Positions 1 through 64,000 of a DNA stretch of 64,000 nucleotides are shown one piece after another. The translations under genes were made by a program, and so were the position numbers. The notes beneath the pieces are model-generated. The model ran no database searches, was not told where the DNA came from, and saw nothing but the letters and a program-made list of their open reading frames with translations. Each line of letters begins with the position of its first letter. Positions within the stretch are counted from its first letter, which is position 1. Location: positions 186,001 through 250,000 of the forward strand of contig CATLFB010000003.1 of the NCBI GenBank assembly GCA_949927415.1. The letters are read 5' to 3'. Source of the stretch: an uncultured Candidatus Melainabacteria bacterium. Its GTDB lineage: Bacteria > Cyanobacteriota > Vampirovibrionia > Gastranaerophilales > Gastranaerophilaceae.

Positions 1-1
1 C

Positions 2-163
2 CGAAGAGGAATGAATACTAAAGATTTTGCAGAAGAACTTGGGTTTGCATATCCGACATTGACTAGGAAAATGAGTGGACAAAGTGATTTTTCCTATTCG
101 GAAATTATCAAAATCATAGAGTATCTCGAATTAACTTTCGAATACCTATTTAAAAAATCTTAG
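2..163 (+). CDS. Phage HTH repressor-like protein, 5' end cut by window
   Basis: Open reading frame entering from the left edge; an internal ATG at 11 would give 50 residues. The text (KDFAEELGFAYPTLTRKMSG, then SYSEIIKIIEYLEL) has the layout of a Cro/CI-type helix-turn-helix: a short helix, a turn, a recognition helix, and a support helix. It ends in FEYLFKKS. DNA binding and lysogeny control are inferred from this pattern and from its place at the start of a phage early region. The true N-terminus may lie outside the window. Confidence 0.45.
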   Translation, partial: RRGMNTKDFAEELGFAYPTLTRKMSGQSDFSYSEIIKIIEYLELTFEYLFKKS

Positions 164-245
164 TCCGGATGGACTAATTCATTCAGTCCGGTTGCTCTCT
201 GCAAACACAGAAGCAATCGGGGTACAACAAAAGACAGGATAAAAT

Positions 246-425
246 ATGAAAACAGATTCAAGCAAAATTGAAGAAAAAATTTTACTAAAGAGATTTGTGT
301 CTCATGGTACTCCTGTCGAAATCTACCTTGAAACTTCCCCATGTCCTGTGGAAGAGGCAAGGAAAATTCAAGCTGATTTTTTTCTGACCCTATTAGGGAT
401 AGAACATAAAAAATGCTTGTATTAG
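246..425 (+). CDS. Small hypothetical protein (59 aa)
   Basis: Complete small frame with ATG and TAG; the ribosome site is weak (GACAGGAT). The protein is charged at the N-terminus and has the segment EEARKIQADFFLTLLGIEHK, which could form one amphipathic helix. I do not recognise a family. It lies between the HTH fragment and the TerD/TerC genes, in the same direction, so it may be a small phage early protein. Confidence 0.45.
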   Translation: MKTDSSKIEEKILLKRFVSHGTPVEIYLETSPCPVEEARKIQADFFLTLLGIEHKKCLY

Positions 426-734
426 CACATTGACAATCGAATTTAAATTGACAGATGCAGAGTAACAGGCATGGAGGTTAGCACCCAAAATGTCGAGTGA
501 AAGCTAGAAACTGCGCTGCAAACTACTTGGGATTTCTGAGCAAGTGCAGATGGGTTTTAATATTTTACTAATAAAAATCGGTTGAAATACCCGAACAATG
601 AAAGTTGTTTGTATTTCTGCTAGGTCAGAGAACATTTGAAATCAGACATTTGAAATCTCCAAAATTCTTAAATATGAAATTTTAAATGTCTCTGATCCTG
701 TAAAAGTACAAACTCGATATAAGAAAGGAGGATT
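426..734 (+). other. Non-coding leader with hairpins and a 12-bp direct repeat
   Basis: No convincing gene in 309 bases. Two stem-loops are visible: CTGCGCT (about 517) with AGTGCAG further on (one G-U pair), and a larger one, CAGAGA-A-CATTT (626-637) with AAATG-TCTCTG (684-694). Inside the second loop ACATTTGAAATC occurs twice, at 632-643 and 646-657, a 14-base period. It directly precedes the Ter genes, so it could be their promoter and regulatory leader or a small RNA. Confidence 0.4.
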
Positions 735-872
735 ATGAAATTATGTTTGATGGCTTGTGTGGTTTTGGTTTTGTTGCACACAAGCGTAAAAGTTGAAAAT
801 CGTATTATTAACATTCAATTCGATTTCAATCGTGTAGTAAACAAAATCAAAAAGTTAGCAGAAAAATTATAA
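735..872 (+). CDS. Small membrane-anchored peptide before terD (45 aa)
   Basis: ATG preceded by AAGAAAGGAGG, one of the best ribosome sites in the area. The N-terminal stretch LCLMACVVLVLLHTS is a single hydrophobic segment (membrane anchor or signal). The rest is short, basic and helical (NRVVNKIKKLAEKL). It ends 10 bases before terD and is probably co-transcribed. The family is unknown to me; a link to the TerD/TerC envelope-stress function is inference from position. Confidence 0.55.
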   Translation: MKLCLMACVVLVLLHTSVKVENRIINIQFDFNRVVNKIKKLAEKL

Positions 873-882
873 GGAGAAAGAC

Positions 883-1473
883 ATGGAAAATCAAAATTAT
901 TCATTTGAAAAGAAAGAATTGACAGCTGGTCAAGAATTTTCATTTGTTAAGGAAGTTCCTCAACAACAAATTAAGCAAGTTACTTTAGGATTAGGTTGGG
1001 ACCCTGCTGTTGAAGGTCAAGATATTGATCTTGATGCAAACGCAACGCTTGTTGGCGAAAACGGAAGAGTTTTAGACACAGTATTTTTTAATCACCAAAA
1101 ATCAACAGACGGTTCAACTTATTCTACAGGAGATGATCTTACAGGACAGAATAGCGTAGACGGTGACGACGAACAGATTATTGTTGACTTAGAAAAAGTT
1201 AACCCAAGCGTAAAAGAAATTGTATTCTCTGTAACTTCATATTCAGGACAAGATTTCTCACAAATTAGAAGAGCATACAACAGAATTGTAGACACAACTG
1301 ATAGAAAAAATGTTGAATTAGCCAATGTTGAATTAAAAGGTAAAAGTACCGGCATTATTTCATCAAAACTCGTAAGAGAAAATGATGGTTGGAAATTTGT
1401 GGCTATTAACAAAGAAATTACGGCAAAAACAGTACAGGACATTAATAAAGTTCTAGAACTCGCTGCAGTATAA
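883..1473 (+). CDS. TerD-family stress protein
   Basis: A 196-residue protein of the TerD domain family (calcium-binding proteins of tellurite and envelope stress operons, also found as phage cargo). Visible signatures are GLGWDP (36-41), DIDLDA (47-52), the acidic loop VDGDDEQIIVDLEKV, and SYSGQDFSQIRRAY, all standard for TerD; the acidic residues bind Ca2+ in characterised members. Length matches the family. Start: ATG after AAGGAGAAAG. It forms a unit with terC behind it, although a hairpin separates them. It is placed inside the phage early region, so it is best read as a moron (cargo gene). Confidence 0.93.
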   Translation: MENQNYSFEKKELTAGQEFSFVKEVPQQQIKQVTLGLGWDPAVEGQDIDLDANATLVGENGRVLDTVFFNHQKSTDGSTYSTGDDLTGQNSVDGDDEQIIVDLEKVNPSVKEIVFSVTSYSGQDFSQIRRAYNRIVDTTDRKNVELANVELKGKSTGIISSKLVRENDGWKFVAINKEITAKTVQDINKVLELAAV

Positions 1474-1477
1474 GAGC

Positions 1478-1505
1478 AAAGTGGGGGATTCCCCCACTTT
1501 CTTTT
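1478..1505 (+). terminator. Terminator between terD and terC
   Basis: Perfect 10-bp stem AAAGTGGGGG / CCCCCACTTT with a 3-base loop, followed by CTTTT. It should reduce read-through so that terC is made at a lower level than terD. Confidence 0.8.
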
Positions 1506-1518
1506 AAGAAAGGTTATT

Positions 1519-2325
1519 ATGAAAAAAGCAATATTAGAATCAATTTTTTATATTGTAATTTCTATTATCTTTGGAATTTTTGTATTGCAAATTTTAGGAC
1601 ATAATGCTGGATACGAATGGTTTACAGCTTACATTGTTGAAAAAATGTTGAGTGTCGATAATTTATTTGTTATGTACTTGATATTCAATCACTTTAAAAC
1701 TCCACGAGAATACCAACATCATTGTTTGTTTTGGGGAATATTAGGAGTCTTATTGTTACGAGGAATATTTATATTCAGTGGAGTAGTATTATTAAATTTA
1801 TTTCATTTTTTAATATATCCATTAGGTTTATTGCTCATTTATTCAGGTGCGAAAATTTATTTTACTAAAGAAGAAAGTACAGAAATTCATGAGAATAAAG
1901 TTGTAATGTTTTTCAAGAAACATTTCAAAACATTAGATAATTATGTGGATAATCATTTCTTTTTTGAAGGGAAAGCTACAGTATTATTTGTAGTTTTACT
2001 GATGATTGAAACAACAGATATAATTTTTGCAATGGATAGTATTCCGGCATCATTAGCCATTAGTAAGAACGCATTCATAATTTTTACTGCCAATATATTT
2101 GCAGTATTAGGACTGAGAGCCTTATATTTTGTGTTGGCGGAAGTTGTTGAGAAATTCTGGGCATTAAAATACGGAATATCAATTGTTCTGAGTTTTATAG
2201 GTCTAAAGATGATATTGGGCAATTTTATTACAATTTCAACAAAAACCTCTCTCGTGATAACGGCAATAACACTTATTGTATCAATATTATATTCACTAAT
2301 CCAAGAAGATAAGGAAAGGACTTAA
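1519..2325 (+). CDS. TerC-family integral membrane protein
   Basis: A 268-residue multi-pass membrane protein of the TerC/Alx family (tellurite resistance, manganese export and metalation of secreted proteins in characterised relatives). The two acidic family motifs are present: EKMLSVDNLFVMYLIF in the second helix and METTDIIFAMDSIPASLA in the second half. About seven hydrophobic helices, ending in a short charged tail. ATG follows AAGAAAGGTTATT. Together with TerD it suggests a metal or envelope stress cargo carried by the phage. Confidence 0.93.
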   Translation: MKKAILESIFYIVISIIFGIFVLQILGHNAGYEWFTAYIVEKMLSVDNLFVMYLIFNHFKTPREYQHHCLFWGILGVLLLRGIFIFSGVVLLNLFHFLIYPLGLLLIYSGAKIYFTKEESTEIHENKVVMFFKKHFKTLDNYVDNHFFFEGKATVLFVVLLMIETTDIIFAMDSIPASLAISKNAFIIFTANIFAVLGLRALYFVLAEVVEKFWALKYGISIVLSFIGLKMILGNFITISTKTSLVITAITLIVSILYSLIQEDKERT

Positions 2326-2379
2326 GACAACCGGGAAAGACCGGCATTGCGTTACTAAATAAAAGAAAGGAGTGCAAAA

Positions 2380-2616
2380 ATGCCAGAAACATTAGTAGAA
2401 GAAACAGAAATGAAAACTCATGATGATGTAATTAATGAGGAAATTGAACAGGAACATGCAGAAGCTGAAGCAAGAAAAGCTAAAGTTGCAGAAGAATCAA
2501 ATACAGGCGATAAGGCTGTAGATGATTTCTTGAATGGCAAAACTGATGTGTTACCGGAAGGTACAACTGAAATTTCAGAAGAAGAGGCTGAAAAACTCCA
2601 AGCATCAGAGGCTTAA
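2380..2616 (+). CDS. Acidic hypothetical protein (78 aa)
   Basis: Strong ribosome site (AAGAAAGGAGTG). The protein is very rich in Glu and Ala (EEIEQEHAEAEARKAK) and predicted helical or disordered, with no Cys or membrane segment. I do not recognise it. Its frame is closed by TAA just before a structured spacer, and codon use matches its neighbours. Possibly a DNA-mimic-like or scaffold-like small phage protein, but this is only from charge. Confidence 0.6.
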   Translation: MPETLVEETEMKTHDDVINEEIEQEHAEAEARKAKVAEESNTGDKAVDDFLNGKTDVLPEGTTEISEEEAEKLQASEA

Positions 2617-2834
2617 CACAGACGTGCACAGTGGACCTTGAACCCATAGGAGCTGAGGAAGCCGAGAGATGGGGGAGGAACGAATATCCGGTACTTAGTT
2701 AGACAAAATTCGTGACCGTCAAGAGAGATTGGCAGTGATTTATTTAGTTATTCTCTTAAATCGGAATCAGAAACTGAACCGAAAACTAATGACAGCCGGG
2801 AAAGACCGGCTGTATTATTTAAGAAAGGAAAAAT
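2617..2834 (+). other. Structured spacer with hairpin and repeat
   Basis: No supported gene. Hairpin ACAGCCGG / CCGGCTGT (2792-2813) precedes ATTATTT and may stop transcription. Its core CCGGGAAAGACCGGC also occurs at 2331-2345 after terC. A second stem CCCAT / ATGGG (about 2643-2671) is possible. Could be a small RNA or leader of the next gene. Confidence 0.4.
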
Positions 2835-3068
2835 ATGCTAAAACAACTATTTACCAGAAAAAACATTATCCCAAAACAAAAAATTATATTGGTACACAAA
2901 TATTTAACAGAGCTTTTTGAGAAAGATGGAAGAAATTCTGTTGATATTCCCGATTTTATGAAACCGAGAAATGAAAGATATGCTGCAAGAGCCTGGCATG
3001 CAATAAAAAGTGCAATAAAGAATAACGAATTTGATTCTCTATATCGTCAGGCGTTATCAGCAACATAA
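2835..3068 (+). CDS. Hypothetical phage early protein (77 aa)
   Basis: ATG after AAGAAAGGAAAAAT. Basic, mainly helical protein with the stretch MKPRNERYAARAWHAIKSAIKN, which looks like a nucleic-acid-contacting helix pair but matches no family I can name. It stands directly before the replication organizer and may belong to the replication module. A longer overlapping frame upstream (from 2729) lacks a ribosome site and I take it as chance. Confidence 0.6.
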   Translation: MLKQLFTRKNIIPKQKIILVHKYLTELFEKDGRNSVDIPDFMKPRNERYAARAWHAIKSAIKNNEFDSLYRQALSAT

Positions 3069-3093
3069 ATTTTTAAGTTGAGGAGAGAGACAG

Positions 3094-3987
3094 TTGGCAA
3101 AGAAGAAAGAAAAAAACTGGAGCGGTGAAGTCCGCTGGATTAAAATTTCAACAAATATTTTTGATGACGAAAAGATTAAATTAATTGAAAAAATGCCGGA
3201 GGGGGATACCCTTCTTGTTATTTGGTTTAAACTTCTCGTGAGAGCCGGTCTTGTTAATAATAACGGCTTGATTTACTTAAATGAAAATATCCCATACACA
3301 GACGAAATGCTGTCTATTGTGTTTGATAAACCTTTACCAACTATTCGTCTTGCTCTGCGAACGTTTCAACAATTCGGTATGATAGGGATTTCAGATACAC
3401 ATACTATTCTCTTGTCGAATTGGGAAAAATATCAGAACAAAGACGGTCTTGAAAAGGTCAGAGATCAAGGACGAAAAAGACAACAAAAATTCAGAGAAAA
3501 ACAAGCTCAACTTCTACTGGCAAATTCTCAAAAAATCACTCCTGAAAATAATAGTAACGTTACAGGTAACGTTACAGTAACGGAATGTAACGCAACAGAA
3601 GTAGAAGTAGAAGAAGATATAGAAGTAGATAATAATATAAATAATTCATGTAGTAGTCGTAGTATATATACAGAAAATCCGACAATAACGACACCGATTT
3701 TTGTTTTAAATGATGATCAAAAACTTTACGGTGAATTTGGAAATGTTTGTTTAACAAATCATCAATATCAAAAATTATTAGGTATTTGTTTAAGTCAAAA
3801 ATTGTTAGATGAACTTATTGAAGAATTATCTTGCGCTATCGGGAAAGGGAATGAGGAATCTTACAAAGCAGATTATCCTGAAGCACATTTTATCAGGCTG
3901 CGAGATTTCTATAATTGGCGCAAAACGCACCCGAAAATTAATGATAAATCAACTCAAGACAAGATGGAGAAATGGGTTAACAACTAA
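3094..3987 (+). CDS. Phage replisome organizer (DnaD-like initiator)
   Basis: TTG start after GAGGAGAGACAG; 297 residues. The N-terminal about 120 residues match the phage replisome organizer N-terminal domain (winged helix): VRWIKISTNIFDDEKIKLIE, then PTIRLALRTFQQFGMI. The middle (about 150-195) is a low-complexity Asn/Val/Glu linker that carries the GTAACG iterons. The C-terminal part (FIRLRDFYNWRKTHPKIND) is small and helical. Such proteins bind the phage origin and recruit the helicase; the origin is often inside the gene itself, as in lambda O. Confidence 0.85.
   Translation: MAKKKEKNWSGEVRWIKISTNIFDDEKIKLIEKMPEGDTLLVIWFKLLVRAGLVNNNGLIYLNENIPYTDEMLSIVFDKPLPTIRLALRTFQQFGMIGISDTHTILLSNWEKYQNKDGLEKVRDQGRKRQQKFREKQAQLLLANSQKITPENNSNVTGNVTVTECNATEVEVEEDIEVDNNINNSCSSRSIYTENPTITTPIFVLNDDQKLYGEFGNVCLTNHQYQKLLGICLSQKLLDELIEELSCAIGKGNEESYKADYPEAHFIRLRDFYNWRKTHPKINDKSTQDKMEKWVNN
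3554..3592 (+). repeat. GTAACG iterons, candidate phage origin
   Basis: Two perfect palindromes GTAACGTTAC at 3554-3563 and 3566-3575 are followed by GTAACG at 3577 and 3587, giving four copies spaced 12, 11 and 10 bases. About 80 bases of purine-skewed, very AT-rich sequence follow (3597-3680), as expected for a DNA unwinding element. Confidence 0.6.
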
Positions 3988-4001
3988 GAAAGGACAGAAT
4001 T

Positions 4002-4556
4002 ATGGCTGTTGTAATCAATTATGAACTCAAGAAATTTATAAAAAGGCTTTTGGATTTCTATCCACCTGACATTAATGCGAAATTAGAAATTGATAATTTT
4101 GCGCAAGAGTACTACAACACTATTCAAAACGCAATAGAAAAAAGTCGTCAAGAGTACGACTATGATGCACTGATGGAGTTGGTAAAAAGAAAATACACAT
4201 ACAAGACAACACCTACTATTCCTGTGATCCTTGACCTGTTACCCAAAGCTGAAAAACGAAAAAATATGCCAAGAAGTAATGATGAAGGAAAAACTTTTGT
4301 CCTTATCCTTTCAAAAATAGACAAAGAAACCGGCGAAATAAAACGACGATACGAAAATTATACAATTTATAATAGTGGGAATATTCCATATAATTCAAGC
4401 CAAAAAGTTAAAGAATACCGGGAACGTTTTGATGATGTCAAAGTTAGAATGTTTCCTGTCGGAACAGTTATAAACGGTCGGGAAGGCAAAGTTATACGGC
4501 CCGATAAAGATGAGATAGAGATTTTAATACCCGAACTTTTAGAGGAGAAAATATGA
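4002..4556 (+). CDS. Replication-associated protein, possible helicase loader
   Basis: 184 residues. The N-terminal half (LLDFYPPDINAKLEIDNFAQ, then DYDALMELVKRKYTYKTTPTIPVILDLLP) has the helical layout and the final PTI-DLLP signature of small phage helicase-loader domains such as SPP1 G39P. The C-terminal half (ETGEIKRRYENYTIYNSG) is a separate beta-rich part without a match. It directly follows the replisome organizer and overlaps the next start (ATGA), so a replication role is likely; the loader assignment is tentative. Confidence 0.55.
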   Translation: MAVVINYELKKFIKRLLDFYPPDINAKLEIDNFAQEYYNTIQNAIEKSRQEYDYDALMELVKRKYTYKTTPTIPVILDLLPKAEKRKNMPRSNDEGKTFVLILSKIDKETGEIKRRYENYTIYNSGNIPYNSSQKVKEYRERFDDVKVRMFPVGTVINGREGKVIRPDKDEIEILIPELLEEKI

Positions 4557-5131
4557 GTAACAAAGAAGTTAAACCAAGGGCAATGATGTCAGGAATTCCT
4601 GTATGGTGTCGATATGATATTGAATGTGATATTACAAAACTTGTTGAACATCCGCAGAATCCGAATAAGCACCCTGAAGAACAAATTGAACGACTTGCTA
4701 ACATAATTAAAGCAACCGGCTGGCGAAACGTAATCACAGTTTCTAACCTATCAGGATTTATAATCAAAGGCCATGGTAGACTTCTTGCTGCAAAAAAAAT
4801 CGGATTAAAAACAGTACCTGTTGAGTATCAGGATTACGAAGATACAAGTTATGAACAGGCTGATTTAATGGCGGACAACCAAATTGCAGAACTTTCAAGC
4901 ATTGATAAAAGGAAACTTTTAAATCTTTTTGAGGATTTTGATACCGGTGAGGTCGATTTTGAAATATCCGGATTTACCTCAAAAGATTACCAAGACCTGG
5001 CTCATTCATTTGATGAATATGAACCAAAAAACAGTGATAATGATGAATTAATTGATGAGTCAGCTGAAGAACAAGCTGAAACAAAAAAATATGTTGTATG
5101 TCCGAATTGCGGAGAGCGTATAGGAGTGTAA
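4553..5131 (+). CDS. ParB/Srx-domain protein with C-terminal zinc ribbon
   Basis: 192 residues. ParB N-terminal nuclease-like fold: VEHPQNPNKHPEEQIERLA, then SGFIIKGHGRLLAAKKIGL (the GHGR box) and a VEYQD strand. The last 15 residues contain CPNCGERIG, half of a zinc ribbon. The N-terminal 150 residues are a clear paralogue of the domain fused to the methyltransferase at 20722. Phage ParB-like proteins act in segregation, nicking or as adaptor domains of methylases; the role here is open. ATGA overlap with the previous gene. Confidence 0.85.
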   Translation: MSNKEVKPRAMMSGIPVWCRYDIECDITKLVEHPQNPNKHPEEQIERLANIIKATGWRNVITVSNLSGFIIKGHGRLLAAKKIGLKTVPVEYQDYEDTSYEQADLMADNQIAELSSIDKRKLLNLFEDFDTGEVDFEISGFTSKDYQDLAHSFDEYEPKNSDNDELIDESAEEQAETKKYVVCPNCGERIGV

Positions 5132-5132
5132 A

Positions 5133-5609
5133 ATGGTTGTAACAGTAGATTTGATAGGAAAAGAGAGACTTAAAAAACAAAAATACAGATTAAGGACTAT
5201 TCTGCAATTACAAAACAGAATAGACCAAATTGATACTGAATTATCAGGTCCCGGAGGTCTTAAATATTCGGATATGCCAAGAAGTCAAGGAACATTCGAT
5301 AAGGTTGGAACTTTAATTTCTGAAAAAATGTCAAAAGAAAAAGAATTGAATAAGATTCTTCCGAAATTTGAAACTGAAGGTAAACTCATAAATGAAGCAT
5401 TGGTAAAAATGGGTGAACTACCTCAACCAAACAGAGGCCCTTTAATATCACAATACTGTGATTTATTACGGTACTACTACTTGGAAGATAAACCTTGGGA
5501 AGAAATACTTGAATCATTTTCTTTTGAAAAAGATGATGATTCAAAACTCCGACTAGTACATAAGTGGCATGGAAAAGCGTTAACTTTGCTTAAAGAAAGT
5601 CAAATATAG
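5133..5609 (+). CDS. Phage late transcription regulator-like (DUF1492/ArpU type)
   Basis: 158 residues. Coiled-coil N-terminus (RLRTILQLQNRIDQIDTEL), then YCDLLRYYYLEDKPWEEILE followed by a short helix pair (LRLVHKWHGKALTLLKE). This sigma-region-4-like C-terminus with the -YL-DKPWEEI- box is characteristic of DUF1492/ArpU/RinA-type phage regulators that switch on late genes. It may be the activator that acts on the repeat array at 19861, but there is no direct evidence. Confidence 0.65.
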   Translation: MVVTVDLIGKERLKKQKYRLRTILQLQNRIDQIDTELSGPGGLKYSDMPRSQGTFDKVGTLISEKMSKEKELNKILPKFETEGKLINEALVKMGELPQPNRGPLISQYCDLLRYYYLEDKPWEEILESFSFEKDDDSKLRLVHKWHGKALTLLKESQI

Positions 5610-5713
5610 ATTTTTTATCAGGTGGAGCAGTTTTATTATAAATTTTCAGGCAATATTTGCGCCGCCAAAACGGTTTAACAGGATATCAGACACAGACGAA
5701 AGGAGGTCGAAAG

Positions 5714-6334
5714 ATGAAAATCTGTCTGATAAGTGATTATCTGTTAACCCGATGCGCATATACAAATGCGCTCAAACAACTCCCAATAGTGGAGTCAGTT
5801 GCTGATTTTTCTAATCTTAATGATTGTGAACATTATCTTGCAAGAACCGGAGTTGATGCTGTTTTGATTGACATTGAACTAAATGAAGATGAACTAAACT
5901 CAATAAAACACATCAAAGAAAATTTTTGCGAGGTAAAATTCATAGTAATGACGCAACAAGAAGATGTCCTGCCGATATTGGCTCTTGGCGCTGCGTATGT
6001 ACTAAAAAATTTTAGAATGGAAGAATTTGTTGATATTATTTCAACTACATTACAAGGCAATGTATTTATTGCAGCGGATGTTGCAGGATTCATTATCTCA
6101 ATATTTCAAGAAAAACTTGAACAAAACCAAAAGATTAAAGCATTTAATCTTACCCCAAGAGAAAAAGAAGTCTTGCATCGGGTTGCAATGGGTGAATCAA
6201 ATATCGAAATCGGTTCACACTTGTTTTTGAGTCAATACACTGTTAAAAACTATGTTTCACGAATAATTGAAAAAATGGGAGTGAAAGATAGAACTCAGGC
6301 GACTGCAAAAGCAATACAATGCGGACTTGTATAA
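5714..6334 (+). CDS. Orphan NarL/FixJ-type response regulator
   Basis: Start chosen at ATG 5714 after GAAAGGAGGTCGAAAG; 206 residues. N-terminal receiver with the acidic residue D8, phospho-acceptor D53 in VDAVLIDIEL, and K98 in AAYVLKNF. C-terminal LuxR-type HTH (about 145-206): LTPREKEVLHRVAMGESNIE, then YTVKNYVSRIIEKMGV. All catalytic positions of the receiver appear intact, so it could be phosphorylated by a host kinase. No kinase gene is nearby. Unusual cargo for a phage early region; it could couple host signals to phage transcription. Confidence 0.88.
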   Translation: MKICLISDYLLTRCAYTNALKQLPIVESVADFSNLNDCEHYLARTGVDAVLIDIELNEDELNSIKHIKENFCEVKFIVMTQQEDVLPILALGAAYVLKNFRMEEFVDIISTTLQGNVFIAADVAGFIISIFQEKLEQNQKIKAFNLTPREKEVLHRVAMGESNIEIGSHLFLSQYTVKNYVSRIIEKMGVKDRTQATAKAIQCGLV

Positions 6335-6339
6335 AATCA

Positions 6340-6366
6340 GAAACCTCACACAGAGTATGAGGCTTC
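6340..6366 (+). terminator. Hairpin after the response regulator gene
   Basis: GAAACCTCA / TGAGGCTTC (one mismatch) with a 9-base loop. No clear U-tract follows, so it may be an mRNA-end stabilising hairpin and not a true terminator. Confidence 0.4.
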
Positions 6367-6469
6367 CTTAGTCAGTATAAAAGATGTTTTAATAATATCC
6401 TTTCAGCCATATTTCAGTAAGATGCTGAATGGACTGTTTTTAGAAAAATAAGACTAGGAGGTTTAAATT

Positions 6470-6633
6470 ATGCTGCGCAATCATGGACCGTTATGGACGA
6501 AAGATGAGTAATAGTTTACAAAAATTACGCAACGAAAAATTTTAGGCAGATACACGAACTTCTCCCGCAGAGAAGTTTTTCTGCAGTTAAGAACAAAGTT
6601 AAAAAGATTAAATTTAGAAAGGACCAAAAATGA
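6470..6633 (+). pseudogene. Frameshifted Myb/SANT-like HTH gene
   Basis: ATG with an excellent ribosome site (CTAGGAGGTTTAAATT) opens HGPLWTKDE and then meets TAA at 6509. One base back, frame 6508-6633 continues VIVYKNYATKNFRQIHELLP and SFSAVKNKVKKIKF, and stops in an ATGA overlap with the next gene. The joined text is a typical small 'WTKDE...LLP-RS-SAVKNK' HTH protein of phages. A single base is missing near 6507 (GATGAGTAA would read GATGAAGTAA). Real decay, a sequencing error, or recoding are all possible. Confidence 0.7.
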
Positions 6634-6983
6634 ACGAAATTGAGGCGAAAAAGAACAGATTAATGAAATTTGCAGACAGGCTTGTAACTTTTGAGGGTTG
6701 GATATCTTCTGTTGAGTTTGTGGTTAAAGATGACGGAAGTTGTTACGCAAAGTTTTCAATTCCTTTTAAACAGAAAAAAGAAGATGAACCTGAATGGATG
6801 AATTGTTATATTTACAGTTCGTTATTAGCAGACAAATTTTCTACAGATTGTAAAAAAGGTGCCAGGGTATGGTTGCAAGGTATATTCAAAGAAACCGAAA
6901 GAGAAGGGAATAAATACCTGAATTTTATTGTTAAAAATTATCTACTTATGGAAAATCCAAAATCAAAAGACGGAGATGTTTAA
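6630..6983 (+). CDS. Single-stranded DNA-binding protein-like (OB fold)
   Basis: 117 residues. LVTFEGWISSVEFVVKDDGS, YAKFSIPF, ARVWLQGIFKETEREGNKYL and FIVKNYLLM follow the strand order of an SSB OB fold. It lacks the acidic C-terminal tip DDDIPF of host SSB; it ends KSKDGDV. It overlaps by one base with the next gene and follows an HTH gene. A role in phage replication or recombination is likely. Confidence 0.75.
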   Translation: MNEIEAKKNRLMKFADRLVTFEGWISSVEFVVKDDGSCYAKFSIPFKQKKEDEPEWMNCYIYSSLLADKFSTDCKKGARVWLQGIFKETEREGNKYLNFIVKNYLLMENPKSKDGDV

Positions 6984-7210
6984 TGAAACTGACTAGAAGA
7001 GAGATGGAAGTTTGGCGACTGGTTTCACAAGGTGTGAATATCAAAGGGATAACAAAAGTTTTGAATATAGGAGAAACAACTGCAAGAACATATCTTGCTC
7101 ACATCTATGACGAATTGAACTTAACCAACAGTAGTCCATACAGACATCTATATACAACAGCGGCACTAATGTACTTGAATAGGTTTAACAATGACGATAA
7201 CTTACGATAA
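6983..7210 (+). CDS. Solo LuxR-type HTH protein (75 aa)
   Basis: LTRREMEVWRLVSQGVNIKG, then IGETTARTYLAHIYDELNL: a complete LuxR/GerE helix-turn-helix with no receiver or ligand domain. The second protein of this DNA-binding type in the phage besides the response regulator at 5714; they could bind related sites or form mixed dimers. Start overlaps the SSB stop (TAATG). Confidence 0.8.
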   Translation: MKLTRREMEVWRLVSQGVNIKGITKVLNIGETTARTYLAHIYDELNLTNSSPYRHLYTTAALMYLNRFNNDDNLR

Positions 7211-7442
7211 AAATATGATTACAGGAGGTGCAATTCAACAGTATGAGGAACTATTAACATTATTATTGCTTGAAGCTGATGAGTTTGCATACTATAAGGA
7301 ACAATTTAGAACGAATGAACGCAATAAAAAGAAACAAGTAAAAGAATATCAAAAGAATTTCAACCGGATAAAAAGTAAGACTATCAAGTCTTGCGAACGA
7401 GAACTAAATAAAATGCTAAGGACACTAAAAATTAAGATTTAA
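7191..7442 (+). CDS. Hypothetical helical protein (83 aa)
   Basis: Overlaps the HTH gene by 20 bases; an internal ATG at 7215 with AGGAGG nearer is an alternative if the overlap is too long. Long charged helix (FRTNERNKKKQVKEYQKNFN) rich in Lys/Arg, suggesting a coiled coil or nucleic-acid contact. No family recognised. Confidence 0.6.
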   Translation: MTITYDKNMITGGAIQQYEELLTLLLLEADEFAYYKEQFRTNERNKKKQVKEYQKNFNRIKSKTIKSCERELNKMLRTLKIKI

Positions 7443-7456
7443 AGGAGAATTAAATT

Positions 7457-7729
7457 ATGACAAAAATGACAGTTGATGATTATGTTTTAGAACAGCTTGA
7501 AAGGCTCAGTGATCCAGAGTTGTCTAATGAAGAATTGGAAACAGAGTTAAAGCGTTCCGATGCTATCTCGAAGTTGGCAAAATGCTCAATTGAAAACAAA
7601 GAGGCTGATATAAAATCTGCAGAATTAGAAGTTAAGCAACGACTTATAAATTACCAATACGGTAAAAATAGTAACAATATTACAGCACTACTTCAACTTC
7701 CAAGAGGATTAGATGATGAAGAAGTATAG
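7457..7729 (+). CDS. Hypothetical helical phage protein (90 aa)
   Basis: ATG after AAAGGAGAATTAAATT. Mostly helical with the pattern LSDPELSNEELETELKRSDA ... CSIENKEADIKSAELEVKQR, common in small phage early proteins that sit before HNH genes. No catalytic motif. It overlaps the next start by 17 bases, so translation is coupled. Confidence 0.65.
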   Translation: MTKMTVDDYVLEQLERLSDPELSNEELETELKRSDAISKLAKCSIENKEADIKSAELEVKQRLINYQYGKNSNNITALLQLPRGLDDEEV

Positions 7730-8510
7730 CAAGGAAATGTATGAATTTGTAAAAGCAAATATTAAAGGCACACGCATTTACAAAATGACGGAAATGGTTA
7801 ATGAGAAGTTCGGAATCGGTATCACTGAAAATCAAATGAAAGCCTATTGTTCAAATCATAAGTTATGCAACGGACTTTTTCACCGAGCAGAGGGAATCAG
7901 AAAGCCTAAATTAACAACTCCTGAACAAGATGAATTTATTTTGAAAAATTACAAAATGACACCAAACAAAGTTTTAGCAGAATTGGTTAATAAGGAATTC
8001 GGCACTAATTTTACGGCAGAACAAATGAATTCCTATAAAACAAGACATCATCTTGATTCCGGATTAACCGGATATTTTCAAAAGGGTCATATTCCTAAGA
8101 ATAAAGGGAAGAAAATGCCACTTGATACATATAAAAAATGTGCAAATACTATGTTTAAAAAAGGTAACATTCCCCCAAATCACAAACCGCTAGGTACAGA
8201 ACGAATCCTTGAAAAAGGCGGATATATCGAGGTCAAAGTTGCAGAACCGAATAAATGGGAACTAAAACATAGGTTTATTTGGCGGCAACATCATGGAGAA
8301 ATCCCGCCAAAAGCAAGAATTTCTTTTTTAGACGGCAATATCTATAACTTTGATATAAATAACCTTGTTATGCTTACTCCGGGTGAGAGTATTGAAATGA
8401 CAAGAAATAAATTGTGGAAACAAAATAAAGAACTTACAAAAGCCGGTGTTAATATCGCAAAATTGAGAGTTGCGATAAACGAAAAGAAAAAGGAGATGAG
8501 AAAGAAATGA
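7713..8510 (+). CDS. HNH endonuclease with DNA-binding repeats
   Basis: 265 residues. N-terminal duplicated HTH-like units (FVKANIKGTRIYKMTEMVNE and the second copy FILKNYKMTPNKVLAELVNK, each ending ENQMKAY or AEQMNSY). Then the phage HNH core: GYIEVKV, WELKHRFIWRQHHGEIPPKA, ISFLDGNIYNFDINNLVML, with the first His in LKHR and the Asn/Asp in the last box. Such genes are free-standing nicking or homing nucleases common in phages. Overlaps both neighbours. Confidence 0.85.
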   Translation: MMKKYSKEMYEFVKANIKGTRIYKMTEMVNEKFGIGITENQMKAYCSNHKLCNGLFHRAEGIRKPKLTTPEQDEFILKNYKMTPNKVLAELVNKEFGTNFTAEQMNSYKTRHHLDSGLTGYFQKGHIPKNKGKKMPLDTYKKCANTMFKKGNIPPNHKPLGTERILEKGGYIEVKVAEPNKWELKHRFIWRQHHGEIPPKARISFLDGNIYNFDINNLVMLTPGESIEMTRNKLWKQNKELTKAGVNIAKLRVAINEKKKEMRKK

Positions 8511-8749
8511 TAATAAAATTTGCAATCTTGTACTTTATTTTTCTGACCGGTTGTTGGTTCGGAAAATGTACCGGCATGAAAAAAGGTTATAGAAATTGCC
8601 ATAGGGATTTATTGATAGCCAAACTTGAAGGACGAACACATATTGGTTCAACATTTGATAAATTTCTAGAGGAAAATGATATTCACATTGATAAAAAAGA
8701 GATACAAAATAGGCTTAATACACTCTATGACGGTGAGTATGAATGGTAA
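8507..8749 (+). CDS. Small single-pass membrane protein (80 aa)
   Basis: N-terminal hydrophobic segment IIKFAILYFIFLTGCWFGK, followed by a basic and then soluble acidic tail (FDKFLEENDIHIDKKEI). ATGA overlap with the HNH gene. The G-CWFGKCTGMKKGYRNC region has three Cys next to the membrane. Probably a phage inner-membrane protein; function unknown. Confidence 0.6.
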   Translation: MIIKFAILYFIFLTGCWFGKCTGMKKGYRNCHRDLLIAKLEGRTHIGSTFDKFLEENDIHIDKKEIQNRLNTLYDGEYEW

Positions 8750-9261
8750 GCGAAAGTCTGTTACGTAATGTCAAACAGGATTTAAAAGAATTTCCTTGTT
8801 ATAAAATTGAGAATGGCAGATTAGTGCAGATACCCACACCCCCTTGTTGGATGTGGGTACATTTGCATCATTACATTCGGACCGGTTGGATTAGCAGAAA
8901 TCCCGATAAATGGGCCCAGGTTAAACATTTGCAGAAACTAATTTATTTAGATCCTGTAATGCACTCTGAATTACACAATAAACACAGCAAATTTAAAGAA
9001 AAATATGGAATAGAGATACAAGAATTATTATTTGATTGGAGGACATACATGTTAGACGCAAAAACAGCAAGACAAAAAAGCCAAACAAACGGAGTAAAGC
9101 TCCGGCTTGAACACGTTGAAAGACAGATACAAAAAGCAATTGACAAAGGAAATACTGACACCTTTATTTATGGAACGGTTGATAAGCAGGTGTTAGAAGA
9201 ACTTGAAAAACATAACTACAGTTATGATATTCAACAAACCGGCTTAAAGATAATGTGGTAG
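8743..9261 (+). CDS. Phage protein with HNH-like His pattern
   Basis: 172 residues. WMWVHLHHYIRTGWISRNPD and LIYLDPVMHSELHNKHSKF resemble the His boxes seen in degenerate phage HNH proteins, but I cannot place all catalytic residues. From about residue 100 a second part begins with DAKTARQKSQTNGVKLRLEH and a helical hairpin ending EELEKHNYSYDIQQTG, a domain common in small phage proteins of unknown role. Two-domain fusion is likely. Confidence 0.55.
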   Translation: MVSESLLRNVKQDLKEFPCYKIENGRLVQIPTPPCWMWVHLHHYIRTGWISRNPDKWAQVKHLQKLIYLDPVMHSELHNKHSKFKEKYGIEIQELLFDWRTYMLDAKTARQKSQTNGVKLRLEHVERQIQKAIDKGNTDTFIYGTVDKQVLEELEKHNYSYDIQQTGLKIMW

Positions 9262-9285
9262 GAGGCTGAAAAAAGGATATTTAAT

Positions 9286-9780
9286 ATGAAAGAAAAATTG
9301 AAACAAAAATTTATTGAATTTTACAGAAAAAGCTCGATTATGTTAGACACACTTATTGTGCTTTTATGGATAGTTACATATAGTTTATTCTGTTTTAATC
9401 CCAGTTTGAAATTACTGGGTATTTGTTTAACGTATTTAATAATACTTGAAACAAATTACATATATAAAAAAATAAGTCTTAAAGAAGATATTTTTAACAA
9501 CTTTGACAGGCTTATTTCGTATTCACGTGAAATCTTGGAACAAAATAAAAACTTGCAAAAAGAGATGTTACCATTCAAAGATGAATACTTTAAAAATTTA
9601 TCTTCAGATGTAATTGCAGAATTGGCAAAAACAAGCTTGAGAGTTGGAATGAAGACACAAGAATACTTACATGCACTTGAGGATATCAAAGATTGTTTGA
9701 CCGAACTTGATGTTTCTAATACACATATATCAAGGGCCTTAAATAAAATTGATGAGGTGATAGATGAAAATATACAATAA
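9286..9780 (+). CDS. Membrane protein with PF-YF-NL-IAELAK motif
   Basis: 164 residues. Two hydrophobic segments near residues 18-36 and 42-58 (LDTLIVLLWIVTYSLF, LLGICLTYLIILE), then a cytoplasmic coiled coil. The motif NKNLQKEMLPFKDEYFKNL and VIAELAKTSLR is shared with the soluble protein at 14449, showing a phage-specific paralogous domain. Function unknown; it may tether the same partner to the membrane. Start after AAAGGATATTTAAT. Confidence 0.6.
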   Translation: MKEKLKQKFIEFYRKSSIMLDTLIVLLWIVTYSLFCFNPSLKLLGICLTYLIILETNYIYKKISLKEDIFNNFDRLISYSREILEQNKNLQKEMLPFKDEYFKNLSSDVIAELAKTSLRVGMKTQEYLHALEDIKDCLTELDVSNTHISRALNKIDEVIDENIQ

Positions 9781-10159
9781 TGATCCTGTACAAACTGAAA
9801 CTGATTTTGCAAGACAAAAATTTATTGATAAACAACTAGATTATTCAGACATCAAGGTGTCTGATTTTTTTAGGCTTGTTTCTTATGTTTCTGAAGAAAT
9901 AGAAAAGTTCCCTGAATTTTTATCTGCGCATCCGGAACTTCATGGAATCAAAACATTGATAATTAGCCAAATGCTTAAAGATATTAAACCGGTCTATAAT
10001 GCAGATAAAAACGGAGGAATGGCGAGCGGGTTTATAAAGGTATCATCTCATTATTTTGAGGGCCGAGAGGCTATTTCATTTAATAATGATGGCTGGATTG
10101 GCTTTGCAGGCTGGGCAAGTAGTACAAATATCATACCTTTTGTAAAAGCATTTGAATGA
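9764..10159 (+). CDS. Hypothetical phage protein (131 aa)
   Basis: Overlaps the previous gene by 17 bases. Mixed helices then a Gly-rich beta part (GREAISFNNDGWIGFAGWAS) at the C-terminus. No membrane segment or known motif. Tight coupling suggests it is made with the preceding membrane protein. Confidence 0.6.
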   Translation: MKIYNNDPVQTETDFARQKFIDKQLDYSDIKVSDFFRLVSYVSEEIEKFPEFLSAHPELHGIKTLIISQMLKDIKPVYNADKNGGMASGFIKVSSHYFEGREAISFNNDGWIGFAGWASSTNIIPFVKAFE

Positions 10160-10184
10160 TGGGTAGATACATTGGAGGTAAAAA

Positions 10185-10385
10185 ATGAAAGCAGAACCTA
10201 ATAAATGGCATCAAATAACGATAATGGAGGCATTGGCTTCCCTCCCCCCCCCCCCGCCTTTTTTTAATGAAGTAAATATTGCGAAAGGAAATAATAATGA
10301 ACAAATTTATAAATCTTTTAATGAAGATATCAATGCTATTAGCGAATCTCGCAGATTATCTGCAAAATCTGAATTTAGAAAATGA
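10185..10385 (+). CDS. Short ORF with poly-C/poly-Pro tract
   Basis: ATG after TTGGAGGTAAAAA. WHQITIMEALASL is followed by a poly-Pro stretch coded by twelve C. In the present frame it runs on through the next gene start for 66 codons; with one more C it would stop at PPPPAFF (TAA at about 10266), with one less it would also stop soon. The real product is probably about 27 residues, and its end depends on the C-tract length. Confidence 0.4.
   Translation: MKAEPNKWHQITIMEALASLPPPPPFFNEVNIAKGNNNEQIYKSFNEDINAISESRRLSAKSEFRK
10244..10255 (+). repeat. Poly-C tract (12 C) followed by T7
   Basis: Twelve consecutive C at 10244-10255, then GCC and seven T. Very unlikely by chance in such AT-rich DNA. 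Tracts of this length slip during replication. Confidence 0.9.
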
Positions 10386-10551
10386 ATTTTATGTATATGT
10401 TCCGGGAAACAATAAACCTCGATACATTCATCATTCTTATAAATCCGCTAAACAAGAGGCTGAACGGTTACAAAATAAACTGCCATCCGGTGAGATTATA
10501 GAAATATTGCATATTAAAGAAAGATTCAAAGGAACTGATATACCGTTTTAA
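10297..10551 (+). CDS. Hypothetical protein (84 aa)
   Basis: ATG 10297 chosen over the upstream in-frame codon because GCGAAAGGAAATAATA gives a ribosome site. Helical N-terminus (INLLMKISMLLANLADYLQ), then a small alpha/beta part (FYVYVPGNNKPRYIHHSYKS ... GEIIEILHIKERF) that looks like a compact domain common in phage early proteins. Function unknown. Confidence 0.6.
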   Translation: MNKFINLLMKISMLLANLADYLQNLNLENEFYVYVPGNNKPRYIHHSYKSAKQEAERLQNKLPSGEIIEILHIKERFKGTDIPF

Positions 10552-10565
10552 AAGGAGGTTTTTAA

Positions 10566-11033
10566 ATGACAGATAAAATAATGATTGATGGTGAAAAATT
10601 AGAACGAATAAAACAACTTCTATTTGAAGGTCAGAGAATGGCAATATCTACTAAAACGTTTGAGGCAATAATAGAGGAACTTCAACGCAAGACGCAGGAA
10701 CTCTTTCAATGTCATTCTGAACTTGTTTCAGAATCTCAAACAAATAAAAACATGCTGCAACAAAATGTTGTACTTATGCAAAAGCTTACAGAAAAAGAGC
10801 AGGAGTGCAAAGAGCTGAAAGAAAGATTGGCTGTAGTAAATTTTGAAATAGAAAGTTTAAGAGATTCTCAAGAACCCTATGCACAATATGTTGACCGCTA
10901 CAAGCAAGCGTTAGAGAAGATTGAGGAAATACTCACCAACGCTTATTGCTTAACAAATTATACTTGCAAAGAAACGGCTGAAATAGCTAAAAAACTTATA
11001 ACCATAATCAACGAGGTGAAAAATGAACGATAG
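10566..11033 (+). CDS. Coiled-coil phage protein (155 aa)
   Basis: ATG after AAAAGGAGGTTTTTAA. Long heptad-rich coil from about residue 65 to 115 (LTEKEQECKELKERLAVVNF), then YKQALEKIEEILTNAYCLTN, a tail found in many gut-phage and prophage coil proteins. The stretch CHSELVSESQ at about 50-59 is coded by a dispersed palindrome and may be a recent insertion. Overlaps the YopX gene. Confidence 0.65.
   Translation: MTDKIMIDGEKLERIKQLLFEGQRMAISTKTFEAIIEELQRKTQELFQCHSELVSESQTNKNMLQQNVVLMQKLTEKEQECKELKERLAVVNFEIESLRDSQEPYAQYVDRYKQALEKIEEILTNAYCLTNYTCKETAEIAKKLITIINEVKNER
10714..10734 (+). repeat. Palindromic repeat inside a coding region
   Basis: ATTCTGAA-CTTGT-TTCAGAAT, an 8-bp perfect stem. It codes for HSELVSES, a peptide known to me as a frequent by-product of small palindromic repeats in bacterial genomes. 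Confidence 0.6.
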
Positions 11034-11478
11034 ATTTAAGTTTAGAGTATGGAATATTGAACAAAAAAAATATGAAGATTTAACACGAACAGATGTTTTA
11101 TATTTAATTGACACAAATGGTCAGTTAAATAGAGTAATTGTATATGGACCAAGTAATGATATCCCTTGCGATACTCACTTTTTTACAAAACCATTAGAAA
11201 AGTATTTCAAAGTAGAATTTTGCACCGGCTTACGCGACAAAAACGGCAAGCTGATTTTTGAGGGGGATATAGTTAAACTAACCAACACAAAAGAATGTGA
11301 AACTCAAATAAGGGTAGTAATATATAAGGATTGTGCTTTTCAATTCAATTTACAAAATAGTATGCAGATTGACAAACCATTGTATTGTTGGGCAATAAAT
11401 TACTTAAATCATTACAAACATATAGAACTAGAAATAATCGGCAACATCTACGAAAACAAGGAGTTAGTGGAAGGATGA
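11023..11478 (+). CDS. YopX-family phage protein
   Basis: 151 residues. FKFRVWNIEQKKYED at the N-terminus, then FCTGLRDKNGKLIFEGDIVK and LEIIGNIYENKEL at the end are the defining boxes of the YopX family (beta-rich phage proteins of unknown function, from SPbeta YopX). A second, more divergent YopX member lies at 16446. Confidence 0.88.
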   Translation: MNDRFKFRVWNIEQKKYEDLTRTDVLYLIDTNGQLNRVIVYGPSNDIPCDTHFFTKPLEKYFKVEFCTGLRDKNGKLIFEGDIVKLTNTKECETQIRVVIYKDCAFQFNLQNSMQIDKPLYCWAINYLNHYKHIELEIIGNIYENKELVEG

Positions 11479-11633
11479 AGAACTGGTTTCTTTTAATTTT
11501 TATAATTTTAATGGTTATAATTTACTGTTACTACCCGATTAAAAACGGTGCACCAGATTGTCTATTTGCAGAAGATGTAATTACTTGTGTTGAAGTTTGC
11601 AAGATGCACAAAGAAATTATAGGTGCGCACTAA
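11475..11633 (+). CDS. Small Cys-containing membrane peptide (52 aa)
   Basis: ATG after GTGGAAGG, overlapping the YopX stop. One membrane helix (FLLIFIILMVIIYCYYPI), then CLFAEDVITCVEVCKMHKE with three Cys. Orientation and role unknown; plausible small phage inner-membrane protein. Confidence 0.55.
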   Translation: MKNWFLLIFIILMVIIYCYYPIKNGAPDCLFAEDVITCVEVCKMHKEIIGAH

Positions 11634-11817
11634 CATCTAGTTTCACTAAGTTATTATTTTTGAAATCGTGCTTAAATTTTTCAAAACATTTTTTACAAAA
11701 ATATGTATGAACATCACCAAGATCGTTACGATTAAATTTAAGTACATAATCCGCTTTTTGGCGACAAACAACACACTCAAAATCAATATTTGAAGGAATT
11801 ATTGCATACTTTATCAT
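11617..11817 (-). CDS. Zinc-ribbon protein on the opposite strand (66 aa)
   Basis: Only minus-strand gene inside the phage arm. ECVVCRQKADYVLKF and HTYFCKKCFEKFKHDF form a C-x2-C...C-x2-C zinc ribbon, which argues that the frame is real. ATG 11817 (MIKYAIIPSN) is chosen; a TTG at 11880 would extend it by 21 hydrophobic residues. Its 3' end overlaps the 3' end of the + gene before it. No clear ribosome site, so expression is uncertain. Confidence 0.5.
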   Translation of the reverse strand: MIKYAIIPSNIDFECVVCRQKADYVLKFNRNDLGDVHTYFCKKCFEKFKHDFKNNNLVKLDVSAHL

Positions 11818-11873
11818 ATACACATAATAACAAAAATATAAAATTTGTAAATAACCAAAGAAAGAGGTAACCA

Positions 11874-12053
11874 ATGACAACTAACTACGAACGCATTAAG
11901 AATATGAATATTGATGAAATGACAAAGTTTTTAAAAAATTCTGCGGCGCTTATTTTAGTTAAGAAAACTGTTAGTGATTATACAAATGAAGATGGTGTTG
12001 AACAATGGCTACAGGCAGAAAGCGAGGTAAAAGATGCTAACATTCAACCTTAA
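11874..12053 (+). CDS. Small phage protein with NYERIKNM-type start (59 aa)
   Basis: ATG after AAAGAAAGAGGTAACC. NYERIKNMNIDEMTKFL and EQWLQAESEVKD are the two ends of a widespread small phage protein family, which usually carries a Cys-rich middle; here the middle (ALILVKKTVSDYT) has no Cys, so the zinc site has been lost. Overlaps the ASCH gene by 20 bases. Confidence 0.6.
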   Translation: MTTNYERIKNMNIDEMTKFLKNSAALILVKKTVSDYTNEDGVEQWLQAESEVKDANIQP

Positions 12054-12417
12054 AAAAGAATGGTTTGAAAAAATCAAATCAAGAGAGAAAACTCACGAAT
12101 ATATAGTTATGTCTGATTATTGGGTGAAAAGAATCCACCCTACATATTTCAAAGGTCAAATAGTTGACAGATATATGTGCGATTACTTTAAAAACATACC
12201 TGCAATAAAATTCACGTACGGAAGGTTAAATTTCAAAAATTCAGACGGAATTGTTTTTTGTTGCGGTTACCCGAAAAAAGGAGATAAAGAAAAAAGATTA
12301 TATGCAAAAATAATTTCAATAACTTCAAACGTAAATGGTAATTACACTGTTTTAAAAATTAACAAACCAGTTTACGACATTGAATTTGAGTTATTAGAAA
12401 GCGAGGCTAAATGTTAA
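12034..12417 (+). CDS. ASCH-domain-like protein
   Basis: 127 residues. LTFNLKKEWFEKIKSREKTH (the family's 'K-ewf-kI-sGeKt-E' opening, with Arg for Gly), IVMSDYW, then a beta-barrel core ending VYDIEFELLE. ASCH domains are PUA-like and bind RNA or modified bases; phage members may act on tRNA or modified nucleotides. Substrate unknown. Confidence 0.65.
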   Translation: MLTFNLKKEWFEKIKSREKTHEYIVMSDYWVKRIHPTYFKGQIVDRYMCDYFKNIPAIKFTYGRLNFKNSDGIVFCCGYPKKGDKEKRLYAKIISITSNVNGNYTVLKINKPVYDIEFELLESEAKC

Positions 12418-12692
12418 CAAAATTGGAACAGGAATTCTATTTGAAATTTGATATACAACCTAATAGAATATACCAGGGATTACCTAGCGACAATAATCGC
12501 AAACTGCTTAAAGAATATTATCCGGAGATTTCAGATACTAAGTATTTGGAATTATTGAGATTAGGAATGAATGAAGATTTTGTCATACATTCTAAAAGTT
12601 TAGAAGAGTTTAAATATAAGCTTTTAAGCATATTAATAGCGAACAGTACAAGCAATTTTTTGTATGCAAATGTGAAAAGCGTTTTTGAATAA
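12411..12692 (+). CDS. Hypothetical phage protein (93 aa)
   Basis: Overlaps the ASCH gene by 7 bases. LTKLEQEFYLKFDIQPNRIY ... KYLELLRLG ... SLEEFKYKLLSILI. Helical, with a pattern often seen in gut-phage small proteins; no catalytic motif and no membrane segment. Function unknown. Confidence 0.6.
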   Translation: MLTKLEQEFYLKFDIQPNRIYQGLPSDNNRKLLKEYYPEISDTKYLELLRLGMNEDFVIHSKSLEEFKYKLLSILIANSTSNFLYANVKSVFE

Positions 12693-12726
12693 GTAATTAA
12701 AGACCATTATAAAAGGAGAAAAATTT

Positions 12727-12867
12727 ATGAATATATTAATTTTTATTGCCGGCATGATTGTCGGCTTTTTTGCTGGCATAGTTAAAGCTTTTGTTCATAT
12801 GGAAAAAGAAATTCAAGCGTGTTCAAAAATCCAGAATTTTAAAAGAAATGCTGAAAAAGATTATTAA
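12727..12867 (+). CDS. Small Gly-rich single-pass membrane protein (46 aa)
   Basis: ATG after AAAAGGAGAAAAATTT. ILIFIAGMIVGFFAGIVKAF is one membrane helix with Gly spaced by four to five residues (a GxxxG-like packing face), then a charged tail. Typical of small phage membrane proteins; role unknown. Confidence 0.6.
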   Translation: MNILIFIAGMIVGFFAGIVKAFVHMEKEIQACSKIQNFKRNAEKDY

Positions 12868-12878
12868 AAGGACGGTAA

Positions 12879-13262
12879 ATGATGGGAAAAGAAAAATTAA
12901 AAGCCTATACAGTCTGCGACAAATGGAATGATGCTGGTAGTATTATAGTTTGGGCAGAAAGTTCAGGAAAAGCCAAATCTCAAAGTTTATATAATGATAT
13001 TTTTGATGGTTACGAATTTACGGATTTGAGAGTGTGCAGAGAGCCTGATTTTGATAAGTATGCAGAATCTAAAAAAGTGCCTATACAAGAATTATTAGAT
13101 AGGTGTTGGTGGTTTTGTTGTTGCGAATGCTTAAAAGACCATTTAGGCCAAGACAGTATAGACAACGGCGACGCCTTTATAATCGAGCGCGACGAGCGCG
13201 ACGACTTCGTATTAGGTACTATAATTTGCGCAGATTGCAAGAAAAAAGAGGATAACAAATAA
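12879..13262 (+). CDS. Cys-rich phage protein (zinc-binding, 127 aa)
   Basis: Starts MMGKEKLKAYTVCDKWNDAG; ATG 12882 is equally possible. IIVWAESSGKAKSQSL and LRVCREPDFDKYAESKKVPI are boxes of a common phage/prophage protein. The C-terminal half has WWFCCCECLKDH and IICADCKK, a likely zinc ribbon. The codons for ERDERD come from a 9-bp tandem duplication (GAGCGCGAC) with unusually high GC. Confidence 0.65.
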   Translation: MMGKEKLKAYTVCDKWNDAGSIIVWAESSGKAKSQSLYNDIFDGYEFTDLRVCREPDFDKYAESKKVPIQELLDRCWWFCCCECLKDHLGQDSIDNGDAFIIERDERDDFVLGTIICADCKKKEDNK

Positions 13263-13651
13263 TGTCTAAAGATGAAGCATATAGAATACGTTGCATTGAT
13301 TGCAAACGCGGAGTAAATGGTAATCAAGATTGCGGGGCGGGTTGGCACAATATAGACCCTAATAGCGCGTGTTATTTGGGCGAAGCATTGCCCGATTCCG
13401 ACCCTAAAAAAGGAAAAGTTTATAGAAAATTTCCCGGCGATAAATTTTATCAAAGGACAACAGAGGGGACAACGCAAATACACAAAGCCCGCAAAGAACA
13501 TACATGCGACTTTTGCGGCCATAAAATAAGCGTAGGTAGTGAATATTTGGCAACTTTTATAAATAACCCGGATAACATTATAAGCGGTAAAAGATTTTTA
13601 AAAAGTTGTATGAATTGTAACGCATGTATAATAGCAATTTGCGGCGATTAA
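13262..13651 (+). CDS. Cys-rich zinc-binding phage protein (129 aa)
   Basis: Three metal-like sites: IRCIDCKRG ... QDCGAGW; HTCDFCGHKISVGSEYLA (a short zinc knuckle as in phage 'CDFC' proteins); and KSCMNCNAC. One-base stop/start overlap with the preceding gene, so they are made together. Exact role unknown. Confidence 0.65.
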   Translation: MSKDEAYRIRCIDCKRGVNGNQDCGAGWHNIDPNSACYLGEALPDSDPKKGKVYRKFPGDKFYQRTTEGTTQIHKARKEHTCDFCGHKISVGSEYLATFINNPDNIISGKRFLKSCMNCNACIIAICGD

Positions 13652-13674
13652 AGTAAAAAAAAGAGGTAGAAATA

Positions 13675-14100
13675 ATGGAAACAAATGAAATCAAGGTAAT
13701 TACGGCTGAAGAATATAACAAAATGCAAAATGTTTGTTACGAAAATCCAAGCGACGATAATTTATTAGAAGATATAGAAGATTACTATGAAGAATTAGAA
13801 TTTAATAGCATTGAAGAAATTGAACAACTTGTATTAAATGCGGCCAAAATTCCCGTTTATACAAAAGATATGTTTAAGTATTCTGCAGAACGAATGAAAG
13901 AAAATATAACTGAATTTGGATATGACAACTATTATATGGACGACCCATATAATCAAATAGCAGGTTTAGAGTTAATAGATGAGTTTATGGAAAAATTTAA
14001 CGCTATGCAACATTACTATATATCCGATAAACTCGTAGCTTATTTGGACTTATCTAGCGAAGTTCGGGAATATTGTTTAAAAGAATTGGCAGAAGCTTAA
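13675..14100 (+). CDS. Acidic hypothetical protein (141 aa)
   Basis: Strongly acidic (DNLLEDIEDYYEELEFNSIE) and helical, pI clearly low. ATG after AAAAGAGGTAGAAATA. No recognised motif. Acidic, Tyr-rich small phage proteins sometimes mimic DNA or bind host polymerase or nucleases; this is only a possibility. Confidence 0.55.
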   Translation: METNEIKVITAEEYNKMQNVCYENPSDDNLLEDIEDYYEELEFNSIEEIEQLVLNAAKIPVYTKDMFKYSAERMKENITEFGYDNYYMDDPYNQIAGLELIDEFMEKFNAMQHYYISDKLVAYLDLSSEVREYCLKELAEA

Positions 14101-14118
14101 GTAGTTGAGGATTCAGGT

Positions 14119-14436
14119 ATGTGGGTTAATACGGATAAATTGTTAATTATAAACGAATATGACAGGGCATGCATGCATTTAGTATGTAGGGAAATGCCAA
14201 ACGGACGCATATTATACGCTTGTAAGAAATTGCGCAGAAAATACCCGGAATTAAAAAGAGGTACGGGCGCGGCAACATTGGAAGAATACGGCTTTGTATA
14301 TGACCCGTTTAAGCATAAATATATTTTGGCGCGGGGTAGTAGGGTAAAATACCCGGACGGAAGCCCCCGCCGGTGGCAAGGTAAAACAGAATTTACGTAT
14401 GAAGAAATAGTAAACGCAAATTTAAAAAGCGATTAA
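14119..14436 (+). CDS. Basic hypothetical protein (105 aa)
   Basis: ATG with GAGGATTCAGGT upstream. ACKKLRRKYPELKRGTG and LARGSRVKYPDGSPRRWQ make it strongly basic, so nucleic-acid binding is plausible. Codons such as GGC, GCG, CCC and CGC are more frequent than in neighbouring genes. No family recognised. Confidence 0.55.
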   Translation: MWVNTDKLLIINEYDRACMHLVCREMPNGRILYACKKLRRKYPELKRGTGAATLEEYGFVYDPFKHKYILARGSRVKYPDGSPRRWQGKTEFTYEEIVNANLKSD

Positions 14437-14448
14437 GGACGGTAAGAA

Positions 14449-14997
14449 ATGGCAAAAAAGATTTTTATAATTGATACGGAAAAAGTAGAAAAACATTTTA
14501 ATAAGGGGCAAATATTAGCCTATTCAAAAGAATTACAAATATCAGATATAGGGGCGTTAGCGTATTTATACTTCTATAATTTTGTGAGTATATCGCCAAA
14601 CGACCTTAAAAAAGATTGCGGCCGCACTATGTATCGAAAATTTGCGCAAGGTTTAGATGAAATGTTACTGGAATTTGGCGAAGTTGACATAAAAGAAGCG
14701 GAAAAGATTTTAGAAGAATTAGAAAAGACGCAACAACAGTACAACCAAGTAGTAGTACAAAACCAAAATTTACAAGCAGAATTAAGGCCATTTAGGCAAC
14801 CTTATTTTAGGAATCTTGCAACCGATACAATAGCGGAATTGGCTAAAAAATCAATAAGAATTACAACGCAAAGCATAGAAGCGGAAGACTTAATAGAATC
14901 TATCTACCATACGATAGGGAACGCCGGCGAAGCGAACGCGCTAAGAATCATTAAACAATCAATAGAAAAATACAGGGGGCAAAATGGCAATATCTAA
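14449..14997 (+). CDS. Coiled-coil protein sharing PF-YF-NL-IAELAK motif
   Basis: 182 residues, soluble. Central coil EEAEKTQQQYNQVVVQ-like region followed by NQNLQAELRPFRQPYFRNL and TIAELAKKSIR. This motif is also in the membrane protein at 9286, so the two are paralogous over about 35 residues. N-terminal half (FNKGQILAYSKELQISDIGA) may be a small helical domain. Unknown function, probably one phage-encoded complex or competing forms of one partner. Confidence 0.6.
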   Translation: MAKKIFIIDTEKVEKHFNKGQILAYSKELQISDIGALAYLYFYNFVSISPNDLKKDCGRTMYRKFAQGLDEMLLEFGEVDIKEAEKILEELEKTQQQYNQVVVQNQNLQAELRPFRQPYFRNLATDTIAELAKKSIRITTQSIEAEDLIESIYHTIGNAGEANALRIIKQSIEKYRGQNGNI

Positions 14998-15281
14998 AGA
15001 AAAATTACAACAGTTAAAAAAAGATTGAATTATACAAACTGGCATGGCAAAAATACGGCGCTACTTCTCAATGTGTTGTAGCAATGGAAGAATGTAGCGA
15101 ACTAATTAAAGAATTATCTAAGGCCATACGCGGCAAAGCCAACGGCGTACATATCGCTGAAGAAATAGCAGACGTAGAAATAATGTTAGAACAAGTAAAA
15201 CTACATTTTTCAATAGGCGCTATGGTTGAGGGTATAAAAGTAGAAAAATTAACCCGATTAGAAAAACGGGTAAACGAATAA
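14984..15281 (+). pseudogene. Frameshifted MazG-like NTP pyrophosphohydrolase
   Basis: ATG 14984 opens AISKEKLQQLKKD and stops at TGA 15026. One base on, the frame reads IELYKLAWQKYGATSQCVVA, MEECSELIKELSKAIRGK and VHIAEEIADVEIMLEQ: the EExxE...ExxD metal site of all-alpha NTP-pyrophosphatases (MazG-like). The run of seven A at 15015-15021 would need six A to join the frames. Homopolymer slippage, decay or read error; a separate start at 15084 would lack the first helix. Confidence 0.72.
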
Positions 15282-15291
15282 AGGGGCAAAT

Positions 15292-15503
15292 ATGGTAAAT
15301 GATAGATTACATATTATTTGCGGGAATTGCGGCCAAGATTTAAAAGAATCCGGCATGGCAACTTGGGAATACGTCCCCGCAGAAATAAACGAAGAAGATG
15401 GCGAAATATTAAACCGGCAACGGTATATATACATTGCGAAAATTGCGCAACTATACATAGTTTAATCAAATACATAGAAGAATCAAAGGACGGTACGAAA
15501 TGA
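15292..15503 (+). pseudogene. Frameshifted zinc-ribbon protein
   Basis: The first frame gives LHIICGNCGQDLKESG ... EINEEDGEILN and runs to TAA at 15463. The other frame from about 15411 gives PATVYIHCENCATIHSLI and ends in an ATGA overlap with the next gene. Only the joined frame has both Cys pairs (CGNC and CENC) of a zinc ribbon, so one A is missing in the run at 15411-15413. Confidence 0.65.
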
Positions 15504-16036
15504 ATAAAAATGATTGGTTAGAACAAGCCTACGAAGACATAGAGCAACGAAATGCTGAAACTATAAAAATTTTAAAACCAAATGAAGCCGTTTTTGAGTG
15601 TGGCGGAATGGTATATTATACCCAAGATAAAAAAGAAGTTGAAGAACATTGCGCAATAGTATCTAATTGTGATGATATGATTCATATTTTATGGTGTGAA
15701 ACGGACGAAGAAATAATAGAAGACTACATAAAGAATTTAGGCGAAAAAGCACCAGATGGCACATTTTTTATCAAATTTTGGGCTAAATATGAACAAACAA
15801 GTTACGAATATGACGAATGGGATATTACAACATCAATAAATTTTGAACTTGAAAAATATAGCGACTTGAATTTTGAAGCAACGCTAAAGCAATATAAAAA
15901 ATACGAAGAAGTACTAAAAGAAATTAAGCAATTAGCATATTTACAATCTGTAGCTTATGACGATAATGATTTCTTGCGTATTGATTTGTTAAATATTGAA
16001 ATTAGGCAAAAAACAAATGAGGTATTACGGGCATGA
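15500..16036 (+). CDS. Acidic hypothetical protein (178 aa)
   Basis: Starts in an ATGA overlap after CGGTACGAA. Acidic with a C-terminal coil (EATLKQYKKYEEVLKEIKQL). Middle part beta-rich (VFECGGMVYYTQDKK, DGTFFIKFWAKYEQ). No recognised family. Coupled to both neighbours by 4-base overlaps. Confidence 0.55.
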   Translation: MNKNDWLEQAYEDIEQRNAETIKILKPNEAVFECGGMVYYTQDKKEVEEHCAIVSNCDDMIHILWCETDEEIIEDYIKNLGEKAPDGTFFIKFWAKYEQTSYEYDEWDITTSINFELEKYSDLNFEATLKQYKKYEEVLKEIKQLAYLQSVAYDDNDFLRIDLLNIEIRQKTNEVLRA

Positions 16037-16449
16037 TAGATAACAAAGGAAAAGAAATTAGAGTACCAAAATTTTATATACTTCAAAAAAAAGATAGCAA
16101 GGAATTAGTAAAATATCCACTATCAAGAGTTAGAAGAAAAATTACACCGTCTTTACTGTTAAAAGAAGAGCAAATAAAAGATATTTTAAGTATCAAAAAT
16201 ATTTTAAAATTTGGCGACTGTACAAATTGTCCTTATGGTAAAGATTGGAGCGAATTTTCATGCGCTGGGTCTATAAACGACGGAAGCAATAAAGGTAGAT
16301 TTTGTATAGCTCATTATCATGACAAAACCGATTTAGAGTTATACGAAGTTGAATTAAGCATAAAAAAGATAGATTCAACCCCGTTTATGCCAAACGGTTA
16401 TAAAAAGTTTGAAAGACAAATACAAAACAAAGAGGTTAAACCGGCATGA
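16033..16449 (+). CDS. Hypothetical protein with Cys cluster (138 aa)
   Basis: Basic N-terminal half (KYPLSRVRRKITPSLLLKEE), then FGDCTNCPYGKDWSEFSCAG and GRFCIAHYHDKTDL: four Cys plus His that could bind zinc or an iron-sulphur cluster. ATGA overlaps on both sides. Unknown function. Confidence 0.55.
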   Translation: MIDNKGKEIRVPKFYILQKKDSKELVKYPLSRVRRKITPSLLLKEEQIKDILSIKNILKFGDCTNCPYGKDWSEFSCAGSINDGSNKGRFCIAHYHDKTDLELYEVELSIKKIDSTPFMPNGYKKFERQIQNKEVKPA

Positions 16450-16880
16450 ATATAATTCTTGAAAATAACAGAAGGCAAATAAGTCCATTCTTTAAAATAG
16501 ATGATAGATTTAAACTTAAATATGCATATAAAAAGAAAATATATGATGTTCTTGAAATTGATTTTGAATCCGGACTTATAAAAATATTTCATGATGAAAT
16601 GAATAACATTGTATTTGCAGATATAAAATTGGGTAAACTGCTTCAATGTGTCGGAATAAATGATAAAGCGGGGAGCCCCCTTTTTGAGGGTGACATTTTA
16701 AAAGATTTAAGAGACGGATCTTTGTTTAGAATTGCCTACAATAACTATACAAAAGAATTTGGCATTATAGCTTTAAAAATTGGCGCTAGTACCTATTATG
16801 ATAAACGAATGGCTACGGAACTTAATAAGATTGGAAATATTTATGAAAAAATAGAAGGAGAAAATAATGAATTATGTTGA
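16446..16880 (+). CDS. YopX-family phage protein, second copy
   Basis: 144 residues. LLQCVGINDKAGSPLFEGDI and LNKIGNIYEKIEGE are the YopX C-terminal boxes (compare the protein at 11023). The N-terminal RFKLKYAYKKKIYDV stands in for the usual 'FR-WD-' opening, and is diverged. Such duplicates are usual in phage accessory regions. Confidence 0.8.
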   Translation: MNIILENNRRQISPFFKIDDRFKLKYAYKKKIYDVLEIDFESGLIKIFHDEMNNIVFADIKLGKLLQCVGINDKAGSPLFEGDILKDLRDGSLFRIAYNNYTKEFGIIALKIGASTYYDKRMATELNKIGNIYEKIEGENNELC

Positions 16881-17409
16881 TTGCAACGGTAACAAAATTA
16901 ACAATGGAGATATTTTAAGATTAGCAAATTATGAAAAATCCGACAACAAATTTGCACCAAGAGAGCCATTCTTGATATTTATAGAAGATAAAACTGATGG
17001 AGCAAAAATTTATATCTCGGGTATGGACGAATATCAGCCGATAACAGATTATCAAACTGAAGATGATAAAAAAGAAAACAAAATCAGTGCAGTCGAGTTA
17101 TTTGCACCCAAAAGTTTAATAGATGCAAATTTTACTCAGAAACAGCCTTTTGATGTTTGTTTGACTTTTGATGAAATAATTAAATTACATGATATCGCAA
17201 GAAATCATTTAATAAAAAGAGATTATGGTTTTGCGCCGGTAATGCATATTGTTTTTGAACCTGACAAAGAGTTTATTGAGTATCAGAAGGTATCAACTTG
17301 CTGTATCCACGATATAACAAAGGCTTATAATAAATCAAAAGAAACCGGTGAGAAAATAATAAATCCTCATGTAGATATCACAGACACAATGAAAGCTGAG
17401 ATGATATAG
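16867..17409 (+). CDS. Hypothetical phage protein (180 aa)
   Basis: Overlaps the YopX gene by 14 bases with AGAAGGAGAAAATA upstream. Opens YVDCNGNKINNGDILRLANY, a small beta-barrel-like start similar in wording to YopX or DUF1653 openings, then helical. Conserved Cys-Cys-His (VSTCCIHDITKAY). No catalytic site evident. Confidence 0.55.
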   Translation: MNYVDCNGNKINNGDILRLANYEKSDNKFAPREPFLIFIEDKTDGAKIYISGMDEYQPITDYQTEDDKKENKISAVELFAPKSLIDANFTQKQPFDVCLTFDEIIKLHDIARNHLIKRDYGFAPVMHIVFEPDKEFIEYQKVSTCCIHDITKAYNKSKETGEKIINPHVDITDTMKAEMI

Positions 17410-17459
17410 AGGTATTGTATTTAAACAAATAGTAAGAAAATTAAGTGGAGGGAGATAAA

Positions 17460-17708
17460 ATGAGAATAGAAGAGATAAGAGAAGTAAATCGTGAATATGT
17501 ACTGAGATTTACTGACGGATTAGGCGATTTTGAAGATATTGAAGTAAATATGACAACAGAACATATTGATCCAAAGAGTAAATTCTTCACGCATTGCAAT
17601 GTAAAATTGAATATACTGAGAAGTCGTACTATAGACGGGCATATAGAATATTTACAAACTGTTATACAGGCCTTGAAAACATTGAAAGAGAGGTTAAAAG
17701 ATAATTAA
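17460..17708 (+). CDS. Hypothetical protein (82 aa)
   Basis: ATG 17460 after GTGGAGGGAGATAAA. Small alpha/beta text (REVNREYVLRFTDGLGDFED) with a C-terminal helix (LQTVIQALKTLKERLKD). Unknown; likely a small phage protein co-expressed with the next gene. Confidence 0.55.
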   Translation: MRIEEIREVNREYVLRFTDGLGDFEDIEVNMTTEHIDPKSKFFTHCNVKLNILRSRTIDGHIEYLQTVIQALKTLKERLKDN

Positions 17709-17726
17709 ACAATGGAGAACTAAGAG

Positions 17727-17960
17727 ATGAGCGACTCAAATATTATTGATATAAACAGTGCCAGAAAGAAGAAAGCTAAAACATTACGTCTTATAGTAAA
17801 AGAGAAGAATTATAAAATTTCAGGAACGCTGGCAATTCTTCTTATAGCATTCACAAAGTTCATTTTGAATACAGATCCTAAAAAGTCAGAGATGGAGTTT
17901 ATCGGATTTGTGAGCGCTATAACCAAAATTGTAAAAGATGAAAAATTTGAAGAAGTTTAA
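17727..17960 (+). CDS. Hypothetical protein before terminator (77 aa)
   Basis: ATG after AATGGAGAACTAAGAG. Basic N-terminus (DINSARKKKAKTLRLIVKE), then one mildly hydrophobic helix (GTLAILLIAFTKFILN). Last gene of the long left-arm operon, as a strong terminator follows. Function unknown. Confidence 0.55.
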   Translation: MSDSNIIDINSARKKKAKTLRLIVKEKNYKISGTLAILLIAFTKFILNTDPKKSEMEFIGFVSAITKIVKDEKFEEV

Positions 17961-17964
17961 ATAT

Positions 17965-17994
17965 ATGCTGTAGTTAATCTACAGCATTTTTTTT
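17965..17994 (+). terminator. Strong intrinsic terminator
   Basis: ATGCTGTAG / CTACAGCAT with a 5-base loop and eight T directly behind. Ends the early/accessory operon. Confidence 0.92.
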
Positions 17995-18057
17995 GAGATC
18001 TCAATCATAGAAGAGGAGTTTTAATTTGTAAAAACTGAATGAATGAAAGGACTAAAT

Positions 18058-18783
18058 ATGAAACAGATTAAAACTGACAAAATTAAAGTTGTAGAACCTA
18101 TCAGGGACAAACTTGATTTAAAGCGGATTGTTGCTTGGTTTGAAAAACACAATGCCAGAAAGTATGCAGTTTTGTTTATCTTTGGGATAAATAGCGGTCT
18201 GCGTGTTTCTGACTTATTAGGCTTTGATGTTGGAGATGTTTATCATCAGAAATTCGTTGTACTTCGAGAACAGAAAACCGGCAAATATAAGAAATTCCCA
18301 TTGAAAGATGATGTTCAAGAAATTTTAAATGATTTTTGTAAAAACAGGGCTCATGACGAGCCTCTTTTTATGGGAAGATGCGGTTCTCGACTGGACCGCT
18401 CTCAAGTTTATAGATTCTTGTGCCAGGCATGTGATGATTTAGGAATTGAGGCTAATGTTGGAACGCACACAATGCGCAAGACTTTTGGATATCATCATTA
18501 TAAACAATTCAAAGATGTTGCACTTCTTCAGGCAATATTTAATCATTCTTCCCCTGAAGTTACCAAACGCTACATCGGGATCACGCAGGACGAGATAACA
18601 AATAGTTATCTGCATTTGAACCTTGAAACGTCCTCTGAAGATCTAAAAGCAATAAAAGATTCACTTAAAGGACGGACTAAAATAAAGAAAATTATTAGTT
18701 ACGTTCGAGGTTATATAAAAGCCGGCGGAACACGACACCAAGCATTTGCAGAAGATATACTTGACATAGCAGGTGTAGCATGA
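18058..18783 (+). CDS. Short tyrosine recombinase
   Basis: ATG 18058 is preferred (GAAAGGACTAAAT upstream); 241 residues. Catalytic set in order: R49 (SGLRVSD), K73/K76 (EQKTGKYK), H137 and R140 (THTMRKTFG), H163 (FNHSSPE), Y172 (TKRYIG). It lacks the N-terminal arm-binding domain of most phage integrases and has an extra 45-residue basic C-terminus. It may serve as integrase, resolvase or as the invertase of the tail-fibre cassettes at 40.7-41.8 kb (Rci-like); the last is inference. It has its own terminator. Confidence 0.88.
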   Translation: MKQIKTDKIKVVEPIRDKLDLKRIVAWFEKHNARKYAVLFIFGINSGLRVSDLLGFDVGDVYHQKFVVLREQKTGKYKKFPLKDDVQEILNDFCKNRAHDEPLFMGRCGSRLDRSQVYRFLCQACDDLGIEANVGTHTMRKTFGYHHYKQFKDVALLQAIFNHSSPEVTKRYIGITQDEITNSYLHLNLETSSEDLKAIKDSLKGRTKIKKIISYVRGYIKAGGTRHQAFAEDILDIAGVA

Positions 18784-18810
18784 GAATAGTATAGTCAATT
18801 TAAATTCGGA

Positions 18811-18845
18811 CAACCCGTAACAATTTGTTACGGGTTGATTTTCTT
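18811..18845 (+). terminator. Terminator after the recombinase
   Basis: CAACCCGTAACA / TGTTACGGGTTG stem of at least 12 bp with a small loop, then ATTTTCTTT. Confidence 0.9.
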
Positions 18846-18932
18846 TGTGTTGAATTGATACAAAATGACAGTCATACCCTTGAGATTAATTAGTAAAAGA
18901 GTGATTAATAGAGTAACAGAAAGGAAAATTGT

Positions 18933-19139
18933 ATGACAAAAATTTTAAAACCTGAAGTTTACGATGCTATTTTCGGAACAAAAATTATTGAAGCAAAGAC
19001 CGGCATGTTAGGGCTGATGATTAAAACCTGGCTAATGCACTATGCAGACGGAGAGGTCGCTTTTGGTACTTGGGTTGATACAAAGGGGAAAAGACATGAT
19101 ACACCGCTTGAAGATTTATGCTTAATAGAAGATGATTAA
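18933..19139 (+). CDS. Hypothetical protein (68 aa)
   Basis: ATG after CAGAAAGGAAAATTGT. ILKPEVYDAIFGTKIIEAKT ... EVAFGTWVDTKGKRHDTPL. Own transcription unit: it sits between two terminators. Small, neutral, with one hydrophobic helix (GMLGLMIKTWLMHY). No family recognised. Confidence 0.55.
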   Translation: MTKILKPEVYDAIFGTKIIEAKTGMLGLMIKTWLMHYADGEVAFGTWVDTKGKRHDTPLEDLCLIEDD

Positions 19140-19168
19140 AATTTAAGATTATAGGGAGAGAGGGGGAA

Positions 19169-19201
19169 ATGCCTGTTAGCTATTGCTAACAGGCATTTTT
19201 T
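19169..19201 (+). terminator. Terminator before the toxin-like locus
   Basis: ATGCCTGTTAGC / GCTAACAGGCAT, loop TATT, followed by six T. Insulates the next transcription unit. Confidence 0.93.
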
Positions 19202-19247
19202 GTGTAACAATAGCTTCATAATTACATGTATTTATTGATTAAATGTA

Positions 19248-19275
19248 TTGACAAATAATCAAAAGGTGTTATAAT
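19248..19275 (+). promoter_or_regulatory. Consensus sigma-70 type promoter
   Basis: TTGACA (19248-19253), 16-base spacer, TATAAT (19270-19275). Both boxes match the consensus exactly, the best promoter seen in the window. Predicted start near 19282. Confidence 0.88.
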
Positions 19276-19398
19276 ATAAATATACAGAACTTTGAAAATT
19301 TAATCACAGGGTAAAAGATACTCTTTCTAAAGGAAACCTTCCTACAACATTATAGATAGACTTTTCGGGTTGGTTCCCGGACTAGAAAGGTGGTCGGT

Positions 19399-19488
19399 AT
19401 GAGTGATTTCAATTTGACCTTATTTTTGATCGTATTGATTTTGAACATATTAAAAGCGGTTCTCATTCATATGAATAAGAACCGCTAG
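19399..19488 (+). CDS. Hydrophobic peptide, candidate type I toxin (29 aa)
   Basis: ATG 5 bases after AAAGGTGG. Polar start (MSDFN), one membrane helix (LTLFLIVLILNILKAVLI) and a short basic tail (HMNKNR). Size and layout match membrane-acting type I toxins and the small 'holin-like toxin' peptides, but the sequence is not one I recognise. Its 3' half lies under the antisense RNA. Confidence 0.68.
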   Translation: MSDFNLTLFLIVLILNILKAVLIHMNKNR

Positions 19489-19534
19489 ACTTTCCTACAG
19501 AGTATCCGGCTAGCTTGGCGAGCTGCCACCCTGT
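19448..19534 (-). ncRNA. Antisense RNA, candidate antitoxin
   Basis: Predicted from the minus-strand promoter at 19541-19569; about 85-90 bases. It ends with AGCGGTTCT-ATTCAT / ATGAAT-AGAACCGCT (19455-19486) and a short U-tract. The one odd pair in this hairpin is U-G in the antisense RNA but C-A (unpaired) in the mRNA, so the hairpin is shaped for the minus transcript. It covers the toxin 3' coding part and the 3' strands of the long-range mRNA helices. Confidence 0.65.
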
Positions 19535-19540
19535 GATTTT

Positions 19541-19569
19541 ATTATAAACTATATTTTACAAAATTTCAA
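19541..19569 (-). promoter_or_regulatory. Antisense promoter
   Basis: On the minus strand TTGAAA (19569-19564), 17-base spacer, TATAAT (19546-19541). Points into the toxin gene; start near 19534. Confidence 0.7.
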
Positions 19570-19589
19570 CCCTAAAAGGATATAAAAAT

Positions 19590-19754
19590 ATGGAAAACTC
19601 GCATAATAAAAAAGGCGGAGCCAGAGTTGGCGCAGGTCGTCCGGTCGGAACAATTAAAGAAAATACAAAGAAGATGTGCTCCTTTAGGCTTTCTACAGAA
19701 GAAGAAAAAGCTGTTCGTGATTTGTTAAAGAAAATGAGAGAAAATAAATATTAA
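19590..19754 (+). CDS. Small basic phage protein (GGARxGAGRP type, 54 aa)
   Basis: ATG after AAAAGGATATAAAA. NKKGGARVGAGRPVGTIKEN then FRLSTEEEKAVRDLLKKMRE. This Gly/Arg opening followed by an 'FRL-EEE-AVR-LL' helix pair is common in small phage proteins and resembles a ribbon-helix-helix DNA binder. It lies just before the repeat array at 19861 and is a possible binder of it. Confidence 0.65.
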   Translation: MENSHNKKGGARVGAGRPVGTIKENTKKMCSFRLSTEEEKAVRDLLKKMRENKY

Positions 19755-19860
19755 GTTTTGTAAATATATAACTTTGCGCAATTAGTACTGGTGATAAAAT
19801 TTTTAAAATTAGTTTGAAATATCGAATTTAAGGTGTTTTGAACTGATTTTTTTATTGGGC

Positions 19861-19930
19861 ACTAAAATTCACCAAAATTCATGAAAATTCACTAAAGTTC
19901 ATGAAAGTTCACCAAAGTTCATTGAAATTC
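19861..19930 (+). repeat. Seven tandem 10-bp repeats
   Basis: Seven back-to-back units with consensus A-Y-N-R-A-A-R-T-T-C and an exact 10-base period, for example ACTAAAATTC, ATGAAAGTTC, ACCAAAGTTC, ATTGAAATTC. One repeat per helical turn puts all sites on one DNA face, as for a cooperatively bound activator, repressor or partition protein. Confidence 0.9.
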
Positions 19931-19957
19931 ATATAGTTTTGAGTTTATAGTTATAAT
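19931..19957 (+). promoter_or_regulatory. Candidate late promoter lacking a -35 box
   Basis: TATAAT at 19952-19957. The expected -35 position holds TCATAT and touches the end of the repeat array, typical of an activator-dependent promoter. Transcript would begin near 19964. Confidence 0.5.
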
Positions 19958-20007
19958 GTCATATTTAATTCGATTGAAAACCATTTATGGTAAATGTGTA
20001 TGTATAA

Positions 20008-20038
20008 ACAGAAGAGCATTGCTCTTCTGTTTTATTTT
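20008..20038 (+). terminator. Leader terminator before late genes
   Basis: ACAGAAGAGC / GCTCTTCTGT, loop ATT, then TTTATTTT. It ends 10 bases before the first late start codon, so late transcripts would need antitermination or start behind it. Confidence 0.9.
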
Positions 20039-20047
20039 GGAGGGTAT

Positions 20048-20677
20048 ATGCCAAGTCTTAAATTTGTAGATTGTTCTGATACATTCCAAAAACTTACAAA
20101 ACTCGGTAATGCTTTTAATAAGATGGACACCGTATTTGAACGGACCTTGAAAGACATGGTTTCTAGAGCACCAGGTAAAATTGCAAGTGCGGTAACTTGG
20201 ATGTATGGCATTAAAAAGTCGGAAGTTTCGTATAAAAAGAGTTTTTATAAAGGTAAAAAAAGCGTCGGTTATATAACAGCTCATGGTGCAAAATTGACAA
20301 CTTTAGAGTTTCGCTATGCCGGCAGACTCTTAACGCCTTTGCATTTTGGTATGACACCAAAATCACGACCGGACGGAAAAAAGAAATATAAAATCAAGGC
20401 AAAAATAAAAAAACAAATAAAAGCCTTGCCGTCACGACCTGAAAAAGCTGTTGACGGTGCAATATTTCTTGCACCTGCTGCAAAAAGTTCTGGTACGGAA
20501 TTAGCTTGGTTCAGATATTCAAAAGATCCATTGGATATCAAACCGGTTAAAACTCTATCACTTCCGCAAATGGTTGATAACAAAATGGTCCGTAAAAAAA
20601 TAAGAAGCGACATTGATGAATTATATCATACGCGATTTGATAACCACATTAAACAGTTTGTAAAAGGAAATATTTAA
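20048..20677 (+). CDS. Minor tail protein Z-like (gpZ family)
   Basis: ATG 20048 after TTGGAGGGTAT; 209 residues. The C-terminal part KPVKTLSLPQMVDNKMVRKK and DELYHTRFDNHIKQFVKGN is the signature end of lambda-type gpZ proteins; KAVDGAIFLAPAAKSSGT fits the preceding beta region. gpZ completes the head-proximal end of the tail. Placement before the terminase, far from the tail genes, is unusual. Confidence 0.65.
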   Translation: MPSLKFVDCSDTFQKLTKLGNAFNKMDTVFERTLKDMVSRAPGKIASAVTWMYGIKKSEVSYKKSFYKGKKSVGYITAHGAKLTTLEFRYAGRLLTPLHFGMTPKSRPDGKKKYKIKAKIKKQIKALPSRPEKAVDGAIFLAPAAKSSGTELAWFRYSKDPLDIKPVKTLSLPQMVDNKMVRKKIRSDIDELYHTRFDNHIKQFVKGNI

Positions 20678-20721
20678 AAATTTAATACTCCGGTCAGTAT
20701 AAAAGATAGATTGGAGTAAAA

Positions 20722-21999
20722 ATGGAAGATGAAAAACTTACGGCACGTTCCTATATTGGGGACGTGCCTGTTTATTGTGCGTTTGATGAGATTGTTTCTA
20801 TTGAAAAATTGAAAGCAAATCCTCGGAACCCAAACACACACCCTGAATCGCAAATAAAACTACTTGCAGAAATTATCAAAAAGACCGGTTGGAGAGCAAA
20901 TATCACCGTCTCCACCCTTTCAGGTTTTATTGTAAAAGGCCATGGCCGATTACTCGCTGCAAAATCGGCAGGGCTTGAATCTTGTCCGGTTGAGTATCAG
21001 GATTTTAAAAACGAAGATGAAGAATTATCTGCATTACTTGCTGATAATAAAATCGCTGAACTTGCAGAAATTGATACATCAAAACTTGCAGAACTCTTTA
21101 AAGACTTTGAGTTTGCTGATCTCGATTTAACAGGCTATTCAAAAAGCGAGTTTGATGACTTACTCGGTGATTTGGAAGAATCAAGCTTTAGTTCTGATGA
21201 AGATGATGTTTTAGAACTTGCTGAAAAACACTTCACACAAATAGGTGATATTTGGCAACTGGGCAAGCATAAACTAATCTGCGGTGATGCTACTGAAATT
21301 GAGACATACAAAAGACTTCTCGGAGATGAGTTGGTTGATATGGTTATCACAGACCCGCCATACAATGTTGATTACGAGGGCGGAACTGCTGACAAACTGA
21401 CCATCAAAAACGACAATATGCAAGATGAAGAGTTTAGAGAGTTCTTGTGTAAAGCCTTTGAATGTATGTATCAAGTGATGAAAGCCGGTGCAAGTTTTTA
21501 TATTTGGCACGCTGATTCAGGGCGATATAACTTTCAAGGCGCCTGCAATGATATCGGCTTGACAGTTCGGCAGTGTGTTGTTTGGATAAAAAATACATTC
21601 GTGATGGGACGGCAGGATTATCAGTGGAAACACGAACCCTGTCTTTATGGTTGGAAATCAGGTGCAGCGCATTACTTTGTTGATGATAGAACTCTTACTA
21701 CTTGCTTTGAGTTCGATAAGCCATTGAGAAATGATATTCACCCGACAATGAAACCTGTTGAGTTGTTTAAGTTTCAAATAGGTAATTCGTCACGAACAGG
21801 GGACATTATTCTTGATGAGTTTGCAGGATCAGGGACAACACTCATTGCCTGTGAAAATTTAAACAGGGTTGCAAGATTGATTGAATTAGATGAGAGATAT
21901 TGTGATGCTATCGTGAAAAGATTTCTTGCATTTAATCCGACTGCAGAAGTTAAATGCATAAGAAACGGACAAGAAGTTCAGTGGAGCTTTGAAGAGTAG
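20722..21999 (+). CDS. ParB-domain / DNA adenine methyltransferase fusion
   Basis: 425 residues. N-terminal ParB/Srx domain (about 20-150): NPRNPNTHPESQIKLLAEII and SGFIVKGHGRLLAAKSAGL, a paralogue of the protein at 4553. C-terminal amino-methyltransferase: DPPYNVDYEGG at about 211 (motif IV) precedes DEFAGSGTTL at about 365 (motif I), the beta-class order, so N6-adenine is the likely target. Phages use such enzymes to avoid host restriction or to mark packaging sites. No restriction enzyme is nearby. Confidence 0.93.
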   Translation: MEDEKLTARSYIGDVPVYCAFDEIVSIEKLKANPRNPNTHPESQIKLLAEIIKKTGWRANITVSTLSGFIVKGHGRLLAAKSAGLESCPVEYQDFKNEDEELSALLADNKIAELAEIDTSKLAELFKDFEFADLDLTGYSKSEFDDLLGDLEESSFSSDEDDVLELAEKHFTQIGDIWQLGKHKLICGDATEIETYKRLLGDELVDMVITDPPYNVDYEGGTADKLTIKNDNMQDEEFREFLCKAFECMYQVMKAGASFYIWHADSGRYNFQGACNDIGLTVRQCVVWIKNTFVMGRQDYQWKHEPCLYGWKSGAAHYFVDDRTLTTCFEFDKPLRNDIHPTMKPVELFKFQIGNSSRTGDIILDEFAGSGTTLIACENLNRVARLIELDERYCDAIVKRFLAFNPTAEVKCIRNGQEVQWSFEE

Positions 22000-22374
22000 A
22001 ACTCCTTATTAAACACTATAAACACGAGGTTGAGGCGGTGAAAATCACCCCTCACACAAGCCTCGTTAAGGGGGCTAAAAAGAGTGCAGGCTTACTATCT
22101 TACCTATGGATAGATTTGAACGGCACACAAAGCCTTGTGTAACGAGCATCAACAAGTGTGCAAACGCGCACACAGAGCGGGTTTTAGCTTTAAAAGGTAC
22201 TGTCAGCGCAAAAATTCCCTTGTGGTGCTCGCGAGTCCAAAAGTCGTGTATTTTTGAAAAATTTTTTTTTGAGCACTTGGTTTGGTCTGCTTATAAAAAA
22301 TATAATTGAAACACTTAACCTGATTATATTTAAGGTTAAAAATTTTTAATAAATTATGAAAGGGTTTTAAAAAT
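22000..22374 (+). other. Hairpin-rich spacer, candidate packaging site
   Basis: No convincing gene in 375 bases. Several stems: ACGAGG ... CCTCGT around 22024-22067, GGTGA/TCACC at about 22038, CACAA/TTGTG at about 22127-22141, TGTGC/GCGCACA at about 22156-22172. Repeated CACACAAGCCT-like words and locally higher GC. Its place directly before the small terminase is where cos or pac sites of lambda-like phages lie. A 67-codon frame (22106-22309) has no ribosome site. Confidence 0.5.
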
Positions 22375-22956
22375 ATGGTAGAGGCTTCAAAAGCAGATGA
22401 GCTCAAAGGTTACGAGGATACCAAGTGGTTTGCAAAATTTTTCAATAGATCTGAAGAAAGAATCAGACAGCTTTCTGATTCAGGTGTAATGCCTAAAAAG
22501 CGAGTTAAAGGGGTTAATTACTATCCAACAATTCCTTCAATTCAAAATTATATTAAATACCTACAAGATATTGTTGATAACCGCAGAAAAACATCTGAAG
22601 AGCAGGAAAGTGAAAAACTTGAAGCTGACATTATGTACAAACGTACAAAAGCAAACTTGGCCATATTAGATTTAAAACAGTTACAAGCTAAATTATTGAG
22701 AGCTGAAGATGTTCAGATTTATACAGAGAATTTAGCAGCAACAATTAAAAGCGCACTATCGACATTACCCGGACGATTGGCGATGGATGTATGTAAATTA
22801 GATGATCCGGCAGAAATTTCAGAAGTTATTACAGACGGAATTAATGAAGTCTTGGAAAATTTGGCACGTTTTGAGTTCGACATTGATTTTTACAAAGAAC
22901 GAATTTCTGAACGCCATGGCAAGGAAGTATCATTAAGTGGAGACGATATTGATTAA
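22375..22956 (+). CDS. Terminase small subunit (Nu1-like)
   Basis: 193 residues. Winged-helix start (KWFAKFFNRSEERIRQLSDS, YYPTIPSIQNYIKYLQD), then the long helical linker EKLEADIMYKRTKANLAILD and LPGRLAMDVCKL, as in Nu1-like small terminases. It binds the packaging site and positions the large subunit. Overlaps the large subunit gene by 20 bases, as is usual. Confidence 0.88.
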   Translation: MVEASKADELKGYEDTKWFAKFFNRSEERIRQLSDSGVMPKKRVKGVNYYPTIPSIQNYIKYLQDIVDNRRKTSEEQESEKLEADIMYKRTKANLAILDLKQLQAKLLRAEDVQIYTENLAATIKSALSTLPGRLAMDVCKLDDPAEISEVITDGINEVLENLARFEFDIDFYKERISERHGKEVSLSGDDID

Positions 22957-24862
22957 CAATGATTTTGTTGAATTAAGTCCGGAAGAATTAAAACTAAAAT
23001 TCGACAAAATTATAAAGCCTTCTTTAACGTACTTTGAACCACCTGAAAAATTAACCTTGTCAGAATGGGCCGATAAAAAAAGGATACTTTCGCCTGAAAG
23101 TTCTGCAGAACCTGGTAAGTGGAGAACTTCAAGAACACCTTATTTAAAACGAATAATGGATTGTTGGACAGATCCTATTGTTAGACTTATAACAGCAGTT
23201 GCAGCTTCACAAGTCGGAAAATCCGAAGTTGAATTAAATGCAATTGGCTATTCAATTGACCAAGCACCAGGGAGTATTATGTATGTGCATCCGAATTTAA
23301 AGGCTGCACAAAAATTCTCTCGTTTGCGTGTGTCTCCGATGATTCGTGACTGTAAAACCCTCAGAGACAAAGTAAGAAAGACCAAAAAGTCTGGAAATAC
23401 TATATTACAAAAATCTTTCCCTGGGGGAATGCTAACAATAGTTGGTTCTGAAAGTGCCTCAGATTTAGCATCTACTCCTGCAAGATATGTAATTGGTGAT
23501 GAGAGAGACCGTTGGGCAATATCTGCAGGTAATGAAGGGGACCCTTGGGAACTTCTGAAAGCTAGACAAATTACATACTTTAATTCAAAAACCCTCGAAG
23601 TATCGACACCGACTGTAAAAGATGCAAGTCCTATTGCATTTGGTTTCATGCAAGGAACTCAAGAACGTTGGTGCACACAATGCCCTCATTGTGGAGAGTA
23701 TGTAAATATAGTGTGGGATTTAATTCGATTTAATCATAGTTTTAAAGAAATTAACCATAAAAAGGTCTATTCTGTAACTGATATTCATTTTGTTTGTCCT
23801 CACTGTGGCGGAATGTCTACAGAGACCACAATGAGGAAACAACCGGCAAAGTGGATCGCAGAAAATCCTGAAGCATACGAGCGGGGGCACGTTTCATTTT
23901 GGTTAAACGCTTTTGCTTCACCTTGGCAAAAATGGGAAGTTATAATTTTAAAATTTTTAGAAGCAAAGGATGACCCTCAAAAGTTACAGGTTGTATTTAA
24001 TACACAACTCGGTGAACTCTGGGAAGATCGTGGTGATTTGCAGACTGAAGATGAAATGCTATCTCGGCGAGAATTATATGAGGCAGAATTGCCGGAAGGT
24101 GTTCTTGCATTAACTTGTGGAGTTGATACTCAAGATGACCGTTTAGAATATGAAATTGTCGGACATGGCTTTTTTAATGAGACCTGGGGTATCCGTAAAG
24201 GATTTATACTTGGCCGTCCGGATCAGGCTGAAACCTGGAGACAATTAGATGAGGCGATTGATAGAACCTATCGCTTTAAAAGCGGACAAGGGTTGAAAAT
24301 CGGATGCACATTCGTAGACTCAGGTGGGCACTTTACACAAGAAGTTTATGAACAATGCCGATTAAGACAATTCAAAAAAGTCTTTGCTATTAAAGGTAAG
24401 GGCGGACAAGATATTCCATACATATCGCAGAAACCAACAAAGGTTGTTATAAATGGCAATGCGAATAGACATGCTTGGCTTTATATCTTAGGTGTAGATG
24501 CAGGAAAAACTGCAATAATGTCAAATTTACGAGTGGAAACACCTGGTGCAAGTTATTGTCATTTCCCTAATGACGACTCTAAGGGTTACGACGGTTATTT
24601 TTTTAACGGTTTATTATCAGAAAAATTGACTTTGAATCGTACCAAAACCGGTAATCGTTGGGTTTGGGAAAAAATTCCCGGACATCAAAGAAATGAACCA
24701 TTAGATTGTCGTAATTATGCAAATGCTGCTTTTAGAGTTTGGAATCCTGATTTGAATAAAATCTTTGAAAAATTAAAGAATCCAAAACCTAAAATAGCAA
24801 AACAACCGACCATCAGTTTAAAAAAACGAAGTAGGCAAAACCTATTTACAAGTGAATGGTAA
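22937..24862 (+). CDS. Terminase large subunit (GpA family)
   Basis: GTG start; 641 residues, normal for lambda gpA. Walker A-like AASQVGKSE (90-97), Walker B-like VIGDERDRW (about 180), zinc-like CTQCPHCGEYV and FVCPHCGG pairs, and the C-terminal nuclease beginning TCGVDTQDDRLEYEIVG. Cuts concatemeric DNA and pumps it into the prohead. Confidence 0.96.
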   Translation: METILINNDFVELSPEELKLKFDKIIKPSLTYFEPPEKLTLSEWADKKRILSPESSAEPGKWRTSRTPYLKRIMDCWTDPIVRLITAVAASQVGKSEVELNAIGYSIDQAPGSIMYVHPNLKAAQKFSRLRVSPMIRDCKTLRDKVRKTKKSGNTILQKSFPGGMLTIVGSESASDLASTPARYVIGDERDRWAISAGNEGDPWELLKARQITYFNSKTLEVSTPTVKDASPIAFGFMQGTQERWCTQCPHCGEYVNIVWDLIRFNHSFKEINHKKVYSVTDIHFVCPHCGGMSTETTMRKQPAKWIAENPEAYERGHVSFWLNAFASPWQKWEVIILKFLEAKDDPQKLQVVFNTQLGELWEDRGDLQTEDEMLSRRELYEAELPEGVLALTCGVDTQDDRLEYEIVGHGFFNETWGIRKGFILGRPDQAETWRQLDEAIDRTYRFKSGQGLKIGCTFVDSGGHFTQEVYEQCRLRQFKKVFAIKGKGGQDIPYISQKPTKVVINGNANRHAWLYILGVDAGKTAIMSNLRVETPGASYCHFPNDDSKGYDGYFFNGLLSEKLTLNRTKTGNRWVWEKIPGHQRNEPLDCRNYANAAFRVWNPDLNKIFEKLKNPKPKIAKQPTISLKKRSRQNLFTSEW

Positions 24863-24877
24863 GACTAGAGGTAAAAT

Positions 24878-25147
24878 ATGGCAAATGTAACAATAATTAG
24901 AAAATGGACAGAGGAGCGGGATAAAAAAAAAGAACGTCTTGAACTCTATTATGAAATGGAAAAAAAGATGTTAACCGGGAGCCCGTTATCATATAGCTTA
25001 GGTTCAAGGAGTAAAACTAATTATTCAATGACACCGGACCAATTAAGGTCCGCTATTGAAAAATTAGAAACTGAAATAGAGGAGTTGGACGGATTAATCT
25101 CCGGAAGAAAATCTCGAAAAGTGGTATCAATCATACCGCGATTCTAG
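24878..25147 (+). CDS. Head-tail joining protein, gpW-like/DUF6148
   Basis: 89 residues between terminase and portal, the position of lambda W. Coil KERLELYYEMEKKMLTG, then SYSLGSRSKTNYSMTPDQLR and a C-terminal helix (AIEKLETEIEELDGLISG). The 'SY-LGSR' box is typical of this small family. Spans the portal exit in lambda. Confidence 0.75.
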   Translation: MANVTIIRKWTEERDKKKERLELYYEMEKKMLTGSPLSYSLGSRSKTNYSMTPDQLRSAIEKLETEIEELDGLISGRKSRKVVSIIPRF

Positions 25148-25204
25148 CCGTAGGGTTTTTGCTCCTTTTTCCCCTGCGGTGAGTAACAAGGAACTGAGGT
25201 ACAA

Positions 25205-26794
25205 ATGGCTAAAAATAGAAATAGAAAATTTCAAAATAAAGGCTTTTCAGGAACCGGCGCGAGTCATACTCGCAAGGCTTTTAAAGGTATGACAGATGTC
25301 TCAGGTAGTCCAAACGAAGATATACTATATAATCTTCAAGATCTGAGAAATCGCTCAAGAATGTTATCTATGTCCGGAGGACTTGCTTTATCTGCCTTAA
25401 AAACTAACCGAACTAACGTAATCGGTTGCGGATTAATATTAAAGTCTTATATAGATAAGTCAGTTTTAGGAATGAGTGAAGAAGATGCAATTAATTGGCA
25501 GAACAATACAGAACGTGAATTTGCATTGTGGGCTGAAAAAAAAGAAAATTGTGATGCATTAGGTTTGAATGATTTTTATAAAATGCAGCAACTTGCTTTT
25601 TATTCAACATTGTTGAGTGGTGATGTATCAACATTGCTTCAACATGACAAAAACAGCGTAACATCAATGGCGCCGTACTCTTTCAAATTAAATATAATTG
25701 AAGCTGATAGACTTTCTACACCAAACTCTTTTGCAGTAACAGGTGTTAGGGCTTGCACAGATGGCAAGAACAGTGAAAATGGCAACAGAATATTTGATGG
25801 AGTAGAAGTTAATGATGTAGGTAAGGTTGTTGCTTATCATTATTCAAATAACCACCGCGGAGAATTTACACAAAAAGCAACTACATGGACTCGCGTTGAA
25901 GCTATTGGGGAAAAAACCGGTTTGCCAAATGTAATATTTACAATGGCAGATGTTGAACGACCAGGGCAATATCGAGGCTTGCCTTTATTAGCACCTGTTC
26001 TTGAAATGCTGATTCAAATTAGACGATATACTGAGTCTGAACTTATGGCGGCAGTTGTTGAGAGCATATTTACTGCTTTTATAAAAACAAATTCTAGGAC
26101 AGATGAGAATCCGTTAATGGATGTTGCCACAGGCGAAGAACCATTGCAAGACCTGGATGATTCTGAATACGAAATGGGCCCGGGCAATGTAGTACATTTA
26201 CAACCGGATGAAGATGTCAGTTTCGGCGATCCAAAACGACCGGCCGGAGGTTTTCCGGCTTTCGTTGAGGCTGTGGCAACACAACTTGGGGCAGCGTTGG
26301 AAATTTCAGAAGAAATTCTTATGAAGAAATTTAACTCAAGTTATTCAGCATCAAGAGCTGCTCTACTTGAATTCTGGAAACTTGTAAAAATGCGCAGAGA
26401 ATGGTTTGTTTCAGATTGGTGCAGACCAATATATGAAGTTTGGATGTATGAGGCTGTAGCTCGTGGCAGAATAAATGCTCCGGGCTTTTTTAATGATCCG
26501 ATTATAAGACAGGCTTGGTTAGGTGCAGAATTTATCGGCCCACCGCCGGGAATGTTAGATCCTACTAAAGAGATTTCAGCAGAACAAATGATGTGTGAAA
26601 ACGGATTTAGCTCAAGATCTGATTCTGCAATTAGACTTAACGGCTCAGAATTTTATAAAAATACATCAGCTTTAAAATCTGAAAACCAAGCATTAACTGA
26701 TAGTTATCCGACAGGTAACAATGCAGAAGAAAAAGTCTCGGAAGTTATAAAAGCTAATTATATTAAAAATATAGGAGGAAATAATGCGGCATAG
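25205..26794 (+). CDS. Portal protein (lambda gpB family)
   Basis: 529 residues, typical length. LSGDVSTLLQHDKNSV, FDGVEVNDVGKVVAYHY, VERPGQYRGLPLLAPVLEML and FNSSYSASRAALLEFWK are the standard boxes of lambda-type portals. Forms the 12-mer DNA gate of the capsid. Start ATG after AACTGAGGTACAA. Confidence 0.96.
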   Translation: MAKNRNRKFQNKGFSGTGASHTRKAFKGMTDVSGSPNEDILYNLQDLRNRSRMLSMSGGLALSALKTNRTNVIGCGLILKSYIDKSVLGMSEEDAINWQNNTEREFALWAEKKENCDALGLNDFYKMQQLAFYSTLLSGDVSTLLQHDKNSVTSMAPYSFKLNIIEADRLSTPNSFAVTGVRACTDGKNSENGNRIFDGVEVNDVGKVVAYHYSNNHRGEFTQKATTWTRVEAIGEKTGLPNVIFTMADVERPGQYRGLPLLAPVLEMLIQIRRYTESELMAAVVESIFTAFIKTNSRTDENPLMDVATGEEPLQDLDDSEYEMGPGNVVHLQPDEDVSFGDPKRPAGGFPAFVEAVATQLGAALEISEEILMKKFNSSYSASRAALLEFWKLVKMRREWFVSDWCRPIYEVWMYEAVARGRINAPGFFNDPIIRQAWLGAEFIGPPPGMLDPTKEISAEQMMCENGFSSRSDSAIRLNGSEFYKNTSALKSENQALTDSYPTGNNAEEKVSEVIKANYIKNIGGNNAA

Positions 26795-27983
26795 GCAATT
26801 TATAAATTCAGCTGTACTGGAAGATGAAGTCGGTAAACTTGTTTTGTGGGGTGATATTTATGAAAATCAACCTACAAATTGGTGGGGAGAGCCTTTAGAT
26901 ATTGAATGTGTTACAGTCAAGCAGTTCAAAGAAGAATTTGAAAAACTTCAAAAATGTAAACGAATAGAACTTCATTTAAATTCCTACGGTGGCGATGCTA
27001 CAGTAGGAATTTTGATACATAACCTTTTGAAAGAAAGTGGAAAATCTATCACCTGTTACATTGATGCAATCGCTGCATCTGCTGCATTTACAATTGCAAG
27101 TGCATGCGAAAAAGTACTGGTCTACCCGGGCTCTATAATGATGTGCCACGAAGTGAAATCTCTACTGTGGGGATATTACGGAAATGATGACTTAAAAGAG
27201 GTTATGAGTGGCAATACTGCCTATAACAATTCAGCTGCTGCAATGTATGCAAAAAAATCAGGGATGTCAAAACAGCAATGTTTAAACTTAATGAATAAAA
27301 CAACTTGGATGGATGCTGAAATGGCTATTCAGTACGGTTTCGCAGATGAAATTATTGAAGTTGATCCACAAAATGAACAACCGGTTGAATTGATTAACAA
27401 AACTCAAATGAAAATAAACGGTAAAGACTACGATATCAAAGATTTACACATTCCAGATGAGTTTATAGAAAAGTTGCAAAAAAGAGAAAGTAATTTAGGA
27501 GGAAAGCAAATGGCTAAAGAAAGTTTCAAAGACAAACTTTTCAATGCTATCAATGCAGTTTTCACAAATGAGGCTGATGATGGCAAAGAGGTTACAACTC
27601 AGGAACAAGCACAACAACCCTCACAAGAGGACGAAGAACCTGAAGTAGATGAAACAAAAATTGAAAATGCTGTAAAAGCAGAAAGAGAAAGAATTCAATC
27701 TATTCAAAAAATGTCAAATGGAATTGATGCAGACCTTGTTCAAGAAGCTATGTTTGGTGAAAAAAGATGCGATGCAGCAACATTAGCATTAAGGGCAAAG
27801 CAAAGAGATGATGAGAAGAAATCTAACGCATTAAAAAATCTAGAATCAGATGCGCAAGCTTCAAAAGTAAATGACGTTTCTTCTGAACCAGGTAAAATTT
27901 CGAGCGATCACTTGAAAGAATCAGATGAAAGAGATGCGGCAATCAAAGCAATGAGAGCCAAATTGAACAAGGAGGGAAAATAA
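26784..27983 (+). CDS. Prohead protease (ClpP/S49-like) with C-terminal scaffold
   Basis: 399 residues. N-terminal ClpP-fold peptidase: ELHLNSYGGDATVGILIHN, catalytic S99 in AIAASAAFTIAS and H122 in IMMCHEV; the acid residue is probably in TTWMDAEMAIQYGFADE. From about residue 243 a charged coil region (scaffold) follows, as in lambda C. An internal start makes the scaffold alone (see 27510). Overlaps the portal by 11 bases. Confidence 0.94.
   Translation: MRHRQFINSAVLEDEVGKLVLWGDIYENQPTNWWGEPLDIECVTVKQFKEEFEKLQKCKRIELHLNSYGGDATVGILIHNLLKESGKSITCYIDAIAASAAFTIASACEKVLVYPGSIMMCHEVKSLLWGYYGNDDLKEVMSGNTAYNNSAAAMYAKKSGMSKQQCLNLMNKTTWMDAEMAIQYGFADEIIEVDPQNEQPVELINKTQMKINGKDYDIKDLHIPDEFIEKLQKRESNLGGKQMAKESFKDKLFNAINAVFTNEADDGKEVTTQEQAQQPSQEDEEPEVDETKIENAVKAERERIQSIQKMSNGIDADLVQEAMFGEKRCDAATLALRAKQRDDEKKSNALKNLESDAQASKVNDVSSEPGKISSDHLKESDERDAAIKAMRAKLNKEGK
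27510..27983 (+). CDS. Nested scaffold protein (Nu3-like), internal start
   Basis: In-frame ATG at codon 243 of the protease gene, preceded by TTTAGGAGGAAAGCAA, a near-perfect ribosome site inside a coding region. Gives a 157-residue acidic coil (ESFKDKLFNAINAVF ... VKAERERIQSIQKM). The same layout as lambda C/Nu3. The scaffold shapes the prohead and is then cleaved. Confidence 0.78.
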   Translation: MAKESFKDKLFNAINAVFTNEADDGKEVTTQEQAQQPSQEDEEPEVDETKIENAVKAERERIQSIQKMSNGIDADLVQEAMFGEKRCDAATLALRAKQRDDEKKSNALKNLESDAQASKVNDVSSEPGKISSDHLKESDERDAAIKAMRAKLNKEGK

Positions 27984-27985
27984 CT

Positions 27986-28366
27986 ATGACAGAACAATTA
28001 AACAGAGAAATTGCTAATGTTGAATTTGATGGCTTGCTTGATGCTGCATATGCTAATCATTCAGTTGGTGTAACTATTGCCGCAGGTCAAGGCAAATTGG
28101 AAAGAGGGACTGTTTTAGCAATAAATGCTTCTGGTAAAGCTGTTATTTTAGGTACCGATAAAGCTACTGGAGAAGCTACTGCTCCTGAGGCTAGATATAT
28201 TCTGAATAAGGCTGTAGATGCAACTGACGCAGATACCGTTGCAATTGCTTACGATGAGGGCAGATTTATCAGACAGCACTTAATTGTAAAAGAAGGTTAC
28301 ACAATGACCGCTGCAGATATTGATGCTTTAAGAGTACATAACATCTGCATCGCAGACGAATTATAG
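27986..28366 (+). CDS. Head decoration protein (gpD-like)
   Basis: 126 residues. ANHSVGVTIAAGQGKLERGT, VLAINASGKAVIL and AIAYDEGRFIRQHL are the boxes of the lambda gpD / HDPD family. Binds as trimers on the outside of the expanded capsid. Starts 2 bases after the protease stop. Confidence 0.92.
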   Translation: MTEQLNREIANVEFDGLLDAAYANHSVGVTIAAGQGKLERGTVLAINASGKAVILGTDKATGEATAPEARYILNKAVDATDADTVAIAYDEGRFIRQHLIVKEGYTMTAADIDALRVHNICIADEL

Positions 28367-28377
28367 GAGGTTTTAAA

Positions 28378-29439
28378 ATGACATATAATTTAGATTACAC
28401 AAAAACAGCAGACCTTTTGGCTGCATATAAAACAGAATTTAAACCAACCACTTTTCTAAAAGACAGATATTTCCCTGATGGTGTGAATTTTGCAACTGAT
28501 GAAGTACTTGTCGAGTATAAGAATGGTACAAGAAAAGTAGCACCGTTTGTATCTCCGGAAATCAATGGTAAAGTTGTAAAACGTAATGGTTATAAAGTAT
28601 CTGCATATAGACCGCCAATGATTGCTCCAAAAAGAGTTCTTTCTATTGATACTCTTAAATCTAAAGGTTTTAGTGAAGCATACTATAATCAACTTACACC
28701 TGCAGAAAGAGCCGTTCAAATTACAGTTGACGATTTGAACGAAATGAAAGATATGATTACTAGAAGAAAAGAAGCTATGTCTGCTGAAGTATTGCTAACA
28801 AATGCTCTAGTTATGAAACATTATAATGATGATAATAAGCTTATCGAAACAAAAAATCTTGCATACTTCTATGGTGATAATAATCCTGCTGTCTATACTC
28901 CTACAGTTTCTTGGGGTAAAACAGGTTGTGATATTATCGGCGATTGTGCTGCTATGGCATTGAGTTTGAAGAAATCAGGTTGTGCAGCTACAGATGTTAT
29001 TCTTGGTTCAAAGGCAGCTGATGCTTTCTCGAAAGATGAAACAATATTAACACTCCTTAACAACCGTAGAGTAGAAATCGGCAAATTCGAACCTGAAGAA
29101 ATTTATCCTGATGTAGTTTTTCTTGGCACTTTAAATTGCAAAGGCCATAAATTGAACTTTATTCAATATACAGGAAGTTATGAAAACGAATCAGGTGTAG
29201 ACACAGATTATATTGATGCTAACAGTGTTATTGTTACTGCGCCGGCATGTGGAGTAACTAATTATGGTGCAATCACACAAATCGACTTTGGTGCTTTAGA
29301 ACCAACTACTTATATTGAAAAAGAAGTGCCGTTATATGAGGTAAAAGATCAAACGAGAGGTGTTGCACTTCGTTCAGCTCCGCTTGTTCAACCTAAAAAC
29401 TTGAACCCATACAGAGCGGCAAAAGTAATCTTTAGTTAA
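28378..29439 (+). CDS. Major capsid protein (lambda gpE family)
   Basis: 353 residues, typical for gpE. FLKDRYFPDGVNFATDEVLV, RPPMIAPKRVLSIDTL and GTLNCKGHKLNFIQYTGSYE match this HK97-fold family. ATG after TAGGAGGTTTTAAA. Confidence 0.95.
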   Translation: MTYNLDYTKTADLLAAYKTEFKPTTFLKDRYFPDGVNFATDEVLVEYKNGTRKVAPFVSPEINGKVVKRNGYKVSAYRPPMIAPKRVLSIDTLKSKGFSEAYYNQLTPAERAVQITVDDLNEMKDMITRRKEAMSAEVLLTNALVMKHYNDDNKLIETKNLAYFYGDNNPAVYTPTVSWGKTGCDIIGDCAAMALSLKKSGCAATDVILGSKAADAFSKDETILTLLNNRRVEIGKFEPEEIYPDVVFLGTLNCKGHKLNFIQYTGSYENESGVDTDYIDANSVIVTAPACGVTNYGAITQIDFGALEPTTYIEKEVPLYEVKDQTRGVALRSAPLVQPKNLNPYRAAKVIFS

Positions 29440-29463
29440 TTACAATACAATAAAGGAGATAAC

Positions 29464-29907
29464 ATGATTAAAATAATCTGTGGTGAATTCGGTTGGAATG
29501 ACGGTAAAGGTATTGTTGTTAAAACCGTTAAGGATGAACCTTTTAACGCACCCGCTGACGTGGAAAAAAGACTTGTTGCTCAAGGAATAGCGAAACTTGT
29601 TGATAATGATGCAGAAACAAATCCTATTGATGGACCCTGTTATGATGAATCAACTTCGTTTGAAGCTCTTAAAGAAATAGCAATTAGGCTTGGTGCTACT
29701 GATGAGGATTTAAAAGGTAAGAGATCAAAAGCAGAGTTGCGAACTCTAATTGATAAACTTTTAACTCCTGAAGATAATTCTGAAGATGAAAATAACGATA
29801 ATGAATCTGAAGATGAAGTAGGAGATGAAAATTCTAAAGATGAGGGTGATGGTGATTCCGAAGATGATGCACCGGATTTAACCGGTGATGATGGAGTAGT
29901 TGATTAA
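29464..29907 (+). CDS. Protein at gpFI position with acidic tail
   Basis: 147 residues. N-terminal beta part (IICGEFGWNDGKGIVVKTVK), a HeH/SAP-like helical part (FEALKEIAIRLGATDEDLKG ... KAELRTLIDKLL) and about 45 residues of almost pure Asp/Glu. Its place between capsid and FII-like genes equals lambda FI, whose product aids packaging; the acidic tail could mimic DNA or contact the terminase. One-base overlap with the next gene. Confidence 0.65.
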   Translation: MIKIICGEFGWNDGKGIVVKTVKDEPFNAPADVEKRLVAQGIAKLVDNDAETNPIDGPCYDESTSFEALKEIAIRLGATDEDLKGKRSKAELRTLIDKLLTPEDNSEDENNDNESEDEVGDENSKDEGDGDSEDDAPDLTGDDGVVD

Positions 29908-30230
29908 TGACACTAAAAGATGAAATTTTAGCCGATATTAATAATGTTTTTTTGAGTGAGGATGATTTTGGAGGAAAACACATTGTCAATCATAAGGAAA
30001 TTATCTGCATGTTTGATGATGATAAACTAACAGAACGGCAAGGAAGTAATGAACTTGCCGTTTCTGATAGTTCTGCATTATTGTTTGCCAATAGTTCAGA
30101 TCTCCCGACAAGAATGCCAAACGGATCCCGGATAGAAATTGATGGGAAAATTTATGTTATTGATGATTGGAAAGAAAATCTCGGAATGTCAGAAATCGTA
30201 TTACACCATGGTGAAAGCCGGGGAGGTTAA
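29907..30230 (+). CDS. Head-tail attachment protein (gpFII-like)
   Basis: 107 residues. LSEDDFGGKHIVNHKEI, SSALLFANSSDLPTRMPNGS and GKIYVIDDWKENLGMSEIVL match the phage attach / gpFII family, which joins the filled head to the tail. Start overlaps the previous stop. Confidence 0.8.
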   Translation: MTLKDEILADINNVFLSEDDFGGKHIVNHKEIICMFDDDKLTERQGSNELAVSDSSALLFANSSDLPTRMPNGSRIEIDGKIYVIDDWKENLGMSEIVLHHGESRGG

Positions 30231-30233
30231 AAT

Positions 30234-30785
30234 ATGGGAATAGTAACAGTATTAAAGGAAGTTCGAACTTTTTTTAATGAAAATATCTGTTCCGGATTAA
30301 CATTCAAACGCCCACCGGATACTGAAGGTTTAGATGCAAAAGATTATAAGTATGAACTTGCAGAGCCTAAAACTTATATAATGTATCCACCGGCAGAAGA
30401 TAAATTCCCATCGGTAACAATTCAAATTCTTGATGGAGAAACAAATAGGACAGATAAAAGCGGAGAACTTAAACTCCGCTTTTTATTTGCGACATGGAGT
30501 AACGGAAAACATTTTAAAAACAAAGACAATATTCCGGTCTTTAATATTGATTCCGAAGGTTGGCTTGATGCTTGGAACTTTGTTGACAAAGCCTTGTTGG
30601 TCCTAAACCATACAACACATTTTGGAAACAGAGTTCGAATTAAGCATGAAGATAAAATTCAACTAGGAAGCATGAAAGAAGAAAATGTTTTAGCAAATTA
30701 CTATCCGTATTGGTTCGCTTGGATAACCTGCACCATACAATACGGGACAATCAGCAGTAACGAAGATGTTAATGACTTAATTTAA
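30234..30785 (+). CDS. Tail terminator/completion protein
   Basis: 183 residues. Located between FII-like and sheath genes. YIMYPPAEDKFPSVTIQILD and SGELKLRFLFATWSNG resemble tail-terminator folds (lambda U / Mu gp37-type 'tail completion'), followed by a hydrophobic closing strand NYYPYWFAWITCTIQY. No specific motif, so the exact role is inferred mainly from order. Confidence 0.6.
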   Translation: MGIVTVLKEVRTFFNENICSGLTFKRPPDTEGLDAKDYKYELAEPKTYIMYPPAEDKFPSVTIQILDGETNRTDKSGELKLRFLFATWSNGKHFKNKDNIPVFNIDSEGWLDAWNFVDKALLVLNHTTHFGNRVRIKHEDKIQLGSMKEENVLANYYPYWFAWITCTIQYGTISSNEDVNDLI

Positions 30786-30796
30786 GGAGAAGTATA

Positions 30797-32284
30797 ATGG
30801 TTAATACTTATAAACATGGTGCTTACGGAGAACTAGGTAATTCGATTGCAAAAAGTGCAATACAAGCCGGGACCGTTGCCGTATATGTAGGTACAGCACC
30901 AGTACATTTGGTAAAAGGCTTTAAAGAAGCTGAAAATATCAATTTACCAGTTAAACTTAACAATTTTACAGATGCTCAAAAGAAAATCGGGTATTCTGAA
31001 AATTGGAAAAATTTCACATTATGTGAAGCTGTTGCAGCTCATTTTGATAATGGATTGCAAGAAATTGGACCAATATATGTAATCAACGTTCTTGATCCGG
31101 ATATCCATAAAAAAGCTGAACAAACCAGTGTTGATGCAACTTTTGTAAACAATGTTGCGGAAATCAAAACCGGCACAGCAATTCTTGATACTGTAGCAAT
31201 TAATAAATACACTCAAGATGTTGATTTCACCGTAGATTACAATTTTACTACCGGTACTATGATAATCACTGCATTGAATGATAAAATAAAAGGCTCAATT
31301 GCTGTTACATTCTTTGAAGTTGATACGGCTGCGATTACGAAAGAAACTATTATTGGCGGAAAGACCGCAGAGGGTGTTTATTCTGGGTTAAAAGCAATAG
31401 ACTTGTTATATCAAAGAGAAAATCAAATAGCAAATCTTGTGGGAATTCCAGGTTATTCAGATATCCCTGAAGTTTATGCAAAAATGATAAACTATACCTC
31501 AAAAATTAACGGACACTGGGATGCTTATTGTATTGCAGATTTACCACTAGTCGATAGTACCGGTAAAACTGTAGATACAATAGAAAAAGCAAAGACTTGG
31601 AGAACAGCTAATGGATATGATTCTGAAAAATCAGATATCTTTTGGCCACGATGGCAAGATGTAAGAACAGGTAGAATTTATCACTTATCAACTCTTGCTA
31701 TTGTTAACTATATGATTACTGATTATTCCCATGACTCTAATCCGTTTGAATCCTGCTCAAATAAAGAAATTCCTTCAGGTAAGCAATATTTTGGTCCGAC
31801 ATCTAAAAACCAAGGGTTCGATCAGGCAACAGCAACTGCTGACTTAAACGCTTACGGAATTGGAACGGCTGTCTTTTGGGGTGGGAAATGTGTTCTCTGG
31901 TGCGGTCATACTGCAAAATATGCGTTTGGGAAAGATATTGATGTTAGGGGTATTGACTCACACTACATGAGAATGTTATTCCATTGTACTAATGGATTTC
32001 AAAGACGTCAGGCATCTAATGTTGATAAACCGTTCAATCGTCATTTAAAAGATACAATTTTAATTGATGAACAAGAAATCATAGATTCTTATATTTCACA
32101 AGGCGGTTTATTGGATGGTTCTAAAATTTTATTCTTAGAATCCAATAATCCTGAGTCCGACATAATTAATGGTGATTTTCTATTTGATTTACCTGTTACA
32201 GTAACTCCTAGAGCAAAATCATTAACAGGAAGAGTCGCTTATACAGATGCCGGTTTAAGAAGTTTATATGGAGAGGAGGCATAA
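30797..32284 (+). CDS. Contractile tail sheath protein (gpFI of P2)
   Basis: 495 residues. Opens YKHGAYGELGNSIAKSAIQ, with VAVYVGTAPVHLVKGFKEAE and ends VTVTPRAKSLTGRVAYTDAG, the standard sheath boxes. Proves a myovirus tail, despite the lambda-like head. Strong ribosome site AAGGAGAAGTATA. Confidence 0.95.
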   Translation: MVNTYKHGAYGELGNSIAKSAIQAGTVAVYVGTAPVHLVKGFKEAENINLPVKLNNFTDAQKKIGYSENWKNFTLCEAVAAHFDNGLQEIGPIYVINVLDPDIHKKAEQTSVDATFVNNVAEIKTGTAILDTVAINKYTQDVDFTVDYNFTTGTMIITALNDKIKGSIAVTFFEVDTAAITKETIIGGKTAEGVYSGLKAIDLLYQRENQIANLVGIPGYSDIPEVYAKMINYTSKINGHWDAYCIADLPLVDSTGKTVDTIEKAKTWRTANGYDSEKSDIFWPRWQDVRTGRIYHLSTLAIVNYMITDYSHDSNPFESCSNKEIPSGKQYFGPTSKNQGFDQATATADLNAYGIGTAVFWGGKCVLWCGHTAKYAFGKDIDVRGIDSHYMRMLFHCTNGFQRRQASNVDKPFNRHLKDTILIDEQEIIDSYISQGGLLDGSKILFLESNNPESDIINGDFLFDLPVTVTPRAKSLTGRVAYTDAGLRSLYGEEA

Positions 32285-32285
32285 T

Positions 32286-32780
32286 ATGGAAAAATACGGA
32301 CCAACAGTAAAAACAAAAGCTTTAATTGAAGGTAAGCCTATTGCAGAAGATGTAACAATCTCGCTTCCTGAAGTTAATTTTAAAACAGTAGAAGTTGCGG
32401 GTTTGGGCAGTATGGAAGTTGTACTGCCTCTAACGGATCCAATTGAAGCAACTGTACACCAAATCGGTTGTGATTATGGCTTCTATAAGGCTTTAGGTAT
32501 AAAAAATACTAAATTTGAACTACGCTGGGTTGAAAATAAACTTAAAAACAGTGGAGAACAAAAAAATATTTCTTGCAAAGCCTTTATTACAGGAACTGCA
32601 AAAAATATTCCCGGTGGAGATTTAGCACCAGGTGAATCATTTGATAATGCTATCAATATCTCTGTAAAAAGATATCAGAAATTTATTGATGGTAAAGAAA
32701 CTGTTTTAATCGATAAGATGAACGGAATTTGCAAATTAAATGGCAAAGATTATGCAAAAGAAATAAACAGTTTAATCTAG
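32286..32780 (+). CDS. Tail tube protein (gpFII of P2)
   Basis: ATG 32286 after GAGAGGAGGCATAAT; 164 residues. SLPEVNFKTVEVAGLGSMEV, YGFYKALGIKNTKFELRW and AFITGTAKNIPGGDLAPGES are typical of P2-like tubes. The inner tube is surrounded by the sheath before contraction. Confidence 0.9.
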   Translation: MEKYGPTVKTKALIEGKPIAEDVTISLPEVNFKTVEVAGLGSMEVVLPLTDPIEATVHQIGCDYGFYKALGIKNTKFELRWVENKLKNSGEQKNISCKAFITGTAKNIPGGDLAPGESFDNAINISVKRYQKFIDGKETVLIDKMNGICKLNGKDYAKEINSLI

Positions 32781-32803
32781 GATTTTCATATTAATCCTTT
32801 CTT

Positions 32804-32837
32804 AAATACCCGTTTTAATGGCGGGTATTTATTTTTA
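32804..32837 (+). terminator. Hairpin after the tube gene
   Basis: AAATACCCG / CGGGTATTT, followed by ATTTTT. Probably lets sheath and tube be made in excess over the downstream tail genes. Confidence 0.85.
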
Positions 32838-32869
32838 CACAAGATTGACAGATAAAAGGAGAACAAAGA

Positions 32870-33256
32870 ATGAGTATTAAAAAAATTGAATTAAGGAAAC
32901 CACTACTTGTAAACGGAGTTGAAAGACGAGAGCTAACTTATGATATTGAAGAAATAACTATCGGACGTATTGCGCAAGCCGAAGCGTATAAATCAAAAGT
33001 TGGGGGAACAGCACTAGCCGCAAAAATTTCACTTGCACAGACTGACTATCCTCTCCAAATTTGTATTGGTATGCAAGCAATTATGGCACTTAATCCTGAA
33101 ATATGCGAAGAAGATTTATCAAGAATTAAGGGCCACGATTTAACAAAACTTGCCACAATAGGTGCAAGTTTTTTTATAGAGCCGGAGGATACTGTAGAAG
33201 TAAACATCTACGAAAAGCCGCAAGAGGATATGCAAAATACTACAACTGTTCAATAA
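32870..33256 (+). CDS. Tail assembly chaperone (gpE / gp41-like)
   Basis: 128 residues. RKPLLVNGVERRELTYDIEE, LAQTDYPLQICIGMQAIMAL and LTKLATIGASFFIEPED match the phage tail assembly chaperone family (P2 gpE, Mu gp41-like). Together with the frameshift extension it coats the tape measure. ATG after AAAAGGAGAACAAAGA. Confidence 0.85.
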   Translation: MSIKKIELRKPLLVNGVERRELTYDIEEITIGRIAQAEAYKSKVGGTALAAKISLAQTDYPLQICIGMQAIMALNPEICEEDLSRIKGHDLTKLATIGASFFIEPEDTVEVNIYEKPQEDMQNTTTVQ

Positions 33257-33366
33257 GTGATGTTTATAAGATGAGCGTAATTGCATTTTTTGAAGAGTGT
33301 AAAGAGGCTGTTGAGCAGATAGAAGAAGAAAATTCAAAAATCAAAGGAAAGATGTATGGCAGATAA
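33210..33366 (+). CDS. Frameshift extension of the tail chaperone (gpE')
   Basis: In the -1 frame, open through the end of the chaperone gene, the text runs KYYNCSISDVYKMSVIAFFE and ends KGKMYGR, overlapping the tape measure start. It has no start of its own near the beginning. The E/E' frameshift in this place is conserved in tailed phages. Possible slip sites are GAAAAG at about 33213 and CAAAAT at about 33233; neither is an ideal heptamer. Confidence 0.65.
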
Positions 33367-35257
33367 TCATGTTATGAATACTGTTGTAAAACTTCTGGGA
33401 CAACTTGATCCCAGTTTAGCAAAAAGTGTTCAGGGTGCTGAGAAACAATTTAAAAAAATGGATAAAACAGCATTCGCGGTTAATGCCTCATTAGTAGCAG
33501 TGGGTGCTGTTGCAGTAAAAACATTTGTTGACGGAACAAAACAAGCCATTAAATTCGAAAAGCAAATGTCTAATGTTGCAACTTTGCTTGATGGTGATGT
33601 CAATAAAAGAATTGGCGAGTTAAGCAAAGAAGTATTAAAAGTATCTAACCGGACCGGTGTTGCAACTTCTGATTTGACAGATGGCTTGTATCAAGTAATA
33701 TCTGCATTCGGAGATACTGCGGATGCAACCAAACAATTAGAAATTGCATCCAAAGCAGCAAAAGCCGGGAATGCAACAACCACAGATGCTATCAACATGT
33801 TATCCGCTGTTACAAAAGGTTATGGCGACACTTCTGCAGAGGCTCAACAAAAAGCCGCTGACTTAGCATTTGAAACCGTTAAACTCGGTCAAACTTCATT
33901 CCCGGAACTTGCTGCAAGTATGGGTAAAGTAATCCCATTAGCAGCAACTATGGGGGTTAAACAAGAAGAATTGTTTGGTGCTATGGCTACCTTAACCGGT
34001 GTAACAGGGAAAACCGCCGAAGTTACAACACAGTTGAGAGGTGCTGTTCAAGGATTCTTACAACCAACTTCTGACATGATTAAAGTAATGCAAGCTCTTG
34101 GCTATGAAAACGGACAACAAATGATTGAAGCAAATGGATTGCAGAAATCATTAGATATGTTAAAAACTGCAGTTGGTGGTAATGAAATTGCATTTGCCAG
34201 CTTATTTAGTTCTGTTGAAGCGAAAAACGCAGTATTAGCACTAACTGGTGCGCAGTCTCAAAATTTAACAGAAAAAACAAAAGCAATGTACAAAGCTACC
34301 GGAGCGGCAGACGAAGCCTTTAAGCAACAAACTAACAACATTGAGGATTTGAGTGCAATGGTTAATAATTTGTGGTCAAATTCGTTGACTCAATTAGGTA
34401 TGATTGTTCTTCCTGTTGTAAAAGTTGCACTAGAGGCAATGTTGCCAATATTGCAAGGTGTGGCTGAACATATGGATGTACTTATTCCAATAATTGCAGG
34501 AGTTGTTGCCGGTTTAGGTAGTTTTTCTATTATTCAATCAGTTGTTACTCTGATGAATTTATGGAAAATGTCTACAATTGCAGCTGCACTTGCTAATGGT
34601 GGACTTATTGCATCATTACAAGCGGTATGGGTTGCAATGACGACAAACCCAATCGGTTGGATATGTATAGCAATAGGAGCATTAATCGCAATTATTATTG
34701 CTTGTGTACAACATTGGGATCAGATAAAAGAGGCTATGATAAGAGTTTGGCAAGTCTGCCAAGATGTGTTTGGAAAACTCGGCACTTTCTTTAAAGAACA
34801 TTTTGTTGACATTATTACGCTTGCATTAGGTCCTATTGGAATGATTATTAATGGAATTACTACAATTGGGACTAAAATTGCAGGATTAAAAAAGTCAAAA
34901 CAGGCAGCAGAAGAACTTCCAAAATTTGCAAAAGGTGGCTTTACAAATGGAATATCGATTGCAGGTGAAGAAGGACGAGAAGCTGTAATTTCATTTAATC
35001 CGGCTTATCGTTCTGATAATATATCAACGTGGTTAAAAGCCGGTGAAATGTTAGGCTTGTCTGCGGCTGGCAGAACCAGTACATTTGCAATAAACGGTAT
35101 AACATTCTCTCCTAATTTGTACTTTACGCAAAAAATGAGTGATGAAGATGTTATGGATGCAGTAAAAAGATGCGGGCATGAATTTGTGGATTATATTCAA
35201 GATAAATTTGAAGAAATGTCTGCAATTTCCTATGCTCCAGTATCTTACAAATATTAG
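33356..35257 (+). CDS. Tail tape measure protein (TP901 core)
   Basis: 633 residues. TP901-type core: FEKQMSNVATLLDGDV, SNRTGVATSDLTDGLYQVIS, ATTTDAINMLSAVTKGYG, AASMGKVIPLAATMGVKQEE. Hydrophobic segments at about 360-470 (IPIIAGVVAGLGSF, IGWICIAIGALIAIIIACV), and a Gly-rich C-terminus FAKGGFTNGISIAGEEGREA. Its length sets the tail at roughly 95 nm by the usual 1.5 Angstrom per residue rule. Confidence 0.95.
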   Translation: MADNHVMNTVVKLLGQLDPSLAKSVQGAEKQFKKMDKTAFAVNASLVAVGAVAVKTFVDGTKQAIKFEKQMSNVATLLDGDVNKRIGELSKEVLKVSNRTGVATSDLTDGLYQVISAFGDTADATKQLEIASKAAKAGNATTTDAINMLSAVTKGYGDTSAEAQQKAADLAFETVKLGQTSFPELAASMGKVIPLAATMGVKQEELFGAMATLTGVTGKTAEVTTQLRGAVQGFLQPTSDMIKVMQALGYENGQQMIEANGLQKSLDMLKTAVGGNEIAFASLFSSVEAKNAVLALTGAQSQNLTEKTKAMYKATGAADEAFKQQTNNIEDLSAMVNNLWSNSLTQLGMIVLPVVKVALEAMLPILQGVAEHMDVLIPIIAGVVAGLGSFSIIQSVVTLMNLWKMSTIAAALANGGLIASLQAVWVAMTTNPIGWICIAIGALIAIIIACVQHWDQIKEAMIRVWQVCQDVFGKLGTFFKEHFVDIITLALGPIGMIINGITTIGTKIAGLKKSKQAAEELPKFAKGGFTNGISIAGEEGREAVISFNPAYRSDNISTWLKAGEMLGLSAAGRTSTFAINGITFSPNLYFTQKMSDEDVMDAVKRCGHEFVDYIQDKFEEMSAISYAPVSYKY

Positions 35258-35265
35258 GAGATAAG

Positions 35266-35487
35266 ATGAAAGTAACCGGATATATTAAGCACATCGCAAA
35301 AAAGGGTGAAACTCCCGATATGTTAGCCTTTAAATTTTATTCTGATGAGTTTATGACATCTTATATTCTCGAGGCAAATAGAGAGTATCAAGATGTCATG
35401 ATATACGAGGGTGGAGAAGTCATATTAATTCCGGTATTCGATACTCTTGAAAACGATGAAACACTTGCACCTTGGAGAAGAGATTAA
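35266..35487 (+). CDS. Tail protein X (LysM-like, gpX)
   Basis: 73 residues. HIAKKGETPDMLAFKFYSDE, YILEANREYQDVMIYEGGEV, ILIPV: the short LysM-like fold of P2 gpX, thought to bind peptidoglycan at the tail tip or baseplate hub. Nine bases after the tape measure; the next gene follows by one base. Confidence 0.9.
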   Translation: MKVTGYIKHIAKKGETPDMLAFKFYSDEFMTSYILEANREYQDVMIYEGGEVILIPVFDTLENDETLAPWRRD

Positions 35488-35488
35488 A

Positions 35489-36868
35489 ATGGTACAATTT
35501 CAATGGAGAAATAATACAATATCTATTTCAAAGAATATGTATCAAAAGCTCCGGGAACTATCAGAGAGCTTTAAAGTAAAGAAAAAATCAGATAGTACAT
35601 CTTCTAATGTTGTAATTACCGGTAGTGATCTTCAGAATTTTAATATTGAATTTTCAACAGTCGGACAAGATGCAATGACCGTTTATGAACTTTGGAGAAA
35701 ACAAATTGGACTTGTTGACCCAATTTTAATTCAAGGTTCATTGTTTGGCCCGGATAATGTCCGATTACATAAAGTAGCTATGAAGTCTGAACATATTTCA
35801 AATTCAGGCATCTTGTTAAACGGAACACTCACTGTTACTTTTGAAGAAGATAATCTTCAGGGGAAAACATTCAAATCAAAAGCTATGCCTTACATAAGCC
35901 CAATTAGAAGAGATTATTTTCAAGAGGGACCAACGGCGGTAGAGGATTTAGTTTTAAAAGTTCTTTACAATGATAAGGATATAACAGATGCAATTGATAT
36001 AAACTCTTGTATTCATAATATGTATGCTTGCTCAAAAGCCGATACTCTAGATATGACGTTCAACGATACTAATAAAGTTTGGGACGGTTGGAATGCAGAA
36101 AAAGGAGATTTGATAGAAGTTATCTGCGGTATTGCAAAAACAGGTAAAATGTTTATAAATACTGTAAAACCGCAAAATGGTTCAATGATATTAAAAGCAT
36201 CTTCAATTCCTCTAAATGCTAAAGAAAAGAAAAACAAATCCTGGGAGAATGTTTATACCTTGCAACTTGCCAAAGAAATCGCTGACCGTCATGGTTTAGG
36301 TTTTGAAAGTTATGGTGTAACGGATTATCTCTATTCTTATGTTAGACAAGAAAACGAATCCGATTTTGAATTTTTGCAAAAGCGGTGTGAATTAGAAAGT
36401 CTGGCTTTTGTTGTTTTTGATAAAAAACTAATACTTTATTCAGAAAAATATCTTGAAGAACAAGAGGCAGCAGAAGAAATCGAACTTGGTAATGATTCTG
36501 ATTATGACTACACAGATAATGCTCTTAGTGGTTACGGCTCTATGACAATTAAGAACGGTAATTTTACAGGAGTATATTCTTCTAGCAATGGTTTATCAAA
36601 ACCCGGAGAGGAAATAATCCAAACATTTATGAGCAGTCAAGACGAGGCAAATAGATTTGCAAAAGGCATACTTCGTCAATACAATAAAAAATTGTCCAGT
36701 GGGTATTGGAAAAACCCTATACACAGAGAATTGTCAGCAGGTTCCGTTATTAATCTAAAAACAACCGGTGCCACAAGTTGGAATGGAAAAGTATTTATTT
36801 CACAAATTCGACAAGATTATGTTAATTCAACATCAAAGACGTTTTTTAGAAAGGCGGAAATCGATTAA
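35489..36868 (+). CDS. Baseplate hub protein, late control D family
   Basis: ATG 35489 chosen, directly after the gpX stop; 459 residues. ENVYTLQLAKEIADRHGLGF, DYLYSYVRQENESDFEFLQK and LESLAFVVFDKKLILY are the hallmark of the gpD/gp27-like hub, followed by the typical GEEIIQTFMSSQDEANRFAK and SAGSVINLKTTGATSWNGK. Forms the trimeric socket of the spike. Confidence 0.9.
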   Translation: MVQFQWRNNTISISKNMYQKLRELSESFKVKKKSDSTSSNVVITGSDLQNFNIEFSTVGQDAMTVYELWRKQIGLVDPILIQGSLFGPDNVRLHKVAMKSEHISNSGILLNGTLTVTFEEDNLQGKTFKSKAMPYISPIRRDYFQEGPTAVEDLVLKVLYNDKDITDAIDINSCIHNMYACSKADTLDMTFNDTNKVWDGWNAEKGDLIEVICGIAKTGKMFINTVKPQNGSMILKASSIPLNAKEKKNKSWENVYTLQLAKEIADRHGLGFESYGVTDYLYSYVRQENESDFEFLQKRCELESLAFVVFDKKLILYSEKYLEEQEAAEEIELGNDSDYDYTDNALSGYGSMTIKNGNFTGVYSSSNGLSKPGEEIIQTFMSSQDEANRFAKGILRQYNKKLSSGYWKNPIHRELSAGSVINLKTTGATSWNGKVFISQIRQDYVNSTSKTFFRKAEID

Positions 36869-37263
36869 TGACAACAATTGATAAAGGTATAATATCATCT
36901 TTTGAAACTGCAACGGATCGAAACGAGGACTATATGCTCGCAAGGGTTTTACCCTCTACCGCTCAAAATATGCCAACAAGGCCACTTGTTATATCTTGGC
37001 ATTTACGGGGCAAAATGGGAAATCTAAAAGTCGGTGATAGTGTTTGGTTTGCGTTAGCAGATGATTTAACAGGAATAATCTTGGAACGTGCAGACGGAGA
37101 ATGGAGTGGGACAATCCCGGGAAATGTAATTATCACCGGAAATCAAATAACTGAAGGCAAGACCATCACAACTGATCTTCAAACAGATGCGGTTGCAAGT
37201 CAAAATTCGCACGTGCATAGTAACGGTAATCAAGGAGCTGATACCGGAGCTCCGACAGGCTAA
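36868..37263 (+). CDS. Baseplate spike protein (gpV-like, short)
   Basis: 131 residues. OB-like N-terminus (YMLARVLPSTAQNMPTRPLV, GDSVWFALADDLTGIIL), then a short beta-helix-like GNVIITGNQITEGKTITTD, and the tip SHVHSNGNQGADTGAPTG. The His-x-His near the C-terminus is the iron-binding tip pattern of P2-type spikes. It pierces the outer membrane. Confidence 0.82.
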   Translation: MTTIDKGIISSFETATDRNEDYMLARVLPSTAQNMPTRPLVISWHLRGKMGNLKVGDSVWFALADDLTGIILERADGEWSGTIPGNVIITGNQITEGKTITTDLQTDAVASQNSHVHSNGNQGADTGAPTG

Positions 37264-37274
37264 TTGGAGGATAA

Positions 37275-37781
37275 ATGAAACAAGCTGAATGGAACGACAT
37301 AACATGGGGTGTTTCATCTAACCAAATGGCTATTATAAAAAGCATTGAAATATCTCAAGAATTAAATGTAGAAGAAAAACAATCAGAATCGGGCCAAAGC
37401 AAAAAAGTAATTAAAGGACTTAAACAAGAGCAATTGACAGTTCAATATTCAACAGCTTTTGCTGTTGGTATAGATCCAAGAGGTGAATTTGATATGCTGA
37501 AAAAATGTGCCGGCATGCAAGATGAATTTATACTCAATGGAAAGGTTATAGGACAAGACCAATTTGAGCTTGATGAAGTTTCTTTGTCAAACACTATAGT
37601 TGATGATTATGGACGAATTTTAACCGGTGATATTACCTTGATGTTTAATACTGAAAATTCACCATCTACAAAAGGTGGCAAAGGTAAAAAGAAAAAAGGC
37701 AAAAAGGGTAAAGGTAAGAAAGGTAAAAAAGGATCATTAAAATTAGATCCGGCAGATATTGCAAAAGCTAAATCTATGTAG
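37275..37781 (+). CDS. Baseplate-region protein, possibly gpU-like, with Lys/Gly tail
   Basis: 168 residues. WNDITWGVSSNQMAIIKSIE, VGIDPRGEFDMLKKCAGMQD and LSNTIVDDYGRILTGDITLM recall a phage tail protein often found next to baseplate genes. From about residue 131 come GGKGKKKKGKKGKGKKGKKG and LKLDPADIAKAKSM, a run of Lys and Gly that could bind DNA or the cell surface. gpU is missing at its usual place, so this may be its counterpart. Confidence 0.55.
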   Translation: MKQAEWNDITWGVSSNQMAIIKSIEISQELNVEEKQSESGQSKKVIKGLKQEQLTVQYSTAFAVGIDPRGEFDMLKKCAGMQDEFILNGKVIGQDQFELDEVSLSNTIVDDYGRILTGDITLMFNTENSPSTKGGKGKKKKGKKGKGKKGKKGSLKLDPADIAKAKSM

Positions 37782-37789
37782 GAGGAATT

Positions 37790-38056
37790 ATGAAATCAAG
37801 CGGGAACGGAAAACCTGAACAGTGTGTATCAAATTTATTGAAACTTTTTCAATTTGAAGTTCCATTTGCAAGATTAAAAGGAATGGACCCTACAATTATT
37901 GATGCACCGGAGAGTGAAGCAATAACAAAAGCAAAGAATCATGCAGCTTGGCTAATCGCAAACTATGAACCGAGAGTAACTCTTAATGACATAAATGTTA
38001 CTTTTGATGAAAACGGAAAAATATCTGTTAATCCGGATATCACAGTAAATGAATAA
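37790..38056 (+). CDS. Baseplate wedge protein (gpW / gp25-like)
   Basis: 88 residues. QCVSNLLKLFQFEVPFARLK, GMDPTIIDAPESEAI and AAWLIANYEPRVTLNDINV are the standard gp25/gpW boxes. ATG after GTAGGAGGAATT. Confidence 0.88.
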   Translation: MKSSGNGKPEQCVSNLLKLFQFEVPFARLKGMDPTIIDAPESEAITKAKNHAAWLIANYEPRVTLNDINVTFDENGKISVNPDITVNE

Positions 38057-38067
38057 AGGAGTAATTT

Positions 38068-39240
38068 ATGGCTGAATTAGATTTATTCGTAGTTGACGAT
38101 AACGATATTCAAGAAAAAACGACAAAATATATCGAAGGTGAACTTGATGAACCGCTATACGGCGGAGATGAAAGAAAAATATTTACAGAGGTTTTGTTAG
38201 GTTGGTATATTCAAGCACTTGTAAAGCTAAATGAATTATTTAACCAAAGGTTTGCACAATATGCTCATGGAGAGATTTTAGATGCACATGGTATTAATGA
38301 AGGCTGCGAACGTTTGCAATCTAAAAAATCTACATCAACAGAGCGTTTTATTATTTCTGTACCATTAAGTTTTAATGTGGTTATTCCAAAAGGTACACGT
38401 GTAACCGGTGATAATAACAAATATTTTGCAACAGATGTTGTCGCTGTTATTTATGCAGGTGAAACAAGTGTAGATGTAAAAATTTCTGCAGAAAAAGGCG
38501 GCGCAGCTTATAATGGTTATACTGCCGGACAATTAAACAAATTGGTCGATAAAATTGAATTTATTTCAGAAGTAACAAACCTTACAAATACAACCGGAGG
38601 GGACGATGGAGAACCTTACCCGGAAATTGATGGCGGAATCGGTGATAAACATTACTATGAAAGAATCAGATTAAGCAAAGCCACAAAATCTACTGCCGGA
38701 GCAGAAGAAACTTATAAATATTACGCGAAATCTGCTGATCCGAGAATATCAGATGTTTATGTATCCAGTCCGGAGGCCGGTTATATAAGCCTATCGGTTG
38801 CTTGCACAGACGGAACCAAAGCGGATGAGGCACTTTTAAATAAAGTCCTTGCTACTTGTAATGCAAAGGAAGTTCGACCGTTGGGTGATAAATTAACAGC
38901 TTCAGCAATATCGCAACTTGAATATGATATTGAGTTTAAATATTACACAACTCAAGCAGAAGAAAGTGCTGTAGTATCTGAACTTGAAGATGCCGGCGGG
39001 TCTATTGAAAGATATAATGAGTGGCAGGCTGCAGAAATTGGAAGAGCAATAAATCCTGACAGACTAAGGGCAGAAATTCTTAAATCGGACACTAAAGCGA
39101 TCGGAGCAGAACGAGTCGATATAGTTAAACCGATTTATACTAAACTTGCAGAGGGGCAAATTGCTAAATGGAGTGGTAATATTAAAGTAAGCCACGAAGT
39201 TGTTGATGGAAAAACTATTGCGCAAAATGGAGATTCATAA
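38068..39240 (+). CDS. Baseplate J-like protein (gpJ)
   Basis: 390 residues. RFAQYAHGEILDAHGINEGC, IISVPLSFNVVIPKGTRVTG, GAAYNGYTAGQLNKLVDKIE and YYERIRLSKATKSTAGAEET, DVYVSSPEAGYISLSVAC are the core of the gpJ/gp47 family. Builds the wedge arms of the baseplate. One-base overlap with gpI gene. Confidence 0.95.
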   Translation: MAELDLFVVDDNDIQEKTTKYIEGELDEPLYGGDERKIFTEVLLGWYIQALVKLNELFNQRFAQYAHGEILDAHGINEGCERLQSKKSTSTERFIISVPLSFNVVIPKGTRVTGDNNKYFATDVVAVIYAGETSVDVKISAEKGGAAYNGYTAGQLNKLVDKIEFISEVTNLTNTTGGDDGEPYPEIDGGIGDKHYYERIRLSKATKSTAGAEETYKYYAKSADPRISDVYVSSPEAGYISLSVACTDGTKADEALLNKVLATCNAKEVRPLGDKLTASAISQLEYDIEFKYYTTQAEESAVVSELEDAGGSIERYNEWQAAEIGRAINPDRLRAEILKSDTKAIGAERVDIVKPIYTKLAEGQIAKWSGNIKVSHEVVDGKTIAQNGDS

Positions 39241-39800
39241 TGAAATTAGAAGATGTCGATTTGCTGAAAATGTTACCTTCATTCATGAAAGAAGATAAAT
39301 TTGACCGACTACTTGCTATTGCAATGAGTAATTTATTCAGAACTTGGGAGCTTGATAGTCGCCGAGCCGTAATTGTTGGTCAAATAGACTATCTGACAGA
39401 GGGTGAATTGGACCAATTAGCGAAAGATCAGAATATATTTTGGTATCAATATTTTGCGCCGATTCAGATAAAACGTGCCGTTATAAAAGAGGCTCCGCTT
39501 GTATTTAATCGTTTAGGTACTGTGTGGGCAGTTGAAAGAGTAATGAACCAGTATTTTGAAAATACCGAGTTATTTGAGTGGTTTGATTATGAAGGGGAGC
39601 CTAATCATTTCAAGTTTGAAACTTGTGATACCGAAATATTAAAATCCGATATTTATGCGTTTTTGTCAATTCTCGATAAAGTCAAACGCAAAAGTCAGTG
39701 GCTAGATGAAATATGTTTGTCATTACGTGGATATGGCACAATTTATCCGGCATTAGGAATCGTTGAAGAATCAACGGACACTTTTTATTTTATTGATTAA
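39240..39800 (+). CDS. Tail protein I (gpI)
   Basis: 186 residues. LLKMLPSFMKEDKFDRLLAI, DYLTEGELDQLAKDQNIFWY, KEAPLVFNRLGTVWAVERVM and FEWFDYEGEPNHFKFET match P2 gpI, the baseplate periphery protein to which fibres attach. The gene before (gpJ) and after (gpH-like) confirm it. Confidence 0.9.
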   Translation: MKLEDVDLLKMLPSFMKEDKFDRLLAIAMSNLFRTWELDSRRAVIVGQIDYLTEGELDQLAKDQNIFWYQYFAPIQIKRAVIKEAPLVFNRLGTVWAVERVMNQYFENTELFEWFDYEGEPNHFKFETCDTEILKSDIYAFLSILDKVKRKSQWLDEICLSLRGYGTIYPALGIVEESTDTFYFID

Positions 39801-39813
39801 TACAGGAGGGAAA

Positions 39814-40491
39814 ATGGCTGAAGCATATGTAAACTTTACCTTAACAGCACAGGGTGAAGCGATAATGGCACGTGTCATTGCAGGGTTAGATATTACTTTT
39901 AAACGTATCGCAATTGGTGATGGTTATGATTACGATACAGAAAATTTTAAAAACAAAACAGAATTGGTAAATGAAGTCAAGTCGTTAGATAACTTAACGA
40001 TGCAAATTGTTGGTGATAACCAGGTTGAACTTGCTGCCAAATTCGGGAAAACAGATATTACAAGTTCGTTTTGGTTTAGAGAACTTGGCATTTATATCAT
40101 TGACCCGGATAATCCTGAAGGTGAGATTTTATATGGCTATGGCAATATGAATGATAAATGCCAATATATAACTCCGGATATTGCAAATTACGGAGTGCTT
40201 AAGAACATTAAGGCATACGTTAAGGTTGGTAATAGCGCAAATGTAAATATTTATATTACAACTTCTCAAACCGCTACTGAAATTACATTCAAGCAGGCTG
40301 ACTGGGTTCTTGATAATGTAAGCGGACTATATTCTCTACCTTTGGGAGCAGTTCAAGAAGTTATAAAAGTATTTAAAACAACTGAAATCGGTAGAATTGA
40401 TACGGCGCTTGTCGATATTATTCATAGCGCGTCCGGAATTACGACTTTAAGATCGCTTATCGGATTTGACGGATGCGCAATTGCAATTTAA
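39814..40491 (+). CDS. Tail-collar fibre protein (gpH N-terminal type)
   Basis: ATG 39814 after TACAGGAGGGAAA; 225 residues. AYVNFTLTAQGEAIMARVIA, FKRIAIGDGYDYD and SSFWFRELGIYIIDPDNPEG are the tail-collar fibre (DUF3751-like) N-terminal domain that plugs into gpI. It ends early (GFDGCAIAI) without a long fibre shaft; the following gene gives the distal part, so the fibre is split in two genes. Confidence 0.85.
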   Translation: MAEAYVNFTLTAQGEAIMARVIAGLDITFKRIAIGDGYDYDTENFKNKTELVNEVKSLDNLTMQIVGDNQVELAAKFGKTDITSSFWFRELGIYIIDPDNPEGEILYGYGNMNDKCQYITPDIANYGVLKNIKAYVKVGNSANVNIYITTSQTATEITFKQADWVLDNVSGLYSLPLGAVQEVIKVFKTTEIGRIDTALVDIIHSASGITTLRSLIGFDGCAIAI

Positions 40492-40512
40492 AAAATGAGA
40501 AAGAGGTATAAA

Positions 40513-41019
40513 ATGACTTTAAATAATTTATTAGGTGATGAATGTCCGACAGAAATTGCTCAATTAATTAATGCAATAATTGCACAAAAAGCGACAAATT
40601 CGTTAGATAATTTAGATGCTGCAGGGCAGAAAAAATTTACTGATTTAGCGAATGCAATAACCAATGTAAACGACCTTGTAACGGCACTTCAAGCCCTGGT
40701 TAATACTAAGCTGAGTGCAGAGGCTTTGCTCGAACAAAATGGATACATCAAATTTAGTAATGGGTTGATTTTAATTTGGGGAGTAGTTCAATTGCCGGTT
40801 AACGGTGTAGCGTATGATGTTGTAATGCCAGTAAGTATCAATTTTGGAATGGCTGGTTTTTGTACACCATATTCTGCTGATATCCCTGATATAGTTATTT
40901 GTCCTTATTGTACAGGGTTTACCCGAACTTCAATAAAAATAACATACGATTATGAAACAGGGCATGCGTATAAAGGTACAGGAACAAATCTTGTTTCTTG
41001 GCTTGCAATTGCAATTTAA
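40513..41019 (+). CDS. Distal tail fibre with variable tip (expressed version)
   Basis: ATG 40513 after AAGAGGTATAAA; 168 residues. Short coil (LDAAGQKKFTDLANAITNVN), then the tip GYIKFSNGLILIWGVVQLP and the end SWLAIAI. The box FSNG-I--WG is the start of many phage fibre tips that bind receptors. The same box begins each of the downstream promoterless tips, so this is the currently expressed member of a cassette set. Confidence 0.82.
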   Translation: MTLNNLLGDECPTEIAQLINAIIAQKATNSLDNLDAAGQKKFTDLANAITNVNDLVTALQALVNTKLSAEALLEQNGYIKFSNGLILIWGVVQLPVNGVAYDVVMPVSINFGMAGFCTPYSADIPDIVICPYCTGFTRTSIKITYDYETGHAYKGTGTNLVSWLAIAI

Positions 41020-41272
41020 CTTCATTAAAATTAGTAATAAAATGATTATACAATGGGGTATTGCAAATTATTCGACTTTAGTAAGCCAAGCAGTATTCCC
41101 AATATCATTTACAAACCTGAATTATGTTGCTATAGTGACCGCTATAATAGAAGATTCAAGTAATGCTTTTACTAGGGGATTTTTATTTCAACATAAAAGT
41201 CTTACAGGTTGTTTATTTAGAGCTAGTGAAAATGGTGGCCCAGCTTCAATGTGGCTCGCGATAGGTAATTAG
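41020..41272 (+). other. Silent tail-fibre tip cassette 2
   Basis: Open frame without start or ribosome site directly behind the fibre gene. FIKISNKMIIQWGIANYSTL ... GPASMWLAIGN. It aligns with the expressed tip from IK-[FI]-SN onward and ends W-LAI-. TTAGTAAT at 41031-41038. Confidence 0.75.
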
Positions 41273-41546
41273 TAATTTAGAATCATAATTAGTAATAATA
41301 TTATAATTTTATGGGTTCATAATAGTGGGACAGAAACATATGCTACAAAACGATTAACATTTCCTATTACTTTAAATAATATATATGGCGTATGTTCAAG
41401 TGGCGGGTTGAATCCAAGTGTTTTTACATCCACCTCAAATGCAACATTACGAGTAGTTTCAACATCCGCGTATAGTAGTATAGACAATAGTAGTATTACA
41501 ATACAAAATGCAAACACGCACTACATAATCGTTATTGGTTCATAGA
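41273..41546 (+). other. Silent tail-fibre tip cassette 3
   Basis: Open frame without start: RIIISNNIIILWVHNSG, RLTFPITLNNIYGVCSSG ... THYIIVIGS. Aligns with the other tips at the SN-II--W box. TTAGTAAT occurs twice, at 41269-41276 (covering the stop of cassette 2) and 41289-41296. Confidence 0.72.
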
Positions 41547-41627
41547 TTTAGTAATGGTGTAATTTTACAGTGTGGTTATGTTAGTTGATCATGGAATTTT
41601 GGGAGCATTCTGGTTTTCGATAGCCTA
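41547..41627 (+). other. Truncated tip cassette 4
   Basis: RFSNGVILQCGYVS then a stop: only the first 14 residues of a tip remain before the inverted cassette starts. TTAGTAAT at 41549-41556. Looks like a recombination junction. Confidence 0.55.
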
Positions 41628-41846
41628 TTAATAACCAATTGCAATCCATTCTACATTAGAAGTAGCTCCCTTGCTACAAAAATTTAATTTAGTATCAGCT
41701 CTAGATACTAAAATTTGACTATTTAAACCGGATGCAACTAGCGACCATAAATGAGTCGGCATAATCGGTAAGTAATAAACAGTCCAAGTTGTGGGAACAT
41801 CTTTTATAAATCCCCACTGCAAACACATCAAATTACTAAGCAAGAT
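41628..41846 (-). other. Inverted tail-fibre tip cassette 5
   Basis: On the minus strand: ILLSNLMCLQWGFIKDVPTT ... ATSNVEWIAIGY, an intact tip in the opposite orientation. Its TTAGTAAT (complement of 41832-41839) begins the frame as in the + cassettes. Inversion with a + copy would place it behind the fibre gene. Confidence 0.78.
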
Positions 41847-41871
41847 GTATAAAGAAAGAGAGGTAAAATTT

Positions 41872-42543
41872 ATGAATTATTATTATGGACTAGTTGATGC
41901 AATTAACAACGGTTGGGGATTTGTTGAAGAAACAGATTCAAGAGTGCAGCCTGGTTTTATAAAATTAACCCGCCAAGAATGGATTAACTTATTAAATGAA
42001 CAATCCGCAGGAAACGAGATTGTATGCTTTGACGGCAAAGTTTTTACAACTCCGGAACGTGGCAGATATTACTGTGATGCTGAAGGCTGGCATAAGAAAA
42101 CCGACGAAATATATTTCAAAGAAAAAGCTGAAGCTAAACAATCGGAATTGATTAATACTACTTACAAAATAAAAGCAGATAAAGCCTATAAAGGTGTAAT
42201 TATCAACGACTCATTTATTTTTGAAACGACAAAAGAGGCAATGTCAACGACTATTGCAACTTTGGCACTCTTAGATGAAGATGATACGACTAACTGGAAA
42301 TTTTATAACATCCAAGGAGAGCCGGTTGTTCAAAAGGTTACAAAATTACAGATTGCTGCAATTGCAAAATTAGGCAGAAAAATGATTGATAAATGTTTTG
42401 AAATTGAAGGTAATTACAACGAAATTATTAAATCTGCAACAATATCAAATTTGAATAACGATGCTTGGGCCAAAAATATTATTAATAAAATGCAGAACGA
42501 AATGGACCAAGTAAATAACAAGATAGAATTAACGTTATTATAG
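41872..42543 (+). CDS. Tail fibre assembly protein-like (DUF4376-type)
   Basis: ATG 41872 after AAAGAGAGGTAAAATTT; 223 residues. N-terminal YYYGLVDAINNGWGFVEETD, central YKIKADKAYKGVIINDSFIF and the helical end AIAKLGRKMIDKCFEIEGNY resemble phage proteins with DUF4376-like C-termini that follow tail fibres and act as fibre chaperones. It sits just beyond the cassette array, as fibre-assembly genes do in Mu and P1. Confidence 0.65.
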   Translation: MNYYYGLVDAINNGWGFVEETDSRVQPGFIKLTRQEWINLLNEQSAGNEIVCFDGKVFTTPERGRYYCDAEGWHKKTDEIYFKEKAEAKQSELINTTYKIKADKAYKGVIINDSFIFETTKEAMSTTIATLALLDEDDTTNWKFYNIQGEPVVQKVTKLQIAAIAKLGRKMIDKCFEIEGNYNEIIKSATISNLNNDAWAKNIINKMQNEMDQVNNKIELTLL

Positions 42544-42556
42544 GAGGAAAGAAAGA

Positions 42557-42781
42557 ATGAAAAAAGTTTTTATAGGGTTATTGTGCTTATACGCATTATC
42601 AAACATCGCTTTTGCAGCAGAAGCTCAACAAGTCGCAAATGATAATAAAGCTCTTGTATTGATTCAAAAACAGCCGTCAAATAAAGAACAAAAGCAAAAA
42701 ATTACGAGGAATATTGCCTGTATTATCATTCAGATTAACGGAAAATCTGAAACTAAAACTAACAATAAATCCACTAAGTAA
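42557..42781 (+). CDS. Secreted small protein (74 aa)
   Basis: Signal peptide KKVFIGLLCLYALSNIAFA, with cleavage likely after AFA, then a polar periplasmic tail (Lys/Gln/Asn-rich). ATG after TAGGAGGAAAGAA. Close to the lysis genes, so a spanin-like or lysis-linked role is possible but no lipobox or coil proves it. Confidence 0.6.
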   Translation: MKKVFIGLLCLYALSNIAFAAEAQQVANDNKALVLIQKQPSNKEQKQKITRNIACIIIQINGKSETKTNNKSTK

Positions 42782-42837
42782 GTATGGATTTGAAATTATA
42801 TACAAGTTTTAAACCTTAATAGTCCAGGTGGACAATA

Positions 42838-42903
42838 ATGGCTTATATAGCAGTGGGCAAGCCACTATTCGCAGGAATATGTTCAAAGTGTCCGCTCATT
42901 TAG
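42838..42903 (+). CDS. Possible micro-ORF (21 aa)
   Basis: ATG with AGGTGG 7 bases before; YIAVGKPLFAGICSKCPL. Partly overlaps a hairpin AGTGG/CCACT. Too short to be sure of; the 42782-42952 spacer is otherwise empty. Confidence 0.25.
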   Translation: MAYIAVGKPLFAGICSKCPLI

Positions 42904-42952
42904 TTAGGTTTGAGAGGAACATTAATGTTCTTAGCAAAATATGGAGGTAGAA

Positions 42953-43498
42953 ATGGTACAAGTTCATTTTGATACTGCGATTCAAAATTTATCAGAATCA
43001 GAATTAGAAACATGGCTAGAATTTAATCATGAGAGACTTATTGGGAGTGCAATTTTTACAAAAAACAATTCTTTAACTTCCAAAATTGTCAGGTGGGCTG
43101 AAGGGTGGAGATGTAAAGAAAAAGATTTTATACCTTCTCATACAGGTTCTGTTATCGAAAAAGACGGAACTTTGTATTTGTTTGATATGAAACCTTTAAA
43201 AGCAAGTATTCAACCGCTATATGATTATCTTATTAACACAAGTGATACATATGCTCTTATATTGCGTGATTTTAAACTTGATACAAATATGTTCAGTTTA
43301 AACATTGCAGAGCATGTTGGAGAATTTTATCCATATATGTCTGCGATTCGTTCTGTTTTTACAAAACGTCAAACAAAATGGGTACGGCACTGCTCCGAGT
43401 TACATTTGAGAGAATTACAAAAACAAGGAATTCTTACAGAATTAAATCCGGAAATAACTCCGGATGAATTATATCATGCTATGAAAGGGAAAAGATAA
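42953..43498 (+). CDS. Papain-like (YiiX/NlpC-P60 type) peptidase
   Basis: ATG 42953 after TGGAGGTAGAA; 181 residues. ERLIGSAIFTKNNSLTSKIV, FIPSHTGSVIEKDGTLYLF (conserved SH-G) and WVRHCSELHLRELQKQ (Cys-Ser-Glu) follow the permuted NlpC/P60 order of YiiX-like proteins. Could cut peptidoglycan or another amide. In the lysis block before the holin-like gene. Confidence 0.65.
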   Translation: MVQVHFDTAIQNLSESELETWLEFNHERLIGSAIFTKNNSLTSKIVRWAEGWRCKEKDFIPSHTGSVIEKDGTLYLFDMKPLKASIQPLYDYLINTSDTYALILRDFKLDTNMFSLNIAEHVGEFYPYMSAIRSVFTKRQTKWVRHCSELHLRELQKQGILTELNPEITPDELYHAMKGKR

Positions 43499-43689
43499 TG
43501 ATGTCATTAAGTTCAGAACAACAATTAGAAATGTATGGAGATATCAAAGTTATAAAAAATAATTGTGCTAGATGTTTAGAGTGCCAAAAGGACCATGAGC
43601 GAAGAATTAAATCTTTGGAACGTTCATATTGGAAAATATTAGGCGGTAGCGCCGTTATTATGTGGTTAATACAAACATTTTTGAGGTAA
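43498..43689 (+). CDS. Holin-like / XhlA-type protein (63 aa)
   Basis: Soluble coil N-terminus (QQLEMYGDIKVIKNNCARCL ... ERRIKSLERSYWK) and one C-terminal membrane helix ILGGSAVIMWLIQTFL, the layout of XhlA-like phage proteins that anchor to the membrane and help the endolysin. Overlaps the peptidase stop; next gene 2 bases on. Confidence 0.6.
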   Translation: MMSLSSEQQLEMYGDIKVIKNNCARCLECQKDHERRIKSLERSYWKILGGSAVIMWLIQTFLR

Positions 43690-43691
43690 TA

Positions 43692-44153
43692 ATGGTTGAA
43701 AAGTTATATTTTACATTTTTGTCAGATTTGTTCAATTCGGATACAGCAAAAGCAAATGGTATCAAAAATACAACTAGTGATCCAAGAATACTAACTAATT
43801 TATTGAATTTAGTTTGGTATCTGCTGAATCCTTTAAGAGTACTGTTGGGGGTTCCTATAATAGTAGAATGTGCATATAGATGTCCATTATTAAATAAATT
43901 ACTTAACGGAGCTGCCACCGGTCATCCGGAAGGGTATTGTGCAGATATAAGAGTTAACGGTTGGAGCCAGGAGAAGTTATTTTATAAAATTGTCGATTTT
44001 GTACGGCAAGGAAAAATAGAGGTAGATCAGCTTATATGGGAAAAAGACAGTAATTGTGTACATGTTTCATTTCGTTTGAATAACAACCGGCATGAAATAA
44101 AGATTCGAACTAAAAACAAAAACGGAGACTATGTATATACAGTATTAAAGTAA
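43692..44153 (+). CDS. Endolysin, M15 peptidase (L,D- or D,D-endopeptidase)
   Basis: ATG 43692; 153 residues. VECAYRCPLLNKLLNGA, then H78 and D85 in ATGHPEGYCADIRVNGW and H124 in NCVHVSFRL: the zinc ligands of the M15 family (usual S--H--G-A-D; here T-GHPEGYCAD). Cuts peptide cross-links of peptidoglycan for cell lysis. Last gene before the late terminator. Confidence 0.85.
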   Translation: MVEKLYFTFLSDLFNSDTAKANGIKNTTSDPRILTNLLNLVWYLLNPLRVLLGVPIIVECAYRCPLLNKLLNGAATGHPEGYCADIRVNGWSQEKLFYKIVDFVRQGKIEVDQLIWEKDSNCVHVSFRLNNNRHEIKIRTKNKNGDYVYTVLK

Positions 44154-44199
44154 GTTTTCATAAAAACTCCTTTCATAATAAAATCTTGTATCGACAAGT

Positions 44200-44231
44200 C
44201 GGGGACTGAATAAAATCAGTCCCCGTTTTTT
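44200..44231 (+). terminator. Late operon terminator
   Basis: CGGGGACTGA / TCAGTCCCCG, 10 bp perfect, loop ATAAAA, then six T. Probable right end of phage transcription. Confidence 0.95.
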
Positions 44232-44232
44232 A

Positions 44233-44469
44233 TTAAGCAATTTTATTTCTAACCATGTTAAGTAGAAGAATATTATCAGGATTATTAAAAAGTGTTTCCA
44301 GATTTTCTTTATAGTATTGTAAAAATTTTTCGTTTGGTATAGTATTATTTTTAGTGGTAAGGGCGGGTTCGGACTTTGTCCTAGTCTCCGCCCCATTTAC
44401 ACAAATTGCCTCTACGGAGGCTTTTTTGTTAGGAACAATGCGGGTCTCGAGGGTTCTAACATTATCCAA
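44233..44469 (-). other. Repeat-like region with doubtful ORF and hairpins
   Basis: A 78-codon minus frame begins at TTG without ribosome site (KKASVEAICVNGAETRTKSE). The DNA below it is structured: GGGCGG-GTTC-GGAC / GTCC-TAGTCT-CCGCCC (44361-44393) and GCCTC/GAGGC plus six T (44408-44427), a + strand terminator. I read it as a dispersed structured repeat more than a gene. Confidence 0.35.
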
Positions 44470-44470
44470 T

Positions 44471-44975
44471 TTAAAAAGATTTCAGTAACCAAGTAATAAG
44501 GCAAGTCCAATATATAATATTAAAGATATTGGTAAAAATTGAATTTATCACATTTAGGTAATTTAATACCTTTTGAGGAAAATAAATAAAAAAATCTATC
44601 CAGTAAAAAGGATTTATTGTATTATAAATATTGCTTCTAAAGTAACCTAATGCTTCAGTAAAGTGTATATTATAAAACATTACTATTTCTGGCATTGTAT
44701 TATTAATATTAAGCAAAGGTTTAATTTTACCACTAGCATTGATATTATCAAAAGGAACTTGTAAATCTTCTTTAATGCCCACTTTCTTAAATATTTCTTT
44801 TATTTCACAGACATATCCACTATTTTGTAATCATTTGGATCAGTTTTTTTTTTCAAATTCTTTATATTTATCATACAAATATTTAGTTCGTATATACAAA
44901 TATAAATTATTTGTTAGTTTGTATAACCATATAATTAAAAATATTAATAATAATGTTTTTAACGTGATCCAATTA
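44471..44975 (-). pseudogene. Decayed two-helix membrane protein gene
   Basis: GGAGGTG (44979-44984) is followed by TLKTLLLIFLIIWLYKLTNN and KYLYDKYKEFEKK. A T10 run (44844-44853 on +) then shifts frame to TDPNDYKIVDMSV, and a second single-base loss returns it to IKEIFKKVGIKEDLQVPFDN, HFTEALGYFRSNIYNTINPF and the second membrane helix INSIFTNIFNIIYWTCLITW. Also no normal start codon. A phage-associated membrane protein broken by two compensating indels. Confidence 0.6.
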
Positions 44976-45191
44976 ACACCTCCAAATAAATTATATCATG
45001 CTCATATATGTTTTTATGTTCATCATAAGTTTGGTTTCATGTAATGTTTGTTGAACTACAAAGACACAAATATTTTCTAACTCTCTACCATTGTCCAATT
45101 TATTGAAAGGCCTTCTTATTAGTTTTCAGGAATAATGTGACTTTCGAGTGGGGAGGGGCAAACTTTACTAAATATATTTGTTAGTGACTTT

Positions 45192-46178
45192 TTAGTTGCC
45201 TTTAAGCGTTGTAAAAAATTCTTCCGCGTTTTTGCTTAATATAAAACATTCATAGCGTCTGAAACCCTTTAATCGCTTACATATATTTTTGTCAAAATCT
45301 TGTGCTGCAAAAGAGTTTAAACTTTCTTTCATCGCGTTATAAAAATCTTCTCTGTAAAGACTATCAACTTTTCTAAACAAATCTAACAAACTGCAATAAT
45401 AAAATTGAAATAATGCGTATTTATAACTTTCAAACTGGTTTCCGATTTGTATAATTTCTTTTATTTTATCCAGAATTATAAAGATATCAAATGCATTTTT
45501 CTTATAAGTTTTCGTAACAGAATTTTCGTTGCTTTTGTTGTACCAATAAAAAATTTCAAAATCTATTTTTATCGACTCTGCTGCCAGAAGTGTTTCAAAA
45601 TTGAATAATGAATCTTCAAATATCGAATTTTCAAGAAATTGAATATTGTTTTTCTCCAGAAATTTCCTGCTATATATTTTATTAGCAGCAGATGTTCCTA
45701 TACCAAAGGGATTTTTGCAATCATCAAATGTCAAGATGCTTTCATCAGATTGATAATTTTTCCAATCTTTTAATTGAAAACTTGTTTGAGGTAAGATGTT
45801 TCGGGTTTCTTCGTAGTAAAACCCCATGTTATATAACCAGATATCCACAGGCGTTTTTGAATTGGCTTTGATAAATGTTTCATATAATGTCAAATTTAAC
45901 CAGTCATCAGCATCGATATATGAAATGTATTCTCCAGTGGCTAATGAAAATCCGAAATTTCTTGCCGCAGACGCACCTGAATTTTCTATCGAGTGAACTA
46001 TAATTCTGTTATCTTTTTGTTGATAGTCATTTAAAATTTTTAAAGAATTATCTACAGAGCCGTCGTTAATGCAGATTATTTCCAGGTTTTCGTAAGTTTG
46101 CAGCAATATCGAGTCAATGCATTTTGACAAATATTTCTCGGCGTTATATACAGGTATGATTATAGAAATTTTTGTCAT
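45192..46178 (-). CDS. Family 2 glycosyltransferase
   Basis: ATG 46178 chosen (AAAGGACAGAGAAA before it); 328 residues. GT-A fold start TKISIIIPVYNAEKYLSKCI, INDGSVDNS, SGASAARNFG and the metal site SYIDADDWL. The C-terminal half is helical (LLDLFRKVDSLYREDF). Transfers a sugar from a nucleotide donor to a surface glycan. ATGA overlap with the next GT gene: one operon. Confidence 0.92.
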   Translation of the reverse strand: MTKISIIIPVYNAEKYLSKCIDSILLQTYENLEIICINDGSVDNSLKILNDYQQKDNRIIVHSIENSGASAARNFGFSLATGEYISYIDADDWLNLTLYETFIKANSKTPVDIWLYNMGFYYEETRNILPQTSFQLKDWKNYQSDESILTFDDCKNPFGIGTSAANKIYSRKFLEKNNIQFLENSIFEDSLFNFETLLAAESIKIDFEIFYWYNKSNENSVTKTYKKNAFDIFIILDKIKEIIQIGNQFESYKYALFQFYYCSLLDLFRKVDSLYREDFYNAMKESLNSFAAQDFDKNICKRLKGFRRYECFILSKNAEEFFTTLKGN

Positions 46179-47152
46179 TTTCTCTGTCCTTTGCAAAAAT
46201 CTTCAAATTCAGACAGCATTACGCACTTTACTTGATAATACTGTTCAGCATAATTATTTTGATATAACTTGTATTCATCAAAGTTAATTGTTGAAAAATA
46301 ATTTTTTAAAATTTCATAAAATTCTTTTTTTAAGTGATGCCCGATTCTGTTGTAAAGCAAAAACAAAAATGATATGTCTAAATGTAAATAAATGCCTTTG
46401 TATCTTTCATATACACAAAAATCTTTTAGAATTGAGTCTCTGATATTTAATGATTTAACAGCATCTAAATATTTTGTATCCGCGCCCGAAGTCATTATGG
46501 AATCAGGACGGTTAATTCTGTATATATAGAGCGGTAAGTTTGAAAATGCTGTTTTGTCTGCCCTGCAAAGCGCTTCAATGCTAAAAGGCGCATCCTCATA
46601 GTTCATCCCTTCAATAAATTTTATATTGTTGTTTTTTATGAAATCCGTATTATAAAGTCTGTAACATGTTGTAGTTCCGGCGTTTAGGATATCATTATTC
46701 GACAATTCGTATCTATGTAAAAGTTTATTTTCTTTTCCTGAATCTGTTATTGTTGATGAAAACGCTGAAAAAATTTTTGTTTTCATATTGTATAACAGGT
46801 AATTAAAAAATACGATATCAGTATCAAATTTAAGAGCAAGTTCAAGCGTTTTCGACGCAAGTAAGGGGCTGACATAATCATCCCCGTCCAAAAAGTGAAG
46901 ATAGTCTCCGCTAACATGTTCTAATCCCAGGTTTCGCGCGGCAGCCTGACCTTTATTTTCCTGGTTTATAACCTTAATCCGGTTGTCAAATTTTTGATAA
47001 CTTCTTAAAATTTGTTCCGTTTTATCGGTAGACCCGTCGTTTACGCATATAATTTCAATATTTTTGTAATCCTGATTAATTACAGAATCCAAACAAAATG
47101 ATATGTAATTCTCAATATTATAGCAGGGTATAATAAACGAAACTTTAGTCAT
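46175..47152 (-). CDS. Family 2 glycosyltransferase
   Basis: 325 residues. TKVSFIIPCYNIENYISFCL, CVNDGSTDKTEQILRSY, GQAAARNLGLEHVSGDYLHF and LDGDDYVSPL. Close relative of its downstream partner by layout. Divergent to the autotransporter gene from a 127-base spacer, so the two transcripts may share control; it might modify that surface protein or a capsule. Confidence 0.92.
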   Translation of the reverse strand: MTKVSFIIPCYNIENYISFCLDSVINQDYKNIEIICVNDGSTDKTEQILRSYQKFDNRIKVINQENKGQAAARNLGLEHVSGDYLHFLDGDDYVSPLLASKTLELALKFDTDIVFFNYLLYNMKTKIFSAFSSTITDSGKENKLLHRYELSNNDILNAGTTTCYRLYNTDFIKNNNIKFIEGMNYEDAPFSIEALCRADKTAFSNLPLYIYRINRPDSIMTSGADTKYLDAVKSLNIRDSILKDFCVYERYKGIYLHLDISFLFLLYNRIGHHLKKEFYEILKNYFSTINFDEYKLYQNNYAEQYYQVKCVMLSEFEDFCKGQRK

Positions 47153-47279
47153 ATTCCAACTTTATAGCATGTTTCGGGAATAGTCAAGCTGTGTTTTGCT
47201 TAACAATATTAACATATAAGAATAAAAAACAAATATATTGGGCATAATAGTTATATAGATTTTCCCCGAGGATTTTAAT

Positions 47280-50200
47280 ATGAATAAAGAAAATATGTTT
47301 GGAAGTGCAGCTGTTAAGCTTAAGAAGAATAAACGCATAATCAAAGCATTATCCTGTGCTGTTTTGGCAAGTTTAGTGGGATTTAACCCGAATTTTGCGC
47401 AGGCCGAACCGGTTGATATATCGCAAAAACCTGTAAATATGCCAACTTTGGACTATTTGCAAAGTAATAACGTAACTATTCCCGGAGTATATGTAGGTCC
47501 AACGCAAACAGTGAAAATACATACTTATATTATAACTGATGGCGAAGGAAATACTTACTACGCATATAATGAAGATAATGATATGACTGAGCAGCAGTAT
47601 AAAGATTTATTAGCCTCAGGAAAAGCTATAAAATATGAGGAAGGTTATACAGATGATTATACATTTGAAGAACTTGGTGTTGAAACTTATGAAGATGCAC
47701 TAAAGGCAATAAGCGATCGTAAATGGAATGTTACAAATTTTATTTCAGAAAATCCAAAAATAGCTTATGATGAATATTTGAAGAATTTGCCTGAATCCGC
47801 ATATTATTCAAAACCAATTAGCGATTATCAAAGCGCTTACACAATCACAAAAGTTGATGACAAATCCCAAAGCACTTTTGCATACAAAACCTACAATGAT
47901 GACGGAAGTTTGAGCGTTGATTATTACAAAATTGATTTAAAACCGACAGTTTCGGAACCGCAAAATTCTGATGGAAACCTCGTTGGAACATTCATTGGTA
48001 AGGATGAAATACCTATTTCGAGCAATGGAACTATTTACAACATTGTTGGCGATTTTATTGATAATTCAAATGGTGCTATTAATAGTTATCGAGGGTATTA
48101 CTCATCTGGGAAATTTGGAAATATTACCGGAAGTTTTATAAATAATAGTTCTGGAACGGGTGGCGCAATATCCGCTGAGAGAGAGACCGTAATTGATAAT
48201 ATCGTTGGTGATTTTATTGGAAATACTTCAATTTCTTCTGATAATATTACAGATGTCGATGGGGTTTATTCTGACTGGGAAGGCAATGTTTCTGTCCATT
48301 CAAGAGGTGGCGCGATATTCAGTGATGCCACAAGTAAAAATATTTCAGGTAATTTTATTAACAACAAAACTTCTATAGATGGTGGAGCGCTTTATATTAG
48401 TGGAGATATTACCGGTGCAATCAAGGGAAATTTTATAGACAATAGTTCTGAAAATTATGATGAAGCGGTTTCCCTGGTTTCTGGAGGTGCTATTACTTTT
48501 GCTGCCGATGTTGACACCTATGGTTCATCTGTTGCAGTGCTGCCGGAGACTATACAAGGTAATTTTATTGAAAATTCGGCAACTAGTAATAAAAAAGCTT
48601 CAGGTGGTGCTATCGCCGATTATTCTTCGTATAATTATATAAATATTAAAAATTCTAATTTTGTAAATAACAAAGCAGTTTCTAACGATGACGAAGCCAA
48701 AGGTGGTGCCATCAATTTATCTTATAAAACACAAGAAGATGCTTCCTATTTTAGAAAAGTAGATGTTGCAACGCTTCAGAATTCTAACTTTATAGGAAAC
48801 CATGCAGATGGCAAAACTTCAGCAAAGGGTGGAGCTGTTTATTCCGAGCAAAATTTGAACATTATTGCTGATAATGGTGTTTCAAAATTTTCTGACAATT
48901 ATGTAACAATTAACGGTAATCGTGATAATCAGGCTATTTATATGGATTCTAAAAGAGAATTCCATCCGATTATAGCAGGTTTGTACAATCGTGATAATTA
49001 TTATGGTGATATTAATTATGTGGCGACTGATAATGTTAACAGATTGACTCCAACCTTAAGCCTTATTGCAAAAAACAACGGTCAGATTATCATAGACGAT
49101 AAAATTTCTGGAGCATATACTTATGATAATATAAAATATAGAAATTCAGAATGGAATGCGTACGAATTTCTTGATAAAAACGGCAACGTAATCGGGAAAT
49201 TTAGCTACGGACTTGACTCCATATATGATTATGAAATATATGATCATATTTATACGTATCATCTCTATGATGAAAATGGTAATGAAATAGAAACAGTTAA
49301 ATATCGTTATGGAAGCTACTGGAACGAGGACAGCGATAATTACGTTTACACGTATCGTATTTTGGATGAAGATGGTAACGAAATAGATTCCTTCGCCTCA
49401 GATGAAAGAAATATTTTGTTTACAGGCTATTTGCGTACAAAATTGCCAACTTACGAAGACGTTTATAAACTTGTAATTGATGGTGACGCAACCGGTCAAG
49501 TTTATATAAATGATAAAGTTGATGCCCGTGATTCGGATAATAATATAAAACCAATGGATATCAGCCTTGCGAATACAAACCTATTCTTAGGTCGTGAGAA
49601 CGTGTTTGATGGTAACAATCTGGCTTTGAACAGCGGATTTATGTCTATGATTAACAATCAGGTCGGCGTATCAGCTTTGGAAAGCATGGTTGTTAACGGA
49701 AATACTAATTTTGCGGCGGATGTTGACCTTTTAAATCAGGAAATGGACAGATTCACAGCAAGTTCTTACGGTTCCCACCAGGGCATTTTGAATGTTGTTG
49801 GGATGAATCTGTTAACAGATGCGCCGGCTGAGCGTGAATATACAGCAATATATTTTGCCCAACCTGGTTTGAAAGATTTTGTCACAAACAGCGTCGGCGA
49901 ACTTCCGAATGCTAATTTCCAAAATTTCCAAATTTTAACCCCGATATACAAATATAATGTTGTATATGATAAAAATACTGACTATGGCAAAGGTGACGGC
50001 GGATATTTTGTATTCACCAAAGGTGATAAATTTTTAAATCCAAATCCGGGAACTAATCCTGAACCAAAGCCGGAGCCGGGTTCTCCATCAACCCCCGGAA
50101 GCACTATAAATCCCGGACCTAACTTCATATCTACTGGAAATCCCAGTGATGCTTTCAACCCGGCTGTCTTAAGCGCATCAGTATCAACCATTGCCGCTTC

Positions 50201-51215
50201 ACAGGCAACAATGAATGAAGTCTTCAAATATGTATTTGAACATTCGGATGCCTTTACACAGCTGCCTGCATTGGACAGATACAATCAGATGAATGCTAAT
50301 AATGTCGCCTTGAGTACCGATTTTAACACTAACTTAGGCCGAATTCAGGAAGATCTTGGCTCATTAAGTTATGAATACGAAAGAAATAAAGCTCTTTGGG
50401 TACGGCCTTACACAACTTTTGAAACAATGAATTTAAAAAACGGTCCTGATGTTGATGCGGTTAACTATGGTACAATTATCGGCTATGACGGAGATTTCCG
50501 GAAAATGCGCAATGGCTGGCACCGAATGGGCACAAGTTATATCGGATATAACGGAAGCCAATTGAATTATGCGCACAATGACACAACATTAAACGGCGGT
50601 TTATTAGGTTTTACCGAAACTTACTATAAAGGAAACTTTTGGACGGCAATAACTGCCAGTGCAGGAGTCAGTGTCGGCGAAACCCATACAATGTATGGCA
50701 AAGAAGATTATACAAGCCTGCTTGCAGGCGTGGCCTCAAAAACTGGTTATAACTTCGAGTATAAAGAGGGCAGATATATTGTTCAGCCTATAATGTTTAT
50801 AAGTTATACCTTTGTAAACACTTTTGACTATACAAACGCAGCCGGAGTCAAAATTGATTCAAAACCGGCGCATTCAATAATGCTTCATCCGAGTGTGAGG
50901 GTTGTTATGAATTGCGAAAACGGATGGCAACCGTATGCTCAGGCCGGTGTTGTTTGGAATGTTATGAATAAATCACATGTTAGTGCAAACGGAGTTGTCC
51001 TTCCGAATATGAGGATGGATCCCTATGCAGAATATGGTATTGGTGTTCAGCGCAGCTGGAAAGAAAAGTTCACGGCCTTTGGTCAGGCAATGCTTCGTAA
51101 CGGAGGCAGAACCGGTATTGCATTTACGGCTGGTTTCAGATGGGCGCTCGGTCGTGATGATGATATGCCTGAGAAAGTTTACACTCCAAGAGTTCTCAAG
51201 GAAGCTAAGCTTTAA
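47280..51215 (+). CDS. Autotransporter-like surface protein with Pmp-type repeats
   Basis: 1311 residues. Long signal peptide (basic KLKKNKRIIKALSCAVLASL, cleavage near FAQA, residue 42). Passenger: at about 240-560 at least seven units with GGAI/GGAL/GGAV and a following GNFI-N or NFVNN box (GGAIFSDATSKNISGNFINN, GGALYISGDITGAIKGNF), as in chlamydial polymorphic membrane proteins. Then repeats of DENGNEI/DEDGNEI, a Pro-rich linker at about 915-955 (NPEPKPEPGSPSTPGS), and a C-terminal beta-barrel from about 1035 (ALWVRPYTTFETMNLKNG ... GIAFTAGFRWALG). The barrel is followed by about 20 extra residues. Adhesin role is inferred. Confidence 0.9.
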   Translation: MNKENMFGSAAVKLKKNKRIIKALSCAVLASLVGFNPNFAQAEPVDISQKPVNMPTLDYLQSNNVTIPGVYVGPTQTVKIHTYIITDGEGNTYYAYNEDNDMTEQQYKDLLASGKAIKYEEGYTDDYTFEELGVETYEDALKAISDRKWNVTNFISENPKIAYDEYLKNLPESAYYSKPISDYQSAYTITKVDDKSQSTFAYKTYNDDGSLSVDYYKIDLKPTVSEPQNSDGNLVGTFIGKDEIPISSNGTIYNIVGDFIDNSNGAINSYRGYYSSGKFGNITGSFINNSSGTGGAISAERETVIDNIVGDFIGNTSISSDNITDVDGVYSDWEGNVSVHSRGGAIFSDATSKNISGNFINNKTSIDGGALYISGDITGAIKGNFIDNSSENYDEAVSLVSGGAITFAADVDTYGSSVAVLPETIQGNFIENSATSNKKASGGAIADYSSYNYINIKNSNFVNNKAVSNDDEAKGGAINLSYKTQEDASYFRKVDVATLQNSNFIGNHADGKTSAKGGAVYSEQNLNIIADNGVSKFSDNYVTINGNRDNQAIYMDSKREFHPIIAGLYNRDNYYGDINYVATDNVNRLTPTLSLIAKNNGQIIIDDKISGAYTYDNIKYRNSEWNAYEFLDKNGNVIGKFSYGLDSIYDYEIYDHIYTYHLYDENGNEIETVKYRYGSYWNEDSDNYVYTYRILDEDGNEIDSFASDERNILFTGYLRTKLPTYEDVYKLVIDGDATGQVYINDKVDARDSDNNIKPMDISLANTNLFLGRENVFDGNNLALNSGFMSMINNQVGVSALESMVVNGNTNFAADVDLLNQEMDRFTASSYGSHQGILNVVGMNLLTDAPAEREYTAIYFAQPGLKDFVTNSVGELPNANFQNFQILTPIYKYNVVYDKNTDYGKGDGGYFVFTKGDKFLNPNPGTNPEPKPEPGSPSTPGSTINPGPNFISTGNPSDAFNPAVLSASVSTIAASQATMNEVFKYVFEHSDAFTQLPALDRYNQMNANNVALSTDFNTNLGRIQEDLGSLSYEYERNKALWVRPYTTFETMNLKNGPDVDAVNYGTIIGYDGDFRKMRNGWHRMGTSYIGYNGSQLNYAHNDTTLNGGLLGFTETYYKGNFWTAITASAGVSVGETHTMYGKEDYTSLLAGVASKTGYNFEYKEGRYIVQPIMFISYTFVNTFDYTNAAGVKIDSKPAHSIMLHPSVRVVMNCENGWQPYAQAGVVWNVMNKSHVSANGVVLPNMRMDPYAEYGIGVQRSWKEKFTAFGQAMLRNGGRTGIAFTAGFRWALGRDDDMPEKVYTPRVLKEAKL

Positions 51216-51240
51216 TTATATATGAAAATATTAACAATTA

Positions 51241-51275
51241 GATGGAGTAAATTTTATTTTGCTCCATCTTTTGTT
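51241..51275 (+). terminator. Terminator after the autotransporter
   Basis: GATGGAG / CTCCATC with an AT-rich extension, followed by TTTTG. Confidence 0.75.
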
Positions 51276-51443
51276 GTTTTGTTCTTATTTTAAAGGTTAT
51301 GTAGTTTATGTTACTGCCTATTCCGTCATAAATAGTTCAAGAGATTTATTATCTCCAATCGGGTCATTTATTTCCTTTAAGTCTGCTTTATTCTTTGTTT
51401 GTTGATTCATTACAAGTCAAATTCATATACGAGGCAGTCTAAA

Positions 51444-52601
51444 ATGTTTGAAAATGTTAATCTTGTTGTAGGTGCAGGAATCTCAGGTGCTGTTATTGCT
51501 GCAAATATTGCACATAAACTTGATGAAAAAGTTCTGATTATTGATAAAAAAAATCATTGTGCCGGTAATTGTTATGATTTTAAAGACAAAAACGGAATTA
51601 CTATTCATAAGTTCGGTTCGCATATTTTTCACACCTCAGATGAGAGAGTTTGGCAATTCTTAAGCAGATATGCACATTTCAATACGTATATGCACAGAGT
51701 TTTTGCTCTAATCGACGGCGTAGAAACTACAATTCCATTTAATTTTAATACTCTTTACGATGTTTTTCCTAAAACATTAGCAAAAAAACTTGAAAAAAAG
51801 CTGTTGGATAATTTTGCCTACAATACAAAGGTGCCGATTCTTGATTTCCAAAAGTCAAAAGATAAAGATTTGAATTTTCTTGCAGATTATATCTATAAAA
51901 AAGTTTTTCTGAATTACACTATCAAACAGTGGGGGCTGCGTCCTGCAGAAATTGACAAAAATGTGACATCTCGTGTTCCTGTGATGATTAGCTGTGACAA
52001 CAGATATTTTCAGGATAAATATCAGGGAATTCCGGTTTGCGGCTACACCAAAATGATTGAGAACATGCTTGAATCTCCGAATATTGAAGTTAAGACCGGT
52101 GCAAATTTTAATGATTTTAAAAATCTGAAATTTAAAAGGATTTTTTATACCGCATCAATCGATGAATTTTTTGATTATCAATTGGGCGTTCTTCCATATC
52201 GAAGTGTTTCTTTTAAATTTGAGGAATATGAACGGCCTTATTATCAGAAAAACAGCGTTGTAAATTATCCTGACAACTATGATTTTACAAGAATTCATGA
52301 GTATAAATACTATCTGAATGAAAACAGCGCAAAGACTGTAATCGCAAAGGAATATTCCTCTGAATTTCAATTAGGTCAGAATGAACGATATTATCCGATT
52401 GTAAATGAAAAAAATACGACACTTTACAATCAATACAAATATTTAGCAGCAGATTTGGATAATGTTTGGTTTTTGGGGCGTCTGGGGGATTACAAATACT
52501 ACGACATGGATAAGGCCGCAGCAAGAGCGCTTGAATGTTTTGATGAAGTGTTTAATAAAAAAATTAATATAACTTCTGAGCGATATGTAAATAAAGATTA
52601 A
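51444..52601 (+). CDS. glf: UDP-galactopyranose mutase
   Basis: ATG 51444 chosen over the upstream frame because the N-terminal FAD-binding strand starts at once (NLVVGAGISGAVIAAN). 385 residues, normal for Glf. CAGNCYDFKDKNGITIHKFG, SHIFHTSDERVWQF, FNFNTLYDVFP and IKQWGLRPAEI are the known active-site boxes. Converts UDP-galactopyranose to UDP-galactofuranose, with galE two genes later giving the UDP-galactose: a galactofuranose glycan pathway. Confidence 0.96.
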   Translation: MFENVNLVVGAGISGAVIAANIAHKLDEKVLIIDKKNHCAGNCYDFKDKNGITIHKFGSHIFHTSDERVWQFLSRYAHFNTYMHRVFALIDGVETTIPFNFNTLYDVFPKTLAKKLEKKLLDNFAYNTKVPILDFQKSKDKDLNFLADYIYKKVFLNYTIKQWGLRPAEIDKNVTSRVPVMISCDNRYFQDKYQGIPVCGYTKMIENMLESPNIEVKTGANFNDFKNLKFKRIFYTASIDEFFDYQLGVLPYRSVSFKFEEYERPYYQKNSVVNYPDNYDFTRIHEYKYYLNENSAKTVIAKEYSSEFQLGQNERYYPIVNEKNTTLYNQYKYLAADLDNVWFLGRLGDYKYYDMDKAAARALECFDEVFNKKINITSERYVNKD

Positions 52602-52620
52602 TCAATAATTTTGAGGAGGA

Positions 52621-53643
52621 ATGATGACTTATAAAATTTCTGTGATAATACCTGTATATAATGTGGAAGACTATCTTGCGCAATGTATGGAAAGCGTTGT
52701 AAACCAAACATTAGATGAAATAGAAATTATTTGTATAAATGACGGTTCAAAAGATTCCTCAAAAGAAATTCTTGAAACCTATCAGGCAAAAGATAAAAGA
52801 ATTATACTTGTAAACAAGGCTAATGGAGGATACGGAGCTGCATGCAATACCGGCTTAAGCCTTGCGCGCGGAGAATACATAAGTATTATCGAACCGGATG
52901 ATTTTATAGATGTAAATATGTTTGAGGATTTGTACACTCTTGCAAAGAAAAATAATGCTGATATTGTTAAATCAGCTTTTTATGAATACAAAGACGGAAG
53001 GGACGGCAATCCGCCTTATAATGAAAAAAATAATTGGAGCGCTCAATATAAAATGCCGGAAACTGTATTTAAAATTCAAGATTTTCCGCAATTTCTCTAT
53101 TTTCATCCAAGCATCTGGTCTTGCATTTATAAAAAATCTTTCCTTGAAAGCATAAAAATATCATTTAAAGAAGCAAAAGGCGCCGGATGGGTAGACAATC
53201 CCTTTCAGGTTCAGACTATGTGCATGGCTGAGAAGATTTTTTATACAGATAATGCATATTATCATTACAGGCTTACAAATCCGACATCTTCAAGCAATAT
53301 TGTAAATATCGCAAATCCTTTTGACAGAAGCCATGAAATATATAATTTTATGCAAAAAAATAACATAAATAATCCGGATTTGCTTGCACATTTGTATAAA
53401 AGAGAATTTTCTTATGCCGGGATTGTTTTGTCAGGCGTTTCTGAAAATTTATTAGACTTTGCTGCAGAAAAAATCAATGAAATGTTTAGCCGAATGGATT
53501 CAAAAATTATTTATGAGAACAATTTCATAACTGAATACGAAAGATTTGTTTTCGAGACCTGCCGGAGCAAAAACGGGGTCGAAATGTTGATGAAAAATTT
53601 ACAGTCAAATACCTCTGCAGTGCCTGTTGTAAGTATGGAATAG
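52621..53643 (+). CDS. Family 2 glycosyltransferase, candidate galactofuranosyl transferase
   Basis: 340 residues. KISVIIPVYNVEDYLAQCME, INDGSKDSSKEIL, GGYGAACNTGLSLARGEYIS, IEPDDFID. ATG after TGAGGAGGA. Between glf and galE, so UDP-galactofuranose may be its donor; this is inference from order. FEEL of an operon: spacings of 19 and 9 bases. Confidence 0.88.
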   Translation: MMTYKISVIIPVYNVEDYLAQCMESVVNQTLDEIEIICINDGSKDSSKEILETYQAKDKRIILVNKANGGYGAACNTGLSLARGEYISIIEPDDFIDVNMFEDLYTLAKKNNADIVKSAFYEYKDGRDGNPPYNEKNNWSAQYKMPETVFKIQDFPQFLYFHPSIWSCIYKKSFLESIKISFKEAKGAGWVDNPFQVQTMCMAEKIFYTDNAYYHYRLTNPTSSSNIVNIANPFDRSHEIYNFMQKNNINNPDLLAHLYKREFSYAGIVLSGVSENLLDFAAEKINEMFSRMDSKIIYENNFITEYERFVFETCRSKNGVEMLMKNLQSNTSAVPVVSME

Positions 53644-53652
53644 GAGTGTAAA

Positions 53653-54657
53653 ATGTCAATACTTATTTTAGGCGGAGCAGGATATATAGGCTCTCATACA
53701 GCAGCTGAGCTTGTTAAAAAGGGGGAAGACGTTGTTATTGCGGATAATCTCCAAACAGGACATGCGCAGGCAATTCCTCAAAAATCCTGTTTTTATAAAG
53801 GAGATATTCGAAATAAGAGTTTTCTTGACAGAATCTTTGAAACAGAACAAATCGATGCTGTAATACATTTTGCGGCTAATTCTGTTGTGGCAGAAAGCAT
53901 GAAATTCCCTCTCAAATACTATGATAACAATCTTCTTGGCACTTTGACAGTTTTAGATTCGATGATTGAGCACGGGGTTGAAAATATTGTATTTTCTTCT
54001 ACTGCGGCGGTTTACGGAGAACCGGAAAGTATTCCGATAAAAGAATCATGCAAAACTGAACCTTCAAACGCTTACGGCGAAACAAAACTTGCAATGGAAA
54101 AAATGTTTAAATGGGCATCGTATGCGCATAATCTTAAATTTGTCTCACTACGATACTTTAACGCATGCGGCGCGAGCATTGATGGTAATATCGGTGAAGA
54201 TCATTTTCCGGAAACTCATCTTATTCCTTTAATACTGCAAGCGGCAAATTCTATGAGGGATACTGTTAAAATTTTTGGCACTGATTACGATACGCATGAC
54301 GGAACATGTATTAGAGATTACATACATGTTTCAGATCTTGCAAATGCGCATATTTTAGCGGTTGAATATCTTAAAAGCGGAGGAAAAAGTGATGTTTTTA
54401 ACCTTGGCAACGGGCATGGTTTCAGCGTAAAAGAAATTATTGATACTGCAAGAAAAATTACCGCTCATCCAATACCTGCAATTAATGCTGAAAGAAGAGC
54501 GGGTGATCCTTCAGTTTTAATTGCTGACAGCAGAAAAGCAAAAAATATACTCGGATGGATTCCGACACATTCCACTCCGGATGAGATTATTGCAACCGCA
54601 TGGAACTGGCATCAGAAACATCCGAACGGATTTGGCGAAAAAATATTAAAATCTTAA
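53653..54657 (+). CDS. galE: UDP-glucose 4-epimerase
   Basis: 334 residues. NAD-binding ILGGAGYIGSHTAAELVKKG, catalytic SSTAAVYGEPE and Y-x3-K in SNAYGETKLAMEK, RYFNACGAS and CIRDYIHVSDLANAHI, all canonical for GalE. Supplies UDP-galactose to Glf. Confidence 0.97.
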   Translation: MSILILGGAGYIGSHTAAELVKKGEDVVIADNLQTGHAQAIPQKSCFYKGDIRNKSFLDRIFETEQIDAVIHFAANSVVAESMKFPLKYYDNNLLGTLTVLDSMIEHGVENIVFSSTAAVYGEPESIPIKESCKTEPSNAYGETKLAMEKMFKWASYAHNLKFVSLRYFNACGASIDGNIGEDHFPETHLIPLILQAANSMRDTVKIFGTDYDTHDGTCIRDYIHVSDLANAHILAVEYLKSGGKSDVFNLGNGHGFSVKEIIDTARKITAHPIPAINAERRAGDPSVLIADSRKAKNILGWIPTHSTPDEIIATAWNWHQKHPNGFGEKILKS

Positions 54658-54671
54658 TATTTGATAATCCC

Positions 54672-54699
54672 TTGCAATTTTTGAAAAATATGCTATATT
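54672..54699 (+). promoter_or_regulatory. Promoter of the DUF805 gene
   Basis: TTGCAA, 16-base spacer, TATATT; about 20 bases before the next start. Good but not perfect match. Confidence 0.55.
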
Positions 54700-54718
54700 T
54701 TATCTGAGGCGGTAAAGT

Positions 54719-55195
54719 ATGGTTTTGTTTCAAAGAATTAAAGATATATTCAATTTAAACATTCCGATTGGAAGAGGAAGGTTTTTGCTGACTTATTTTT
54801 TAGTTCTTCTTTTTCTCGGAGTTTTAACGCTTATGCTCTCACCTGAAATTTTGCTGTTTGAGGGTGAAGAGGCTTTCGGTAAAGTTCTTATTTCCGCTCA
54901 GTTTCCGGCGTCTGAAATTATCTGGTTTATTCTTTTTTATGGATTTTTTGATACTATTGTTTGTTTTTGTCTTTATTTTAAACGATTGTCAGACATCTTT
55001 AACAATAAGAAGGCTGTTGCAGTTGTCACTTCCTGCGTAATCCTTTTTAGCTTAATCGGTGATTATATAGTGCCGCAAAGCAATATGGCATATTTTCCCT
55101 TACAATTAATAATGCTTGTATATTTTATTTTTCTTTGCGCTATTCCTGGGAAATCCTCCAAGAAAAAGGCTTCTGAAAATAAAGACGAAACTTAA
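54719..55195 (+). CDS. DUF805-like membrane protein
   Basis: 158 residues, four hydrophobic helices (LLTYFLVLLFLGVLTLML, IIWFILFYGFFDTIVCF, VVTSCVILFSLIGDYI, LQLIMLVYFIFLCAI). IPIGRGRFLLTYF at the start and YFKRLSDIFNNK in the middle agree with the DUF805 R-R-F-W-- and -KRL-D- boxes. Charged tail. Function unknown. Its stop overlaps the exonuclease stop on the other strand. Confidence 0.7.
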   Translation: MVLFQRIKDIFNLNIPIGRGRFLLTYFLVLLFLGVLTLMLSPEILLFEGEEAFGKVLISAQFPASEIIWFILFYGFFDTIVCFCLYFKRLSDIFNNKKAVAVVTSCVILFSLIGDYIVPQSNMAYFPLQLIMLVYFIFLCAIPGKSSKKKASENKDET

Positions 55196-55755
55196 CTCTT
55201 CGCGCATTTTTTGATGTTTTGATAAATCTCAAATGTCATAATACAGTCATTTAAGGCTCTGTGATGGCCTACTGTGCTTACGTTGAAGAATCCCGCAAGC
55301 GTTTGAAGTTTGTGGCTTGTAAGATTCTGCATATATTTTCTCGAAAGCCGCATTGTATCAAGATGTTCGTTGTGTAAATCTTTGTCAAAATGCTTTTTTA
55401 AATTATGCCTGATAAAACGTAAATCGAAATTGATATTGTGCCCGAGAAGAATGTCATTTGATAAAAATTCAATAAATTCCGGAAGAACAGTTTTAATTTC
55501 CGGTGCATTACAGACCATTTCATCGGAAATTCCGGTCAATCCTCTGATGAAAGAATTAATGTGTCCGTTTGGCTTAACAAGCGTTGAAAACTTGTCCGTA
55601 ATTTTGCAATCCCGAACCCGAATGGCAGAAAGTTCAATAATTTCATGTCTCTCGCTTGATAAACCTGTTGTTTCAATATCGATTACCGTAAAATCCGAAA
55701 TAAAATCATTTGAAATAGTGTTTTCCGTATTGTTAATCATAATATTATTATACAC
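55192..55755 (-). CDS. DEDDh 3'-5' exonuclease (DnaQ/PolC-like)
   Basis: 187 residues. ExoI FTVIDIETTGLSSERHEIIE, ExoII LLGHNINFDLRFIRH, ExoIII VGHHRALNDCIMTFEIY: all four acidic residues and the His are present. No polymerase domain. Epsilon-like proofreading or RNA/DNA trimming enzyme. One-base overlap with the channel gene upstream. Confidence 0.92.
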   Translation of the reverse strand: MYNNIMINNTENTISNDFISDFTVIDIETTGLSSERHEIIELSAIRVRDCKITDKFSTLVKPNGHINSFIRGLTGISDEMVCNAPEIKTVLPEFIEFLSNDILLGHNINFDLRFIRHNLKKHFDKDLHNEHLDTMRLSRKYMQNLTSHKLQTLAGFFNVSTVGHHRALNDCIMTFEIYQNIKKCAKS

Positions 55756-56570
55756 TACTTGTAAGATTTTTCATTTTCCAACAAATTTTCTACAACCGCA
55801 ATTTGCATCTTTAATTTTTTTAATTCGGTTTCAATATCTGTCTGAACTTTCATTGAGGCTTTTTCTTTTTCGCGTTTAGCCCTTTCGCTCAATTCCGCAA
55901 TCGCATTTACAACAATTCCGACAATCACGTTCATTACAATAAACGATGATACCAGAATAAAGGATACAAAATAAATCCATGCAAGAGGGAATTGTGAAAT
56001 TACCGGTCTTGCAATTCCCATTGACCAGCTTTCGAGTGTCATAATCTGGAAGAGCGAATACATGCTTTTGCCGATTGAGCCGAAAAATTCCGGAAATGCT
56101 TCAGCAAACATTGTTGTGCCCATTATTGAAAATATATAAAACAGCAACAGCAGTAAAACGCTTGCCCAGCCGACATTTGGGATGGATTCAATAATTGCCT
56201 GAACAATAATTCTTAACTTTTCAAGCCGTGTGACAAGCCTCAAAGTTCTTAATGCTCTCAACACTCTAAACGCTCGAAAACTTGAGAATGCTCCGCCTGT
56301 CGGAACCCATGACATTGCAACCAGTATAAAATCAAAGTTATTCCAGCCATCTTTAAAAAACGATTTTTTATAAACATACAGTTTCATAAAAATTTCGACA
56401 GAAAATATTACAACACAAATTGAGCACAAAATGTGGAGTATATTCCCGCACAAACTGCAAATTTTTGCGTCTGTCAGCAACCCTAAAATTACTGAGTTTA
56501 ATATAATTACGAAAAGTATAAAGTTGTTAAAAGCCGTACTTTCAACTATTTTTTGAATTTTTTCTTTCAT
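55755..56570 (-). CDS. Bacterial voltage-gated sodium channel (NaChBac/NavBac type)
   Basis: 271 residues, single-domain six-helix channel. S4 voltage sensor at about 99-120 (RAFRVLRALRTLRLVTRLEK, Arg every third residue). Selectivity filter TLESWSMG at 178-185, the sodium-selective TLESWS box. S6 FVSFILVSSFIVMNVIVGIV, then a C-terminal coil (KVQTDIETELKKLKMQIAVV) that holds the tetramer. Links membrane potential to Na+ entry; in known cases used in motility or pH control. Confidence 0.94.
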   Translation of the reverse strand: MKEKIQKIVESTAFNNFILFVIILNSVILGLLTDAKICSLCGNILHILCSICVVIFSVEIFMKLYVYKKSFFKDGWNNFDFILVAMSWVPTGGAFSSFRAFRVLRALRTLRLVTRLEKLRIIVQAIIESIPNVGWASVLLLLLFYIFSIMGTTMFAEAFPEFFGSIGKSMYSLFQIMTLESWSMGIARPVISQFPLAWIYFVSFILVSSFIVMNVIVGIVVNAIAELSERAKREKEKASMKVQTDIETELKKLKMQIAVVENLLENEKSYK

Positions 56571-56667
56571 GTCCTTAACTATCCTAATTACAGGATAATT
56601 AAAAAATTATTTCCGGTCAATACGGTTCTTTTTAATTTAAGAAAAATAAAGACCAAATTTTTCCGGA

Positions 56668-57450
56668 CTAATTATTTTTGATTAATTTCAAACGTTTTTG
56701 AGGAGACGGGTGGGTTGAGAAATACAGAAAAAATTCCGGAATATTTTCTTTTTTCTCCAAAAATTCAAAAAACTCAACTGCACCGGTGTTTCTGCCGTAA
56801 AGCTTCAGTACAACCCGATTTGCATATAAATCCGCCTCGATTTCCTGTCTTTGTGAATACTTAACTCTGTTTAATTCAGTTAAGCATCCGACTGTTCCGT
56901 GAATTTCTCTTTGACCGTTTGTCAGCACTGAAATAATTATGCCGGCAATAATTTCCCGTCCGATTTCTTTCAAATGGTCTCTGTGCGCGTAATGCGCGAG
57001 TTCATGTGCAAGTATAAATGCTAAAGTTTCCTCGTCCTTAATTTCTTTCAAAAGACCTTGTGTAAAGTAAATGCTTCCGTCAGGCGCAATAAATGCATTG
57101 ATTTCTTTATCATCAGTTTCAAAAATCGGAAAATCGGATTTGCCATGAAGTTTTTTATCCAATGCGACAATTTGAGGTTTAATTTTTTCAAGTTTTTGAA
57201 TTGATGCGGATGGTTTTTCTTTGTGTTTTATCGGCCTTATTGAAAGCGCCTTTTCAATTTTCACCTGAGTTTTATCAGACATTCTGTCGATTGCAATGCT
57301 TGCACCGAATCCTGCAAGATAATAAATTAGAAAACATAAACCGGCAACACCTGCAAGGAGAATTATAAACTCCTTGCAGACACTGCTTTTTCCAACATTT
57401 ACGTTGTCGTTAATTACATCGAGATATTTATCTTTAAGTTCTTTATTCAT
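56668..57450 (-). CDS. M48 family metalloprotease
   Basis: 260 residues. One N-terminal membrane helix (FIILLAGVAGLCFLIYYLAG), then SIYFTQGLLKEIKDEETLAF, zinc box AHELAHYAHRDHL (H149, E150, H153) and third ligand in QEIEADLYANRVVLKLYGR. C-terminal FFLYFSTHPSPQKRLKLI, the typical 'STHPS--RI' end of Oma1/YcaL-like M48 peptidases. Faces the periplasm; quality control of envelope proteins. Overlaps the YbjQ-like gene. Confidence 0.93.
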   Translation of the reverse strand: MNKELKDKYLDVINDNVNVGKSSVCKEFIILLAGVAGLCFLIYYLAGFGASIAIDRMSDKTQVKIEKALSIRPIKHKEKPSASIQKLEKIKPQIVALDKKLHGKSDFPIFETDDKEINAFIAPDGSIYFTQGLLKEIKDEETLAFILAHELAHYAHRDHLKEIGREIIAGIIISVLTNGQREIHGTVGCLTELNRVKYSQRQEIEADLYANRVVLKLYGRNTGAVEFFEFLEKKENIPEFFLYFSTHPSPQKRLKLIKNN

Positions 57451-57889
57451 AAGTTATTGCGGTTCCGTAAGCGATTATCGCACACTGGGGAACGCTTTCC
57501 CCTGTGTAGGTGTCATTAATCATCATAGTTTCAATTCGGGCGTTTACGATTATGTTAGCGTCTTTTGCGGATTCTCGCATGCGCAAAATAGCTTCGCGGC
57601 GGCCGCGGTCAAGAATTGATTCAAATGTTGTAAGTCTTCCGCCAAAAAAGTTTTTCAATGCGGCAACAAAATTCTTGAAGTAATCTCCGCTTATCACAAC
57701 TTCTCCGCTCACAAGTTTCGTGGATTTAACCTTGCGGCTTGAATCCCACTTCTTGATTCCGAAATTGACTATAGGTTTTTTGATTAGTGCAATTTCACGT
57801 TTGCGGATTTTTTTGAAGTGATTCTTTTCAATAATTGAGCCTGTTCCAAATGTTATGCCCAGCAGAATTATTAATAGAAGAATATCCAT
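57443..57889 (-). CDS. YbjQ/UPF0145-like protein with membrane anchor
   Basis: ATG 57889 chosen (MDILLLIILLGITFGTGSII); 148 residues. SGEVVISGDYFKNFVAALKN, FGGRLTTFESILDRGRREAI, DANIIVNARIETM and AIIAYGTAITYE follow the YbjQ fold but the metal-like residues are changed. The N-terminal helix anchors it. Pairs with the normal YbjQ gene upstream; likely a duplicate that became a membrane form. Confidence 0.8.
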   Translation of the reverse strand: MDILLLIILLGITFGTGSIIEKNHFKKIRKREIALIKKPIVNFGIKKWDSSRKVKSTKLVSGEVVISGDYFKNFVAALKNFFGGRLTTFESILDRGRREAILRMRESAKDANIIVNARIETMMINDTYTGESVPQCAIIAYGTAITYE

Positions 57890-57890
57890 T

Positions 57891-58217
57891 TTAACCCTCG
57901 ATTTTTTCAACTTGAACGGCTGTGCCGTATGCGTAAACTTCAGCTGCACCTGCTGTTACGGATGATGTTGCAAATCTTACATTGATAACAGCATTTGCGC
58001 CCATTTTCTGTGCCTGTTCTTGCATGCGATCAACTGCTTCTTTACGTGCCTCTGTCAAAAGTTCGGTATAGCTTTTTAATTCTCCGCCTACCATGTTTTT
58101 TAAACCTGCGCCAATATCTTTAATTGCGTTTTTGGCGCGTACTGTGCTTCCGGAAACAAGGCCGAATTGAGCTTTGATTTTCATGCCCGGAACTGATTCA
58201 ATGTTTGTTAATATCAT
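57891..58217 (-). CDS. YbjQ/UPF0145 family protein
   Basis: 108 residues. ILTNIESVPGMKIKAQFGLV, SGSTVRAKNAIKDIGAGLKN, GGELKSYTELLTEARKEAVD, MGANAVINVRFATSSV: a full UPF0145 (YbjQ) protein, pentamer-forming, proposed heavy-metal binding. Role unknown. Ends one base before the next start. Confidence 0.93.
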   Translation of the reverse strand: MILTNIESVPGMKIKAQFGLVSGSTVRAKNAIKDIGAGLKNMVGGELKSYTELLTEARKEAVDRMQEQAQKMGANAVINVRFATSSVTAGAAEVYAYGTAVQVEKIEG

Positions 58218-58269
58218 ATTTTTCTCCTTCCAGAATTATGATATTAAATTTGCACTCGTCTGAATACAT

Positions 58270-58965
58270 TTATTTGAATGATATTTCGGGTTTTAGGAGA
58301 AGGTTCTTATCAAAATCTTTGAAAGTTTTAATTACAGCCCCCACAGATGGCATATTCTCGTAAAGTTCAACAGGTTCCATAGACGCAATTGCAATGATTT
58401 TTCCAATCCCGGCGCTTTCGGCTGCCTGAATTCCTGAAACTGCATCTTCAACAACAATGCATTCAGATGGTGTAAGTCCGAGGTTTTTTGCGGCAATCTG
58501 ATAAATATCAGGTGCGGGTTTTCCGGGAATTTTTCCGTCGGAATAGACAATTTTTTCTAAATCAAACCATTTTTCAAGTTTGAATTCTTCAATATAAAAT
58601 TCAACGTTTTCGATTCCGGACATAGTGGCGATTGTGTGAGGAATTGAGTTTTCGCAGAGAAAATCCAAAAGTTCTTCCGCATACGGTGCAAGTTTAAAGT
58701 TTTCCCTGTCATTTCTGCACATATCGCGGTAGACGGCTTCTTTTTCAGAGGCAAGTTTTTCAACCAATTCAGGATCCGGCTTTTTGCCTATTGCATAGGC
58801 TATGATATCTTCGTTTGTGCGGCCGAACATATAATCGCGCATTTCTTCATCTGTAAAGGCTGTTCCGCGCAATTGTCTTGAGTATTCGCGCCATGCTTCA
58901 AGATGTTTTTCCGAATCAAAAAGCAATGTTCCGTTAAAGTCGAAGATTATTCCTTTGTATTTCAT
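58270..58965 (-). CDS. HAD hydrolase, beta-phosphoglucomutase-like, DFN variant
   Basis: 231 residues. Motif I IIFDFNGTLLFDSEKHLEAW, cap domain, motif II IATMSGIENVEFYI, motif III GKPAPDIYQIAAKNL and motif IV VVEDAVSGIQAAESAGIGK. The second Asp of DxD is Asn (D9-F-N11), which should weaken acid-base catalysis of the mutase/phosphatase type; substrate may differ. Own unit or end of a longer operon. Confidence 0.88.
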   Translation of the reverse strand: MKYKGIIFDFNGTLLFDSEKHLEAWREYSRQLRGTAFTDEEMRDYMFGRTNEDIIAYAIGKKPDPELVEKLASEKEAVYRDMCRNDRENFKLAPYAEELLDFLCENSIPHTIATMSGIENVEFYIEEFKLEKWFDLEKIVYSDGKIPGKPAPDIYQIAAKNLGLTPSECIVVEDAVSGIQAAESAGIGKIIAIASMEPVELYENMPSVGAVIKTFKDFDKNLLLKPEISFK

Positions 58966-58981
58966 TGATGTCCCTTTTGGT

Positions 58982-59554
58982 TTATATTTTGTTTTCTGTT
59001 AGTTTGTTGTAGATTTCAAGATAGGCCTGTGCGTCTTTTGGTTTGTTGAGTTTTTTGTAGACGTATGACAGGTTATAATGGAAATCCGGTTCTGTGTTTT
59101 TATAATAAATTGCATCAAGAAGAGCATTTCTTGCCTGTTTGTATTTGCCGAGTTTAATATAAGCGCAGCCGATATTGTAGTGGGCATAAGCATAGTCGTT
59201 TTTGATTTTCAAAACTTTTTTGTACTGTTCGATTGCCAGATGAGGCTTGTTCGCATCCAGATAGGAATTTCCGAGGTTATAGTATGCTTTGTAGAACTTG
59301 TCGTCCTTAATAATGGCCTGCGTGTACATAAAATTTGCATCATCGTTTCGGCCTTTATCCTGGAGGATGTTTCCGAGCAAAAGCCAATTTTCAGCGGTTC
59401 TGTTTTCTTCCGGAATCGATAGTAGCAAGTCAAAGCTTTCAGAGATGCTGTTGTCAGCATAGAGAAGTTTTGCCTGTTCGCCTGTTGTATTGTCTGCGCA
59501 TGCCGGAATTACGGTTAAAAATGCTGTTATGATTAAAAATAAAAGTTTTTTCAT
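58982..59554 (-). CDS. Secreted TPR protein
   Basis: ATG 59554 chosen as start of the signal peptide KKLLFLIITAFLTVIPACA; 190 residues. At least four TPR units: NWLLLGNILQDKGRNDDANF, KAYYNLGNSYLDANKPHLAI, YAHYNIGCAYIKLGKYKQAR, DFHYNLSYVYKKLNKPKDAQ. Cys at the signal end suggests either cleavage or a lipoprotein (PACAD is not a perfect lipobox). Periplasmic scaffold protein. Confidence 0.85.
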   Translation of the reverse strand: MKKLLFLIITAFLTVIPACADNTTGEQAKLLYADNSISESFDLLLSIPEENRTAENWLLLGNILQDKGRNDDANFMYTQAIIKDDKFYKAYYNLGNSYLDANKPHLAIEQYKKVLKIKNDYAYAHYNIGCAYIKLGKYKQARNALLDAIYYKNTEPDFHYNLSYVYKKLNKPKDAQAYLEIYNKLTENKI

Positions 59555-59650
59555 AATGACATTATATGCTAAATTGAAAAATTTATCCATAAAAATTTGA
59601 CAACCTTAAAAAATGGATAATAATGTTAGAGATGTCTCTTTTACTGATAT

Positions 59651-59694
59651 AGTTCCCGTTCCTCACTCCTTTCAAAAAAAGAGGGGCGGGAATT
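59651..59694 (+). other. Large stem-loop
   Basis: AGTTCCCGTTCCTC (59651-59664) with GAGGGGCGGGAATT (59681-59694), including two G-U type pairs. Not followed by a U-tract. May be a small RNA or a repeat end. Confidence 0.45.
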
Positions 59695-59699
59695 CTTTA

Positions 59700-60383
59700 T
59701 GCTGATTAAATTTTTTTGAGTTTTGCCGTTATTGCCGGTAAAGAGGCTTATAAAAATTTGATAGGATATAAAATGTTGAATTTATATAACCTTTCCTTAT
59801 GCAATTGCGTGGTTTTGATATATCACCGCACTCCACCAACGTTGCTTCTTTAGCGGACCCCGGCCTTAACGATGATTTTGAAAATCTAATGTAGTCTTTG
59901 CGATTGTCAGCTTACTCGCGAGCATCCGGTTCATTTGCATCCTCATCTTACTTTATATTCACTAAAACCTCTAAATTCCCATGTAGTCATTGCGAGCGTA
60001 GGCGAAGCAATCCAGCCTATTTTTCATGTTCAGCCCTGTGAAAAATTTAATTAATTCTATTATTTAGTCTCCGACGGGTCCTCCGCGGACGGCGGTCACT
60101 TTGGCGGCAAAGTGACGCAAACCGCCGGCCTGCACTTTGTACGCTAATCAATTGTAACGCTCAAGCCGTACAGGCAAACTCGCTATGTTTTTCTATTTTG
60201 CGAATTCATTCTTGCATCGCGCCGCTCAGACAATGCCTGTTTTGTTGTTCTTTCGCTAACATTGATTGCGTACTGCGTGAAGGCCGGATTTCCGCTAAAG
60301 ACGCGCCGGTTGTGGGTGCGAAACGGACTATTGGAGGGATGTTGGGTGCTAACGGGGCGCGAAAATTAATTTTCCAAATAAAA
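59700..60383. repeat. Intergenic block of dispersed-type repeats
   Basis: About 680 bases without a supported gene and with higher GC than the genes around it. Contains a palindromic unit ATTGCGAGCG ... CGAAGCAAT (59989-60011), a partial copy of its left side at about 59892, and a block CACTTTGGCGGCAAAGTG / CCGCCGGCC at about 60098-60130. These words resemble repeat families seen many times in other bacterial genomes. An 86-codon frame at 60198 lacks a ribosome site and looks like repeat translation. Confidence 0.55.
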
Positions 60384-60403
60384 AGGACTGAAATTTCAGT
60401 CCT
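60384..60403 (-). terminator. Terminator of the following minus-strand gene
   Basis: Perfect palindrome AGGACTGAAA / TTTCAGTCCT, followed on the minus strand by TTTTTATTT. Confidence 0.88.
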
Positions 60404-60440
60404 GAATTACACACACATATTATTTACACTATTTGGGAAA

Positions 60441-61292
60441 TTAAGAGAAATTATCTAAAACTTTTCCGTATAACCAGCCGGCTGCAGCGCCTATTGCCAA
60501 TGCAGCTTTTACTTTTACTGAGCCGCCTTTATTAAATATTTTGCCTATTACAGGAAGCTTTTGGACTTTCGGAAGCTTTGCCGCTGAAACTTTCGGTGCA
60601 AGCAATGCTCCGGCTAAACCGTATGCTGCGCCTGCTGTTGCATTACCTGCTGATTTTAAAACTCCTTCGGTTTTGCCTTCTTTTGTCCCTGTGATTTTTG
60701 CAATATTCTGTTCTGCGCTGACTTTGTCGCCAAATCCTAAGAAACCGACTTCTTTTAATCCGTGTACAAATGAAGAGTTGCCGTTTTCTCTGATATGTGT
60801 TTGAAGTGCCTTTCCTGTCTGTTCTTCGTACATATCAATTGCAGTGTTTTTCATATCTTCATAACTGCCGTCGGTGTCACCGTTGTAGGCCGCAACTTTA
60901 TTGACATATTCTTTGAATGCCGGAAGAATTTGTTGTTGTTCGTTGTTGATGATTTTGTCTTCCAGGGTTCTGCGTGCCTGACGCATATCGCGCATTGTTT
61001 TTTTCAATGTTGCATCAGCTTCTCTTGATTTTTGCTGATAATCAACCATTTGCTTATAATAATTATCCATGTTATAGCCCGGAGCGCATCCCATATAAGG
61101 CATTTGATACTGAGGACAGTTGAATACGCTGTCATCCATACTCATCCATGGATTGCAAAAGTTATTGTTGAACGGAGGGATGTATGAGTCAAAGCCTGTC
61201 ATATTATTTAAGTATACCTGGCTTGAATATCCATCGCACATATTTGGAAATCCGAAATTCGGCATTAGCGGCATTGTGTACAATGAGTCCAT
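60441..61292 (-). CDS. Hypothetical protein with Asn/Tyr-rich start and Gly/Ala helix end
   Basis: 283 residues. N-terminal 80 residues low-complexity (Met, Asn, Pro, Tyr, several Cys). Central coil QKSREADATLKKTMRDMRQA and RRTLEDKIINNEQQQILPAF. C-terminal hydrophobic Ala/Gly stretches (AGNATAGAAYGLAGALLAPK and AALAIGAAAGWLYGKVLDN), which could insert in membranes. Unknown; the style fits lineage-specific secreted or surface-linked proteins. No signal peptide. Confidence 0.7.
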   Translation of the reverse strand: MDSLYTMPLMPNFGFPNMCDGYSSQVYLNNMTGFDSYIPPFNNNFCNPWMSMDDSVFNCPQYQMPYMGCAPGYNMDNYYKQMVDYQQKSREADATLKKTMRDMRQARRTLEDKIINNEQQQILPAFKEYVNKVAAYNGDTDGSYEDMKNTAIDMYEEQTGKALQTHIRENGNSSFVHGLKEVGFLGFGDKVSAEQNIAKITGTKEGKTEGVLKSAGNATAGAAYGLAGALLAPKVSAAKLPKVQKLPVIGKIFNKGGSVKVKAALAIGAAAGWLYGKVLDNFS

Positions 61293-61513
61293 AACCTAAC
61301 CTCCAATTTGTTTTAACCTACCTTACTTATATAAACATTTTCTATCAGGCTAAATTGCGTTTTTGTATATATTATGTTAAGTTTTCGTAACAATCGGGCT
61401 GAATTTTGATTTTTTAGTAAATCAACCGGCAAAGAATTGCCGGAAATCTTAACTTCCTTAATATATTTGCGCAAAAGCCTTAAGGGGTGTAAAATCTTTA
61501 ATAGAGGTTAACT

Positions 61514-62617
61514 TTGAAAAAACGAAGATTTTCGAAAATATTTTCAATATTAATAATGATAGCGCTTGTCGTTACTGCATATTTTTACACAGACTGGTAT
61601 GTGGTGCAGATTAATAAGGTGCGCGGAATGTATTTTGTCTGGAAGGGAGACAGGGCTCTTAGAAAGTACAAATTCCAGAAGGCAATTGATTTTTATCATC
61701 GTGGACTTATCCTTTATCCGGGGCATTACAGCGCATGGTTTAATCTTGGAAATATTTATGTGCTTTACGAAGATTATTTTTCTGCAATTGATGCTTATGA
61801 AAACGCGATTCAGCACAATCCGAATTATGTAATTGCGAGAATGAATTACGGAATTGTATCGGCTGAGCAGCTTGGGGATTTTGACGGCGCAATTGACCAG
61901 TACAAGACCATTCTCGGTATTAAGCGAAAACTGGTTTATATCCCGTATGTTTTTAACAATTTAAGAAGTTATAAAACAAATATCGGGCTTGCGTATTATA
62001 ATATGGGGCTTGCTTACAGGCAAAAAGCAATATATCAGGACAGCCGGAGAGAACATTCAATGGAATATCTTCAAAAGTCGATTGCCGCGTACAGGGAAGC
62101 TGTAAAGATTCTAAAAAACAATTATGATGCATATTATAATCTTGGCCTTGCATATCATCTTTATGGCGATAACAATAATGCCGGCCTTGCGTATTGCAAG
62201 GCTATTGAAACGGAGCCTATGAATTATGAGGCGCATTACAATCTGGCTATTCTTTTACGCCATTTGAAATACTATGAAGAATCTATTTCTGAAATGCAGA
62301 AGGCAACGCTTCTTTTGACTGAAAAAGAAGGGCGTTCAAACAGACAGAGATATGTTTTCGATGTTTTGAACGATATTTCAAGGCGTTATATGGAAACAAA
62401 AGACCACATGAACTATCTTGTGCAGAGAAATGTTTCCGAATCCGACTCAAAAACAGTTTCCGATATTGCGGCAAGTTCTGTAACTTATGTCAAAGGAACC
62501 CTTGTTCTGTCAGATGAATTTGATAAAGCAATGCTTGAAAATTTCAAAACCTGCGCGGCTCATGATATTTTCGCTGAAGAAATTAACAACGAAAACGAAG
62601 ATATTTTGTACAGATAA
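61514..62617 (+). CDS. Membrane-anchored TPR protein
   Basis: TTG start with AGAGGT upstream; 367 residues. N-terminal membrane helix KIFSILIMIALVVTAYFYTD, then TPR units: GHYSAWFNLGNIYVLYEDYF, YVIARMNYGIVSAEQLGDFD, YDAYYNLGLAYHLYGDNNNA, YEAHYNLAILLRHLKYYEES. Periplasm-facing. Likely a protein-protein scaffold. The 221-base spacer before it holds the divergent promoters. Confidence 0.86.
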   Translation: MKKRRFSKIFSILIMIALVVTAYFYTDWYVVQINKVRGMYFVWKGDRALRKYKFQKAIDFYHRGLILYPGHYSAWFNLGNIYVLYEDYFSAIDAYENAIQHNPNYVIARMNYGIVSAEQLGDFDGAIDQYKTILGIKRKLVYIPYVFNNLRSYKTNIGLAYYNMGLAYRQKAIYQDSRREHSMEYLQKSIAAYREAVKILKNNYDAYYNLGLAYHLYGDNNNAGLAYCKAIETEPMNYEAHYNLAILLRHLKYYEESISEMQKATLLLTEKEGRSNRQRYVFDVLNDISRRYMETKDHMNYLVQRNVSESDSKTVSDIAASSVTYVKGTLVLSDEFDKAMLENFKTCAAHDIFAEEINNENEDILYR

Positions 62618-62709
62618 TTTTGATTTTTGGGGCGTAAGGCTTGAGCGCAGATGAATTTTGTTTTACCACTGCAAATTTAGCGTTTGATACAAATTTTTTA
62701 TTGCAATAA

Positions 62710-63552
62710 TCAGCCTTTAACAGCTCCGTCGTTTTCGCCTGAGATGAAATATTTTTGCATGCTTAAGAAAAAAATAATAATCGGAATAGTCGCCAATATC
62801 GAACCTGCCGCGATAAATCTCCAGTTTGAAGAGAACATTCCCTGCAAATTGTTTACGCCCACAGGCAGCGTGTACATTGTTTCTTTTGTCAAAACAATGC
62901 TCGGCCACAAAAATTCTCCCCAGCTTCCGATGAATGTAAAAATCGCAAGTACCGCAAGCGAAGGTTTTACCATCGGCAAAAGAACTTTTGTAAAAATCTG
63001 AAAAACATTACACCCGTCAACGATTGCCGCCTCTTCCATTTCTTTCGGAATTCCCAAAAACGCCTGACGCATTAAGAAAATCCCGAAAGCACTTACCGCA
63101 AAAGGCATTATCAGCCCGACAAATCCCGCGAAATTGTTCACGCTGTCAATCAGATGAAGTTTCAATGTTATCAGATAAACCGGAAGCATGATTGCCTGAA
63201 AGGGAATCATTATCGTTGCAAGGATTGCAAAGAAAGTTATTTTCTTCCCGCGAAATTCCATTCTCGCAAGCGGATAACCCGCCATTGCCGAAAGAATCAA
63301 GTTCAAAAAAACCGTTCCGCCTGCCACAATCATGGAATTTACAAAATACCTGATAAAATCAACTTTTTGCCACACGCCTGTGTAATTTGCAAAAGTAAAA
63401 TCTTTCGGGATAATTGTTGGCGGATATGCAAAAATGTTTTCGCTGTTTCCTTTTAATGACGTTGAAATCAGCCAGATAAAAGGGAATATCGACAACAGCG
63501 ATACGCCGATTAAAATTGCATGTGTTGAAAGTTTTTCGATTAATTTTTTCAT
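62710..63552 (-). CDS. Sugar ABC transporter permease (MalG/UgpE type)
   Basis: 280 residues, six membrane helices. Typical start HAILIGVSLLSIFPFIWLIS and TSLKGNSENIFAYPPTIIPK, and EAA loop MEEAAIVDGCNVFQIFTKVL that docks with the ATPase. Ends SGENDGAVKG, the usual CUT1-family C-terminus. Second permease of a carbohydrate importer; binding protein and ATPase are outside the window. Confidence 0.95.
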   Translation of the reverse strand: MKKLIEKLSTHAILIGVSLLSIFPFIWLISTSLKGNSENIFAYPPTIIPKDFTFANYTGVWQKVDFIRYFVNSMIVAGGTVFLNLILSAMAGYPLARMEFRGKKITFFAILATIMIPFQAIMLPVYLITLKLHLIDSVNNFAGFVGLIMPFAVSAFGIFLMRQAFLGIPKEMEEAAIVDGCNVFQIFTKVLLPMVKPSLAVLAIFTFIGSWGEFLWPSIVLTKETMYTLPVGVNNLQGMFSSNWRFIAAGSILATIPIIIFFLSMQKYFISGENDGAVKG

Positions 63553-63614
63553 ATATTTTTACCCGTCGGATTTTATCTTTCGCCCGTAAGTTCTTTTAGC
63601 GCGCCAAGATAATT

Positions 63615-64000
63615 TTAAATCTGGTACTTTTTCCTTTCAAAAAATAACACGTTCACAAGCGAAAGAGCAAGAACTATTATCAAAAGCACAACCGCCATTG
63701 CAGAAGCAAATCCTAAATCCAGATTTTCAAACGCCCTTTCATAAATATAATAAACAATTGTTTTGCTGGAATTTAAAGGTCCGCCTTTTGTCATAACATA
63801 AATTTCCGCGAATACTTTCATCGCAGAAATCGCGCTGATTGTTGTGACAAGCGCAATCGTCGGCATTATATGCGGAATTGTTACGGTCAAATGTTTTCTG
63901 AAAAATCCGGCTCCATCTATATCACATGCTTCGTAAAGTTCTTTGGGTACGCTCATTAAAGCCGCAAGATAAATCATCATGTAATACCCGATTCCCTTCC
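63615..64000 (-). CDS. Sugar ABC transporter permease (MalF/UgpA type), cut by window end
   Basis: The C-terminal about 128 residues; the frame stays open to the window edge (KGIGYY before MMIYLAALMSVPKEL). EAA loop ELYEACDIDGAGFFRKHLTV, and VMTKGGPLNSSKTIVYYIYE as in UgpA-like permeases. Partner of the following MalG-type gene. Confidence 0.93.
   Translation of the reverse strand, partial: KGIGYYMMIYLAALMSVPKELYEACDIDGAGFFRKHLTVTIPHIMPTIALVTTISAISAMKVFAEIYVMTKGGPLNSSKTIVYYIYERAFENLDLGFASAMAVVLLIIVLALSLVNVLFFERKKYQI

Follow-up and report, generated by a model that had tools for sequence, protein, structure and literature searches.

The sequence analysed here, referred to as the window, is a stretch of 64,000 nucleotides representing a prophage in the genome of a Candidatus Gastranaerophilales bacterium, a gut member of the Melainabacteria that belongs to the same family as a second genome used for comparison, G254. 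The late genes of the prophage begin with neck1 at 20048 and continue through terminase, portal, capsid and tail sheath genes to a terminator at 44200. The features on which the analysis turns are the following.

5133 to 5609, plus strand: ltr, a probable late transcription regulator of 158 aa and putative binder of the array (phrog_36, transcriptional regulator, E 6.8e-7).
19861 to 19930, plus strand: array of seven 10-bp direct repeats, NNNANNAAAN units in the register of the -35, predicted to be activator-binding sites.
19922 to 19927, plus strand: -35 hexamer TTGAAA, inside repeat 7, in a position that matches the relatives.
19928 to 19931, plus strand: partial eighth unit TTCA, extending into the spacer between -35 and -10, where relatives likewise have the 5' half of their unit.
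19946 to 19951, plus strand: -10 hexamer TATAGT, separated from TTGAAA by an 18-nt spacer.
19952 to 19957, plus strand: second -10-like hexamer TATAAT, a putative alternative -10 or sigma-dependent pause element.
19958 to 20047, plus strand: putative late leader, from a predicted start, with a more stable fold than its shuffles (z -3.2).
20006 to 20032, plus strand: predicted intrinsic terminator of the leader, with a 12-bp perfect stem and a T tract to 20038 (d-score +17).
20048 to 20677, plus strand: first late gene, neck1/tail-completion protein (phrog_27, E 4.7e-9).
44200 to 44225, plus strand: strong terminator, the likely end of the late operon.

Within the tail operon, a further terminator-like hairpin stands between late genes at 32803-32831, and it may tune transcription or require read-through.

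The first-pass annotation had described seven exact AYNRAARTTC repeats ahead of the late genes, a promoter without a -35, and a perfect terminator before the first late gene. The repeats were borne out, since 19861-19930 is filled by seven exact head-to-tail units of 10 bp that all match this consensus, which reads TTCAYNAAAR in the register of the -35. The self-match of the array at a lag of 10 is 46 of 60, compared with a window mean of 16.6 (sd 3.8) and 33 at the runner-up place, and it is the strongest signal of this kind within the window. A search of the 2.18-Mb host genome for a pattern made of two units gave five occurrences, all of them within the array, and none for a control pattern. 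The phased A-tracts of the array also predict DNA curvature, which may contribute even without a protein. The -35, by contrast, is not missing. The promoter scan places TTGAAA at 19922, an 18-nt spacer and TATAGT at 19946 (10 of 12 matches), with TATAAT at 19952 directly downstream of this -10, and the form TTGAA-N18-TANNNT recurs in relatives. These have TTGAA(A/C/T) or GTGAAA, 18 nt, and then mostly TANNNT (TATAAG in one), and their -35 hexamer sits in the last unit of the array. Given that TTGAAA falls in repeat 7 and that the relatives are arranged in the same manner, the array runs into the -35, with half a unit entering the spacer. Judged from the relatives, TTGAAA-18-TATAGT is the likely promoter; TATAAT at 19952 could serve as the main -10 with TTCATA as its -35, but the relatives favor the former arrangement.

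The claim of a perfect terminator also stood, as the hairpin combines a 12-bp stem with a T tract and ends 15 nt before the ATG at 20048. These 15 nt are too few to hold another promoter, so that late transcription would have to read through the hairpin; read-through is obligatory if such hairpins work as terminators.

To place the window among related phages, we compared 25 late promoters obtained from terminase relatives in viral contigs and genomes, from neck1 relatives in the host family, and from one ltr-based locus. The relatives in viral contigs came from the terminase scan; scans of these contigs with the neck1 or ltr protein of the window found nothing, and a nucleotide search of phage records with the window gave terminase and methylase matches only. 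No Rfam family was found in the window or its relatives. Across the 25 promoters, which share a terminase module, are not independent and had their -10 hexamers assigned by eye, the DNA upstream has a lag-10 self-match with a z of 12.8; removing the window and the five loci selected for periodicity lowers the z to 9.0, a value reached in 0 of 1000 shuffles. In the 11 promoters of the TTGAA type, the units keep one 10-bp register with the -35, the A and AAA columns being conserved and the remainder different. Across the phages compared the unit varies, being TTCAYNAAAR in the window, GAGAGTAAAT in locus L017, GGCAGTAAAG in L015 and of a CTTAC type in L064. The layout is kept in Bacillota phages and in two other Gastranaerophilales genomes (G254 and G293), in the order 10-bp repeats in -35 register with a core of A-N-N-A-A-A, -10, often a second -10-like hexamer, leader terminator and first late gene. 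The neck1 homologues of G254 and G293 are 43-44% identical and stand behind like promoters. Regarding the conservation of the repeats in related phages, the architecture is kept but the letters of the unit differ; as array and leader terminator both recur, the comparison supports the view of a switch for late genes in which activator sites line one DNA face and a leader terminator follows.

An intrinsic terminator between the -10 and the first gene is present in 23 of the 25 leaders, compared with 2.6 when leaders are shuffled and 4.65 when random real windows are taken; in G293, the 24th leader, the hairpin is shorter and comes with a T tract. Most promoters of the TTGAA type have a leader terminator that ends 15-32 nt 5' of the start codon, a gap too small for a further promoter, and several leader terminators are weak by d-score. 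In the window itself, the seven repeats and the terminator are both far beyond chance. A leader terminator is also found in phi11 (RinA), phi13 (Ltr) and TP901-1 (Alt). In Lactococcus phages with Alt, the hairpin AGGTTGTCCANTGGGCAGCCT followed by TTTATTG recurs with nearly invariant sequence in 29 of 40 non-redundant leaders, at a distance of 20-37 nt ahead of the gene (counts read from a listing, with gene starts called automatically); the leaders themselves vary, extend over hundreds of bases and may carry tRNA genes, and the position of the hairpin is kept. In the literature searched, which did not extend to the original descriptions of Alt, RinA and the Ltr superfamily, we found no account of a leader terminator in phages of the RinA/Alt/Ltr type. 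Two further features of these leaders were noticed. tRNA genes lie between the late promoter and the first late gene at 5333-5419 of a gut viral contig (L018) and at 4135-4376 of TP901-1 (L088), and a AAAATTCTA-type sequence just past the late start region is common to the leaders of L064, L322, L325, L333, L040 and L054.

A second hexamer of the form TANNNT begins 6-8 nt past the start of the -10 in 18 of the 25 late promoters (shuffle mean 1.3), and one is also present in phi11 and TP901-1. In six loci a -10-like hexamer is found at an offset of 13-14, which would place it at about +1 to +7. By analogy with known late switches, the second hexamer may pause the polymerase so that an antiterminator can load, or it may be a mere spare -10.

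The best candidate for the protein that binds the array is the product of ltr at 5133-5609, one of the candidates named in the first-pass annotation. Its match to phrog_36 is modest and spans residues 10-154, and the protein itself matched no Pfam or NCBIfam model. All 16 aligned relatives match phrog_36 and some also match DUF1492, DUF722, RinA, Alt-like or sigma70-ECF models, the sigma-70 model being matched by 5 of the 16. The phrog_36 profile also matches 12 of 14 control genomes and all genomes scanned, which makes it unusable for locating ltr in genomes; such broad matching is consistent with a sigma region-4-like domain. The AlphaFold model (pLDDT 81) predicts two long helices and a C-terminal helix-turn-helix (HTH). 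A structure search with this model gave helical-bundle matches below a useful level, with Q21 and other regulators absent among the matches listed, and PDB chain sequences gave no match of the protein to Q21, lambda Q or AlpA; in comparison with Q and AlpA there is no sequence match and no fold match among those listed. In an iterated profile search, homologues of ltr were found directly upstream of the corresponding arrays in many Bacillota phages. The distance between ltr and the array is 14 kb in the window and about 12-13 kb in G254 and G293, whereas the two are adjacent in the Bacillota relatives. Within the host family (288 genomes), a clear ltr homologue was found together with a close homologue of neck1 only in G254 and G293, apart from the window's own genome, and the best ltr homologues are also theirs. 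Because its homologues adjoin the Bacillota arrays, and because the best ltr and neck1 homologues occur in the same two genomes, the 5133 protein is taken as the likely binder of the array; it is likely a distant member of the RinA/Alt/Ltr group of late regulators with a sigma region-4-like HTH. The other binders proposed earlier fared less well. Relatives have RelE-like pairs at the matching place, and it is their antitoxin that the small protein at 19590 resembles; nothing ties either the LuxR-type or the ParB-like proteins to the arrays.

Some neighboring elements are recorded here in their own right. A 90-aa protein encoded at 7457-7729 matches phrog_2044, labelled 'RNA polymerase beta subunit' (E 5.9e-11); it is too short for this label, which is doubtful, and it is possibly a polymerase-binding factor. 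A candidate type I toxin-antitoxin with the layout of Fst/par lies at 19248-19569. It has a consensus promoter TTGACA-16-TATAAT (19248-19275), a 29-aa hydrophobic peptide MSDFNLTLFLIVLILNILKAVLIHMNKNR (19399-19488), a convergent minus-strand promoter (19569-19541) whose antisense RNA would extend as far as about 19455 and folds very stably (z -6.2), and a shared hairpin, with short direct repeats close to either 5' end. The protein at 19590-19754 looks like an orphan antitoxin, and at its place, upstream of the late promoter, G293 and G254 have a RelE-like toxin and a GG.R.GAGR-type antitoxin (L079, L080). Toxin modules seem to collect immediately upstream of the late promoter.

It seems quite probable that this region controls the late operon of a Gastranaerophilales prophage, with the array and its regulator activating a weak promoter and the leader then being read through. 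The array, its register with the -35, the order of promoter, terminator and gene, and their recurrence are read directly from the sequences compared. The 10-bp units are probably sites for a phage activator protein. From these elements we infer that the RinA/Alt/Ltr-type regulator encoded at 5133-5609 binds neighboring units along a single DNA face, that it activates initiation, and that the hairpin acts as a terminator. Firstly, as the last unit holds the -35, the array would deliver the bound regulator to RNA polymerase at the weak promoter (TTGAAA, 18-nt spacer, TATAGT), where it would activate initiation. Secondly, the polymerase would reach the leader terminator ahead of the first gene, so that late expression would need read-through, either by leakage at high flux or by active antitermination. 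Of the two steps, activation from a phased array has good support and is of a kind already known; antitermination as a second lock is plausible.

Two readings of this second step have to be weighed; both concern that step only and are compatible with the main explanation, so that our confidences in them need not sum to one. The first, to which we give an even chance, holds that the leader terminator is only an insulator, which ends early and read-through transcripts and past which strong firing of the promoter leaks with no antitermination. Since ltr often closes the early genes and its end overlaps the array, a terminator fits only downstream of the promoter, and the weakness of several leader terminators agrees with leakage. 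However, G293 and G254 have a terminator upstream of the array and still keep the one in the leader, and the hairpin of the Lactococcus Alt phages stays close to the gene even in long leaders with tRNA genes. The second reading, a tentative one with rather less than an even chance, is active antitermination of the Q or AlpA kind, in which the regulator or a partner loads at the promoter, aided by the second -10-like hexamer. With Q and AlpA, the antiterminator can load because the polymerase pauses at a -10-like sequence close to the start (PMC6606751, PMC9371919). The parts found here are those of a lambdoid late switch, namely an upstream regulator gene (in relatives), sites that run into the spacer between -35 and -10, the second hexamer of most promoters and the leader terminator. 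Moreover, 21Q binds direct repeats through a sigma region 4-like HTH (PMC6606751), AlpA requires a -10-like sequence at -1 to +5 (PMC9371919), and GafYZ joins activation with antitermination (PMC11150451). The phi13 P23 reporter extended 50 bp beyond the start site (PMC13123087), which by our count covers the hairpin and four T, so that it did not separate the two steps. Against antitermination, the position of most arrays, upstream of the -35, is that of initiation activators, the usual offset of the second hexamer (6-8) is nearer than in lambda or AlpA, and no homologue of Q, AlpA or GafZ was recognised among the early genes scanned. A wider proposal, which we regard as unlikely, is that the RinA/Alt/Ltr group, textbook phages included, are dual factors that would activate initiation from helically phased sites and then make the polymerase resist the leader terminator, and would play the part of Q in phages of Gram-positive bacteria and of Melainabacteria.

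The array itself could be thought to act through DNA shape, its phased A-tracts bending the DNA or binding the C-terminal domain of the polymerase alpha subunit in the manner of an extended UP element, without an activator of its own. The predicted bend is indeed in the top 0.1-2.5% of local sequence in the window and most TTGAA-type relatives. However, other 10-bp arrays at a like place have no A-tracts and little bend (percentile 0.40 in L064 and 0.84 in L328), and the flanking bases of the unit are phage-specific and repeated within each array, as expected for a protein that reads sequence, making this reading very unlikely. That the repeats are an origin, partition or packaging site rather than a transcriptional one, as nearby terminase and ParB-like genes might suggest, is highly improbable, because the repeats of different phages keep their register with the -35 and the array stops at the promoter.

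Returning to the control element, the array appears to be a further case of a known kind of activation, and the leader terminator the part for which we found no description. Such a layout would be the master switch for the virus-building genes of a gut prophage, and it recurs in distant phages, textbook ones included. It suggests a rule in which -35-like sites (A-N-N-A-A-A) spaced by 10 bp, read by a sigma region-4-like protein, end in the real -35. Published reporter data may conflate two steps if RinA/Alt/Ltr late leaders generally carry a terminator that has to be read through.

Several known systems resemble this one in part. PhoB, a response regulator with a winged helix, acts at pho boxes, which are 11-bp tandem direct repeats of few units with the last copy overlapping the -35. 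The window shares with them the tandem direct-repeat sites and the last copy over the -35, and differs in its repeat length, its number of units and the type of regulator. GafYZ of the Caulobacter gene transfer agent is a precedent for a late switch in two steps, activation and antitermination (PMC11150451), although it uses two proteins plus IHF, its terminator comes after the first gene, and GafY binds far upstream. The lambdoid pR'-tR' region with Q, and PalpB with AlpA, have in common with the window a promoter, a -10-like sequence near the start, a leader terminator and an HTH regulator. However, Q and AlpA bind between -35 and -10, whereas the sites of the window are mostly upstream of or over the -35, with a partial unit alone in the spacer, and TATAAT directly follows the -10, the conserved offset of 6-8 being closer than in known Q promoters.

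The closest likeness is to RinA, Alt and Ltr, which are seen as activators of initiation. TP901-1 (Alt), phi13 (Ltr) and phi11 (RinA) have a regulator of the same broad family, repeats upstream of the late promoter and a leader terminator, and Alt-phage units such as CACGAAATT resemble the CACCAAAATT of the window. Alt binds direct repeats immediately upstream of the late promoter of TP901-1, and Ltr requires such repeats at the same place in phi13 (PMC13123087). By our own reading, the repeats are 18 bp in phi13 and about 11 bp in TP901-1 and phi11, in contrast to the seven units of exactly 10 bp in -35 register found here, where the regulator is 14 kb away and the host is not one of the Bacillota. 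The window has the regulator family and the direct repeats upstream of the late -10 by which such a system is recognised; the adjacent regulator gene, usual but not defining, is absent from it. The window would thus extend the RinA/Alt/Ltr-type system to a prophage of uncultured gut Melainabacteria.

Follow-up and report, generated by a model that had tools for sequence, protein, structure and literature searches.

The window, the whole stretch of 64,000 nucleotides that was analysed, carries an array of alternative tail-fibre tips behind an expressed fibre gene. The array is real and non-random, and its most likely role is that of a tip switch, active now or until recently; the mechanism is one which we infer from the arrangement of its parts. 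We judge it moderately probable that the array serves as a tip-switching cassette of the Rin type, in which a site-specific recombinase would act at the 8-bp core TTAGTAAT. A first-pass annotation had described a shufflon-like layout at this place, and with some corrections this observation holds: behind the expressed tip lie three intact orphan tips and one tip fragment, one tip being inverted. The reading given to that layout, a shufflon of alternative tips, is still the best-supported one.

The prophage and its array of fibre tips

The array lies in a prophage of about 47.6 kb, which covers window positions 1-44,398 and is situated in contig C3 of a 2.2 Mb genome; this contig is 355 kb long and the tip locus is internal to it. 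The left end of the prophage is just outside the window, at the 3' end of a tRNA-His gene and beside the integrase gene, and the right end is marked on the plus strand by the att core CGCCCCATTT (44389-44398), which is common to both prophage ends and whose left copy follows the tRNA-His gene outside the window. In the sister species G011 the attachment site is empty and both flanks are joined. The integrase at tRNA-His is a 517-aa serine recombinase, distinct from the tyrosine recombinase encoded at 18043-18783. TerD-like and TerC-like genes were also recognised by eye within the prophage (883-2325).

Upstream of the fibre gene, in the tail module, are the genes for a putative baseplate protein (38068-39240; assigned from its position and relatives), a P2 gpI-like protein (39240-39800) and, directly before the fibre gene, a collar-fibre protein (39814-40491). 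The fibre gene itself (40513-41019, plus strand) encodes 168 aa, gives PHROG tail fibre matches and consists of a constant N-terminal part (about 40513-40752) followed by tip1 (40753-41019). Behind it on the plus strand are tip2 (41024-41272), which is intact, tip3 (41282-41545), intact and without a start codon, and tip4 (41547-41588), a fragment ending at an in-frame TGA. They are followed by the intact tip5, which is inverted and is read on the minus strand from 41840 to 41628; an inverted tip on the opposite strand had been reported here before, at 41628-41846. The right border of the array is formed by a plus-strand gene of 223 aa (41872-42543) with a weak PHROG tail-fibre match, which does not encode a recombinase.

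The curated cut-off of the Pfam family PF21882 (Gp53-like_C) was passed by tip2 only (E 4e-10); tips 1, 3 and 5 matched it weakly (E 0.006, 0.08 and 0.02, respectively), the below-cut-off match of tip1 covering residues 80-166 (E 0.0056). With a profile built from the tips of other genomes, from which the window's tips were excluded, tips 2, 5 and 3 ranked above all of 2000 shuffles, and tip1 fell within the range of its 2000 shuffles. Tip2 is clearly a Gp53-like_C domain, and the other tips probably belong to the same tip family. The structure of tip5 was predicted to be a six-stranded beta domain with moderate confidence (pLDDT 78), and the model gave weak matches to phage tail-fibre proteins; a fold search with it against PDB returned no informative match.

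The intact tips are mutually 25-32% identical. The intact orphan frames of tip2, tip3 and tip5 are 80, 85 and 70 codons long, and the chance of an open frame in shuffled sequence is 0.001, 0.0005 and 0.004, respectively. The orphan tips had been called promoterless and start-less. Promoter-like matches are no more numerous than expected by chance; the lack of a start is true of tip3, whereas tips 2 and 5 hold ATG/TTG codons, but only out of context. No terminator-like site was found at the tip locus. The motif proposed for the tips, beginning with [FI]SN and ending in W-[IL]AI-[GA], has to be widened, for tip5 starts with LSN and tip3 ends in YIIVIG and not in the W form.

The 8-bp core and the proposed exchange

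Six copies of TTAGTAAT are present in the window. The first is in the fibre gene at the start of tip1 (40754-40761), and those of tip2, tip3 and tip4 are at 41031-41038, 41289-41296 and 41548-41555, all on the plus strand; that of tip5 is on the minus strand at 41832-41839. The sixth, an extra plus-strand copy at 41269-41276, overlaps the stop codon of tip2 and is not at a tip start. The positions given by the first-pass annotation agree with these for tips 1, 2, 3 and 5; its copy at 41549 is really at 41548, and the one at 41269 had been missed. The total is not elevated over the chance mean of 5.1 calculated for the 64 kb from composition, and all six copies are confined to 1,086 bp at the tip locus, with none elsewhere in the window. 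Five of the six occupy the homologous Ser-Asn codons of the five tips, one of them on the opposite strand. The codon phase of the core is identical in these five tips (xTT AGT AAT); therefore, an exchange within the core keeps the reading frame. From stop codon to next core the distance is 11 bp for tip1 and 2 bp for tip3, and for tip2 the two either overlap or are 16 bp apart.

Around the four intact cores the flanking sequence is dyad-symmetric, with 7-bp arms that are 14 bp apart, which was matched by 14 of 2000 joint column permutations. Since this symmetry was tested post hoc and a different configuration comes out best once tip4 is included, it is only suggestive.

In the exchange that we propose, the fibre gene would encode the constant shaft together with the tip currently displayed, and spare Gp53-like tips would be stored behind it, packed as core, tip, stop and core, three in the same orientation (one of them the fragment) and one inverted. 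A site-specific recombinase would cross over within TTAGTAAT. Inversion between the core at 40754 and that at 41832-41839 would place tip5 on the fibre and turn the other tips over, and exchange between direct cores would join tip2 or tip3 to the fibre with loss of the preceding tip; every product of exchange at the tip cores would stay in frame. The enzyme would be the arm-less tyrosine recombinase encoded at 18043-18783, or else one of its host paralogues, working in trans. Tentatively, the locus may be described as an 8-bp-core, multi-tip shufflon, both invertible and excisable, that is run in trans by an unlinked tyrosine recombinase consisting of a catalytic domain only, possibly one of the seven host and prophage paralogues. 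If the switch works, the dormant virus could probably change the host surface that it grips, in a way similar to switches already described for phages of other gut bacteria.

Candidate recombinase and related loci in other genomes

The sole candidate for the tip sites in the prophage is a small tyrosine recombinase of 246 aa, encoded on the plus strand at 18043-18783, 22 kb upstream of the tip array. It consists of the catalytic domain only (PF00589, E 6e-22), and XerC/D-like and invertase profiles match just this catalytic part; the protein is arm-less. No recombinase flanks the tip array, whose neighbours are tail genes, and the prophage contains no small serine invertase, its sole PF00239 gene being that of the 517-aa integrase. 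Six paralogues of the candidate with 43-51% identity are found elsewhere in the genome; the seven catalytic-domain-only copies in G000 are distributed over C1, C5, C6, C8 and the window (18043-18783), and one paralogue adjoins an HsdM-like gene. The family is present in 138 of 191 related genomes; therefore, its presence in the prophage is not strong evidence. Its members are mostly not beside inverted repeats, and an association of the widespread family with tip arrays by gene neighbourhood failed. Around the two-tip loci of G111, G026 and G059, described below, the stretches read contained no small tyrosine recombinase.

About 78 Gp53-like loci were read in the same bacterial order, and more than two tips in one array were present only at the window locus. 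Two-tip inverted pairs with longer repeats were observed in three prophages of the same bacterial family. At G111:C1 (L036, 9637-10111), two tail-to-tail Gp53-like tips share, at the homologous codons GNGIILQWG, an inverted repeat that is perfect over 29 bp; this pair is likely an invertible fibre tip in another prophage, and a search for orientation variants of it found none. G059:C24 (L037, 8619-9950) holds a tail-to-tail tip pair with 14-17 bp repeats; three ATAATATCTATTAT-like sites, possible recombinase sites, were noticed around the two opposed tips. At G026:C14 (L048, 8376-9601), a 92-bp perfect inverted repeat encloses a different alternative tip together with an additional gene of the downstream type, and the inverted segment resembles the Mu G segment. 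All three loci resemble the window locus in that an alternative tip, inverted, stands between the fibre gene and the gene following it; the tail-to-tail order is found in G111 and G059, and the repeat at homologous codons in G111. They differ from it in having two tips each and the repeat lengths given above, whereas the window locus has more tips and an 8-bp core.

Viral, phage, genus and family collections, scanned with protein and with DNA, yielded no sibling of the window fibre. The tip array is absent from the nearest relatives (L097, L074-L076), among which L097, from yak colon, has a gpI-like protein 63% identical to that of the window. In a more distant phage group, with a baseplate protein 41% identical, a diversity-generating retroelement acts on the fibre; that in L075 (7421-10961) comprises a reverse transcriptase with template and variable repeats. 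The window prophage gave no significant match to the reverse transcriptase of the related phage and has no pair of template and variable repeats, and such an element was rejected for it. A literature search on prophages of the presumed host order found nothing.

Alternative explanations and comparison with known switches

Several observations argue for a switch: the five homologous tips, one of them inverted, with identical core codons in all; the three orphan frames that are intact against the odds; the dyad symmetry of the core flanks; the presence of an arm-less tyrosine recombinase besides the serine integrase; the repeat of G111 at the same codons and the inverted tip pairs of G059 and G026; and the published Rin shufflons, whose sites, 8 and 11 bp long, lie at the starts of tips and downstream of the expressed gene (PMC6109161, PMC8778435). 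Against it are the direct orientation of three spares out of four, in which recombination would lead to deletion and not to inversion, the broken tip4, the want of a recombinase adjoining the array and the nearest relatives without a tip array. Direct and truncated spares, no adjoining recombinase and tips unlike one another would also be left by a graveyard of displaced tips, in which incoming phage tips recombined at the conserved tip start and pushed the old ones downstream to decay without any dedicated switch, as with the orphan ends behind Rhs genes. This explanation, which we consider rather unlikely, leaves an inverted intact tip unexpected from simple displacement and three frames still open against the odds, and the 8-bp common word is short for homologous recombination.

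It is improbable, and already disfavoured, that the tips are ordinary paralogues and the common word a mere product of conserved Ser-Asn codons. The word does lie within a conserved protein motif and its window total equals chance; however, under independent codon choice with the codon usage of the prophage, the other four cores would agree with the first in all three codons with a probability of 2.5e-5, and TTAGTAAT is at the homologous codons in none of 78 other distinct tips of the same bacterial order, nine Ser-Asn tips included. Moreover, the conserved WLAIG end is written with codons that differ from tip to tip. It is very improbable that the assembly merged arrangements of a real switch, so that the printed order, the tip4 fragment or the extra core is not that of a real molecule, although tip4 is truncated next to tip5 and shufflons are known to be hard for de novo assembly (PMC5430464). 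The locus is internal to the 355-kb contig, and the tips differ in sequence, unlike collapsed repeats. A swap of tips by RecA homologous recombination between repeats, for which the perfect repeats of G111 (29 bp) and G026 (92 bp) would be long enough and with which the G111 region read (about 57 kb, holding only an integrase-type recombinase) is consistent, is the least probable of all for the window, whose cores are common over 8 bp only, too short for efficient RecA recombination.

If the tip switch is active, tip shufflons with short sites would be known from phages of one more bacterial family, next to two-tip inversions and to the retroelement that acts on the fibre in more distant relatives, and this phage group would be useful for comparing ways to change a host-binding tip. 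One would then also have to ask how a small recombinase that is unlinked and widespread locates its sites without deleting direct repeats.

Among known switches, Gin/Cin of Mu/P1 and Min of p15B likewise have tail-fibre C-termini as alternatives, and Min has several. They swap them by a serine invertase, whereas the window prophage is without a small one, and their inversion sites are longer; Mu/P1, with which the locus had first been compared, is therefore a poorer comparison than the Rin shufflon, the nearest published system. The R64 shufflon (Rci, pilV) resembles the window locus in its several alternative C-termini and its tyrosine recombinase; it belongs to a plasmid pilus gene and has longer sites, and Rci adjoins its array, whereas no recombinase of any kind adjoins that of the window. 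A second inverted locus of bifidophages, with the 8-bp site CAGGGTTA, shares with the window locus the site length, dissimilar segments and the absence of a flanking recombinase; it differs in having one inverted segment only, and its inversion was seen between two prophages (PMC6109161).

The Rin shufflon is known from prophages of Bifidobacterium breve/longum (PMC6109161) and Eggerthella lenta clade 1 (PMC8778435), and its arm-less tyrosine recombinase is associated with sites of 11 and 8 bp. The combination of a short core with several tips, regarded in the first-pass annotation as distinctive, has a precedent in these shufflons, which have several tips and sites of 8-11 bp (PMC6109161, PMC8778435). 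In both Rin and the window locus, a constant fibre or RBP part is followed by several unlike C-terminal tips; a short asymmetric repeat is found within the gene, downstream of its 3' end and at every spare tip, in the window in the same frame; at least one spare tip is inverted, in the window tip5; and besides the integrase there is a separate, arm-less tyrosine recombinase. The Rin recombinase is beside the array, whereas the window candidate is 22 kb off and little more than a catalytic domain; the window locus further differs in having only one inverted spare, Gp53-like_C tips and a serine integrase, and in being known from one arrangement. Because a flanking recombinase was tested for and is absent, and no inversion was seen, we did not file the locus as a strict Rin member; judging from its layout, it probably works like Rin.
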